This document shows positions 1 through 38,247 of a DNA stretch of 38,247 nucleotides, one piece after another (within the stretch, counting starts at the first letter, position 1; every line of letters starts with the position of its first letter). The notes under the pieces were generated by a model. That model worked only from the letters and a program-made list of their open reading frames with translations. It was not told the origin of the DNA and did no database searches. The translations under genes were made by a program, and so were the position numbers. The stretch comes from Candidatus Magasanikiibacteriota bacterium (lineage in GTDB: Bacteria; Patescibacteriota; Patescibacteriia; Magasanikbacterales; UBA922), in contig JAGOTR010000006.1 of NCBI GenBank assembly GCA_018061685.1, forward strand, positions 1 to 38,247. Reading direction: 5' to 3'.

Positions 1-1095
1 CGAGCCATCGCCGAGGCAAAAGAGCAAGCCGTGGAGTCATTTTTATCGGCACGACTCGAAGCTACCAATGGTGATACCACCGATGAAGACCCATTTGGAC
101 AAGACAGTACGGTGAATATCTTGCTCTTAGGGTTAGATAGTCGTGCGGGGAGTACCGAAGCGCATTGTGATGCCATTCAACTGTTTACCATTGATAAAGA
201 CAAAAAACAGGTTACCATTACGGCCGTTCCTCGCGGCACGTATTCACCACTGCCACCGGGCAAAGGCACCACTTCAACCGATTATTATGTATCGAATGCC
301 TGTGGCTTAGGTGGTATTGACTATGGCGTTGGGCAAATACAAAAAATCTTAGGGGTGTCGGCCGATTATATTGTGATGGTAGGATTTTCTGAAACTCTTG
401 GCGCCCTTCGTCATTTACAACTGCCGACGACCGAAACATTGCAGTGGCTTCGCTACCGACGAGGATACCAGATTGGTGAACCGCAGCGTGCGCACAATCA
501 TTCTACTTTTTTGAAACAGCTGTTAGTGGAGAGAATTGGGACAGAAGATGCCCGTATTCCACAATCACTTCAGTATGTGTTGTATCGGTTAATCGATACA
601 GATCTGTCATTTGCTCAAACGCAAGTGTTAGTTGATACGATTGCTTCATTTGATGTAGCCGTTCATCCCGAACGGGTGGTGCTTCGTATGAAACCCGAGT
701 ATGTTGTCAAAGAAATTGTGTATGATCCAAATACATTGGAACAAACACTTGAAGAACAAATTGCACCTATTAGACGCTGGCTGTCTGACGCTGATTATTC
801 TGGTATTACACAAGAAACATTTCAACAAACACTCACACAAATAGTCGCAGACAAAAAGAATGATCCTGAATTTTTAGCTTGGGCCTTTGATCATCATTTA
901 TGGCTTCAAATTGATGACGCTGCTGTTCGAGAAGCTGTCCACTATGATCTGCTCACGCATATGCTTGATCAAATTCCTGAAAAAGAAGAGCGAGCAGGAT
1001 TGATTGCTGATTATATTTTAGAAATGCGGTATACTGGGCAACAGGAGTGGGAACAAAAAGGACATGCGTTGCTCGAGGAGTTGCATGCCCAATAA
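1..1095 (+). CDS. LytR-CpsA-Psr (LCP) family protein, 5' end outside window
   Basis: LCP proteins are membrane-anchored enzymes that attach glycopolymers to the cell wall or related acceptors. The core motif is visible at about bases 115-240: a hydrophobic strand NILLLGLDSR, then HCDAIQLFTID and VTITAVPRGT, matching the family's (R/S)D-and-PRDT blocks. The usual segment between the SETLG-like strand and the YRRGY block is shortened, and the normal DALGGV stretch is not seen, so this is a divergent or reduced LCP domain. The C-terminal half (from about base 560) is helical and unassigned. The frame is open to base 1, and the GTG at 31 has no ribosome binding site, so the true start and the expected N-terminal membrane anchor lie upstream. 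It ends 12 bases before the flavoprotein gene, probably in the same transcript. Confidence 0.72.
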   Translation, partial: RAIAEAKEQAVESFLSARLEATNGDTTDEDPFGQDSTVNILLLGLDSRAGSTEAHCDAIQLFTIDKDKKQVTITAVPRGTYSPLPPGKGTTSTDYYVSNACGLGGIDYGVGQIQKILGVSADYIVMVGFSETLGALRHLQLPTTETLQWLRYRRGYQIGEPQRAHNHSTFLKQLLVERIGTEDARIPQSLQYVLYRLIDTDLSFAQTQVLVDTIASFDVAVHPERVVLRMKPEYVVKEIVYDPNTLEQTLEEQIAPIRRWLSDADYSGITQETFQQTLTQIVADKKNDPEFLAWAFDHHLWLQIDDAAVREAVHYDLLTHMLDQIPEKEERAGLIADYILEMRYTGQQEWEQKGHALLEELHAQ

Positions 1096-1107
1096 GTATT
1101 TTGTTGT

Positions 1108-2352
1108 ATGCGTATTGCAATTATTGGTGGTGGTGCTGCGGGCATGATGTGTGCGGCAACACTGGCAGAAGAATGCCCTGACGTTGAAGTGTTATTATTT
1201 GAAAAAAATTCTTCACTTGGCAAAAAAGTGATTATTTCTGGTGGGGGGAGATGCAATGTCACGACAGGTTTTGACGATATTCGATTTATTTTAAAAAAAT
1301 ATCCACGCGGAGAAAAATTTCTTTCTTCAGCCATGTTTCGTTTTCCACCACAAGCCGTCCGGAATTGGTTTGAGCAACATGGCGTTCCACTTGTCTGCGA
1401 AGATGATATGCGTGTCTTTCCTGTTTCTTCTGATGGAAAAGATATTGTACGTGCATTTACGTCACTCTTTGCCGCATCCAATGTACAGATACTCTGTAAT
1501 CATAGCGTCAAAAAAATAGAAAAGCACGATGAACAATTTTTTATTACAGTTCCAAATAAAGAACCCTTTGTCGTTGATACTGTGGTGCTTACGTTAGGTG
1601 GTCAGGCCTATCGTCAAACTGGTTCAACCGGGGATGGTTACACACTCGCCGAACGACTTGGACACTCTATTACGCCACTTGCCGCAAGTCTGAATTCTTT
1701 TTTTACGCGCGAAACTTGGCCAAAAGAATTGGCAGGGGTATCGTTTGAACAAGCAACGCTTTCTTCTTTTGGTAAGACACGTGCATCATATACGGGTCCT
1801 ATATTATTTACGCACAAAGGAGTCACTGGCCCCGCAGTATTTGCCCTCTCTTCGCTGGTTGCGTTTGATGTGTATACTGGTAGTCAACCACTGCCTATCA
1901 CCGTCAATGTGGTACCACAATATTCTGTTGAAGAATTATATGAGGCCATACAAAAAACTATGCACGCCTCTCCGAAGAAAAGTTTTAAAAACACACTTCA
2001 CTCAGTTGTGCCTTTGTCTGTTGCGACTATTTGCTGCAACGAATTAACAATACCATTAGAAAAAAAGAATGCAGAGATGACAAAAAAAGAAGTGACGGCT
2101 GCGTGCACATGGATACAGGCCATGCCACTTTCGGTAATTGCTCGGGGAGCAGGAGACGAATTTGTGACGGCCGGTGGTGTATCGCTCGACGAGGTGAATC
2201 CAAAAACCATGGAATCCCTTATTTCTCCAGGATTGTTTTTTGCCGGAGAGATTTTAAATATAGATGGCTTTACTGGGGGCTTTAATTTACAAGCGTCGTG
2301 GGCAACGGGGAGAGCCGCGGGAGAATCTATCGCAATGGCTATGTCATTCTGA
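1108..2352 (+). CDS. HI0933/YhiN-family NAD(P)/FAD-dependent oxidoreductase
   Basis: A 414-residue flavoprotein of the HI0933 (YhiN/BaiN-like) family. The N-terminus carries the dinucleotide-binding motif GGGAAG at residues 7-12, followed by an acidic FEK strand end and the family signature SGGGRCNVT at about residues 44-52. The C-terminal FAD block FAGEILNIDGFTGGFNLQ, ending in GRAAG, is intact, so the protein is full length. The substrate of the family is not firmly established in most bacteria. The ATG start follows the LCP gene by 12 bases with no Shine-Dalgarno. The last codons and the TGA stop (2350-2352) lie inside a dispersed palindrome (2342-2409), so the C-terminal residues Ser-Phe are repeat-derived. 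Confidence 0.85.
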   Translation: MRIAIIGGGAAGMMCAATLAEECPDVEVLLFEKNSSLGKKVIISGGGRCNVTTGFDDIRFILKKYPRGEKFLSSAMFRFPPQAVRNWFEQHGVPLVCEDDMRVFPVSSDGKDIVRAFTSLFAASNVQILCNHSVKKIEKHDEQFFITVPNKEPFVVDTVVLTLGGQAYRQTGSTGDGYTLAERLGHSITPLAASLNSFFTRETWPKELAGVSFEQATLSSFGKTRASYTGPILFTHKGVTGPAVFALSSLVAFDVYTGSQPLPITVNVVPQYSVEELYEAIQKTMHASPKKSFKNTLHSVVPLSVATICCNELTIPLEKKNAEMTKKEVTAACTWIQAMPLSVIARGAGDEFVTAGGVSLDEVNPKTMESLISPGLFFAGEILNIDGFTGGFNLQASWATGRAAGESIAMAMSF

Positions 2353-2409
2353 ACTTGTTTCAGGATCTCTCAATATATATTCAGATCCTGAAACACGTTC
2401 AGGATAACA
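2342..2409. repeat. Family A palindrome, copy 1
   Basis: Two 27-base inverted arms (2342-2368 and 2383-2409) differ from perfect complementarity at a few positions and enclose an AT-rich loop. The core CTGAACTTGTTTCAGGATC recurs at 14475-14543 and 21462-21532. The element overlaps the end of the flavoprotein gene and supplies its stop codon. Confidence 0.9.
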
Positions 2410-2419
2410 CGTATTTTGT

Positions 2420-3577
2420 ATGAAACATTTTTTTCGATATATATTTTTCTTTACAGTGAGTTGTTTACTTTTTTTCCCAGTATTCGTTTCTGCAAATTCT
2501 TTGGATCAACCGGGGTTTGAAGAGACGACCGAAGCGCAAATAGAAGAGGTGTTTTTTTTGGGAAAAGTGGTAGAAGACCCAACCGAAGAAGTGACAACAG
2601 AATTTGGTGAAACACATATTCAACAATATGTTCCGGTTGTGTTTACGAGTGGTGTTGATACCGGAGAAGAACAAACATTATTATTTGAAGTTCGAGAAGG
2701 AACACCGGGCAATGCATTACTTCAAAAAGGCGATCGTGTGATTGTAGGAAAAAGTATGGTGGGCGGATCTGAAACCTATTATATAAGTGATGTGTACCGA
2801 TTGCCCGTATTGTACATATTACTTGGTTTATTTTTACTCTTAGCCTGTTTATTTACGGGTTGGGGAGGAGTACGAGCCTTGGTGGGCTTAAGTAGTAGTA
2901 TTGCAGTCATTGTATTTTTTATTGTTCCCAACATGCTGGCAGGCAAAAATCCACTGTTGATTGGATTTTTGGGTACGATTGCCATTGCGGTATTTTCTAT
3001 TTTTATTGCCCATGGGTTTCGTGTACGTACGACTATTGCGTTTGTGAGTACTCTTGCCACAATAGGAGTGGCATTACTGTTGTCTTCGAGTATTGCCAAA
3101 GCCATGCATTTATTTGGCTTGGGTACAGAAGAGGCATTTTTTTTACAAGCCGCAGGGCAAAGTTACAATTTACAGGGAATTCTTATTGCTGGTATTATCA
3201 TAGGAACCTTAGGTGTGCTTGATGATATAACCACTGCCCAAGCCGCGGTTGTAGAAGAATTGCACAATGCAAATAATACATTCGGAATAAAAGAATTATT
3301 TCGTCGGGCATTTTCTGTGGGGCGAGAGCATATTATTTCTCTTGTGAATACACTTATTTTGGCATATGTTGGTGTGTCGCTGCCCTTGTTATTATTACTG
3401 CATATTTACGAGGCACCATTTTGGATATTTTTGAATAGTGAAATTGTGATGGAAGAATTGGTTCGTATGTTGGTGGGGAGTACGGCTCTTCTTTTGGCTG
3501 TACCAATTACGACTGCGTTAGGTGCCTGGTATTTTGGAAGAAAAATACTTGAAGAAAATGAATCAAAAAATATATAA
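2420..3577 (+). CDS. YibE/F-like membrane protein
   Basis: A 385-residue integral membrane protein of the YibE/F family. It has an N-terminal signal or anchor segment (residues 1-25), an extracytoplasmic beta-rich region to about residue 125, and then about seven hydrophobic helices starting near residue 130. The family-typical sequence GIIIGTLGVLDDITTAQAAVVEEL is visible around residues 258-280. The biochemical role of the family is unknown; a transporter or membrane-biogenesis role is only suggested. The start ATG lies 11 bases after palindrome copy 1 and has no Shine-Dalgarno. A strong hairpin terminator begins at the stop codon. It is probably the last gene of the + strand block that begins upstream of the window. 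Confidence 0.85.
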   Translation: MKHFFRYIFFFTVSCLLFFPVFVSANSLDQPGFEETTEAQIEEVFFLGKVVEDPTEEVTTEFGETHIQQYVPVVFTSGVDTGEEQTLLFEVREGTPGNALLQKGDRVIVGKSMVGGSETYYISDVYRLPVLYILLGLFLLLACLFTGWGGVRALVGLSSSIAVIVFFIVPNMLAGKNPLLIGFLGTIAIAVFSIFIAHGFRVRTTIAFVSTLATIGVALLLSSSIAKAMHLFGLGTEEAFFLQAAGQSYNLQGILIAGIIIGTLGVLDDITTAQAAVVEELHNANNTFGIKELFRRAFSVGREHIISLVNTLILAYVGVSLPLLLLLHIYEAPFWIFLNSEIVMEELVRMLVGSTALLLAVPITTALGAWYFGRKILEENESKNI

Positions 3578-3603
3578 AAAAAGCTCAATTATGAGCTTTT
3601 TTT
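3576..3603. terminator. Bidirectional intrinsic terminator (YibE/F / GreA)
   Basis: AAAAAGCTC and GAGCTTTTT flank a short AATTAT loop, with an A-run on the left and a T-run on the right. It can therefore terminate both the + strand YibE/F transcript and the converging greA transcript. Confidence 0.88.
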
Positions 3604-3633
3604 AGTATATCTTGTAGGATTATTTTGAAAAAA

Positions 3634-4131
3634 TTACCTAATTTCCACCACCTCATACTCCACCTCACCCGTCCCAAGCGTTATTGTTACTCGCTCACCC
3701 AATTTTTTCCCCAACAGCGCCAAGCCAAGAGGCGAGGTATGAGAAATAATTCCTTTTGCCGGATTTGTTTCTGCTGATCCTAAAATATGGTAGGTTTTCA
3801 TATGTCCTTCTCGCATAAGTGATACCGTGCTGCCTATTTGCACGGTATTTTTTTGTTTTGGCGTTTCTATCACCGTGGCGTGATTGAGTTGATAATCAAT
3901 TTTTGTAATGCTTGCATTAATACCCCTTAGTCTGCCTTTGGCAAGTTGATACTCTACATTTTCAGAAAAGTCGCCCAATTCTGCCAGGCGGCTTACTTCA
4001 CGCGCTGCCTCGGGGCGAGTGACTTTAATAAGGCGGTCTAATTTTTTTGCCAGTTCATCGTATTTTTCTTGTGTCAAAAAAGTGTCGTCGGCGACACCAA
4101 TGGTTTTGGGTTTTCGGTCTGTGGTTCTCAT
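3634..4131 (-). CDS. greA: Transcription elongation factor GreA
   Basis: A 165-residue GreA/GreB protein, which rescues backtracked RNA polymerase by stimulating transcript cleavage. The N-terminal antiparallel coiled coil spans about residues 20-95. Its tip carries GDFSENVEY (residues 53-61), matching the catalytic GDLSENAEY loop with both acidic residues in place (Asp54, Glu57). The C-terminal FKBP-like domain contains the SPLGLALLGKKLGE block followed by a VEYEVVEI end. Length is close to the usual 158 residues, with a short N-terminal extension. No Shine-Dalgarno precedes the ATG. It is transcribed convergently with YibE/F and shares its terminator. Confidence 0.95.
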   Translation of the reverse strand: MRTTDRKPKTIGVADDTFLTQEKYDELAKKLDRLIKVTRPEAAREVSRLAELGDFSENVEYQLAKGRLRGINASITKIDYQLNHATVIETPKQKNTVQIGSTVSLMREGHMKTYHILGSAETNPAKGIISHTSPLGLALLGKKLGERVTITLGTGEVEYEVVEIR

Positions 4132-4185
4132 AGAATATATGTGTATGCGGGTAGCATAGCATGCTGGGGTATGTTGGTAAATGGA

Positions 4186-4221
4186 TTGCTTGCCCGCTGA
4201 AGCCCGCAGGCGTAGGCGGGT
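4186..4221. repeat. Family E repeat, copy 1 (reverse orientation)
   Basis: On the minus strand this reads ACCCGCC, then CCTGCGGGCTTC, then GGGCAAGCAA, and resembles copies at 27433, 30001, 30739 and 32109. It lies between greA and the promoter of the orphan membrane gene. Confidence 0.65.
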
Positions 4222-4248
4222 GTTTCATCTTGCTATGATTACATCTCA

Positions 4249-4277
4249 TTGACAATCGTTCCATTCTCCTGTAACAT
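4249..4277 (+). promoter_or_regulatory. Sigma-70-type promoter for the 4333 gene
   Basis: A perfect -35 TTGACA (4249-4254), a 17-base spacer and a -10 TAACAT (4272-4277) predict a start near 4284 and a leader of about 50 bases ending in the Shine-Dalgarno AAGGGGAG. Confidence 0.75.
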
Positions 4278-4332
4278 CTTTCCTTAACCGTAACCACAAC
4301 TGTTCTTTTGAACTACGAGAAGGGGAGTCCTC

Positions 4333-4887
4333 ATGATTTCAATCTTCAAAACCTTTGGCGGGTGGGCGTTGCTCATCGCCATTCTCATTTTGACGATTCT
4401 GAACTTCCATGTCTGGGTGCGCAAGCAGAACTGGGACTGGAAGAATGAAGGATGGATCGCCGTCATCTTCGTCGGCGTGGTATACCCTCCGTTTGGGCTG
4501 GCCTGGTCTACCAAGTTTCCCATTCGTTGGGAGGCAAAGCTGGCTCTGGTTATCATTTTTTTGGTCACTTTGTGCCTCTTCACTCTGCTGTATGGGGTGT
4601 TCAAGACCACCAAAGAGACGTATGAGGCAGATGCTTCTCGAGATGATGGACCACCTACTGTGGGAGAGACATCTTCTCCACCCGTAGCAACTGCCATTCC
4701 TCGGTTTCGAGCCCCAGGTCCGGCTACCTCAAGCATGATTGCTTTTGCTCTTGAGCCAACGCCTCGTGGTGGTGGAAACGATTTAGATAAAGTCCTGGAT
4801 GAACCAGGAACTCGCTTGGTCGGTATCACCCATCCAGAAGGAGTGGCTGACGTGGACCCACTCGGGGCAACCCTGGTGGACAAATAG
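4333..4887 (+). CDS. Orphan membrane protein with three TM helices and a long hydrophilic tail
   Basis: A 184-residue protein whose family I do not recognise. Three hydrophobic helices are visible at about residues 9-27, 40-57 and 69-90, with WDWKNEGW between the first two. A proline-, threonine- and glycine-rich tail (91-184) follows. The gene has its own consensus promoter, a good Shine-Dalgarno (AAGGGGAG, about 6 bases before ATG) and two hairpins downstream. Its codons are clearly more GC-rich than those of greA or the transporter genes beside it. These traits are shared with the genes at 11374, 26196, 30921 and 31854. Function is unknown; the membrane topology is the only supported statement. 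Confidence 0.75.
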   Translation: MISIFKTFGGWALLIAILILTILNFHVWVRKQNWDWKNEGWIAVIFVGVVYPPFGLAWSTKFPIRWEAKLALVIIFLVTLCLFTLLYGVFKTTKETYEADASRDDGPPTVGETSSPPVATAIPRFRAPGPATSSMIAFALEPTPRGGGNDLDKVLDEPGTRLVGITHPEGVADVDPLGATLVDK

Positions 4888-4900
4888 CAAGGGGGTTGTC

Positions 4901-5020
4901 GATCGGAGACTCCACATCTCCGATCACGCCACATATGTATTTCATCCGTCTTCGTCCGTCTTCGCTCTGAGGAGCTACGACAGGACTACGCCGGATGGAA
5001 TGTGTATGTGGCGTTTTTTT
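4901..5020 (+). terminator. Double hairpin terminator carrying a REP-like insert
   Basis: A first perfect hairpin (GATCGGAGA 4901-4909, TCTCCGATC 4917-4925) has no T-run. It is followed by CGCCACATA (4927-4935) pairing with TATGTGGCG (5005-5013), and then seven Ts. The long loop of this second stem contains a separate palindrome-like element (4943-4997). The T-run runs into the stop codon of the converging NRAMP-type gene. Confidence 0.72.
4943..4997. repeat. REP-like palindromic element inside a terminator loop
   Basis: CATCCG (4943-4948) and CGGATG (4992-4997) bound a partly self-complementary stretch containing a tandem CGTCTTCGTC-type motif and GAGGAGC. It sits entirely within the loop of the terminator stem 4927-5013, as expected if it had been inserted there. 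Confidence 0.55.
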
Positions 5021-6410
5021 ATAATAATTTATCCCACACCGTATACCCACTAAACAAACCAAACACGATAAAGATAAGAATAATAATTGCTTTTCTCCAC
5101 CACGCTGCTTGCAACTCTTTTGGCAGCACCTTGTGATTCATCCAATTCACCAAGCCCACATGCACAAACATGGCAACAGCATTTAAAATAGCACCGGTGG
5201 TAATTAAGAGTCTTGGTTCTGTAATGTCGAGTAAAAATAATACAATGCCAAAGGCAATTTGTGACCACAAAAATATATAATAATATTTTGACAAGGCAAT
5301 ACGCTTTGTTTTTTTATGTGCCATTACTTTGAGTGCTGCGTTTTCTGCCATAATGCGGCTGGTGGAATCGAGAATGCCTAATTGTGTTTGAAACAACATC
5401 ACCCCAACGGCAACTAAAAAGAGTGTGCCAATAATGGGAGAAATAGTTTTTCCAAGGGTCAGCCCCTCTTGAATAACAAAATGAATTCCCTGTGCATTGC
5501 CCTCTCTACCAAACGTGGTGACATACGAGAGCAGCATAAGCAGCAGCATGGAGAGCGCTCCTAAAAACCAAAATACACACAAGTGTTCCATATTAATTCG
5601 TCGCCACCATGCTTTGAAGTTGGCGATATTTTCTTTTGTCATGTCAAACGATTCACCTTCCAGTTGTACTTCTTGCGGAGTTCCTGTATTGCGAAACAGT
5701 CCTGAAATTTTTTGTGCGTATTTGCCCATGCCATAGCCTTTTTCTTTCACATAAATGGATTGGGTCAAATTTAAATTTCCCCCCGCACCCGAATATGCAA
5801 ATGCCGCAAAAAACGAGGCAAAGACAATGCCTTCTGGGAGCCAGCGATAGCCATCTCCTTTCCCAATCAGGCCGTGGGCCAATGCAGCCCAATCCGCACT
5901 CCCCGAAATAATGATCGCAAGAATAAGTAAAAATGGTACTGCAATAAAAATAATAATTTGCGTGGTTTTTTCCATCATGCCATACACAGTTTTGCCAAAG
6001 CTTAGCATAAGCCCAATCACAATAAGAAGTGCAATGGCAATCCATTTGAATACGACAATACCAAAGAGTGACCCAATCACCTGGGCAGAGGCGGCAATAA
6101 TACCGGGCAGCCCAAAACCAATAAAGGTAGAAAGAATAAACCAATACGGGGCAACGCGCCATTTTTTTGCTAACCCCACAAACACACTTTCTCCTTTTAT
6201 TAAGGCATAGCGTTCAATTTCCATGTTCATAAAAAATTGAAACGTAATACCTAACAGCGCTCCCCATGCAATACCAAGCCCAAAATTACTCGATAAATAC
6301 GGCCACAAAATAACTTCACCAGATCCTAACCCAAGGGCTAAAATAATAAAACTGGGGCCGATGAGTTTTTTGAGGGGGATAGGGGAGGGAAAAGGGTCGG
6401 GGGAGGGCAT
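5019..6410 (-). CDS. NRAMP-related divalent cation transporter (atypical metal-site motifs)
   Basis: A 463-residue polytopic membrane protein with about eleven hydrophobic helices and overall NRAMP-like sequence. The first helix reads GPSFIILALGLGSGEVILWPYL. In classical Mn/Fe NRAMPs this helix carries DPGN; here GSGE occupies that position. In helix 6, where the MPHN motif is expected, the sequence is SGAGGNLNLTQS. Both halves of the classical metal site are therefore replaced. It probably belongs to the NRAMP-related branch whose substrates can differ from Mn/Fe (magnesium has been reported for some members). The substrate cannot be read from sequence. It lies 8 bases downstream of the MFS gene on the same strand, probably in one transcript. 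No Shine-Dalgarno is seen. Confidence 0.78.
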   Translation of the reverse strand: MPSPDPFPSPIPLKKLIGPSFIILALGLGSGEVILWPYLSSNFGLGIAWGALLGITFQFFMNMEIERYALIKGESVFVGLAKKWRVAPYWFILSTFIGFGLPGIIAASAQVIGSLFGIVVFKWIAIALLIVIGLMLSFGKTVYGMMEKTTQIIIFIAVPFLLILAIIISGSADWAALAHGLIGKGDGYRWLPEGIVFASFFAAFAYSGAGGNLNLTQSIYVKEKGYGMGKYAQKISGLFRNTGTPQEVQLEGESFDMTKENIANFKAWWRRINMEHLCVFWFLGALSMLLLMLLSYVTTFGREGNAQGIHFVIQEGLTLGKTISPIIGTLFLVAVGVMLFQTQLGILDSTSRIMAENAALKVMAHKKTKRIALSKYYYIFLWSQIAFGIVLFLLDITEPRLLITTGAILNAVAMFVHVGLVNWMNHKVLPKELQAAWWRKAIIILIFIVFGLFSGYTVWDKLL

Positions 6411-6418
6411 AAAAAAAT

Positions 6419-7627
6419 TTATATATGTAACGGTTGTTTTTTAGACGACAACCGAAAAAACGTAATAATAATGAGTGAAATAACACAGGCAAGTACGTAG
6501 GGGAGTCGCACATCTTTTTCAATAAGTATTGCCGCTAATAAAAGCACCGGAATATCAAGCACACTTTTTAAAAAATTACTTAACGAGAGTGTTGTTGCTC
6601 TATTGTATGAATGACTTTGCCCATTAAAAAATTGTGAATATAAGGGGTTTCGCCACGCTTCAAAAGAAACACTTGCCAGAAAACATGCATATAATAGATA
6701 TGGGTGTTGAGGTACTAAAAGTAATAAACACACAAAGAGAATGATGGTTGCAGTAAAAATAGTATTTAATATATCAAGTGCAAGCGGTATACGCATATGA
6801 GAAATATATTTTCCAATATTTCGTTGTACCAAAAAAATAACCAAATGGTTTAAGCCCCATCCAAACCCAAGTATAATAATAGAAACACCCATGTTGGTAA
6901 AAAATGTATGGTAATATTGCCAGGTAACAAGAAATGCAATAAAAATACCTATTTTGCTTATAATTCCAGACAACAGATATCGATTGGTTCGTATCAGTTT
7001 CCATGCATCTAAAAGCACCCCACGTTCAATTTTTTCTACGTCCATAACATGGCGTGCTTCAATTAATGTGCTGCTTATAAAAAGTGCAATTGATGTGGCA
7101 ATGACATCAATCAAAATGAGTATCATAAACTGTATCTCACTCATGTCTTTGGCAATAAGCACCGCAATAATGGGCGTAATAATTTTAAACAAGCTGAGCG
7201 ATGAATGAAATTTTCCTAATTCTTTTATATTATCTTTTTCTTTGTCTAATTCTTTTCCTGTATCATAGAGAAGCGCTTCTTGCGTGCCAGAGAGCATCGC
7301 GATAGAAAATGCATAACAGGCAACACCAATAGCAAACATAACAAAGCTATGAGCAAATAAAAATATACTCCAATACATCATGCTGCCCAAAATGCCTACG
7401 ATAATAGTTTTTTTTCTTCCCCATCTATCAGCAAGGTAGCTTGAGGGGACTTCAAAAATCATATTTACCACAGACCAAAGAATCGCTAATGTAAAAATTT
7501 GCGATAAGGTGATACCTCTGTGCACATAAAATAATGACATCACCACATTCACTACTTTTACATTCACTAGTGCGGTGATCCAAAAAATTTTTGAGAAGTT
7601 TTTTTTGAGTAATGCGGGTCGGTTCAT
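6419..7627 (-). CDS. Major facilitator superfamily transporter
   Basis: A 402-residue membrane protein with about twelve hydrophobic helices. The MFS signature between helices 2 and 3 is seen as VPSSYLADRWGRKKTI at about residues 60-75, close to the canonical DRxGRR loop. Helix-rich segments continue through the C-terminus, which ends in a basic SSKKQPLHI tail. The substrate is unknown; drug/metabolite efflux or uptake are both possible. The ATG at 7625-7627 has no Shine-Dalgarno. It is the first gene of a two-gene unit with the NRAMP-related transporter, and upstream lies a large palindromic repeat rather than an obvious regulator. Confidence 0.85.
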   Translation of the reverse strand: MNRPALLKKNFSKIFWITALVNVKVVNVVMSLFYVHRGITLSQIFTLAILWSVVNMIFEVPSSYLADRWGRKKTIIVGILGSMMYWSIFLFAHSFVMFAIGVACYAFSIAMLSGTQEALLYDTGKELDKEKDNIKELGKFHSSLSLFKIITPIIAVLIAKDMSEIQFMILILIDVIATSIALFISSTLIEARHVMDVEKIERGVLLDAWKLIRTNRYLLSGIISKIGIFIAFLVTWQYYHTFFTNMGVSIIILGFGWGLNHLVIFLVQRNIGKYISHMRIPLALDILNTIFTATIILFVCLLLLVPQHPYLLYACFLASVSFEAWRNPLYSQFFNGQSHSYNRATTLSLSNFLKSVLDIPVLLLAAILIEKDVRLPYVLACVISLIIITFFRLSSKKQPLHI

Positions 7628-7655
7628 AGAAAATATAGGTATAGGATAGCATATT

Positions 7656-7783
7656 TATACGATGCATGGAACACGATGTTAAAAATTGGGATTAAGATTA
7701 AGAATAAGACTGAAATACGAATTTCAATCTCAGTCTTATTCTTAATTCAAAATTTTTGTGCTCCATGTTCCATGCATCGTATA
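7656..7783. repeat. Family B long palindrome, copy 1
   Basis: An 18-base perfect outer inverted repeat (TATACGATGCATGGAACA 7656-7673; complement 7766-7783) encloses a second inverted repeat, AAGAATAAGACTGA versus TCAGTCTTATTCTT. It fills the gap between the divergent MFS and dnaE genes. Related sequence occurs at 21400-21608, with fragments at 22217, 26938 and 30775. Confidence 0.88.
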
Positions 7784-7788
7784 CCGTA

Positions 7789-7817
7789 TTGATTCTCACC
7801 CAAAAATAAGCTACTAT
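7789..7817 (+). promoter_or_regulatory. Probable dnaE promoter
   Basis: TTGATT (7789-7794), a 17-base spacer and TACTAT (7812-7817) predict a start near 7824. That leaves only about 15 bases of leader without a Shine-Dalgarno. Confidence 0.5.
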
Positions 7818-7840
7818 ACCTCCACTTTTGACCCGTCCCT

Positions 7841-10800
7841 ATGCCCTTCGTTCACCTGCATGTCCACTCCCATTATTCTTTGCTCAATGGCTTAACCAAA
7901 GTAAAGCACTTGGTTCAGGCTGCAAAAGCAAAGGGGTATACAGCATTGGCACTCACGGATTATGGATCGATGTATGGAGCAATTGAATTTTATGAAGTAT
8001 GTAAAAAAGAGGGGATAAAACCTATTATTGGATTTGAGGCATTTGTTGCGCCTCGGGGTATGGAAGACAAAGACCCGGAATTAGATAAAACGCCATACGG
8101 GTTAGTATTATTGGCAGAAAATTATGATGGGTATAGAAACCTCATGACGCTTTCTTCACAAGGGCATTTGAAAGGATTTTTTAACGACAAGCCTCGTATT
8201 GATAAAAAACTACTTCGCGAGTATAGCAAACATATTATAGCCCTTTCTGGCGCAATTGATGGAGAGATTCCTCAATTATTGCTCCAAAAAAAATATGCCG
8301 ATGCCAAGCGTGTGGCAGAAGAATATCAAGATATATTTGGTAAAGACTATTTTTATTTAGAACTGCAAGACCATCCTGCAATTCACGGTCAAATAGAGGT
8401 GAACACACAACTTGTTCAACTCTCGAAAGAAACAGGGATTCCACTTGTTGCCACAAGAGACGTACATTATTTAAAACCAGACGATGCCGAAGCGCAAGAT
8501 ATTTTGCGTTGTATTAGTAATGGGTGGAAAGTGCACTATACCGATCGAGAAGATTATCGCCAAGTTGATCGATCGTTTAATACTGCCGAAGACATTGCTT
8601 CACGATTCCGTCATGTTCCTGAAGCCATTGAAAATACAGGCAAAATTGCTGACAGAATCAATATAGAAATTGCATTGAATAATTGGCATTTTGCACCGGT
8701 AGAATTACCGCCCAACGTAACGGCCGATGAACATCTTCGTCAAGAAGCCTATGCCTGTGTTGGTAAGTATTATGACCCGGTGACGGACGAAATTCGTGAG
8801 CGTATAGAATATGAATTAGACATTATTAAAACAAAAGGCTATTCGCCGTATTTTATTTGTGTTGCCGATTATGTGCGATATGCAAAAGAAAACGGTATTG
8901 TAGAATCGACTCGTGGATCTGCCGCTGGGTCGTTGGTGTCGTATGTGCTGGGTATTACTACCGTTGATCCTATTCGATTTAAACTGCCATTTGAACGGTT
9001 TTTAAATCCATTCCGCCCGAGTGCTCCCGATATTGATACGGACTTTGCCGATGACCGCAGAGAAGAAATGATCGAGTATGTGACAAAAAAATATGGGGTG
9101 GATAAGGTAGCACAAATCATTACCTTTGGAACTATGGCCGCCCGTGCCAGTGTTCGTGATGTGGGAAGAGCATTAGGACTCTCGTACACATTTTGTGATC
9201 AAGTCTCCAAATTGATTCCCCAAGGTGCGCAAGGGTTTCCTATGACTATTGAACGAGCGCTCAAAGAGTCGCCCGATTTACAAAAATTATATGAGGTAAA
9301 TCCAGACGTGGCACGCTTATTAAACTTAGCCAAAAAGGTTGAGGGGTGTGCTCGGCATACCTCTATTCATGCGGCTGGCGTCGTTATTTCACCCACGCCA
9401 CTCACGGATTTTACTCCCGTACAAAAAGAAACGGGTGGAGAAAAATTAGTGACCCAATACGAAATGCATGCGGTTGAAGCAGCCGGGGTACTCAAAAACG
9501 ATTTTTTGGGAATTCGAAATTTGGCAATTTTAGGAAACGCTGTGGAAATTGTAAAAGCAACAACCGGCGAAGACGTAGACATTTATCACCTGCCACTCGA
9601 CGACCAAAAAACCTTTGATATGATTTCTCGTGGTGAAACCATGGGTGTGTTTCAGTTTGGGAGTTCTGGCATGATTCGGTGGATTAAAGAATTGAAACCC
9701 ACCACGATTGATGACATTATGGCCATGGTAGCATTGTACCGCCCGGGGCCAATGGATTTTATTCCCGAATATATTAAACGAAAACACCACCCAGAATTTA
9801 TTGATTACCCGCACCCAGCACTCGAAGATACATTAGAAAAATCATTGGGCTTACTTATTTATCAAGACGACATCATGTTGACCGCCATTAAATTGGCTGG
9901 GTATGATTGGCTTGAAGCAGATAATTTTCGGAAAGCCATGGGAAAGAAAATTCCCGAGCTCATGAAAGAACAGGAAGAAAAATTTAAAAAAGGTTGTTTG
10001 GCACATCATATTGAAAAAGCCGTTGTGACCGATTTGTGGGAGCGTATTAAACCATTTGCTTCGTATGGGTTTAACAAATCGCATGCCGCGAGTTATGGTA
10101 TTGTGGCCTATCAAACAGCATACATGAAAGCCAATTACCCGGTGCAATATATGACGGCCGTGTTACGAGCTGAATTTGGCGATTCCGATAAAGTAGCCGC
10201 TATTGTGCATGAATGTAGCCGCATGAATATACGTGTGTTACCACCAGACGTGAATGAAAGTTTCCGAAATTTTGCCATGGTATCAAAACAAGGCGAGCCG
10301 GGCATTATCCGTTTTGGGTTATCAGGCATTAAGAATGTCGGTGAACATATTTGTGAAGTCATATATCGCGAAAGAAAAGAACATGGACAATATACGGACT
10401 TAGAAAATCTGTTGACTCGTGTCACTGATAAAGATTTGAATAAAAAATCAGTCGAAAGTTTAGCCAAAGCCGGTGCACTTGATTCATTTGGTATTGATCG
10501 TGGGGTGCTGCTTGCCAATAGCGAACAATTATTATTGTTTAGTAAACAAGCCAAAGAAAAAACAGTGACCAATCAAGTATCATTATTTGCCGGAACGAGT
10601 ATTGCGTTTGATAGTAAACTAATACTCCGAGATGCCGCACCGGTGGAATTAGAACAAAAATTAGCCTGGGAAAAAGAATTGTTAGGCATTTATATTTCGT
10701 CGCATCCATTTTTGTATTATCAACAAATACTGGGGACATCACTTGTTCCCCTAACTGAGGTAGAATTACAACCACGTGATGCGTGGGTAACAGTGGGTGG

Positions 10801-11314
10801 TATTATTGCGAGCTTGAAAAAGAAAGTAACCAAAAAAGGAAGTATCATGTTGTTTGTGACTATTCAAGATACCAGTGGAGCGCTGGAAGTGTTGGTATTT
10901 CCAAAAACATATGAACGCACAAAAGATCACTGGCAAGATGGTGCATTGATGTGTATTGTAGGCAAAACACCAAAAGAAGAGGGCGACAATAAAGTATTTG
11001 CGGAAAATGTGTATGTGTTGAATAAACACAATGCACACGACGTTGCCCGTGCTGTTTCACTTGGAAGAACAGAAGTATCGGCTGAGTCAAAAAGAAAAAA
11101 AATTGTGACACTCTTGTTGACCGCCGATGAAGCCCGCATCTATGGTGAGGATTTAAAAAAAATATTTGCTGCGCATCCGGGTGAGTATAGTATTTATATT
11201 AAATTACCAACAACCACGATTCAAGCGCAAGCAACACTGCTTTGGAATGAAACGGTGCAAGCCTCAATTGAATCAATTATTGGAACAGGGAAAGTATTTG
11301 TGACTGAAGAATAA
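7841..11314 (+). CDS. dnaE: DNA polymerase III alpha subunit DnaE
   Basis: The 1157-residue replicative polymerase is full length. Order: PHP domain (about 1-205), C-family polymerase palm with PDIDTDF (residues 396-402) and KNDFLG carrying the catalytic aspartates, fingers and helix-hairpin-helix region, a QVSLF beta-clamp-binding motif near residue 912, and an OB domain starting WVTVGG near residue 981. The PHP metal site is degenerate: the usual LLDG aspartate is Asn16, TDHG histidine is Tyr41, the YHLVLLA histidine is Gly, and the ALSxC cysteine is Ala. The HxHxH start, the IGxE glutamate and the DVHY residues remain. PHP-based proofreading is therefore probably lost. The start ATG has a very short leader; the gene ends 17 bases before a strong terminator. 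Confidence 0.97.
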   Translation: MPFVHLHVHSHYSLLNGLTKVKHLVQAAKAKGYTALALTDYGSMYGAIEFYEVCKKEGIKPIIGFEAFVAPRGMEDKDPELDKTPYGLVLLAENYDGYRNLMTLSSQGHLKGFFNDKPRIDKKLLREYSKHIIALSGAIDGEIPQLLLQKKYADAKRVAEEYQDIFGKDYFYLELQDHPAIHGQIEVNTQLVQLSKETGIPLVATRDVHYLKPDDAEAQDILRCISNGWKVHYTDREDYRQVDRSFNTAEDIASRFRHVPEAIENTGKIADRINIEIALNNWHFAPVELPPNVTADEHLRQEAYACVGKYYDPVTDEIRERIEYELDIIKTKGYSPYFICVADYVRYAKENGIVESTRGSAAGSLVSYVLGITTVDPIRFKLPFERFLNPFRPSAPDIDTDFADDRREEMIEYVTKKYGVDKVAQIITFGTMAARASVRDVGRALGLSYTFCDQVSKLIPQGAQGFPMTIERALKESPDLQKLYEVNPDVARLLNLAKKVEGCARHTSIHAAGVVISPTPLTDFTPVQKETGGEKLVTQYEMHAVEAAGVLKNDFLGIRNLAILGNAVEIVKATTGEDVDIYHLPLDDQKTFDMISRGETMGVFQFGSSGMIRWIKELKPTTIDDIMAMVALYRPGPMDFIPEYIKRKHHPEFIDYPHPALEDTLEKSLGLLIYQDDIMLTAIKLAGYDWLEADNFRKAMGKKIPELMKEQEEKFKKGCLAHHIEKAVVTDLWERIKPFASYGFNKSHAASYGIVAYQTAYMKANYPVQYMTAVLRAEFGDSDKVAAIVHECSRMNIRVLPPDVNESFRNFAMVSKQGEPGIIRFGLSGIKNVGEHICEVIYRERKEHGQYTDLENLLTRVTDKDLNKKSVESLAKAGALDSFGIDRGVLLANSEQLLLFSKQAKEKTVTNQVSLFAGTSIAFDSKLILRDAAPVELEQKLAWEKELLGIYISSHPFLYYQQILGTSLVPLTEVELQPRDAWVTVGGIIASLKKKVTKKGSIMLFVTIQDTSGALEVLVFPKTYERTKDHWQDGALMCIVGKTPKEEGDNKVFAENVYVLNKHNAHDVARAVSLGRTEVSAESKRKKIVTLLLTADEARIYGEDLKKIFAAHPGEYSIYIKLPTTTIQAQATLLWNETVQASIESIIGTGKVFVTEE

Positions 11315-11331
11315 TGTGGGTATGTAAGGGG

Positions 11332-11365
11332 AATTCCGGCGGGTGTAAATCGCCGGAATTTTTTT
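11332..11365 (+). terminator. Intrinsic terminator of dnaE
   Basis: AATTCCGGCG (11332-11341) pairs perfectly with CGCCGGAATT (11351-11360) around a 9-base loop and is followed by five more Ts. Confidence 0.92.
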
Positions 11366-11373
11366 GGCAGGTT

Positions 11374-12327
11374 TCACGAAGCGAAGAGGCTGGATACCGA
11401 GCCATTTCCATGAATTTGCTGAATGGCTTGTGCAAAAATTGCAGCGGTCGAAACCACCGTAATTTTCGTACATGCCACAGCCTCGGGAGAGAGGGGAATC
11501 GTGTCAGACACGATGACACCCTCGATCACACTTGTCGTGAGTCGTTGGACTGCTGGTCCAGACAACACTGGGTGGGTTGCCAGCACAAAGACACGCTTGG
11601 CCCCATGTTGCTGCACAGCCAACGCTGCTTGGCAAATGGTGCCGGCCGTATCAATCATGTCGTCTACGAGTACTGCGTCGCAGCCGTCAACATCGCCAAT
11701 AAGGTGCATGACCTCGGCAACGTTGGGGCCAGAGCGACGTTTGTCGACAATGGCAAGAGCGGCGTTTAATCGTTTGGCATAGGTTCGCGCTCGCTCTACA
11801 CCACCAGCGTCTGGGCTCACAATCACGGGTTTGTTCAACCCAAGTGCTTGGAGATGCTCCACCATAACTGGCGAGCAAAACAGGTGGTCGACTGGGCCGT
11901 TAAAAAAGCCCTGAATTTGGCCTGCATGCAGCTCCATGGTGATGATGCGACCAACTCCCGATACAGTGAGGAGATCGCACACCAGCCGTGCGGTGATAGG
12001 TGCACGAGGAGCGGCTTTGCGATCCTGCCGTGCATACCCAAAGTAGGGCATAACGGCAGAAATGCTTCCGGCCGAGGCACGCTTGAGTGCATCCACCATA
12101 ATCAGCAGTTCCATGAGGTTGTCGTTGGTCGGTGCACACGTGCTTTGGATGATATATACATCCGCACCACGCACCGATTCGCCGATCTCTACACGAATTT
12201 CTCCGTCAGAGAATCGAGTGACTCGGGCTTCGCCGAGGTTGCAGTGCAATTCTCCACAGATCGCGTGAGCGAGTGTGGGGTTGCTATTCCCCGCAAACAG
12301 AATCTGACGCTGTACGTTTTCGATCAT
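11374..12327 (-). CDS. prs: Ribose-phosphate pyrophosphokinase (PRPP synthase)
   Basis: Prs makes phosphoribosyl pyrophosphate from ribose 5-phosphate and ATP for nucleotide synthesis. The 317-residue product has FAGNSNPTLA near the N-terminus, the divalent-cation/ribose-5-P region ending in ELHAGQIQGFF, the flexible SPDAGGVERAR segment, and the PRPP-binding loop VDDMIDTAGT. I chose the ATG at 12325-12327 because it has a strong Shine-Dalgarno (AGGAGG, 8 bases upstream) and matches the family N-terminus; an upstream in-frame extension to 12453 runs through the leader. Codon choice is markedly more GC-rich than in flanking tsaD and dnaE. A terminator-like hairpin lies in the leader, suggesting attenuation. 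Confidence 0.95.
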   Translation of the reverse strand: MIENVQRQILFAGNSNPTLAHAICGELHCNLGEARVTRFSDGEIRVEIGESVRGADVYIIQSTCAPTNDNLMELLIMVDALKRASAGSISAVMPYFGYARQDRKAAPRAPITARLVCDLLTVSGVGRIITMELHAGQIQGFFNGPVDHLFCSPVMVEHLQALGLNKPVIVSPDAGGVERARTYAKRLNAALAIVDKRRSGPNVAEVMHLIGDVDGCDAVLVDDMIDTAGTICQAALAVQQHGAKRVFVLATHPVLSGPAVQRLTTSVIEGVIVSDTIPLSPEAVACTKITVVSTAAIFAQAIQQIHGNGSVSSLFAS

Positions 12328-12357
12328 GAAAGATACCTCCTGTTTTGTTATAACAAA

Positions 12358-12383
12358 AACGACCCTCTTTCGACAGGATCGTT
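12358..12383 (-). promoter_or_regulatory. Terminator-like hairpin in the prs leader
   Basis: On the minus strand AACGATCC and GGGTCGTT pair around TGTCGAAAGA and are followed by a short T-run and then the prs Shine-Dalgarno. It lies between a possible promoter (TATAGT at 12410-12415, weak -35 TTTACG at 12433-12438) and the start codon, where it could act as an attenuator. Confidence 0.55.
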
Positions 12384-12520
12384 TGGTGAAATGAACAACA
12401 CTGGTTTGTACTATACGGATTTTTTTTTGTTTCGTAAAGTAAATATTGTTCACAACTCGTTTGCGTGTATGCTATGTTTGGCATGGGTATAATATCAAGA
12501 AACTGATGTATTTTTAAAAT

Positions 12521-13348
12521 TTATTCCCTATAGTCATTTAAAATATGCGAGATCATCATGCACGGAATATCATAATCATCTAAGCCTATAATGTAAGGCG
12601 TTTCTTTGCCCTCTTTAAAAATTACGAGTCCAGCTTGTGTTAGTTCAAAAGCGTGGATTTTAGAAAAAGGGAAGGCAAAATTTTTTCTGTTTCCTTTAAA
12701 TCCTATCCTTTGGTTGGTGAGCCAAAAAGCACCAGAATCTTCAGTTACCAGATGTTCGCTTGAGGATGTTGAAAAACTGGCTGAACCTACACGATAGCGA
12801 AGTCCCTTCATAATTTTGATTGAAGCTGTTGTACCGCCATAGCTAATGCGATTTGTAACTCGCTTATATTTTTTTATAATGGCAGAACATCCCCAGTGTA
12901 AAATTTCTCCTTTTTTAAAAATAATGTCTATATTGTGTTGCTGAATTTCGGGAAGAATACCTTTTTCAATAAGGCCCAACGTATAAAATTTGTTAAATGC
13001 TTTTTGGTCAAATTCAAAATCTTTTTGGCTTATCCCAAAATAATCCATGAGTTCCTCAAGAGATTTTTTTTCGTCCTCTGTAATTTTTCCATCGCCTATA
13101 ATATTCTGAAAAGCAAGTGTGCTTGCCTTCTTATGAGCATCCAAAAGTTCGTCTGTAGAAAAGCCATATTCTTTAGCTATTTTTTCAAGTTCTTGCTTTT
13201 CAATACCTTCTAATGTGCCGTCTGAAAGAAAGCCCTTGAGAAGTTGATCATACTTAATTTTGCCTTCTCGTTTTGTTAGGAATTTTTTAACGAAACCGAG
13301 CATATTTTTATTGTTAAATTTTAAAGATATTTCACTTAAATATCTCAT
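12521..13348 (-). CDS. TerB-like plus PH-like domain protein, function unknown
   Basis: A 275-residue soluble protein. Residues about 25-120 form a helical, acidic segment with repeated D-G-x-(I/L)-x-x-x-E-K-(K/Q) patterns (SDGTLEGIEKQEL and GDGKITEDEKKSL). This resembles the tellurite-resistance TerB/EF-hand-like fold. Residues about 145-270 are beta-rich with GEILHWGCSAIIKK, TNQRIGFKGNRKNFAFPFSKIHAFE and GKETPYIIGLDD, resembling bacterial PH/GRAM-like domains that follow TerB modules in some proteins. The assignment is by pattern only. Start is uncertain: the first ATG (13346-13348) abuts a repeat, and a second lies at 13301-13303; neither has a Shine-Dalgarno. It is co-directional with prs and tsaD. 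Confidence 0.62.
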   Translation of the reverse strand: MRYLSEISLKFNNKNMLGFVKKFLTKREGKIKYDQLLKGFLSDGTLEGIEKQELEKIAKEYGFSTDELLDAHKKASTLAFQNIIGDGKITEDEKKSLEELMDYFGISQKDFEFDQKAFNKFYTLGLIEKGILPEIQQHNIDIIFKKGEILHWGCSAIIKKYKRVTNRISYGGTTASIKIMKGLRYRVGSASFSTSSSEHLVTEDSGAFWLTNQRIGFKGNRKNFAFPFSKIHAFELTQAGLVIFKEGKETPYIIGLDDYDIPCMMISHILNDYRE

Positions 13349-13399
13349 TGTGTCACTCCGAGCGATGAGTTTTTAGGCAAAGAGTCGAGGAGTGACACA
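13349..13399. repeat. Family D inverted repeat, copy 1
   Basis: TGTGTCACTCC (13349-13359) and GGAGTGACACA (13389-13399) are exact inverted repeats around a spacer containing GAGCGATGAG and GAGTCGA. A longer relative lies at 29557-29662. The left arm touches the first possible start codon of the TerB-like gene. Confidence 0.8.
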
Positions 13400-13412
13400 T
13401 AAGTGGCCAGAC

Positions 13413-14468
13413 TTATTGTTGGTACACTCTCCAGTTGGGATTCACAATAATATCTTTCCAATGCGTAAATTGTTGCTGTTTTACTTTTTCGTAACTCGCA
13501 ATCGCAATCATTGCTGCATTGTCCATGCAGTATTTTTTTTCTGGAAATAAAAAGAGTACGTCGCTGTGTTGCTCTTCTAATGCCGATTTGAGGGTTTCGC
13601 GAAGTTTGTTATTTGCCGATACACCACCCGAGAGTATAACTGTTTTGGGTGCATATTGTTGTACGGCGCGAAGCGTTTTTGCAACTAATACATCCACAAT
13701 GGCTTGTTCAAAACTAGCACAAAAATCATTGATGGTCACCGTGCCTTCGTGCAAAAATGATTCAGGCGTTACCGGGCTTTCAATCTTGTGGTTTTGCAGC
13801 CAATAGAGTGCTGCTGTTTTGAGCCCCGCAAAACTAAAATCAAAATTATCACTATCCATCATCGGGCGGGGGAAGGGTATTTTTTTTGTGTCACCATCTT
13901 TCGCAAACGCAGAAATTTTTGGTCCGCCCGGATAGGCTAAGTCTAATAATTTTGCCACTTTATCAAATGCTTCTCCGGCCGCGTCATCGCGCGTGGTGCC
14001 AATGCATTCGTACACCCCATGCTTTGGCATAAAAATAAGTTCTGTATGACCACCACTCACGACAAGCGAGAGTGCTGGATACACAAGTAATTCAGGTGAA
14101 AGCCCAATAGTAACGGACTGTATATGCCCATCAATGTGATTCATAGAAACAAGTGGAATATTCCACAGGTGTGATAAATTTTTTGCTACTTCCACACCCA
14201 CCAATAATCCGGTCACGAGTCCTGGGCCGCTTGTTACCGCAATCGCATCTGGTTTTTGTGGGTATCCATTCAACACTTCTTCTACCACTGGTAAAATATT
14301 TTCCGCATGTTTTCGGCCAGCAATTTCGGGTACCACACCACCATATTTTTTATGTACCTCAATTTGACTTGCTGTTTTTTCAGCAAGCACGGTGCTCGTA
14401 GTATCAGTAATATCCACGAGTGCGACAGAGGTATCGTCGCAAGAGGATTCAATACCAAGTATTCTCAT
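13413..14468 (-). CDS. tsaD: tRNA N6-threonylcarbamoyladenosine synthase catalytic subunit TsaD
   Basis: TsaD transfers the threonylcarbamoyl group to A37 of ANN-decoding tRNAs, working with TsaB and TsaE. The 351-residue product shows LGIESSCDDTSVALVD at the N-terminus, KHAENILPVVEEVL, the iron-binding HIDGH motif, the SGGHTELIF phosphate loop, GGVSANNKLRETL, and the CMDNAAMIA aspartate near the C-terminus. All expected motifs are present. I place the start at the ATG 14466-14468 (MRILGIESS), which matches the family. The upstream in-frame ATG at 14480 lies within a dispersed palindrome and would add only four residues. The partner TsaB is encoded 6.5 kb away at 21014 in a shortened form. 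Confidence 0.95.
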   Translation of the reverse strand: MRILGIESSCDDTSVALVDITDTTSTVLAEKTASQIEVHKKYGGVVPEIAGRKHAENILPVVEEVLNGYPQKPDAIAVTSGPGLVTGLLVGVEVAKNLSHLWNIPLVSMNHIDGHIQSVTIGLSPELLVYPALSLVVSGGHTELIFMPKHGVYECIGTTRDDAAGEAFDKVAKLLDLAYPGGPKISAFAKDGDTKKIPFPRPMMDSDNFDFSFAGLKTAALYWLQNHKIESPVTPESFLHEGTVTINDFCASFEQAIVDVLVAKTLRAVQQYAPKTVILSGGVSANNKLRETLKSALEEQHSDVLFLFPEKKYCMDNAAMIAIASYEKVKQQQFTHWKDIIVNPNWRVYQQ

Positions 14469-14474
14469 ATTGAT

Positions 14475-14543
14475 TGTCATCCTGAACTTGTTTCAGGATC
14501 TCTTCAAATAATATTCAGATCCTGAAACAAGTTCAGGATGACA
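14475..14543. repeat. Family A palindrome, copy 2 (perfect arms)
   Basis: Arms 14475-14501 and 14517-14543 are perfectly complementary over 27 bases around a 15-base AT-rich loop. The element occupies most of the gap between tsaD and the helicase gene. Confidence 0.92.
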
Positions 14544-14583
14544 TGGTGTATTCTACTGTAATTTTCTATTTTTTCAAAATAGT

Positions 14584-15882
14584 TTATCGACTTCGAGATG
14601 CATTTCTCCGAGAAAAATTATTTCTCCCTCCAGTATTTCCACTGCGTCGATTGGGTGTATTTCTTGATTCTCCTCCACCAAACGCAGGACGTTTGTTTTT
14701 TTGTGGTGGCGTAAAGCGAGGTCCTCGTGCGGGTGGTGCTATGGTACGGCGAGGAGGAAGTGTTGGAAGGGGAGTGACTTGTAATGATTTTTTAATTAAT
14801 CGTTCAATTTGTTTGAGTTCCATTCGTTCTTCGGGACCCACAAAAGACACGGCTTTTCCCGTGGTGCCAGCACGAGCTGTACGGCCAATTCGGTGCACAT
14901 AATCATCTGGATTATCTGGTAAATCGTAATTGATTACAAGGGAAATACCGGTAACATCAATACCACGAGCAGCAATATCTGTTGCCACGAGTACTCGGTA
15001 CGTCCCATTTTTAAATCCTGCCAAGGCAGCCTGGCGTTGGGGGAGTGAACGGTTCGAGTGAATTTCGTTGGCTGTATGGCCCATAGCACGAACGACGGCT
15101 GCTATTTTTTTTGCGCCATATTTGGTGCGAGAAAAAATAAGCACAGTACCAGTATTATCTGCCAATAATTTTTCTAATAGTTGTGTGCGAACATCTTTTG
15201 ATGCAATAAAAATTTCTTGTTGAATTTTTGCCGCTGTTGTGCCCGCAGGGGCTACTTCAATGCGAAGTGGTGTTTTCATGTAGCGTCCTGCAATTTCTGC
15301 AATTGGCGCAGGCATAGTCGCAGAAAACATAAGTGTTTGGCGCGTTTTGGGTGCGTAATTTAAAATTTGTTTTATTTGTGGAGCAAATCCAATATCAAAC
15401 ATTCGGTCTGCCTCATCAAGTACAATCATGGTGATGCGTGATAAAGAAAGATTTTTTTCTTGCAAATGCGCAATTAAGCGTCCCGGGGTAGAAATAAGAA
15501 TATGCGGATTTTTTCGCATGGCTTGAATTTGTTGATGAGACGATGCACCACCGATAAGCACCGCAGTACGGAGCCCAAAATGGCTGCCAATTTTTTGAAT
15601 CACGTCGTTTACTTGGAGTGCCAATTCACGCGTAGGCAACAAAATTAATCCTTGGCCTTTGTTTTTGCCCAAGAGTTGAATCATGGGGAGACCAAATGCA
15701 AGGGTTTTTCCGGTTCCTGTTTGTGCAATTCCCACAATATCTTTGCCTTCAAGCGCCGTTGGAATACATTGGTGCTGAATGGGAGTTGGCGAAGTAAATG
15801 AAAGTTTGTTCAAAACGGCTAAGAGTTCTGGTGCAATACCTAATTTGTCAAAAGAAGGTACGGGTGTTGTATCCTGTGTCAT
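14584..15882 (-). CDS. DEAD-box ATP-dependent RNA helicase
   Basis: A 432-residue DEAD-box helicase with every core motif: Q motif (SFTSPTPIQHQ), I AQTGTGKT, Ia PTRELAL, Ib TPGR, II DEAD, III SAT, V DIAARGID and VI HRIGRTAR. After the core comes a basic tail of about 70 residues rich in Arg, Pro, Gly and Asn (RRTIAPPARGPRF to the RSR end), typical of RNA-chaperoning helicases such as RhlE/CsdA relatives. The ATG at 15880-15882 fits the family N-terminus; an upstream GTG at 15924 would run through a leader hairpin. A consensus promoter lies at 15979-16007 and a terminator-like hairpin directly abuts the start codon, so attenuated or temperature-responsive control is plausible but unproven. Confidence 0.92.
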   Translation of the reverse strand: MTQDTTPVPSFDKLGIAPELLAVLNKLSFTSPTPIQHQCIPTALEGKDIVGIAQTGTGKTLAFGLPMIQLLGKNKGQGLILLPTRELALQVNDVIQKIGSHFGLRTAVLIGGASSHQQIQAMRKNPHILISTPGRLIAHLQEKNLSLSRITMIVLDEADRMFDIGFAPQIKQILNYAPKTRQTLMFSATMPAPIAEIAGRYMKTPLRIEVAPAGTTAAKIQQEIFIASKDVRTQLLEKLLADNTGTVLIFSRTKYGAKKIAAVVRAMGHTANEIHSNRSLPQRQAALAGFKNGTYRVLVATDIAARGIDVTGISLVINYDLPDNPDDYVHRIGRTARAGTTGKAVSFVGPEERMELKQIERLIKKSLQVTPLPTLPPRRTIAPPARGPRFTPPQKNKRPAFGGGESRNTPNRRSGNTGGRNNFSRRNASRSR

Positions 15883-15888
15883 AAAAAA

Positions 15889-15961
15889 TGTGTGACCCGA
15901 GGTTCTGATTGGGTCACATGACACAAAAGATTCGAGTCCTCGGAGGATCGGATGATCCTCC
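15889..15961 (-). promoter_or_regulatory. Two-hairpin leader of the DEAD-box helicase
   Basis: Reading on the minus strand, a perfect 8-bp hairpin (GGAGGATC/GATCCTCC, 15942-15961) is followed by TGTGACCC pairing with GGGTCACA (15891-15918), then CATTTTTT and the start ATG. The second hairpin plus T-run has the form of an intrinsic terminator ending at the start codon. Confidence 0.6.
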
Positions 15962-15978
15962 TAAATTAATAATAGCTA

Positions 15979-16007
15979 ACTATAGCAATAAAAGCTCGTT
16001 TTGTCAA
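15979..16007 (-). promoter_or_regulatory. Promoter of the DEAD-box helicase
   Basis: On the minus strand: TTGACA (16002-16007), a 17-base spacer and TATAGT (15979-15984). This predicts a start near 15972 and a leader of about 90 bases. Confidence 0.8.
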
Positions 16008-16043
16008 TTAGGTGATAAGAATATGTTGCTATTTTACCATCTC

Positions 16044-16072
16044 TTGACGCAATAGAAAAATCTCTATATACT
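16044..16072 (+). promoter_or_regulatory. Promoter of tRNA-Glu
   Basis: TTGACG (16044-16049), a 17-base spacer and TATACT (16067-16072) lie about 20 bases before the mature tRNA 5' end. Confidence 0.8.
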
Positions 16073-16093
16073 ATTGTCTGTATCGTGTGCTAT

Positions 16094-16165
16094 GGCCCGT
16101 TCGTCTAGTGGTTAGGACACCAGGTTTTCATCCTGGTAACAGGGGTTCGATTCCCCTACGGGCTA
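16094..16165 (+). tRNA. tRNA-Glu (anticodon TTC)
   Basis: A complete cloverleaf can be drawn. The acceptor strand GGCCCGT pairs with ACGGGCT (with a G1-U72 wobble). The anticodon stem is CCAGG/CCTGG around TTTTCAT, giving anticodon TTC, and the T arm is AGGGG-TTCGATT-CCCCT. The discriminator base is A, and CCA is not encoded. It is transcribed alone between its own promoter and a strong terminator. The matching glutamyl-tRNA synthetase starts at 37445. Confidence 0.95.
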
Positions 16166-16168
16166 CGC

Positions 16169-16203
16169 GTTGACAGTTGACTTTTAACAGGTAACAATTA
16201 ACC
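16169..16203. repeat. Family F short TAACAATTAAC-type repeat, copy 1
   Basis: GTTGACAGTTGAC followed by TTTTAACAGGTAACAATTAAC closely resembles sequence at 26063-26098 and 34815-34893, and sits between the tRNA and its terminator. Confidence 0.6.
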
Positions 16204-16207
16204 TAAT

Positions 16208-16243
16208 AAAAAATCGTCCCGACTGCGGTCGGGACGATTTTTT
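16208..16243. terminator. Bidirectional terminator (tRNA-Glu / DUF1003)
   Basis: AAAAAATCGTCCCGAC pairs perfectly with GTCGGGACGATTTTTT around TGCG. A-run and T-run on the two sides allow termination in both directions. Confidence 0.93.
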
Positions 16244-16254
16244 ATTTGTGAATT

Positions 16255-16716
16255 TTATTGTGTATTTCTCATTTTGATAAGTTTCTTTTTTACATCGTTA
16301 ATGTTTGTTTTTTTCTTCATTTCTTGTAGTTCAGGATCGTCTTCGGGGGTTAGTCCTAAATGATCGTGAATTTCGTCCAGCATGTTGATAATGCGGGTAA
16401 TTTCGTTTTCTGCTTTAATATTAATTTCTAAATCTAATTCTTCTCGAATATCTGCAAGGTCACTCGCTCTGTTTTGGCTCATAAGCACTATAATGCTTAA
16501 AAATATAGCCTCAAGTGATACGACCGTCGTCAACAAACCATATGGGTAAGGGTCAAATGCTGGGAGAAATGGAAGTATATCCATATTAATCAGTATCCAT
16601 CCGAGGAATACTACGACATGAAGCATAAAAAACCAAACAGTTCCAAATGCTTTTGTTAAGAAATCGGCACATGTAGTAATGATGCTTCGTTGCTCGACGC
16701 GTGTGTTTTTAGGCAT
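16255..16716 (-). CDS. DUF1003 family membrane protein
   Basis: A 153-residue protein with two hydrophobic helices (about residues 25-45 and 60-80). The DUF1003 hallmark follows: FDPYPYGLLTTVVSLEAIFLSIIVLMSQNRASD. The C-terminal third is a charged helical region with EINIKAENEITRIINMLDEIHDHL, probably a cytoplasmic coiled coil. The family is common in bacteria; no biochemical function is established. The ATG start has no Shine-Dalgarno. It shares a bidirectional terminator with the converging tRNA-Glu transcript. Confidence 0.88.
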   Translation of the reverse strand: MPKNTRVEQRSIITTCADFLTKAFGTVWFFMLHVVVFLGWILINMDILPFLPAFDPYPYGLLTTVVSLEAIFLSIIVLMSQNRASDLADIREELDLEINIKAENEITRIINMLDEIHDHLGLTPEDDPELQEMKKKTNINDVKKKLIKMRNTQ

Positions 16717-16784
16717 ATAAAAAACAAGAGTATACTAACTTTTTTAGTATACCAGATAATTGCGTTTGTAAGAAATGAGAGATA

Positions 16785-16814
16785 TTGACAAAAATATATT
16801 TGGTATGGTATTCT
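16785..16814 (+). promoter_or_regulatory. Promoter of the rplJ-rplL operon
   Basis: A perfect TTGACA (16785-16790), an 18-base spacer and TATTCT (16809-16814) predict a start near 16821 and an unusually long leader of about 190 bases. Confidence 0.82.
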
Positions 16815-16819
16815 GTTTT

Positions 16820-17010
16820 CACCATAGACAGTAGCTTCAGGACATCCGTCCCGATTAAATACGCTACCCAGGTACTGATAAGAGAGTTACTGTATGCTAC
16901 ATTGGCATCAAAACCCTTCTATCAAGGTCGATTCTGTACCCTAACGGTCTGTGGTTTTTACCACAGTTTTTTATTAGATGCATGTAGTTTCTACATTCAT
17001 CCTACCCAAT
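16820..17010 (+). ncRNA. Ribosomal protein L10 leader with intrinsic terminator
   Basis: The untranslated region before rplJ is about 190 bases, by far the longest leader in the window, and holds no gene. In many bacteria L10 or the L10(L12)4 complex binds such a leader and represses the operon. Near its end, CTGTGG (16949-16954) pairs with CCACAG (16961-16966), followed by TTTTTT, an intrinsic terminator upstream of the start codon. This arrangement matches transcription attenuation as known from Bacillus subtilis rplJL. The L10-binding kink-turn was not modelled, so the leader identity rests on position, length and the terminator. Confidence 0.75.
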
Positions 17011-17011
17011 T

Positions 17012-17533
17012 ATGGCTAAAACAAGACAACAAAAAGAAAAAACATTGGATCAGCTCCAAAGTGCACTTCAATCGTCAAAAGCGGCAGTATTTGCCAATTT
17101 TCAAGGATTGAACATTAAAGAAACCAATGAGCTTCGCAACAAATGTCGCGAACAAGGCGTTATCTGTGTTGCCACCAAAAAAACATTGATGAAAAAAGCA
17201 CTCAGTACTGCAGGTTTAGACGTTGATACCAAATCATTCCAAGGTGCGGTTGCTGGTTTTTTTGGAACTCTCGACGAAGTAGCTGCCGCTCAAATTGTTG
17301 CCAAATTTGCAAAAGATCATGAAAAACTCACTATTTTTGGTGGATTACTCGAAGGATCTTTTATTGACGCAACAAAAGTAACCGCATTATCAAAATTACC
17401 AAGCAAACAACAATTACTTGGTCAATTGGTAGGCACTATCAATGCACCAGTATCTGGCTTTGTGAATGTGCTTGCGGGAAACTTGCGTGGCTTGGTAACC
17501 GTGTTAGGTGCTATTGAAAAAAGTAAAGCATAA
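17012..17533 (+). CDS. rplJ: Large ribosomal subunit protein uL10
   Basis: uL10 anchors L7/L12 dimers to the ribosomal stalk. The 173-residue product has the usual N-terminal RNA-binding domain (KTRQQKEKTLDQLQSALQSSKAAVFANFQGLNIKETNELRNKCRE, then KKTLMKKAL), the FFGTLDEVAAAQIVAKFAKDHEKL block, GGLLEGSFID, and a C-terminal helix for L12 binding (INAPVSGFVNVLAGNLRGLVTVLGAIEKSKA). The start ATG has no Shine-Dalgarno (CCCAATTATG). It is the first gene of an L10-L12 operon, 27 bases before rplL. The operon stands alone: rplK, rplA and rpoB do not flank it. Confidence 0.96.
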   Translation: MAKTRQQKEKTLDQLQSALQSSKAAVFANFQGLNIKETNELRNKCREQGVICVATKKTLMKKALSTAGLDVDTKSFQGAVAGFFGTLDEVAAAQIVAKFAKDHEKLTIFGGLLEGSFIDATKVTALSKLPSKQQLLGQLVGTINAPVSGFVNVLAGNLRGLVTVLGAIEKSKA

Positions 17534-17560
17534 TTAAAATTTATTTAACCGTATTTATAT

Positions 17561-17974
17561 ATGTCAGAAGAAGCAAAAATGCCGGTAGAAGTACCAGCAA
17601 AATTCAAATCATTAGTAGAAGAAATTGAAAAAATGTCAGTACTCGACCTTTCAGAATTAGTGAAAGTGTTGGAAGAAAAATTTGGCGTATCAGCCGCTGC
17701 TCCAGCTATGATGATGGCTCCTATGGCCGGTGGTGCTGGTGGTGCTGAAGCTGCTGCTGAGCAAACAGAATTTTCTGTTGAATTGACAGCTGCTGGCGAC
17801 AACAAAATTGGTGTTATTAAAGCAGTGAAAGCTGCAACCGGACTTGGCCTTGCTGAAGCAAAAGGCTTGGTAGACGGAGCACCAAAAATGGTAAAAGAAA
17901 AAATTGGTAAAGCAGAAGCAGAAGAATTAAAGAAATCATTAGAAGAAGCTGGTGCTACAGTTACTTTGAAATAA
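17561..17974 (+). CDS. rplL: Large ribosomal subunit protein bL12 (L7/L12)
   Basis: The multicopy stalk protein that recruits translational GTPases. The 137-residue sequence has an N-terminal dimerisation region ([30 protein letters not shown]), an Ala/Gly/Met-rich hinge (about residues 45-68) and a conserved C-terminal domain ([44 protein letters not shown] to the GATVTLK end). It is slightly longer than the typical 120-128 residues because of an N-terminal extension. No Shine-Dalgarno precedes ATG. A strong terminator lies 20 bases after the stop. Confidence 0.97.
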
Positions 17975-17993
17975 CAACAGACCCCAATATAAC

Positions 17994-18021
17994 AAAATCC
18001 GATCATTCGATCGGATTTTTT
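17994..18021 (+). terminator. Terminator of rplJ-rplL
   Basis: AAAATCCGATC (17994-18004) pairs with GATCGGATTTT (18009-18019) around ATTC, followed by a T-run. Confidence 0.93.
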
Positions 18022-18075
18022 GTCATCTTGAAGCCAGCATTCGACCTGAGCTCACGCCGAAGGTTCAGGATGACA
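18021..18075. repeat. Diverged family A-like inverted repeat
   Basis: TGTCATCTTGAA (18021-18032) and TTCAGGATGACA (18064-18075) match the ends of family A with one mismatch. The centre is different (AGCCAGCATTCGACCTGAGC region), suggesting a decayed or distinct sub-type. Confidence 0.65.
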
Positions 18076-18097
18076 GTAGTGAGTGTACGGTATGTTA

Positions 18098-20305
18098 TTA
18101 CAAGTCAAATTGATATACCGTATTACTATCTAACACATATAATTTTTTTGCATCGTAGTCCACCACCATTGAGCTGGGGGATTGCCAGTTTTCGGCAGTG
18201 TATTGTGATACCACCGTACCTTGTTCTTTATTCACAAGAATAACTCGTTTACTTGTTTGGTCTAATATATAGATGTAAGGGACATCGGCATATGTCCACA
18301 GTTCTGTGCCAGACGTAAGTGTCGGGTAGAGTCCCTGTATACCAAAATCTTGTTTTTTCCCAGCAGAAAATTTACTCACTATGCCGGTATTTTCTAATAC
18401 AAAAATATCACCATCAACAGCAAGTGATGTTGCATTGGATATCAGTGTATCTTGTGAAGAAATCCACGGAGTTCCTTTGTCATATCCGAGTTGTGTTTGA
18501 TTATGCTTATATATTTGATTGCCTGCTGCATTCAGTGTATATAATTTTCTATTATACACGAGGAGGTCATCAATACGTGCTCCTTCAAGAGGATAGGTAA
18601 TTTCTTTTTGGGAAATACCCTTTGTTTGCGGATCAAATTCTGCAATCGTATTGTTTTTTGTGACAAATACTATTTTATCTTGTTCTTTGGGGGTGGTGGC
18701 AGCATGAATACCGGGAATGCTTTCATGAGGAATGGCTTCTACTTGCCCTGAGACAGTATTGATACTATATGAGGTAGTGTCCTCGATACCAGAGGCAAGA
18801 ATAGTGTCACCAATTTTTTCTATATGATCTACTTTGGCGTTTGAAAATGCTGCGGTAATAGAAAATGTATTCGTTGGTACAAGCATTGTTTTCTTTTCAA
18901 GAGTGTTCAACACGTCGTTTACTTCTTGTTGTAATGCTGCAATGTTTTGTGTTTGCTCATCTGTGGTTGGATCTATTGCAGTAAGCAGCGCTGTTGCTTC
19001 TTGGAGGAGTGTGAGGGCTTGTGGGGTGTCACCATAAATAAGCCGTGCGTCCGCAGCATCTTTTTTATCTTGAACGGCTTGCATTTGCTGTGTATATGCG
19101 GTTATTTTTTGTGCTTCTTTTTCTTTTACTTGCAACAAAATAATACTACCGGCAAACACGCCTATACAAAGAATCATGGCAATAAACAATACTTTACTGA
19201 CGAGTGGTAAGTCTTGAATATATCTTTTTTTTGCATTGATACTATGAGCAACTTCGGCAATTACTTGTTGGCGTTGCTTGCCGTAATTCGTGGTAAACAA
19301 AAATAGCATACTCACAAAGCGAAACATAAACATGCCTATTTTTTTGACAAAAAAGAGTGTCATGCGAAGTAAAAATATTACGGCTTTTCCCGTGCCGATA
19401 AGGAGTGCATTTATCACCGATTCATCTTCTGATCGAGAAGACCGTCTACCCCGCATACTTGATGGTTTCTCTGATTGCTGCGGCCCCATAACAGTGGACA
19501 TGAGTTTTTTTGTTTTTGTCGCAATTTGGGGCGCCAAGGTATCGGCGGTTTCTTGTTGGGTTTGGAGTAATGAATTGAGTGATGCTTCGGAACCAAGGTG
19601 ACGTGTGTGTTGTTTTTTTTGTACGGGCATGGTTGGGTCTGGGGGCAGTTGGGCAGAAAAAATAATACCACCAAAGGAATTTCCCGTTCGGAGCTGTGTG
19701 AGTAATTGTTGTATATAGGTAGCACTATCTTGCACACTCCGTGAGGTACAAATGGTTTGAATACGGCTTGGCGTAATATGCTGTAATACACGCGGAGTCA
19801 AAATACACACAATATCATTGGGTGAAAGTGGCCCTTGTGTGACAGAAGAAAAAAGTTGCTCATCGCCAGCCTGATGTTCTTCTTTTATAAGATGAATCAT
19901 TTTGTATCCATCTTTTTTGGGATACATAACATAGCCACGAGGAGCTCCATGTGTCGCAAATATAATATGGTCTGGCGTCATAACGCCCACAAAGCAGTGC
20001 ATGCGAAGATTTTCTGATGCAAGAAGGGGATTCATGTGTCCGTTCATGGCGGTTAAGGTGGTTTCAAAGGGGTGAGTATCACCTTCAAAATCACTTTCGT
20101 AGTAGCCTGTTTCAATCTGGTCAATCATTTCTTGGAGGGCGGTAATATGCTCTCGCTCGGCCCCTTCCATTTCACATAATGCAAAAAAATACCCTTGTTC
20201 TTCGTTTTCACGGTCGGGTTCACTTACGTGAAGGAGTACATGTGAAGAGTCCTCCGAACGAGGCCCTTCAACAAAAAATTCTTGAATATCAAGGAATGCT
20301 TTCAT
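18098..20305 (-). CDS. Large membrane protein: degenerate PP2C-like domain, TM region, coiled coil, beta-propeller
   Basis: A 735-residue protein of uncertain role. Residues 1-220 follow the strand order of PP2C/SpoIIE phosphatases (FFALCEMEGAE; FVGVMTPDHIIFATHGAPRGYV; GPLSPNDIVCILTPRVL; SFGGIIFSAQ). The metal-binding aspartates expected in the D-G-x-x, GD and TDG motifs are absent, so it is probably a pseudophosphatase. A low-complexity basic linker (about 225-295) precedes hydrophobic segments at about 300-338 and 368-393. A Gln/Ala-rich helical region (393-470), likely coiled coil, follows. The remainder (475-735) consists of repeated beta-strand units such as KLYTLNAAGNQIYKHN and KLYVLDSNTVYQFDL, suggesting a propeller. 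If topology is N-in, the propeller is outside the cytoplasm. A catalytically complete PP2C is encoded at 35740. Confidence 0.68.
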   Translation of the reverse strand: MKAFLDIQEFFVEGPRSEDSSHVLLHVSEPDRENEEQGYFFALCEMEGAEREHITALQEMIDQIETGYYESDFEGDTHPFETTLTAMNGHMNPLLASENLRMHCFVGVMTPDHIIFATHGAPRGYVMYPKKDGYKMIHLIKEEHQAGDEQLFSSVTQGPLSPNDIVCILTPRVLQHITPSRIQTICTSRSVQDSATYIQQLLTQLRTGNSFGGIIFSAQLPPDPTMPVQKKQHTRHLGSEASLNSLLQTQQETADTLAPQIATKTKKLMSTVMGPQQSEKPSSMRGRRSSRSEDESVINALLIGTGKAVIFLLRMTLFFVKKIGMFMFRFVSMLFLFTTNYGKQRQQVIAEVAHSINAKKRYIQDLPLVSKVLFIAMILCIGVFAGSIILLQVKEKEAQKITAYTQQMQAVQDKKDAADARLIYGDTPQALTLLQEATALLTAIDPTTDEQTQNIAALQQEVNDVLNTLEKKTMLVPTNTFSITAAFSNAKVDHIEKIGDTILASGIEDTTSYSINTVSGQVEAIPHESIPGIHAATTPKEQDKIVFVTKNNTIAEFDPQTKGISQKEITYPLEGARIDDLLVYNRKLYTLNAAGNQIYKHNQTQLGYDKGTPWISSQDTLISNATSLAVDGDIFVLENTGIVSKFSAGKKQDFGIQGLYPTLTSGTELWTYADVPYIYILDQTSKRVILVNKEQGTVVSQYTAENWQSPSSMVVDYDAKKLYVLDSNTVYQFDL

Positions 20306-20308
20306 ATT

Positions 20309-20337
20309 TTGACTTTATCAATGGTTGCTATTATACT
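20309..20337 (+). promoter_or_regulatory. Promoter of the HTH-tsaB-exonuclease region
   Basis: TTGACT (20309-20314), a 17-base spacer and TATACT (20332-20337) predict a start near 20344, about 67 bases before the regulator's ATG. The opposite gene starts at 20305, so divergent promoters overlap here. Confidence 0.7.
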
Positions 20338-20410
20338 ATACTTTGTCAAATTGGTATATTGAACTATCCCAATAGTCCTCAATACAGTAGTGTACCATAT
20401 AAACTCGCAT

Positions 20411-21004
20411 ATGCTAGAACATCTCTTTGGCTCAAAAACGCGCCTCAAGCTTATACGGCTTTTTTTTCGTGAACCCGATAAAAAATTTTTTGTTCGTGAA
20501 ATAACGCGAGTGCTCGAAACGCAAATTAATGCGGTGCGCCGAGAATTGTCTGTTCTTTTAGAAAGTGGCATTTTGCAAGAAGTGGCAGAAAAAGTAGGCT
20601 CTGAAAAAGAAAAAGGCCCGCAAAAAAAATATTATATTTTAAATAAATCATCGGTATTGTATACTGAATTGCAAGGATTGCTCTTGAAAGATAGCATGCT
20701 GGGGGAAGAACAATTTTTAGAATTAATAAAGCAAAAAGGCGGTGATATTCTTTTGCTTCTTGTGAGTGGCTGCTTTACGGGTGATAAAGATGCACCATCG
20801 GATATGTTACTTGTTGGGAATATTAAAGAAAAAACATTAACCAATTTAATTACCGATTACGAAAAAGAGGTGGGGTGTGCTATTCGCTACACGTTTATGA
20901 GTGAAAAAGAATTTCAAGATCGTAGGCATGTGATGGATAGATTTTTATTTTCATTGTTTGAATCCAAACATTTGAAATTGGTGAATACACTCAATGTTTC
21001 ATAA
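20411..21004 (+). CDS. Winged-helix DNA-binding protein, possible nucleotidyltransferase-like C-terminus
   Basis: A 197-residue protein. Residues 1-80 look like a winged helix: MLEHLFGSKTRLKLIRLFFREPDKKFFVREITRVLETQINAVRRELSVLLESGIL, then the wing with KKYYILN. Residues about 90-197 form an alpha/beta domain (GGDILLLLVSGCFTGDKDAPSDMLLVGNI) similar in pattern to nucleotidyltransferase-fold partners of such HTH proteins, but the GS-x-D-x-D signature is not clear (SGCFTGDKDAPSDMLLVG). It may be a sensor remnant. I chose the ATG at 20411 over 20390 because MLEHLFGSKTRLKLI is the usual start of this HTH type. It lies 9 bases before tsaB and is probably co-transcribed. Confidence 0.72.
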   Translation: MLEHLFGSKTRLKLIRLFFREPDKKFFVREITRVLETQINAVRRELSVLLESGILQEVAEKVGSEKEKGPQKKYYILNKSSVLYTELQGLLLKDSMLGEEQFLELIKQKGGDILLLLVSGCFTGDKDAPSDMLLVGNIKEKTLTNLITDYEKEVGCAIRYTFMSEKEFQDRRHVMDRFLFSLFESKHLKLVNTLNVS

Positions 21005-21013
21005 TGGCTCTCT

Positions 21014-21397
21014 ATGTATTTATTCATCGATTTATCCGTACAAGACACTATTGCCCTCTCACTGTTGTCAATCAATCAAGAGGCCAAACATTTTGTGGCA
21101 CAAGAAAAAAATAAAGAATTACTTGCCTGTGTCGATACATTTTTATCTCAACACCATTTGAGCACCACCGATATTCAAGGCATTGCCGTGGTAGTAGGTG
21201 CGGGCAGCTTTACCAACACTCGCATCGGGGTGACCCTGGCAAATACCTGGGCCTATGTATTACATATTCCTATTGCAGCCGTATCTGTAGAAGAAGCCGC
21301 ACATATAGAAGAGGTGATACCAAAAATCACTGCACAGCCTATTGGCCAATATATTTCTGCCACGTATAGTGCGGAGCCGAATATTGGGAAAAAATGA
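21014..21397 (+). CDS. tsaB: Short TsaB-like protein (tRNA t6A synthesis partner of TsaD)
   Basis: A 127-residue protein with the TsaB N-terminal fold: LFIDLSVQDTIALSLL, a region matching LLACVDTFLSQHHLSTTDIQGIAVVVGAGSFTNTRIGVTLANTWAYVLHIPIAAVS. The GxGSFTxxRIG motif is diagnostic. Ordinary TsaB is about 220-230 residues, so roughly the C-terminal half is missing. The N-terminal part contains the TsaD-contacting helices, so a reduced functional protein is possible. The gene stops at the edge of a nested repeat array (from 21400), so truncation by repeat insertion is an alternative. No Shine-Dalgarno is seen. Confidence 0.78.
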   Translation: MYLFIDLSVQDTIALSLLSINQEAKHFVAQEKNKELLACVDTFLSQHHLSTTDIQGIAVVVGAGSFTNTRIGVTLANTWAYVLHIPIAAVSVEEAAHIEEVIPKITAQPIGQYISATYSAEPNIGKK

Positions 21398-21399
21398 TT

Positions 21400-21608
21400 G
21401 AACACGATACATGGAACATGGAGCATGGAACACAATAGCAATCAAGTAAGATTAGTTTGAATGTCATCCTGAACTTGTTTCAGGATCTGAACACTATAAA
21501 TTTAGAGATCCTGAAACAAGTTCAGGATGACAAATTTTAATCTTAGTCTTATTCTCAGTCTCAGTCTTTATTTTGTGTTCAATGCTCCATGTTCCATGCT
21601 GCCATGTA
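21400..21608. repeat. Family B palindrome, copy 2, interrupted by a family A copy
   Basis: The left part (CATGGAACATGGAGCATGGA near 21409) is the inverted complement of the right part (TGCTCCATGTTCCATG, 21583-21598). The right side also has TCTTAGTCTTATTCTCAGTC, related to the inner arm of copy 1. A perfect family A palindrome (21462-21532) sits in the middle. No gene occupies 21398-21625. Confidence 0.82.
21462..21532. repeat. Family A palindrome, copy 3 (perfect arms, nested)
   Basis: Arms 21462-21488 and 21506-21532 are identical to those of copy 2 (14475-14543), while the loop differs. It lies inside the family B copy 21400-21608. Confidence 0.92.
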
Positions 21609-21625
21609 TATAACCCCCCTTACCT

Positions 21626-22213
21626 ATGTCAAGAGAACTCATATTTGATATTGAAACCATTGGAGACATTCGTGATTACTCGCAACTAAAAATAACCGTT
21701 GTTTCTATTTTTGATTACGCCACTGATTCTTATGTTTCTTTTGATGAAACAAATTTATCGGGTCTCTGGCCGTATATTGAAAAAGCCGATCGACTCATTG
21801 GGTATAATAGTGATCACTTTGATATTCCGATTTTAAATAGATATTACCCCGGAGAACTCACCGCATTTCCGAGTTTGGATATGTTGAAAGTGGTAAAAGA
21901 CGTACTCGGCAAGCGGTATAAATTAAATGATTTAGCCAAAGCAACGCTCCAAATAGAAAAAAGTGCCGACGGGCTTCAAGCTCAAGAGTGGTATAAGCAA
22001 GGAAAAATTGACGAAATTAAAAAGTATTGTGAGCAAGATGTAAAGGTAACGAAAGAATTATACGAATACGGCCGACAAAATAAAATGTTGTATTACCCCA
22101 CGATTACCGGAGAAATTATGCCGTTTGCTGTGAATTTTGATCCGCCACCTGTGGCTGTTTCGGCAAGTGGTGCTGCTATTGGGAAGGGTATCAATTTGAC
22201 GTTGCCGTTTTAA
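21626..22213 (+). CDS. DEDD-type 3'-5' exonuclease-like protein (RNase H fold, YprB-like)
   Basis: A 195-residue protein. Its motifs match the DnaQ/RNase_H-like exonuclease superfamily: Exo I FDIETIGD (Asp8, Glu10), Exo II GYNSDHFDIPIL (Asp63/Asp66), and Exo III KYCEQDVKVTKELYEYG (Asp138 with a following tyrosine). All four acidic metal ligands appear present, so it is probably an active nuclease on DNA or RNA. It is annotated in related genomes as a polymerase elongation-subunit-like or YprB-type nuclease. Because the DnaE PHP proofreading site at 7841 looks dead, this could supply a proofreading-like activity, but nothing in the sequence links the two directly. It is followed by a terminator; no Shine-Dalgarno. 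Confidence 0.82.
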   Translation: MSRELIFDIETIGDIRDYSQLKITVVSIFDYATDSYVSFDETNLSGLWPYIEKADRLIGYNSDHFDIPILNRYYPGELTAFPSLDMLKVVKDVLGKRYKLNDLAKATLQIEKSADGLQAQEWYKQGKIDEIKKYCEQDVKVTKELYEYGRQNKMLYYPTITGEIMPFAVNFDPPPVAVSASGAAIGKGINLTLPF

Positions 22214-22236
22214 GACGAAAGATTGAGATTAAGAAT

Positions 22237-22267
22237 AAGACTGGGATGTACATCGCCAGTCTTTTTT
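22237..22267 (+). terminator. Terminator of the exonuclease gene built on a family B fragment
   Basis: AAGACTGG (22237-22244) pairs with CCAGTCTT (22256-22263) and is followed by a T-run; the loop contains the palindrome GATGTACATC. The left arm continues a family B-like stretch GATTGAGATTAAGAATAAGA (22221-22240). Confidence 0.82.
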
Positions 22268-23030
22268 ATTGATCGAGAATACCAATAATGACGCCAAATT
22301 TTTCTTTGGTATGTTCTCTATATCCAGGAACATACATTTCCGATATTGCACCATCTAAATAGAGTGCATTGGGACAGTTGAGTTTTTCTTTAAAAAATGA
22401 AGCAAATTCGTAGAATGAAACAGGAGTATTGGATATTGCAAAAATAATATTTCCATCTGTATCTATTCCTACACCATTCCGAATAAATTTATTTTCTGAA
22501 TCTTTGTTAAAGAGGGGATGTATAGTATTGTTGGTGACTAACACCGGCCCCGATTGTATTGCGTATGCTATATCGGCATCATGTTGAAATGCATTTGTTT
22601 CAATAATCGTCGCTTCGTCTTTTTTTATAAAAAATACGCCATTCGGTTCAAGATAAAAATTGCCTTCACCAGTACTCGTGTTTATATTTGAAATGGTTAT
22701 GTCGTTTTGAATGTACAAGCCTAATGGTTCGTATGTGCGTGAAAATATACCAGCATTTGTTGCAAAAATTAAGTTTTGTTTTTCTTTTTTGAGATGATTG
22801 ATATCGGTAAATTTTTGGTTCTCCTCGTTTTTGTAATAGAAATGCAGTGATGCAATGTGTTCAGGTGGTATTTTTGCAATAGCATAATCAATGGTATTGA
22901 AATTAATTTCAGAATATTCATATATATCATGGATTGAATGCTGGGTATATTTGTGAGGTAGGAAAAAATACAAAAAGACTATCCCTGAAATGAGAAACCC
23001 GAAAAAAAGTATGGAGTATTTTTTTTGCAT
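22266..23030 (-). CDS. Membrane-anchored phosphodiester glycosidase (NAGPA/DUF2233) family protein
   Basis: A 254-residue protein. It starts with a basic stretch and one hydrophobic helix (about residues 4-24), then an extracytoplasmic domain. Family motifs are clear: FATNAGIFS followed by PLGLYIQND; LEPNGVFFI; YAIQSGPVLV; FIRNGVGID; IFAISNTPVSFYEFASFFKEKLNCPNALYLDGAISEMYVPG. The family includes the mammalian uncovering enzyme and bacterial YigE-like proteins that act on sugar phosphodiesters; the bacterial substrate is generally unknown. I chose the ATG at 23028-23030 because the preceding ATG adds only MLLRRKFF. It follows the LRR lipoprotein by a short gap, in a group of surface proteins. 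Confidence 0.83.
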   Translation of the reverse strand: MQKKYSILFFGFLISGIVFLYFFLPHKYTQHSIHDIYEYSEINFNTIDYAIAKIPPEHIASLHFYYKNEENQKFTDINHLKKEKQNLIFATNAGIFSRTYEPLGLYIQNDITISNINTSTGEGNFYLEPNGVFFIKKDEATIIETNAFQHDADIAYAIQSGPVLVTNNTIHPLFNKDSENKFIRNGVGIDTDGNIIFAISNTPVSFYEFASFFKEKLNCPNALYLDGAISEMYVPGYREHTKEKFGVIIGILDQ

Positions 23031-23062
23031 AAAAAATTTTCGTCTCAACAGCACATGTATCG

Positions 23063-23596
23063 CTACTTCATTATTTGCACATCTTTTGGCAATTTTTCTT
23101 GTATCACACTCAAATCGGCTTCAGAATAATTATTGCCAGATATATTGAGGGTTTTTAAATTGTGCAAATTACCCAGTTCATATGGTAACCCCGTCAGCTG
23201 GTTATTGGACAAATCTAGTATCTGCAAGTTACTGAGTTGTCCAATTTCTGCAGGAACTCCGGTCATGGCATTATAACTGGCATTCAGCACTTGTAAATTT
23301 TGCAGGTGGCGTATTTCTGCTTGAATTGCCCCAGTTAATTGGTTGTGTGACACATTAAGCTCTTCTAAATTTTTTTGATTAAAAACAGATGCTGGTATTT
23401 TTTGTAGATTTTGATTACTGAGATCGAGTGTTTCATTTGTTTGTACGGGTTCTATTGGCTGTGTATTTGTTGGTTGTTCAGTTTGTGTGTTCGTTTTTGT
23501 GTTGTTTGATTCCATCGCTTGTGGTGGATTGGCGAGCGCGCAGCCGTTTAGCAATACGGTGGTGGCGAGAAGCGTGAGGAGGGTTGGGGTGTTCAT
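23063..23596 (-). CDS. Leucine-rich-repeat lipoprotein
   Basis: A 177-residue secreted protein. It begins with a lipoprotein signal peptide ending in the lipobox LLNGC (Cys19). A Thr/Asn/Gln-rich spacer to about residue 55 follows, then five or so leucine-rich repeats of the plant-like/typical type: LDLSNQNLQKIP, LNVSHNQLTGAI, LNASYNAMTGVP, LDLSNNQLTGLP, LNISGNNYSEAD. The LRR array is short but regular, so it is probably a small binding surface attached to the outer face of the cell membrane. The ligand is unknown; a role in cell-cell contact is speculation. The gene lies in a minus-strand group with the signal-peptide/TM protein and the phosphodiester glycosidase. Confidence 0.87.
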   Translation of the reverse strand: MNTPTLLTLLATTVLLNGCALANPPQAMESNNTKTNTQTEQPTNTQPIEPVQTNETLDLSNQNLQKIPASVFNQKNLEELNVSHNQLTGAIQAEIRHLQNLQVLNASYNAMTGVPAEIGQLSNLQILDLSNNQLTGLPYELGNLHNLKTLNISGNNYSEADLSVIQEKLPKDVQIMK

Positions 23597-23651
23597 ATAG
23601 GGGGGATTTATGAATAGTTTGTATACTTTTATTAAGTTATTTAAATCAGTG

Positions 23652-24134
23652 TCATACTTTTTTCTTTATATATACAATCAAACCAACAAGAACCAGCACG
23701 ACTGCCCCTGCAATGAGCCCATGCATAAATAATTTATTTTCTATTAATTCACCCTCCATCGAAAGACCGACTAATACAAATGGTTTTTCTTCTACAGTTC
23801 CGTGGATTTTCCAAAGTGCATAATTATGGCGGGTATTAGCTGGTATTCGCACATATGCTTCATTTGGCTCAAGAGGGAGCATGCCACGTTGTATGTCGTT
23901 TTGTGTGAGTACGGAGCTTACATGTTGTGTTGATGTATCAATATATACTTGTTCAGCACCAAGCCCTCGTATAATAAATCCACTGCATGGATCGCAATTT
24001 TTTGTTTGGGGTTCTATGGTAAGGGACCCTAGGCCGTATGAAAAAAATAAGTAGTCTCGTTGGTACTCGACATAGGCGTGAACGCTGATGGGGAGTAATA
24101 GAACGGCTATTGTGAATAGAATTATTTTTTTCAT
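23652..24134 (-). CDS. Signal-peptide protein with C-terminal membrane anchor, function unknown
   Basis: A 160-residue protein I cannot place in a family. It has a cleavable signal peptide (residues 1-20, ending SVHA), and an extracytoplasmic beta-rich domain (about 21-128) containing the pair NCDPC and the segment LEPNEAYVRIPANTRHNYALWKIHG. A C-terminal hydrophobic helix (about 134-155) ends in KKKV, so it is a type I membrane protein. The domain size and topology are reminiscent of single-domain sortase-like or DUF surface proteins, but no LPxTG-like signal is present. It is 12 bases downstream of the deoxyribosyltransferase-like gene and upstream of the LRR lipoprotein on the same strand. 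Confidence 0.72.
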   Translation of the reverse strand: MKKIILFTIAVLLLPISVHAYVEYQRDYLFFSYGLGSLTIEPQTKNCDPCSGFIIRGLGAEQVYIDTSTQHVSSVLTQNDIQRGMLPLEPNEAYVRIPANTRHNYALWKIHGTVEEKPFVLVGLSMEGELIENKLFMHGLIAGAVVLVLVGLIVYIKKKV

Positions 24135-24146
24135 ACGATGGGAATA

Positions 24147-24566
24147 TTATGCACCATTTTTTGCTACAAGAGATTGTACATCTTCTTTCAAACATATTGG
24201 CAGTAACCCCATAATTTCTATCTTATTATCTTGGTCGGGAATACTTTTTAGAATATATATTTTTTTATTCAACGCATAGGCAAAAGCCATTTCAATAAAT
24301 GTATTTGCACCTATGTAGCCTTCAATACCTTTCTTGTCGTAGTTTGCTACCAATATAGCATGTGATTCTTTTATTTTATCTAAATGTTTGTTGATAAATT
24401 TATTTTTGGTTTCTCTTTGTTCAGATTCGGTTAACAGAGAGTAATCAGTTCCGGAGCCTTCAAGTATCGGGGTATGAACAATAAACCCCATATTTTCTAA
24501 TGTATCTTTGAGTTCCATCATTTGTGTAAAAAAAGCCATTGATCCGCAGATGGTGATTGTTTGCAT
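24147..24566 (-). CDS. Nucleoside 2-deoxyribosyltransferase-like protein
   Basis: A 139-residue alpha/beta protein. It starts TITICGSMAFFTQMMELKDTLENMGFIVHTPIL, the nucleotide-binding N-terminus of the nucleoside 2-deoxyribosyltransferase superfamily (CGSM-x-F). It continues with ESHAILVANYDKKGIEGYIGANTFIEMAFAYALNKKIYIL, which contains the conserved glutamate (FIEMAFA) expected for glycosyl transfer or hydrolysis. Enzymes of this fold act on deoxynucleosides, nucleotides or NAD-like substrates in salvage or regulation. The exact substrate is unknown here. No Shine-Dalgarno precedes ATG. The downstream gene begins 12 bases after the stop. Confidence 0.75.
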   Translation of the reverse strand: MQTITICGSMAFFTQMMELKDTLENMGFIVHTPILEGSGTDYSLLTESEQRETKNKFINKHLDKIKESHAILVANYDKKGIEGYIGANTFIEMAFAYALNKKIYILKSIPDQDNKIEIMGLLPICLKEDVQSLVAKNGA

Positions 24567-24719
24567 AGGGTGTAATAAAATATATGTTTGTAGAGGAGTG
24601 ATGTATTCCTAATTATTCTTAGTATATCAAATAAAAGTGGAAAAAAAAGTTTTTTGGTATTTTGAATACCCTATACAATGAAGAAGGATCGGCAGTAGTT
24701 TTCCTTTGTACGTATCTTC

Positions 24720-24749
24720 TTGACAAAAGGTCTTTATTTGAGGTATAGT
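24720..24749 (+). promoter_or_regulatory. Promoter of the candidate small RNA
   Basis: TTGACA (24720-24725), an 18-base spacer and TATAGT (24744-24749) form a near-consensus promoter on the + strand, with a predicted start near 24756. No + strand gene follows within reach. Confidence 0.7.
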
Positions 24750-24755
24750 CTTTTT

Positions 24756-24806
24756 ATCAAGAGAAAGGGAATCCGAACGGCTAGCTGCCTAAGGGGACCC
24801 TTTTTT
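24756..24806 (+). ncRNA. Candidate stand-alone small RNA of about 50 nt
   Basis: Between a near-consensus promoter and a T-run there is no open reading frame, only a structured stretch. AAAGGG (24764-24769) pairs with CCCTTT (24798-24803), and TCC (24772-24774) continues the stem with GGA (24795-24797) after a two-base bulge. GGC/GCC form an inner hairpin around TAGCT (24779-24789). The T-run at 24801-24806 makes the whole element terminator-like. It would be antisense to the 3' end of the NYN gene transcript (stop at 24805). It does not match a riboswitch or known RNA I recognise. Confidence 0.5.
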
Positions 24807-25314
24807 ATTTTTCTATCTTTTTTCGTACACCATCATATTGTAAACTATCGTAGTATTTTGTGGGGAGTTTTTTATATAAAGATGAGGCAAATTTAGTATT
24901 TGGAAATAATATTTTTTTAAAACGGTTTTCTTCAATTAAAAAATCGACTAGCTGTTTATAATCTCCATCTCCAGAAACTAAGATAACAGAATTAAAATTT
25001 TCTTTTTTATACATTTTTTTCATAATAGCAAATATAATATCGCTATCTACATTCCCTTTTTTCTTTCCAAGCATTTTGGTGTTATGTTCTCTAAATTTTA
25101 GTATAAACCCAGATGATTGAATGTCATCATAGAGTTCTTCATTTGATTCATCCATATATCCTAAAAAATAGTACGCTGTTGCAACATGGTATTTATCAGA
25201 TAAATAATTACGGAATTTTGCTAAATCAATTCGCCACTTTGGGATAGCTGTTGTTGTTCCCATGTACAAATTTTGTCCATCAACAAATGCAATGTTGTTT
25301 TCTTTTTTGTACAT
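24805..25314 (-). CDS. NYN-domain (PIN-like) ribonuclease
   Basis: A 169-residue protein of the LabA/DUF88 NYN family. The acidic metal-binding positions are visible: NIAFVDGQNLY near the N-terminus, KGNVDSDIIFAI in the middle, and ILVSGDGDYKQLVDFLIEENRFKKILFPN near the C-terminus. NYN domains are Mg-dependent ribonucleases implicated in RNA processing or decay. The specific target is unknown. The gene starts 2 bases after the stop of the ferredoxin-reductase gene, so the two are translated from one mRNA. Neither has a Shine-Dalgarno. A candidate small RNA is encoded antisense just past its 3' end. Confidence 0.87.
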   Translation of the reverse strand: MYKKENNIAFVDGQNLYMGTTTAIPKWRIDLAKFRNYLSDKYHVATAYYFLGYMDESNEELYDDIQSSGFILKFREHNTKMLGKKKGNVDSDIIFAIMKKMYKKENFNSVILVSGDGDYKQLVDFLIEENRFKKILFPNTKFASSLYKKLPTKYYDSLQYDGVRKKIEK

Positions 25315-25316
25315 AC

Positions 25317-26006
25317 TTAAAAAATCTCAAAATGAATCTTTTTCATCTCAACTTTTTCTGCGAGCAAGAGCGATCGTACATCTTTCACCATCTCCGGACT
25401 TCCACAAATAAAAAAGTGATGATCACCATGGTGTGCGGTTAAATGGTGCGTCACACGCCCCTCGAGCCCTTCCCATTCTTCTGTTGGCTGCGACAGCACC
25501 AGGTTGTATCGAAAATTTTGATACGTATTTTGTAATGCAGCAAATTCATCTTGCCAAAAAATATCTTCTTTATGACGCAAGCCAAACAACAGCGATATTT
25601 CGTTGGTATTTTTTTTGTACTCTAATTCATCGCGAATCAGGCCAAGCATGGGTGCAATACCCGAGCCAGTTGCCACAAAATACAATGGTGTTTGTTCGGT
25701 GACACAAAATCGGCCGCGTGGGCCATCAAAATCAATCGTTTGCCCTATGTGCATGGTTGGAAAATAGGCCGATGCTTTGCCCTCGGGGAGAAGTTTGACG
25801 CAGAACGACAAGGTAGTGTCGAAAGGGGTAGACACGAGCGAGTAGGAGCGGGGGATTTCACCGGTTTGGTCTGGAATAAAAAATCGAACAAATTGGCCTG
25901 CTTGAAAAGAAAAGTTTTCTGGCTTTTCAAACGTGAGTTCTAGTACGTTATGTGTGAGGGATTTTTTGTCTAATAATTTGGTGGTGTAGCGGGGGATTTC
26001 TATCAT
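25317..26006 (-). CDS. Ferredoxin-NADP reductase-like flavoprotein
   Basis: A 229-residue FNR-superfamily oxidoreductase. An N-terminal FAD-binding barrel carries FQAGQFVRFF and the flavin motif PRSYSL (about residues 52-57). GPRGRF follows. The NAD(P) domain has YFVATGSGIAPML (about 109-121) and HFFICGSPEMVKDV near the C-terminus. There is no [2Fe-2S] domain, so electrons probably pass to or from a separate ferredoxin; two ferredoxins are encoded at 30054 and 30392. I chose the ATG at 26004-26006 (MIEIPRYTTKLL). The longer frame to 26063 runs into a short repeat. It is translationally close-coupled to the NYN gene. Confidence 0.87.
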   Translation of the reverse strand: MIEIPRYTTKLLDKKSLTHNVLELTFEKPENFSFQAGQFVRFFIPDQTGEIPRSYSLVSTPFDTTLSFCVKLLPEGKASAYFPTMHIGQTIDFDGPRGRFCVTEQTPLYFVATGSGIAPMLGLIRDELEYKKNTNEISLLFGLRHKEDIFWQDEFAALQNTYQNFRYNLVLSQPTEEWEGLEGRVTHHLTAHHGDHHFFICGSPEMVKDVRSLLLAEKVEMKKIHFEIF

Positions 26007-26062
26007 AATAAGAGGGTGATATAAGGATAGATATAGTGTACTGGGTTTTGGAAAAGAGCACA

Positions 26063-26098
26063 AATTAACAATTAACTAGTAACAGTTAACAATTAACT
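26063..26098. repeat. Family F short TAACAATTAAC-type repeat, copy 2
   Basis: Direct repeats of TTAACAATTAAC, separated by TAGTAACAG, precede the orphan gene at 26196. Similar sequence is at 16169 and 34815. Confidence 0.65.
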
Positions 26099-26195
26099 TT
26101 TTGGGTGACATATCCTTGATTTTTTAGTAAATATATGGCAGGCTATGCTATAGATGTTCTTATTTCCTCTTTCAATGCAGAAAGGATACATTTCC

Positions 26196-26792
26196 ATGCT
26201 TAGCAATCCTCGGTTTACAGACCTTGGCTGGCCCCCGGAATATCATCATGGAATCTTTTCGTTTATCCGCACTCCCAACTGGGTGGACGCGGTTTCCGAA
26301 ATGCTTCGCCTCTCTGAAGGACAGTCCGGAGAGGTGACCATTCATTGCCTGCCGAAAGGAGTTGAGTTTGCACGTATGTTGATCATGCGTGGAAGCCGTA
26401 TTTCTTTTCGTGGGGTGGGGCAAGGCAATCTTCCGCAATTCATGCGGAAAGATGGTCCGGACCATGCCATCGTCAAATTTCCTGATCTGTGCATGGTGGT
26501 TTCTGGTGATGTGTATGTAAAACAAAAGTGGGCCCTTGTGCTCCCACCAAGCGATGCAAGCCTCACTGAGTTGGCGGATAGTTTTGCTGCTTCCGGCAAT
26601 ACAGAAAAAGCCACTCGCGTTCGGCGTTTGATTTCATGGGTGAAAACTCTGCCAATCGCCCCATCGGTTCACCCAGACGATCCTCTTCCTCCTGAAGAGC
26701 CTCCCAAGGCGAAGCAAACGGAAGAAGAACGCCGTGCACAACAGGCTAAAAAAGAGCAAGAAGAGTACTACGAATGGCTGCGTAATCAGTAG
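26196..26792 (+). CDS. Orphan soluble protein of unknown function
   Basis: A 198-residue protein I do not recognise. The N-terminal part is mixed alpha/beta with several aromatic residues (FTDLGWPPEYHHGIFSFIRTPNWVDAVSEMLRL), then VTIHCLPKGVEFARMLIMRGSRISFRGVGQGNLPQFMRKDG and VKFPDLCMVVSGDVYVKQKWALVLPP. The C-terminus is a charged helix rich in Lys/Glu/Gln (KAKQTEEERRAQQAKKEQEEYYEW). No signal peptide or membrane segment is seen. The start ATG at 26196 is chosen over 26154 because of the Shine-Dalgarno AAAGGA and the family of similarly organised genes nearby. Codon use is GC-rich compared with its neighbours. Strong hairpins follow the stop. Confidence 0.72.
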   Translation: MLSNPRFTDLGWPPEYHHGIFSFIRTPNWVDAVSEMLRLSEGQSGEVTIHCLPKGVEFARMLIMRGSRISFRGVGQGNLPQFMRKDGPDHAIVKFPDLCMVVSGDVYVKQKWALVLPPSDASLTELADSFAASGNTEKATRVRRLISWVKTLPIAPSVHPDDPLPPEEPPKAKQTEEERRAQQAKKEQEEYYEWLRNQ

Positions 26793-26816
26793 TCATTCAA
26801 GACAATTTTTTTACTT

Positions 26817-26888
26817 CGGAGCGTGTTTGCATGAAACACGCTCCGGATCCATAAAAAGCCTTCAAACTATTTGTTTGAGGTTTTTTTT
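26817..26888 (+). terminator. Double hairpin after the 26196 gene
   Basis: A perfect 12-bp hairpin (CGGAGCGTGTTT 26817-26828; AAACACGCTCCG 26834-26845) has no T-run. A second stem, TCAAAC/GTTTGA (26862-26867 and 26873-26878), is followed by eight Ts. The arrangement mirrors that after the 4333 gene. Confidence 0.82.
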
Positions 26889-26937
26889 ATTTTTACATAG
26901 TAGGTATTAATTTTGGCAGACTCCTCGCAATGACATA

Positions 26938-26960
26938 TCGTGTTTCATGCTCCAGGTATC
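26938..26960. repeat. Family B arm fragment
   Basis: TCGTGTTTCATGCTCCAGG resembles one arm of the family B palindromes with a few substitutions. No second arm is visible, so it is likely a relic between the orphan gene and the Rrf2 promoter. Confidence 0.5.
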
Positions 26961-26974
26961 TTGAATATAGCTCA

Positions 26975-27027
26975 TTGACAAACCCCTCAATCTTTTATAT
27001 CATAGTTCTTGAGTATGAATTATACCT
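26975..27027 (+). promoter_or_regulatory. Promoter and possible operator of the Fe-S cluster operon
   Basis: TTGACA (26975-26980), a 17-base spacer and TATCAT (26998-27003) are followed by the near-palindrome GTATGAATTATAC just before the ATG. A dyad in this position upstream of an Rrf2 gene suggests autoregulation, as known for IscR. Confidence 0.65.
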
Positions 27028-27474
27028 ATGATTTCTCTCAATAAACAAACAGACTACGGAGTACAGCTGTTACTCGCACTCCAAGAATTGCCAAAAGGCG
27101 AGGTGTTAAGTTTGCGATTATTTTCACAAAATCAAAACATTTCTTTTTTATTTTTACAACAAATTGCTCGAAAACTAAAACAAGCCGGATTAATTGCTGC
27201 GAGTAAAGGGGCGCAAGGCGGATATTTTTTGGCAAAACAGGGGAGTGAGATTCGCTTAACCGATATTATCAACGCAATAGATGGTGAATATGCTATTGTA
27301 GAATGTATGAAAAAAAACAGCGACTGCCCAAAAGAATCAACCTGCACATCAAAACCGTTATTTACCGTTTTACAAACCAATATGCTGCAATCGATGAATG
27401 CCTATTCACTCGCTGACATGCCCATGCTTCATCCCGACTCGGTCGGGACTACGCCGGGCAGGCAAGAAAATTAA
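27028..27474 (+). CDS. Rrf2-family (IscR-like) regulator
   Basis: A 148-residue winged-helix regulator: ISLNKQTDYGVQLLLALQELPKGEVLSL, the recognition region SFLFLQQIARKLKQAGLIAASKGAQGGYFLAK, and a dimerisation helix. Three cysteines (Cys93, Cys100, Cys106; C-x6-C-x5-C) are in the position of the IscR cluster ligands, so it probably senses Fe-S cluster status and controls the downstream cluster. The last residues (HPDSVGTTPGRQEN) are encoded by a dispersed repeat (27433-27466) and are not family-like. It ends 1 base before iscS and has its own promoter with a candidate operator. No Shine-Dalgarno. Confidence 0.88.
   Translation: MISLNKQTDYGVQLLLALQELPKGEVLSLRLFSQNQNISFLFLQQIARKLKQAGLIAASKGAQGGYFLAKQGSEIRLTDIINAIDGEYAIVECMKKNSDCPKESTCTSKPLFTVLQTNMLQSMNAYSLADMPMLHPDSVGTTPGRQEN
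27433..27466. repeat. Family E repeat, copy 2, inside the Rrf2 coding region
   Basis: CCCGACTCGGTCGGG (27433-27447) is a perfect small hairpin, followed by TACGCCGGGCAGGCAAG, similar to the copies at 30001 and 32109. It encodes the Rrf2 C-terminal residues. Confidence 0.7.
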
Positions 27475-27475
27475 T

Positions 27476-28762
27476 ATGACGAGTATTTTCCCTCCAAAAC
27501 CAGCAGACAAAAAACATATTTACCTTGACCATGCCGCAACGACCTATGTTGATGCACGTGTAAAAGAAGCAATGGATCCATATTTTTCTGAAATTTTTGG
27601 TAATTCTTCTGGCCTGTATCAATTAGGTCGTGAAGCACGCGATGCACTCGACGCTGCACGTGCAAGCGTTGCACAGATTTTGGATACGCAAGAAGATACC
27701 ATTATTTTTACGAGTGGCGGAACAGAATCTGACAACTTAGCTATTTTGGGAGTAGCCCGAAAATATGCAGAAAAAAAATTGCCGGGCGAATCAAAAGGAC
27801 ATATTGTGACAACTGGTGTAGAACACCACGCCGTGTTGCACGCCTGTGAACAATTACAAAAAGAAGGATTTTCTGTGACCTATCTTCCACCAGATGAACA
27901 AGGATTTGTATCGGCAGATCAAGTGCGAGATGCATTGCAAGATGATACTATTTTGGTGTCCATCATGTATGCCAACAACGAAGTGGGCACGGTAGAACCA
28001 CTTGCAGATATTGGTCGAGAAATTTTAAAATGGCGAAAAGAAAAAAATACCAAATACCCATACTTTCATAGCGATGCCTGCCAAGCAGCGGGTGCACTGC
28101 CACTTGGGGTAGAACAATTGCATGTGGATTTACTTACCATAAATGGCAGTAAAATGTATGGGCCAAAAGGTGTTGGCATACTGTACAAACGTCGGGGCGT
28201 GCCTATTCAACCATTAGTGTTTGGTGGTGGGCAAGAAATGAAATTGCGTGCAGGCACAGAAAATGTTCCCTTGATTGTGGGCTTTGCCAAGGCACTTGAA
28301 CTTGCACAACAAGAAAAAGATGCAGAAAATGATCGGCTTATAGAACTTCGTGCATATTTTTGGAAGCTCATTGAAGAACGCATTCCAAAAGTACGCGTGA
28401 ATGGACCAGCCCTTGGTGATGCAACGGTTCGGTTGCCAAATAATTTAAACATTTCTATTTTAGATATTGAAGGCGAAGCATTGCTCTTATACCTCGATGA
28501 ATATGGTATTGTGTGTTCCACCGGTTCTGCCTGTACATCGGAATCACTTGACCCCTCGCATGTATTACTCGCCTGCGGGTTACCGTATGAATATGCCCAT
28601 GGCAGTTTACGATTTACTTTGGGCAAACGAAATACCAAAGCAGATATTGATTATGTGATGACGTATTTACCTGCAATTGTTGAGCGGCTTCGCGAAATTT
28701 CTCCGGTAAACTTATCGTACGATCCAAATAAAAATACGCATGCGCAGTATTTGCAGCGTTAA
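27476..28762 (+). CDS. iscS: Cysteine desulfurase (IscS/NifS family)
   Basis: PLP enzyme that takes sulfur from cysteine for Fe-S assembly and tRNA thiolation. The 428-residue product has YLDHAATTYVD, TSGGTESDNLAI, VEHHAVLHACEQL, the PLP lysine region INGSKMYGPKGVGILY and the catalytic cysteine in STGSACTSES (Cys353). The long C-terminus ends with LPAIVERLREISPV. I chose the ATG at 27476, one base after the rrf2 stop and just before MTSIFPPKPADKKHIYLDHAATTY; the longer frame from 27398 overlaps the regulator. It is followed by a family C palindrome and then iscU. Confidence 0.96.
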   Translation: MTSIFPPKPADKKHIYLDHAATTYVDARVKEAMDPYFSEIFGNSSGLYQLGREARDALDAARASVAQILDTQEDTIIFTSGGTESDNLAILGVARKYAEKKLPGESKGHIVTTGVEHHAVLHACEQLQKEGFSVTYLPPDEQGFVSADQVRDALQDDTILVSIMYANNEVGTVEPLADIGREILKWRKEKNTKYPYFHSDACQAAGALPLGVEQLHVDLLTINGSKMYGPKGVGILYKRRGVPIQPLVFGGGQEMKLRAGTENVPLIVGFAKALELAQQEKDAENDRLIELRAYFWKLIEERIPKVRVNGPALGDATVRLPNNLNISILDIEGEALLLYLDEYGIVCSTGSACTSESLDPSHVLLACGLPYEYAHGSLRFTLGKRNTKADIDYVMTYLPAIVERLREISPVNLSYDPNKNTHAQYLQR

Positions 28763-28834
28763 TGTCATCCCCGCGAAGGCGGGGATCCACTCTTCAGCGA
28801 GAACGAGTGGATTCCCGCCTTCGCGGGAATGACA
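28763..28834. repeat. Family C palindrome, copy 1
   Basis: Arms 28763-28792 and 28805-28834 are nearly perfect complements (core ATCCCCGCGAAGGCGGGG) around a short loop. It lies between iscS and iscU, and its right end contains possible upstream ATGs in the iscU frame. A relative is at 36548-36667. Confidence 0.9.
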
Positions 28835-28861
28835 ATGCCCACTCTCAATTACCCTCGTCAT

Positions 28862-29542
28862 ATGAACACCCCAACCCCAACAACCAAACCCGCCGGTGCT
28901 GCTATTAAAGACAAACAAGGTGGCAGCTGGCTGTATACCGATGTGGTAAAAGAACATTTTTTTAATCCACAAAATATTTTAAAACACGGAGAAGAAGAAA
29001 CCTACCAGGCTGACGCCATGGGTCGTGTGGGTTCTCCCGCCTGTGGAGACGAAATGGTATTGTGGCTCAAAATTGATCCAAAAACAGAAATTATTACCGA
29101 ATGCAAATGGCAAACATTTGGTTGCGGTTCTGCTATTGCATCAACATCAATGCTTTCTGTGATGCTTACCGAAAATGGCGGCATGACGATTGCACAAGCA
29201 TTGGCAGTAAAACCACAACATATTATGGAGCGATTGGGCGGATTGCCAAACAGAAAAATTCACTGCTCGGTTCTTGGTGATAAAGCACTGCAAGGCGCGG
29301 TGAATCAATGGTTTCGGAATACCAATCAACATAACCGTGTGATGGTGTCTGGAAAAAAAGTAATTGACCCAGTGTTGAACATTACTGATCACGATATTGA
29401 AGAAGCCGTGCTTGAAGGCGCGATGACGCTTGAAGATGTACAAAAAAAATTAAAAGTAGGTGTGGCAAGTCCGGAGGCAATTCCTGAAATTGAGCAACTC
29501 ATCAGATTTTATTCAGATAAATATTACGGGGGGGCTGTGTAA
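28862..29542 (+). CDS. iscU: Fe-S scaffold IscU fused to a cysteine-less Bfd-like domain
   Basis: The N-terminal part is an IscU/NifU scaffold with its three ligand cysteines: GSPACGDEM (Cys61 with Asp63), FGCGSA (Cys88) and IHCSVL (Cys135), in the 226-residue numbering. After it, residues about 165-217 (KVIDPVLNITDHDIEEAVLEGAMTLEDVQKKL, then a SPEAIPEIEQLI end) align with the [2Fe-2S] Bfd-like domain seen in NifU. The four expected cysteines are replaced (by Asp, Val, Ser and Ala). The tail therefore keeps the fold but cannot bind the cluster. The start is uncertain: ATGs at 28829 and 28835 lie in or next to the palindrome, and ATG 28862 precedes a low-complexity Thr/Pro stretch. No Shine-Dalgarno. 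It lies in the Rrf2-IscS operon. Confidence 0.9.
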   Translation: MNTPTPTTKPAGAAIKDKQGGSWLYTDVVKEHFFNPQNILKHGEEETYQADAMGRVGSPACGDEMVLWLKIDPKTEIITECKWQTFGCGSAIASTSMLSVMLTENGGMTIAQALAVKPQHIMERLGGLPNRKIHCSVLGDKALQGAVNQWFRNTNQHNRVMVSGKKVIDPVLNITDHDIEEAVLEGAMTLEDVQKKLKVGVASPEAIPEIEQLIRFYSDKYYGGAV

Positions 29543-29556
29543 CTATCTGATTAGTT

Positions 29557-29662
29557 TGTCACTCCGAGCGGAGCGCAGCGGAGTCGAGGAGTTCAGTATC
29601 GTATTACGTTCCTGAACTCCTCGACTTCAGTCGGCTGCGGCCTCCTTTCGCTCGGAGTGACA
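29557..29662. repeat. Family D compound palindrome, copy 2
   Basis: TGTCACTCCGAGCG (29557-29570) pairs with CGCTCGGAGTGACA (29649-29662). Inside, GTCGAGGAGTTCAG (29583-29596) pairs with CTGAACTCCTCGAC. The element fills the iscU-to-DUF59 gap and shares its core with 13349-13399. Confidence 0.9.
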
Positions 29663-29690
29663 TATTCTTTTCGAAATTTTATTATAACGT

Positions 29691-29996
29691 ATGAATACTT
29701 TGTCTCCCGAACAACTCAAAGAAAAAATAATAGAACAACTCCAAACCGTGATTGACCCACACATTGGCATTGATATTTGGACACTCGGGTTTATTTACAA
29801 CATAGATGTAAAAGAAGACACTGCCGTGCATATTTTGATGACGCTCACGACGCCCATGTGCCCACTTGAATCAACATTAAAACAAGACATAAGTGACGCG
29901 CTTGCAGAAATTGGTATTACCACACTCACCATGCAAACCACCTTTGACCCACCGTGGCAGCCACCACAAAAGGTGCGAGAAATGTTTGCGCGTTAA
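29691..29996 (+). CDS. DUF59/MIP18 family Fe-S assembly protein (SufT-like)
   Basis: A 101-residue DUF59 protein. It shows the family pattern VIDPHIGIDIWTLGFIYNIDV and the conserved cysteine in LTTPMCPLESTL (Cys57). It continues with SDALAEIGITTLTMQTTFDPPWQPPQKV, close to MIP18/SufT/PaaD members that help cluster delivery to target proteins. The N-terminal helix SPEQLKEKIIEQLQTV is typical. Location directly after iscU supports a role in maturing Fe-S proteins. The gene is separated from iscU by a family D palindrome and from the next gene by a family E repeat, and has no Shine-Dalgarno. Confidence 0.87.
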   Translation: MNTLSPEQLKEKIIEQLQTVIDPHIGIDIWTLGFIYNIDVKEDTAVHILMTLTTPMCPLESTLKQDISDALAEIGITTLTMQTTFDPPWQPPQKVREMFAR

Positions 29997-30000
29997 CCAG

Positions 30001-30041
30001 TAACCCGACTTCGCCTGAGGGCTTCGCCGGGCAAGCAATTA
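30001..30041. repeat. Family E repeat, copy 3
   Basis: TAACCCGACTTCGCCTGAGG continues with GCTTCGCCGGGCAAGCAA. It closely resembles 30739-30773 and occupies the gap between the DUF59 and ferredoxin genes. Confidence 0.75.
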
Positions 30042-30053
30042 AATATATTCTAT

Positions 30054-30383
30054 ATGGGAGACGAAAAAAAACATGTTCATGTGTGCTCTGGCAGATCGTG
30101 TAAGGCGTTTGGTGCCGAAGGGATTATGCGAACACTTGAGGCACAAACCGGCTTGCGAGCAGGGCAAGAGAATGCTACAATGAGCCTCGATTATTGTGGG
30201 TGCCTTGGCTACTGCCAAACATCTCCCAATGTGTATTTAGAAAAAGAACATTTTGTATTTAACGCACGAGAAGAAACAGTACTCAAAGAAATTCAAGAAG
30301 GTGGCACCTATCACCCCGGAGTCATTATTGATTTAGATGGGGGAGACAGTGCATTTTTGTATGACATAAACAACAATAATTAA
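30054..30383 (+). CDS. Thioredoxin-like [2Fe-2S] ferredoxin
   Basis: A 109-residue protein of the NuoE/thioredoxin-like ferredoxin family. The cluster ligands are seen as HVCSGRSC (Cys11, Cys16, C-x4-C) and CGCLGYCQTSPNVYL (Cys50, Cys54, C-x3-C), with an additional Cys48. The order and spacing match the family's four-cysteine [2Fe-2S] site. No large Nuo-type subunits are nearby, so it is likely a small soluble electron carrier or an Fe-S carrier in the cluster. The gene follows DUF59 after a family E repeat and precedes another ferredoxin by 8 bases. No Shine-Dalgarno. Confidence 0.88.
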   Translation: MGDEKKHVHVCSGRSCKAFGAEGIMRTLEAQTGLRAGQENATMSLDYCGCLGYCQTSPNVYLEKEHFVFNAREETVLKEIQEGGTYHPGVIIDLDGGDSAFLYDINNNN

Positions 30384-30391
30384 TTTTTTGT

Positions 30392-30733
30392 ATGGATCAA
30401 AAAACAGCACAAGAATACCTGGATGAAAATAATAAAAAAGCCGACGAAGAAACGTCACTTGTTACCCCAGATGATTTACCAGATAGTATTTCTCAAGGGG
30501 TGCGAAAAGATGATGGTGAGATTCGTCGTATTGTGATTGATAGACAAGCTTGTATTGGTGCTGGGTCATGTGTGGTCGTTGCAGAGCAAACGTATCAGTT
30601 AGATGAAGAAAATTTGGCCTACATCGTAGATCCAGATGCGCATGATCAAGATACGATTATGCTTTCGGCTCAAGCATGCCCGGTGTTGGCGATTCATTTG
30701 TATAATAAGGATGGGAAGAAAATATTTCCTTAG
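30392..30733 (+). CDS. Small ferredoxin with three cluster cysteines
   Basis: A 113-residue protein with an acidic N-terminal extension and a ferredoxin core: RIVIDRQACIGAGSCVVVAEQTYQLDEENLAYIVD, later AQACPVLAIHLY. The cysteines are Cys54, Cys60 and Cys96 (C-x5-C, then CP). The position that is Cys in [4Fe-4S] ferredoxins (CIGCGxC) is Ala here. This pattern fits [3Fe-4S] ferredoxins (as in P450 partners) or a [4Fe-4S] cluster with a non-cysteine ligand. It probably carries electrons, possibly with the FNR-like reductase at 25317. It is the last gene of the cluster, ending before a repeat and terminator. Confidence 0.82.
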   Translation: MDQKTAQEYLDENNKKADEETSLVTPDDLPDSISQGVRKDDGEIRRIVIDRQACIGAGSCVVVAEQTYQLDEENLAYIVDPDAHDQDTIMLSAQACPVLAIHLYNKDGKKIFP

Positions 30734-30738
30734 ACATG

Positions 30739-30797
30739 GCAACCCGTCTTCGCTGCGCTTCGCCGGGCAAGCTCTGGAACATGGAGCCTGGAACACT
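30739..30797. repeat. Family E copy 4 fused to a family B arm fragment
   Basis: AACCCGTCTTCGCTGCGCTT and CGCCGGGCAAGC (family E) are directly followed by TGGAACATGGAGCCTGGAAC (family B arm), between the ferredoxin gene and the terminator. Confidence 0.65.
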
Positions 30798-30808
30798 ATA
30801 TATAAAAT

Positions 30809-30837
30809 AAAAAACCTGCCTCTTCGGCAGGTTTTTT
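30809..30837. terminator. Terminator of the Fe-S cluster (bidirectional form)
   Basis: AAAAAACCTGCC (30809-30820) pairs with GGCAGGTTTTTT (30826-30837) around TCTTC. Flanking A- and T-runs allow use on either strand. Confidence 0.93.
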
Positions 30838-30847
30838 ATTTTCCACT

Positions 30848-30911
30848 ATATTGTTTTGTGAAAAACAATACACTGGGGATGCACGCAACGGGGTGGGATT
30901 TGGGTGTTGCG
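30848..30911 (-). terminator. Two hairpins after the orphan membrane gene 30921
   Basis: Reading on the minus strand, ACGCAAC/GTTGCGT (30883-30911) has no T-run. Beyond it lies TATTGTTTT pairing with AAAACAATA (30848-30869). The shared bidirectional terminator follows at 30809-30837. Confidence 0.55.
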
Positions 30912-30920
30912 TGGGTTCTC

Positions 30921-31715
30921 CTAGTCGGGGTAGCCCGGGAAATTCCGACTGTTTCGTCGGGTGTCTTCTTGAGCAGATTGTTCGTCCCAGACGGACGGAT
31001 CCGTGTCGTAGCCTTTTGGAAGGCAGAACACGTCGCCCGCGTAGACGTTCTGAGCGCCTTTCCCTTGCAGAAAGACGCCATTGCTCTCGTGGCCCATGAC
31101 CACGCCATGGTTGAGGGAATTGACGGTGAAGAAGCTGGCTCGGAGTGGTGGCGAGCCTTTTTGCACCACGATGTGGTCGAGCTTCCCACATCGTTTTGTG
31201 TCTTTGCGGGCAGGGTTCACCCCCGCATTTTTTTCTTTGAGCGCTGGGTTTGCACCGTCGACTGTGGCGACCACATCTTCATCTGGGTTGCCCGGATTGG
31301 TCCAAAGATTGGCAATGCCAATGGCAACATGGCCCATTCCATGCTGCACTCGGTGCCAAAAGCCTGTGGGGCCATACACAGAAATCAGTACGATTGCTGT
31401 AGCCATGGTTGCCAGCATGAGGCTGAGTCGACCTCGGAACACCGTCTCGGTGATCCAGTTCAGGAGTTGCACCAAAGCCCAGAACATGAGCGCGGGGATC
31501 GGGAGGGTGAGCCCGATCGACGTGGCGTATGCCGCCCCGCTGCTTGTTCCGACAATGGTGATGACGATCAGGGTGATCGCCATGAGCACGAGCCAGGGAT
31601 GGCTCAGGACTTTGGCCGCCAGGCGACGGCCACGCTTGCTTGGTGGGTGTTCTTCACCCATATCCAGATCAGAGGGGGGCATTTCACCACCCTCATGGCT
31701 CATGTTGATCTCCAT
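30921..31715 (-). CDS. Orphan membrane protein with three TM helices
   Basis: A 264-residue protein I do not recognise. An acidic N-terminus of about 38 residues (EGGEMPPSDLDMGEEHPP) is followed by hydrophobic segments at about residues 40-57, 64-85 and 96-115. A hydrophilic C-terminal half follows (LWTNPGNPDEDVVATVDGANPALKEKNAG; RCGKLDHIVVQKGSPPLRASFF; NVYAGDVFCLPKGYDTDPSVWDEQ). The start ATG (31713-31715) has a strong Shine-Dalgarno (AGGAGG, about 7 bases upstream) and a small hairpin CACGCG/CGCGTG just before it. Codons are GC-rich compared with neighbouring genes, like the other Shine-Dalgarno genes here. Opposite-strand frames over it are shadows. Function unknown. Confidence 0.72.
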   Translation of the reverse strand: MEINMSHEGGEMPPSDLDMGEEHPPSKRGRRLAAKVLSHPWLVLMAITLIVITIVGTSSGAAYATSIGLTLPIPALMFWALVQLLNWITETVFRGRLSLMLATMATAIVLISVYGPTGFWHRVQHGMGHVAIGIANLWTNPGNPDEDVVATVDGANPALKEKNAGVNPARKDTKRCGKLDHIVVQKGSPPLRASFFTVNSLNHGVVMGHESNGVFLQGKGAQNVYAGDVFCLPKGYDTDPSVWDEQSAQEDTRRNSRNFPGYPD

Positions 31716-31806
31716 GTTTCAAACCTCCTCTCACGCGGTGAGGGAAACGCGTGATTATTTGTGTGTGTTTTGGTATCACATCCCTCTCTCTTACCCCTTG
31801 AACAAA

Positions 31807-31852
31807 GAGAAATACGATTCGTGACACTATCGTATTTCTCTCTTGTTGTCAA
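31807..31852 (-). promoter_or_regulatory. Promoter overlapping a perfect dyad, upstream of the 30921 gene
   Basis: On the minus strand TTGACA (31847-31852), 17 bases, then TAGTGT (31824-31829). The -10 lies in the loop of a perfect 12-bp dyad (31807-31818 and 31829-31840). The dyad may be the terminator of the small upstream gene, an operator, or both. Confidence 0.5.
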
Positions 31853-31853
31853 G

Positions 31854-32030
31854 CTATTCCCCTGAATCTTTGGCCTTTTGGGGATGGGCCAAACGTACGG
31901 TGAGGCGACCCTCTCGGCGCCATAGTTTTTCCGCTCGTTGTCGGGCTTTGGTTTCATTCATGGCTCGAACGTTGCCCAATACCTGTCCGTGATTATTCTG
32001 CACAGTCCAAAGTTTGCTTGAATCTCCCAT
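31854..32030 (-). CDS. Small basic orphan protein (58 residues)
   Basis: A 58-residue protein of unknown family: MGDSSKLWTVQNNHGQVLGN, then VRAMNETKARQRAEKLWRRE and a basic end GRLTVRLAHPQKAKDSGE. It looks like a small single-domain protein with one beta hairpin and a basic helix, so nucleic-acid contact is conceivable but not shown. The ATG at 32028-32030 is chosen over the upstream in-frame ATG at 32111 because it has a Shine-Dalgarno (AAGGAAGG, 5 bases away). The upstream extension would cross the clpB terminator. It lies between clpB and the orphan membrane gene on the same strand. Confidence 0.65.
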   Translation of the reverse strand: MGDSSKLWTVQNNHGQVLGNVRAMNETKARQRAEKLWRREGRLTVRLAHPQKAKDSGE

Positions 32031-32065
32031 TGAGACCTTCCTTTCTGTTTTGCGTGTATACAAAA

Positions 32066-32111
32066 AAAGATACCGAGGTCGTAGCGTATCGATATCTTTT
32101 CTTTTTGTCAA
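32066..32111 (-). terminator. clpB terminator overlapping a promoter-like sequence
   Basis: On the minus strand AAAGATATCGA (32089-32099) pairs with TCGGTATCTTT (32066-32076), followed by a T-run, as a terminator for clpB. TTGACA (32106-32111) and TACGCT (32083-32088), 17 bases apart, overlap it and could start the small gene at 32030. Confidence 0.65.
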
Positions 32112-32146
32112 CCCGGCTTCACTTCGTTACGCTGGGCAGGCAATTA
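32109..32146. repeat. Family E repeat, copy 5, at the clpB 3' end
   Basis: TCAACCCGGCTTCACTTCG followed by TTACGCTGGGCAGGCAATTA. The last three bases are the clpB stop codon (32144-32146), so the repeat starts exactly where the coding region ends. Confidence 0.65.
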
Positions 32147-34813
32147 ACTTACTGTTGGTTGTGGTATTTTTTTTGTTTCTATTAACAGCTTTTCTTTTTT
32201 TGCTTCAATCGTAATAGTGCTGCCATCTGGGATGAGGCCGTTTAATATGTCGAGAGCCAATGGATCCAGTAATTCTGTTTGAATCACCCGTTTGAGTGGG
32301 CGGGCGCCCAAAAGGGGATCATAGCCTTTTTTGGCAAGCCATTCTTTTGCTTTTTGTGACACGACAAGTTTGATACGTTTTTCGGTCAACCGTTTTTGCA
32401 CATGATCAAGTTGCAAATCCACAATGGTACGAATTTGTGTTTCGTCGAGTGGATGAAACATAATAATGTCATCAATACGATTCAAAAATTCTGGTTTAAA
32501 ATGTTCTCGCAAACTTTCCATAACACGCGTTTTAATGGCCTCTTCATTTTGTTTCATGCCGTTTTTTCTCTCTTCACCAAATCCAAATTCGCCTTTTTTA
32601 CTCATTTCCATAATCATATCAGACCCAATGTTGCTGGTCATAATAATGACGGTGTTTTTAAAGTTTATTTTGCGTCCCTTTGCATCGGTCAATTGGCCAT
32701 CATCCAAAATTTGCAGCATGATGTTAAACACTTCTGGATGTGCTTTTTCAATTTCATCAAAGAGGACGACCGAGTAAGGTCGGCGACGAATTTTTTCTGT
32801 GAGTTGTCCACCTTCTTCATAGCCAACATAGCCGGGGGCTGATCCCGTCATTTTACTTACCGAATGTTTTTCCATGTATTCACTCATGTCTACTCGCACA
32901 ATGGCTTCTTCGTCGTTAAACAAAAATTCTGCCAAAGCTTTTGCCAATTCTGTTTTTCCAACTCCCGTTGGTCCCATAAAAATAAAGGAACCAATTGGGC
33001 GTTTTTCTTCAGAAATGCCTGCGCGAGATCGGCGAATGGCGTTTGACACAGAGGTAATTGCTTCTGTTTGCCCCACCACACGCTGTGATAATTCTTCTTC
33101 TAATCGAGTGAGTTTTTTCAAGTCATCTTCAAGCATTTTTGATACAGGAATGCCGGTCCAGCGAGAAACGACTGCCGCAATATCTTCTTCGGTTACTTCT
33201 TCTTTGAGCATGGCACGCCCACGCTGCATATCTACCAGTTTTATTTCAAGTTGTTTTATTTCGTCTTCTTTTTTGGGAATGTCGCGATAGCGAATTTCAG
33301 CAACTTTTTGTAAATCGCCACGGCGTTCGGTAATGTCAGCTTCTTGTTTTAATGAGTCAATATTTTTTTTCGCATCCCGAATATTCATGATAATTTCTTT
33401 TTCATTTTTCCAGTGTACCTCAACTTCATTGCTTTTTTCTCGCAAGTTTTCTACATCTTCTTTTAATTTTTTCATGCGTGCTTGTGAGTCTTCATCCTTT
33501 TCTTTTTTTAACGCTTCAATTTCAATTTCCATTTTCATGAGTTGTCGCTTCATGCGATCAAGTTCGTCTGGCATGGAATCAATTTCCATACGCAAGCCCG
33601 AGGTTGCTTCGTCAATTAAGTCAATGGCTTTGTCTGGTAAAAATCGATCGCTAATATAGCGGTTTGATAATTCTACCGCAGCGACAACCGCAGGGTCGGT
33701 AATGCGTACTCCATGGTGGACTTCATATTTTTCCTTAATGCCACGCAAAATAGCAATGGCATCTTCTTTGCTCGGTTCGTTTACCATCACCGGTTGAAAT
33801 CGGCGTTCAAATGCCGGATCTTTTTCAATATATTTTTGATATTCTTTTAACGTCGTTGCACCCACAGTATGAAGTTCGCCACGCGCGAGTGCGGGCTTTA
33901 ACATGTTACTTGCGTCGACCGCCCCATCACTTGCCCCAGCCCCAACAATGGTATGAAGCTCGTCAATAAACAAAATAATTTTTCCTGCCGCGTCCGTCAC
34001 TTCTTTTAACACTGCTTTAAATCGTTCTTCAAATTCACCGCGAAATTTTGTTCCAGCAATCAAAGCCCCAATATCAAGGCCAATCACTTCTTTTTGCTTT
34101 ATCGACTCTGGGACGTCACCGTTGACGATGCGTTGTGCCAATCCTTCCACAATCGCTGTTTTTCCGACCCCCGGTTCACCAATCAGTACCGGATTATTTT
34201 TGGTACGGCGTGATAATACTTGCATCACCCGACGAATTTCTTCGTCACGACCAATCACGGGGTCAATTTTTTCTTGTCGTGCTTTTTCGGTAAAATTAAT
34301 CCCGTATTTTTCTAATGCTTGATATTTACTTTCGGGAGTAGGCGAATCAACCCGTTGTGTGCCACGCACTTGAGCTAATACTTTTAAAATTTCTTCATAC
34401 GTTGCTCCTTGGAGGGTAAGCATGTCACTAATAGGATTTTTATTTTTTACATAGGCAAGCAACATATGCTCAACCGAAATAAAATCATCGCCCATTTTTT
34501 TGGATTCTTCTTGCGCACCTTGAAGGACGTACATCATTGCTTGGCCCATAAGAATTTGCCCAAGGCCTCCACCTCCCATAGCTCCAAATTGTTTTGGCAA
34601 GGCATCAATCATTCGTTGCACATGGTCGCTAAGGCCAGCAATATTGACATCTAATTTTTTGAATACAGATAACACAACACCCCCTTCTTGTTCGAGAAGA
34701 GCCAAAAATAAATGGGGTGGATCCACTTGGGGCTGCCCATTTTCATGTGCTATTTGGCTTGCCCGCTGCAAGGCTTCTTGTGATTTGTGGGTAAAATTTT
34801 GTGGATGTAACAT
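32144..34813 (-). CDS. clpB: ClpB disaggregase (Hsp104 family AAA+ chaperone)
   Basis: An 889-residue ring-forming disaggregase that resolves protein aggregates with DnaK. The N domain ([34 protein letters not shown]) is followed by AAA1 with Walker A GEPGVGKT and Walker [10 protein letters not shown]. The coiled-coil M domain (about residues 400-520, [32 protein letters not shown] onward) is the feature that separates ClpB from ClpA/ClpC. AAA2 has GPTGVGKT and [15 protein letters not shown] chose the ATG at 34811-34813 ([15 protein letters not shown]); the longer frame to 34852 runs through a family F repeat. Upstream is a CIRCE-like operator overlapping the promoter. Confidence 0.96.
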
Positions 34814-34814
34814 A

Positions 34815-34893
34815 GCGTTGATAATTAATACTTGACAGGTAACAATTAACACATAATTTGGGTCAATCGTTAATTGTCACTCGTTAATGTAGA
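34815..34893. repeat. Family F repeat, copy 3, in the clpB leader
   Basis: GACAGGTAACAATTAACAC and CGTTAATTGTCACTCGTTAA form a loose inverted pair. The same TAACAATTAAC word occurs at 16169 and 26063. The right part overlaps one half of the CIRCE-like element. Confidence 0.6.
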
Positions 34894-34900
34894 GTGATAA
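34874..34900 (-). promoter_or_regulatory. CIRCE-like (HrcA) operator of clpB
   Basis: On the minus strand TTATCACTC, a 9-base spacer, then GAGTGACAA. The CIRCE consensus is TTAGCACTC-N9-GAGTGCTAA, so the half sites match 8/9 and 7/9, with the exact spacer. It overlaps the -10 region of the promoter, the usual place for repression. One half also falls in a short repeat. Confidence 0.65.
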
Positions 34901-34924
34901 TATCATATTGAAAAACTCTGTCAA
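34897..34924 (-). promoter_or_regulatory. clpB promoter
   Basis: On the minus strand TTGACA (34919-34924), a 16-base spacer and TATTAT (34897-34902). Confidence 0.72.
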
Positions 34925-34972
34925 ATATGGTTCAATTATAGCATATTTAAGGCTTTTTTTGTTTGTGTGTAT

Positions 34973-35743
34973 ATGTCGGCTTTTGTGTTGGGTGTGCGAA
35001 TTGATGGGTATAGTAAATCGGAATCTATTGAAAAAATGGGGGAATTTTTGCGAAACGGAAAACAACACCTGGTAACGACCCCCAATCCAGAAATGCTGGT
35101 ATTGGCACAAAAAAATGCGTATTTTCACGAGGTATTAAATAAAAGTGATTTGAACCTGTGTGATGGAATGGGAGTAGAATGGGCTGCCCAAGGCCAAGTC
35201 CATCGATTTCCAGGTGTAGATATGATGGATGCCTTGTGTGGGTTGGCAGAAAAGCAGCAAAAACGGGTTTATTTACTTGGATCATTACATGTATCTGTTC
35301 TTGAAGGTTGTAAAATGGCGTTAGAAAAAAAATATCCCAATCTTCACATTGTTGGCATGGATACTGGGGTTCGTCTTTCATTTTCTTCTGATGCACACCT
35401 TGATTACGATGATGCAGCACATGACGCAATGATTGATCGCATTATTAGTGCTTCACCAGACATTCTTTTTGTCGCATTTGGCCACTGTAAGCAAGAATTG
35501 TGGCTGTTTGAACAACTACCTCATTTGCCGAGTGTGAAGATTGGTATGGGAGTGGGGGGCGCATTTGATTTTATTTCTGGCACAGTGCCACGAGCACCCA
35601 AGTGGATGCGTGCAATTGGGGTGGAATGGCTGTATCGGCTTATTCGTCAGCCGTGGAGAATTGGACGAATTTGGAATGCTGTGGTGGTGTTTGGGTGGTT
35701 GATTGTGAAAGAAAAATTTCACAATGGTAAGAAAAATATATGA
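34973..35743 (+). CDS. WecG/TagA/CpsF family glycosyltransferase
   Basis: A 256-residue GT26-family glycosyltransferase. Members add N-acetylmannosamine or related sugars to lipid-linked intermediates in wall or surface-polymer synthesis. Family blocks are visible: VTTPNPEMLVLAQKN, LNLCDGMGVEWAAQ with the catalytic aspartate region, FPGVDMMDALCGLAEKQQKRVYLLGS, ASPDILFVAFGHCKQELWLF, and VGGAFDFISGTVPRAPKWMRAIGVEWLYRL. I chose ATG 34973 over the GTG at 34967; neither has a Shine-Dalgarno. It overlaps the downstream phosphatase gene by 4 bases (ATGA), implying translational coupling. It faces clpB divergently. Confidence 0.92.
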   Translation: MSAFVLGVRIDGYSKSESIEKMGEFLRNGKQHLVTTPNPEMLVLAQKNAYFHEVLNKSDLNLCDGMGVEWAAQGQVHRFPGVDMMDALCGLAEKQQKRVYLLGSLHVSVLEGCKMALEKKYPNLHIVGMDTGVRLSFSSDAHLDYDDAAHDAMIDRIISASPDILFVAFGHCKQELWLFEQLPHLPSVKIGMGVGGAFDFISGTVPRAPKWMRAIGVEWLYRLIRQPWRIGRIWNAVVVFGWLIVKEKFHNGKKNI

Positions 35744-36564
35744 AAAATTTTTACATAACAACTCTTTTTCACCAAGGCTCTGGCAAACAAAACGAAGATC
35801 AACTTCTTGTGAATGATCCTGTATTTGCTGTATTTGATGGAGCAACCAGCTTGACCCCGTATACCAATGAGAAAGGGGAGAGTGGTGGGTATTTGGCTTC
35901 GTCAATTGCAAAAGAAACGTGTTCCACATGGAACGGTAGTCTCAAAAGTCGCTTTATAGAGGCAAATAATCGTATTGACCAGGCCATGCACGCTGCTGGT
36001 ATTGATACCAGTGATAGCGTGAATCGATGGGGGACGAGTGCTGTGGCTGTTCAGATTCGAGAAAATGAGGTAGAGTGGGCACAAATAGGCGATTCCCTCC
36101 TTATTGTCTGTTATAAAGATGGTTCACACCGGTTTTTTGTAGAAGGTTATGACCACGACCAGCCAACATTTGAAGAGTGGATGAGACTCAAAGCAGACGG
36201 AAAACAACGCATTACCTGGGAGGATGTATTGCCCATGATTCAAAACATACGACGGCAAACCAATAGCACATTTGGTATGTTGAATGGCGACCCTCGGGCA
36301 GAACAGTTTATTCATTCCGACACATTTCCACTTACCGGTGTTACCGATATACTGTTATTCACCGATGGATTATTTTTTCCAAAAGAAAATCCACTGGCAG
36401 AAGATGATTGGGATGCCTTTATTGCTGAATACAAACAGAATGGATTAGACGGGGTACAAGAATATGTACGAAGTCGAGAAATTGCTGATAGTTATTGCCA
36501 GAAGTATCCTCGGCTCAAGCAGCATGATGATATTGGCGCGATTGCAATGTCATCCCCGACTTGA
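35740..36564 (+). CDS. PP2C-family serine/threonine phosphatase
   Basis: A 274-residue PPM/PP2C phosphatase, probably Mg/Mn-dependent. Motifs: GSGKQNEDQ near residue 15, FAVFDGATSL (residues 29-38), WGTSAVAVQI, WAQIGDSLLIV, LLFTDGLFF and HDDIGAIAM near the C-terminus. The metal-site aspartates in FDGA, FTDG and DDIG are in place, unlike the degenerate domain at 18098. Its overlap with the glycosyltransferase gene (ATGA at 35740) suggests the two are co-expressed. The last residues (Ser-Ser-Pro-Thr) and the TGA stop are encoded by a family C palindrome (36548-36667). No partner kinase is visible in the window. Confidence 0.88.
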   Translation: MKNFYITTLFHQGSGKQNEDQLLVNDPVFAVFDGATSLTPYTNEKGESGGYLASSIAKETCSTWNGSLKSRFIEANNRIDQAMHAAGIDTSDSVNRWGTSAVAVQIRENEVEWAQIGDSLLIVCYKDGSHRFFVEGYDHDQPTFEEWMRLKADGKQRITWEDVLPMIQNIRRQTNSTFGMLNGDPRAEQFIHSDTFPLTGVTDILLFTDGLFFPKENPLAEDDWDAFIAEYKQNGLDGVQEYVRSREIADSYCQKYPRLKQHDDIGAIAMSSPT

Positions 36565-36667
36565 TCGGGGATCCACTCGTTCATTACAGTGCTTCGTTTG
36601 TATCCAAATAAGAACTCACTCATTTACATATATTGTGGATTCCCCCGACTGAGTCGGGGGAATGACA
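36548..36667. repeat. Family C palindrome, copy 2
   Basis: The left arm (TGTCATCCCCGACTTGATCG region, 36548-36576) and right arm (36635-36667) are nearly complementary around a 58-base loop. The loop resembles no other copy. It provides the stop codon of the phosphatase gene and fills the gap to the methyltransferase gene. Confidence 0.87.
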
Positions 36668-36683
36668 ATACACACATTACTCT

Positions 36684-37448
36684 ATGCTCGCACCCTCAAT
36701 CATAAAACACATAAAAAAACTCCACGAAAAAAAATACCGTAAAGAATTTGAAGAATTTTTAATTGAAGGCGTGAAAGGTATTGAAGATGCACTTCACAGT
36801 TCGATTGATGTATTTACCCTGGTGGTAGATGGATCACTTCGTGATACGGCAAACATAAAACGATTAATTGCCTTGGCAGAAAAAAAAGATGTCACTATTG
36901 AATTATGTGGCAGAAAAGATATTGGTGATATTAAAACTACCGATAGCTTCCCAGGTGTCCTTGCCATTGCCGGTACCCCCGAAACAACTATGGATGATTA
37001 TACTTTTGACCTTCCCATTATTTGTTTAGACAGAATAGGGGATCCGGGTAATTTAGGAACTATTATTCGCACAGCTGATTGGTTTGGTATTCCAAACATT
37101 CTTTTGTCCGAAGGATCGGTTGACCCATATAATGATAAAGTAGTGCGGAGTACCATGGGGTCATTATTCCGTGCACATATTGTAGAAAGTGAGCATGTGT
37201 TGTCTGACATTGCTTGGCTTAAAAAAGAACAGGGCTATAGTGTGACGGGATTATCTCTCAAAGGGCAGCCTTTTTCGGGTATGAAGCAGCCTGCTGCCAA
37301 AACTATTTATGTATTTGGCAGTGAATCGCATGGTATTGCGCCCGATATTGAAAAAATCCTTGATGCACGCTACACTATTCCGGGTAAAGGCAAGGCTGAA
37401 TCGCTGAATGTTGCCGTTGCCGCTGGCATTGTTTTATCTCATATATGA
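36684..37448 (+). CDS. SpoU/TrmH-family RNA 2'-O-methyltransferase
   Basis: A 254-residue SPOUT methyltransferase that methylates ribose in rRNA or tRNA. An N-terminal substrate-binding region (HIKKLHEKKYRKEFEEFLIEGVKGIEDAL) is followed by the three SPOUT motifs: DRIGDPGNLGTIIRTADWFGI (motif 1), IYVFGSESHGI (motif 2) and GKGKAESLNVAVAAGIVLSHI (motif 3). The N-terminal layout resembles the RlmB/TsnR-like branch, but the exact target cannot be told. It overlaps gltX by 4 bases (ATGA), so the two are translationally coupled. No Shine-Dalgarno. Confidence 0.92.
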   Translation: MLAPSIIKHIKKLHEKKYRKEFEEFLIEGVKGIEDALHSSIDVFTLVVDGSLRDTANIKRLIALAEKKDVTIELCGRKDIGDIKTTDSFPGVLAIAGTPETTMDDYTFDLPIICLDRIGDPGNLGTIIRTADWFGIPNILLSEGSVDPYNDKVVRSTMGSLFRAHIVESEHVLSDIAWLKKEQGYSVTGLSLKGQPFSGMKQPAAKTIYVFGSESHGIAPDIEKILDARYTIPGKGKAESLNVAVAAGIVLSHI

Positions 37449-38247
37449 ACACCTCAATAAAAACCCGTTTTCCCCCCAGCCCTACCGGCATGTTGCATAT
37501 TGGCAGTCTTCGCACGGCCCTGTTTAATTATGTCTATGCCAAAAAACATGGTGGCACGTTTATGCTTCGTATTGAAGATACGGATCAAGAACGATTTGTA
37601 GAAGGTGGAATTGAAAATATTATTCGCACATTGGAGTGGGCAGGATTAACCCCAGACGAAGGGCCATTTTTAGACGAGGCAGGAGTGATTCACCAAAAGG
37701 GGGATGCAGGCCCATATATTCAATCCGAACGATTGCTTATTTATAAACAGCACGTTGATCAGCTCATTGCTGCTGGCCACGCCTACTATGCGTTTGACAC
37801 CAGCGAGGCGCTTGAAGAAATGCGAGAACGACAACGATTAAATAAACTCCCAACCAAGTACGAACGCGAAAACATGGTGAATCAATATACGTTGGGAGAA
37901 GAGGAAACACAGAAAAAAATTCAATCAGGGGAGGACTATGTGGTGCGTTTAAAAATACCAACGACGGGTGAAACATCGTTTCACGATCTTATTCGTGGCA
38001 CCATTACTTTTCAAAATAGTGAAATTGATGATCAAGTTTTATTAAAGTCCGATGGCTTTCCAACCTATCACCTTGCGGTGGTGGTGGATGATCACTTGAT
38101 GGGCGTCACGCATATTTCTCGTGGTGAAGAATGGCTTTCTTCAACCCCAAAACATATATTGCTCTACCAAATGTTTGGCTGGGAAGCGCCAATTTTTGCG
38201 CACCAAACATTACTCGTCAACGAACAAAAACAAAAATTAAGTAAACG
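37445..38247 (+). CDS. gltX: Glutamyl-tRNA synthetase, 3' end outside window
   Basis: The first 267 codons of a class I glutamyl-tRNA synthetase, with no stop before the window edge. The Rossmann start TRFPPSPTGMLHIGSLRTALFNY contains the HIGH-type motif (HIGS). Further blocks are FMLRIEDTDQERF, YYAFDTSEALEEMRERQ, VVRLKIPTTGETSFHDLIRGTITF, FPTYHLAVVVDDHLMGVTHISRGEEWLSSTPKH, and the final residues KLSKR, which are the class I KMSKS-type loop. The anticodon-binding C-terminal part is beyond the window. It begins inside the stop of the methyltransferase gene (ATGA). The cognate tRNA-Glu is at 16094. Confidence 0.95.
   Translation, partial: MNTSIKTRFPPSPTGMLHIGSLRTALFNYVYAKKHGGTFMLRIEDTDQERFVEGGIENIIRTLEWAGLTPDEGPFLDEAGVIHQKGDAGPYIQSERLLIYKQHVDQLIAAGHAYYAFDTSEALEEMRERQRLNKLPTKYERENMVNQYTLGEEETQKKIQSGEDYVVRLKIPTTGETSFHDLIRGTITFQNSEIDDQVLLKSDGFPTYHLAVVVDDHLMGVTHISRGEEWLSSTPKHILLYQMFGWEAPIFAHQTLLVNEQKQKLSK

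Follow-up and report, generated by a model that had tools for sequence, protein, structure and literature searches.

A head-to-head pair of TGTC-tagged REP hairpins, probably inserted into an older palindrome, flanked by tsaB and a predicted exonuclease gene in Candidatus Magasanikbacteria

How did one perfect palindrome come to lie inside another, and does such nesting tell us that the repeats move? The question is raised by a short intergenic region in the genome (MAG; 851 kb, 63 contigs, 89.5% complete) of an uncultured ultra-small Ca. Magasanikbacteria host. The window, the whole 38,247-nt stretch of DNA that was analysed, is contig C18 of this genome. The repeats are located between tsaB (21014-21397, + strand; the best NCBIfam match was TsaB, with a score slightly below the model cut-off) and a gene at 21626-22213, also on the + strand, which is predicted from its sequence to be exonuclease-like and gave no matches to NCBIfam. 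The closest relatives found through this adjoining gene were likewise Ca. Magasanikbacteria, with a protein identity of ~73-74% at best.

An inverted-repeat search confirmed that a perfect family A palindrome (21462-21532) is enclosed by a family B palindrome, as had been proposed from the sequence alone. The inner repeat has 27-nt arms (21462-21488/21506-21532, 100%, 17-nt spacer) and the outer one 26-nt arms (21410-21435 on the + strand and 21573-21598 on the - strand; 96%, 137 nt apart), and dinucleotide shuffles gave a chance expectation of 0 matches for the A arm and for the B arm. The same 27-nt arms were found at 14475-14501/14517-14543, 15 nt apart, in a second family A pair (14475-14543) that is not nested, so the further claim of identical arms with different loops also held. 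In family B the repeated unit of an inverted array is the 7-mer CATGGAR (the heptamer array of the left arm reads CATGGAACATGGAGCATGGAACACAA), and in family C it is a TYANTC hexamer. A right half of family C, the hexamer array AATCTTAGTCTTATTCTCAGTCTCAGTCTT (21539-21568, +), matched other C copies, and a degenerate left half (21440-21461, +) matched them weakly (p 0.014-0.45 for this part alone). Because these remnants of a third palindrome lie between B and A, the nest is three-layered, B[C[A]]. The 215-nt composite folded into a single long hairpin of -58.8 kcal/mol, whereas shuffles averaged -19.25 (z = -13).

Every 27-nt A arm was found to be a hairpin of its own, composed of a TGTC tag, an 8-bp stem (ATCCTGAA/TTCAGGAT), a 5-nt loop CTTGT and a tail CT. 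In the left monomer (21462-21488, +) the tag occupies 21462-21465 and the stem 21466-21473 and 21479-21486. The right monomer (21506-21532, -) is the same hairpin with its tag outside, which makes the two a head-to-head pair around a spacer (21489-21505) unlike those of other copies. We compared 130 monomers from this genome and its relatives, for which only the tag, the first A, the GAA/TTC anchors and the loop length were used as criteria. Stem position 3 was paired in 123 of the 130, where 68 were expected from column composition, and position 5 in all 130 (113 expected). The tag was TGTC in 128 monomers and CGTC in 2, the search pattern itself requiring [CT]GTC.

The two stems of a pair were unlike in 36 of the 43 head-to-head pairs sampled in relatives (for example ATGCTGAA opposite ATCCTGAA), a fraction that is a biased estimate since part of the G020 and G056 regions had been chosen for their unlike arms. 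This choice has no bearing on the pairing within arms, and both stems were perfectly self-complementary in 30 of the 36. As the stems differ within a pair and yet each pairs with itself, the conserved unit is the single hairpin and not the pairing of arm with arm, and the two arms in the window match perfectly as a result of two like monomers. Selection is thus not on the pairing of one arm with the other. The unit was shown to be a hairpin of 25 nt whose TGTC tag is unpaired, maintained by pairing within the hairpin.

The sequence-only reading had proposed that all copies in the genome be collected. When repeats were gathered by pattern search, together with the stretches around the matches, 24 A arms were obtained, while the reversed control pattern gave 0. 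Most were in head-to-head pairs with a short variable spacer and identical or near-identical arms; unpaired single arms were present on contig C36 (two, both closed hairpins), at C41:12900 and at C52:7864. Within the window, a third family A pair with a diverged right arm (2342-2409) contains the stop codon and last codons (2342-2352) of the gene at 1108-2352. A second, CGTC-1/dRS3-like REP family, GCGAAGGC, shares the TGTC tag but ends in CCA and accounts for 21 arms in the genome; one of its pairs is at 28763-28834. Another TGTC-tagged pair, with other stems, is at 36548-36667. In two A pairs (on C52 and C54) the loop of one arm contains an extra palindrome, CTTCGGCGTGAGCTCAGGTCGAA, and at all 3 places where this palindrome occurs in the genome it forms the loop of a REP hairpin (window 18040-18062, C52:13647-13669 and C54:2547-2569). 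Exact A arms were also matched 11 times in viral contigs, in scattered contexts.

The structure of the monomer agrees in its features with the CGTC REP superfamily, which includes rickettsial RPE-4/RPE-6 and neisserial dRS3 (Di Nocera, De Gregorio and Rocco 2013, PMC3733652). Members carry a CGTC or TGTC tag, an 8-9 bp stem starting with AT, a 4-5 nt loop and a short unpaired tail that is mostly CCA; they are mostly head-to-head pairs, some copies lie within genes, and a dedicated transposase is not known (PMC3733652). Family A shares the tag, the AT-starting 8-bp stem, the 5-nt loop and the head-to-head arrangement, but its tail here is CT where that of the superfamily is mostly CCA. Across the family A copies the tail was mostly CT or CC; CCA occurs in the GCGAAGGC family of this genome and on a Sphingobium plasmid, where an identical 25-nt monomer with a CGTC tag forms a head-to-head pair. 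In the comparison with the superfamily, pairs are mostly like-armed in this genome and unlike-armed in relatives. REP pairs within longer palindromes have been described in three organisms, H. neapolitanus (CGTC-1), A. variabilis and T. roseum (both GTAG families) (PMC3733652). Taken together, the matching features, the identical Sphingobium monomer and these published cases assign the repeats to a known class, in a host group, Patescibacteria, that the text of PMC3733652 does not mention. In the literature searched, no paper joined REPs with Patescibacteria. What is newly added is the presence of outer palindromes free of REPs and a hot spot in rsmI.

The gene rsmI encodes the 16S rRNA C1402 methyltransferase (TIGR00096). 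In 8 of 69 rsmI orthologs an in-frame REP pair was present at one site, between the SDPG and PIPG motifs (G020 (L358), G022 (L333), G029 (L331), G036 (L334), G050 (L336), G056 (L335), L150 and L159). The inserts comprise several unrelated hairpin sequences, with an A-type pair in G020, and all eight have ATGACA or ATGACG as the right end. The left end was recognisable (TGTCAT/CGTCAT or equivalent) in 7 of the 8, and diverged in G029 and G050. Among the ~60 orthologs without a REP, most were empty at the site and a few had short or non-REP inserts. On the rsmI tree, built with the inserted region left out, the 8 insertions required 7 changes, at least 3 of which were forced by well-supported branches, and occupied and empty alleles were found in pairs of genomes from the same genus (G036 versus G021, G050 versus G045). 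Judged from these sequences, the occupied and empty alleles demonstrate that REP pairs of the TGTC/CGTC tag class insert precisely, as units and at a recurrent position. The rsmI site, which unrelated REP pairs have entered in frame several times, offers matched occupied and empty alleles for study.

The claim that the elements spread as units was thus upheld, by the precise in-frame pairs set against empty sites, same-genus pairs included, and by the outer palindromes that occur without a REP. The likeness to "MITE- or REP-like" elements was borne out in its second half, by the TGTC hairpin pairs, and was not supported in its first. Bacterial MITEs are, as family A is, short, non-coding and dispersed inverted repeats, but no target-site duplication was found for family A. 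At the junctions where a duplication had been predicted (21458-21466 and 21528-21536) none longer than 2 bases was found. Over 59 REP pairs, direct repeats were neither longer nor more frequent than in random flank pairings, and the junctions of these pairs showed no sharp target motif.

The order of nesting was examined through the outer palindromes. B[C] palindromes free of REPs were present at four other loci of the genome (C10, C36, C47 and C52), and a B palindrome on C46 was occupied by a REP pair from the other family, not A. The B[C] copies have a common order and asymmetric linkers, which indicates that B[C] was copied as a unit. Both flanks of the focal pair match the REP-free copies, the left C part alone weakly; because this half is degenerate, the exact sequence before insertion is not readable. 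REP-free outer palindromes have been found for T. roseum, as here, but not for A. variabilis or H. neapolitanus (PMC3733652). In five relatives that conserve the order of tsaB and the exonuclease gene, the spacers were 10-75 bp and contained no palindrome. From the REP-free copies, the C46 palindrome and the matching flanks, the nesting probably arose by insertion of a REP pair into an older B[C] palindrome, and the REP-free copies make the order "palindrome first, REP second" testable.

We consider it fairly likely that the whole locus is explained by a TGTC/CGTC-tagged REP pair that was inserted at the apex of an older B[C] palindrome. The order and asymmetric linker common to several copies of B and C would also be expected if the whole B[C[A]] were one repeat copied as a block by segmental duplication, in which case the nesting would be uninformative on the movement of A. 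However, no other A inside B[C] was found in the genome, the remaining A pairs occur by themselves amid unrelated flanking DNA, and a different REP family is contained in another B, so block copying is very improbable. Alternatively, the outer palindrome may have grown later around the REP pair, through template switching at the hairpin and inverted duplication of the flanks. Long hairpins provoke template switching, and the palindromes outside REP pairs are unlike between genomes (G036 versus G000), as later growth would have it; against this, REP-free B[C] exists at the four other loci, and we regard such growth as unlikely.

The remaining alternative does without transposition, and attributes the identity of the arms to gene conversion among dispersed copies or to selection on a long RNA hairpin with a role in termination or mRNA stability. 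It agrees with the mostly identical or near-identical arms of the A pairs in this genome, and with the location of the composite between co-directional genes, a setting where REPs are usually transcribed (PMC3733652). It is at odds with the unlike arms of most pairs in relatives and with the REP pairs inserted in the coding DNA of rsmI. Moreover, terminator prediction gave no site across the composite, and all Rfam matches over the hairpin were to microRNA families and far below gathering scores, as a result of the hairpin shape; one marginal sRNA match lay elsewhere, away from the composite. This explanation is quite unlikely.

We also asked whether nesting exceeds chance. When the complementarity of flanks was scored for the 59 REP pairs, the focal pair reached 24 and a pair in G036 (C29:11780-11861) reached 32, compared with a 99.9th percentile of 14 for random flank pairings; the outer palindrome of the G036 pair differs from the focal one. 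A score of 24 was reached by 0.13% of random intergenic points in relatives. The excess has p ~0.003 with the focal case that prompted the analysis included and is weak without it, and p ~0.05 is obtained at the higher rate seen within the window itself. The idea that REP pairs generally lie within palindromes was rejected, as the 2 of 59 far above random flank pairings are a minority. Two further REP pairs were located between half-REPs. A preference of REPs for hairpin loops is thus suggested, not established. It is doubtful, though conceivable, that TGTC REP pairs of Patescibacteria insert by preference where an extruded hairpin offers its loop (B[C], other REPs, the rsmI spot), build nested hairpins in this way and owe their movement to some nuclease distinct from RAYT.

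A REP-associated tyrosine transposase (RAYT) had been named as a possible mobiliser, and was sought with the profiles PF01797 and NF047646. Neither profile matched in the own genome (0 matches; 89.5% complete), and a relative with 21 A arms and 98% completeness (G056) likewise had no RAYT or Y1 match. Among the relatives, PF01797 was matched in 20 of 59 genomes and NF047646 likewise in 20 of 59, and RAYT presence set against family A gave 7/13 versus 13/46 (p = 0.11, not significant). The tested Y1 proteins of relatives were of IS200 type at ~150 aa, and the longer ones were RAYT-like, with scores on either side of the family cut-off; at the eleven RAYT-like genes examined in relatives no flanking TGTC REP hairpins were found. 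RAYT was therefore rejected as the mobiliser, having no match here, without significant correlation with family A and without flanking TGTC REPs. The family resembles the REPIN/RAYT system of Pseudomonas and E. coli (PMC3116915, PMC8266576) in having two inverted REPs with a spacer, in being non-autonomous and in its hairpin with an unpaired tetranucleotide. It differs in the tag, GTAG there and TGTC here, in the own genome without a RAYT match, and in the RAYT-like genes of relatives, which are not flanked by TGTC REP hairpins. As many pairs occur in compact Patescibacteria genomes with no detectable RAYT/Y1, the search for the enzyme of CGTC REPs is narrowed. With low confidence, we prefer an HUH enzyme that acts in trans or has been lost over an enzyme that went unrecognised. 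As a separate observation, one relative (G021) had 27 Y1_Tnp matches, many of them split at contig ends, which suggests that an element multiplied recently and thereby fragmented the assembly.

According to the explanation that we favour, two short CGTC/TGTC-tagged REP hairpins, arranged head to head (an HH dimer), make up the inner palindrome. This pair would have inserted at the apex of a B[C] already in place, a dispersed repeat that exists also without a REP. Movement might have proceeded via single-stranded DNA, by an HUH/Y1-type nuclease that acts in trans or is no longer present. Recognition may rely on the tag and hairpin and leave the spacer to drift, and this would account for loops that differ between identical arms. 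The outcome would be a DNA or RNA hairpin between tsaB and the predicted exonuclease gene, for which a separate host function is not required.

Several related repeats were noticed along the way. Family C hexamer arrays without B were present in the window at 7694-7746 and at 22219-22244, the latter just 3' of the exonuclease-like gene and ahead of a hairpin that terminates in a run of T. A long imperfect palindrome (CGGAGCGCAGCGGAGTCGAGGAGTTCAG...) occupies 29569-29639, after the gene ending at 29542. In relatives, the family B heptamer array was found in frame within genes of G025 (L097, L101, L104, L107), G006 (L098) and G022 (L096, L103), which are tsaB-, mnmA-, polA-, ksgA-, grpE- and Mur-ligase-like and would encode peptides such as MEHGAWNMEQ. 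The Mur ligase gene of G022 (L103) contains, besides the B peptide, apparent in-frame REP-like stretches (CEERGTSDEAIQ...LLTPRNDS). In the grpE-like genes, the array was found in the same region in two genera.
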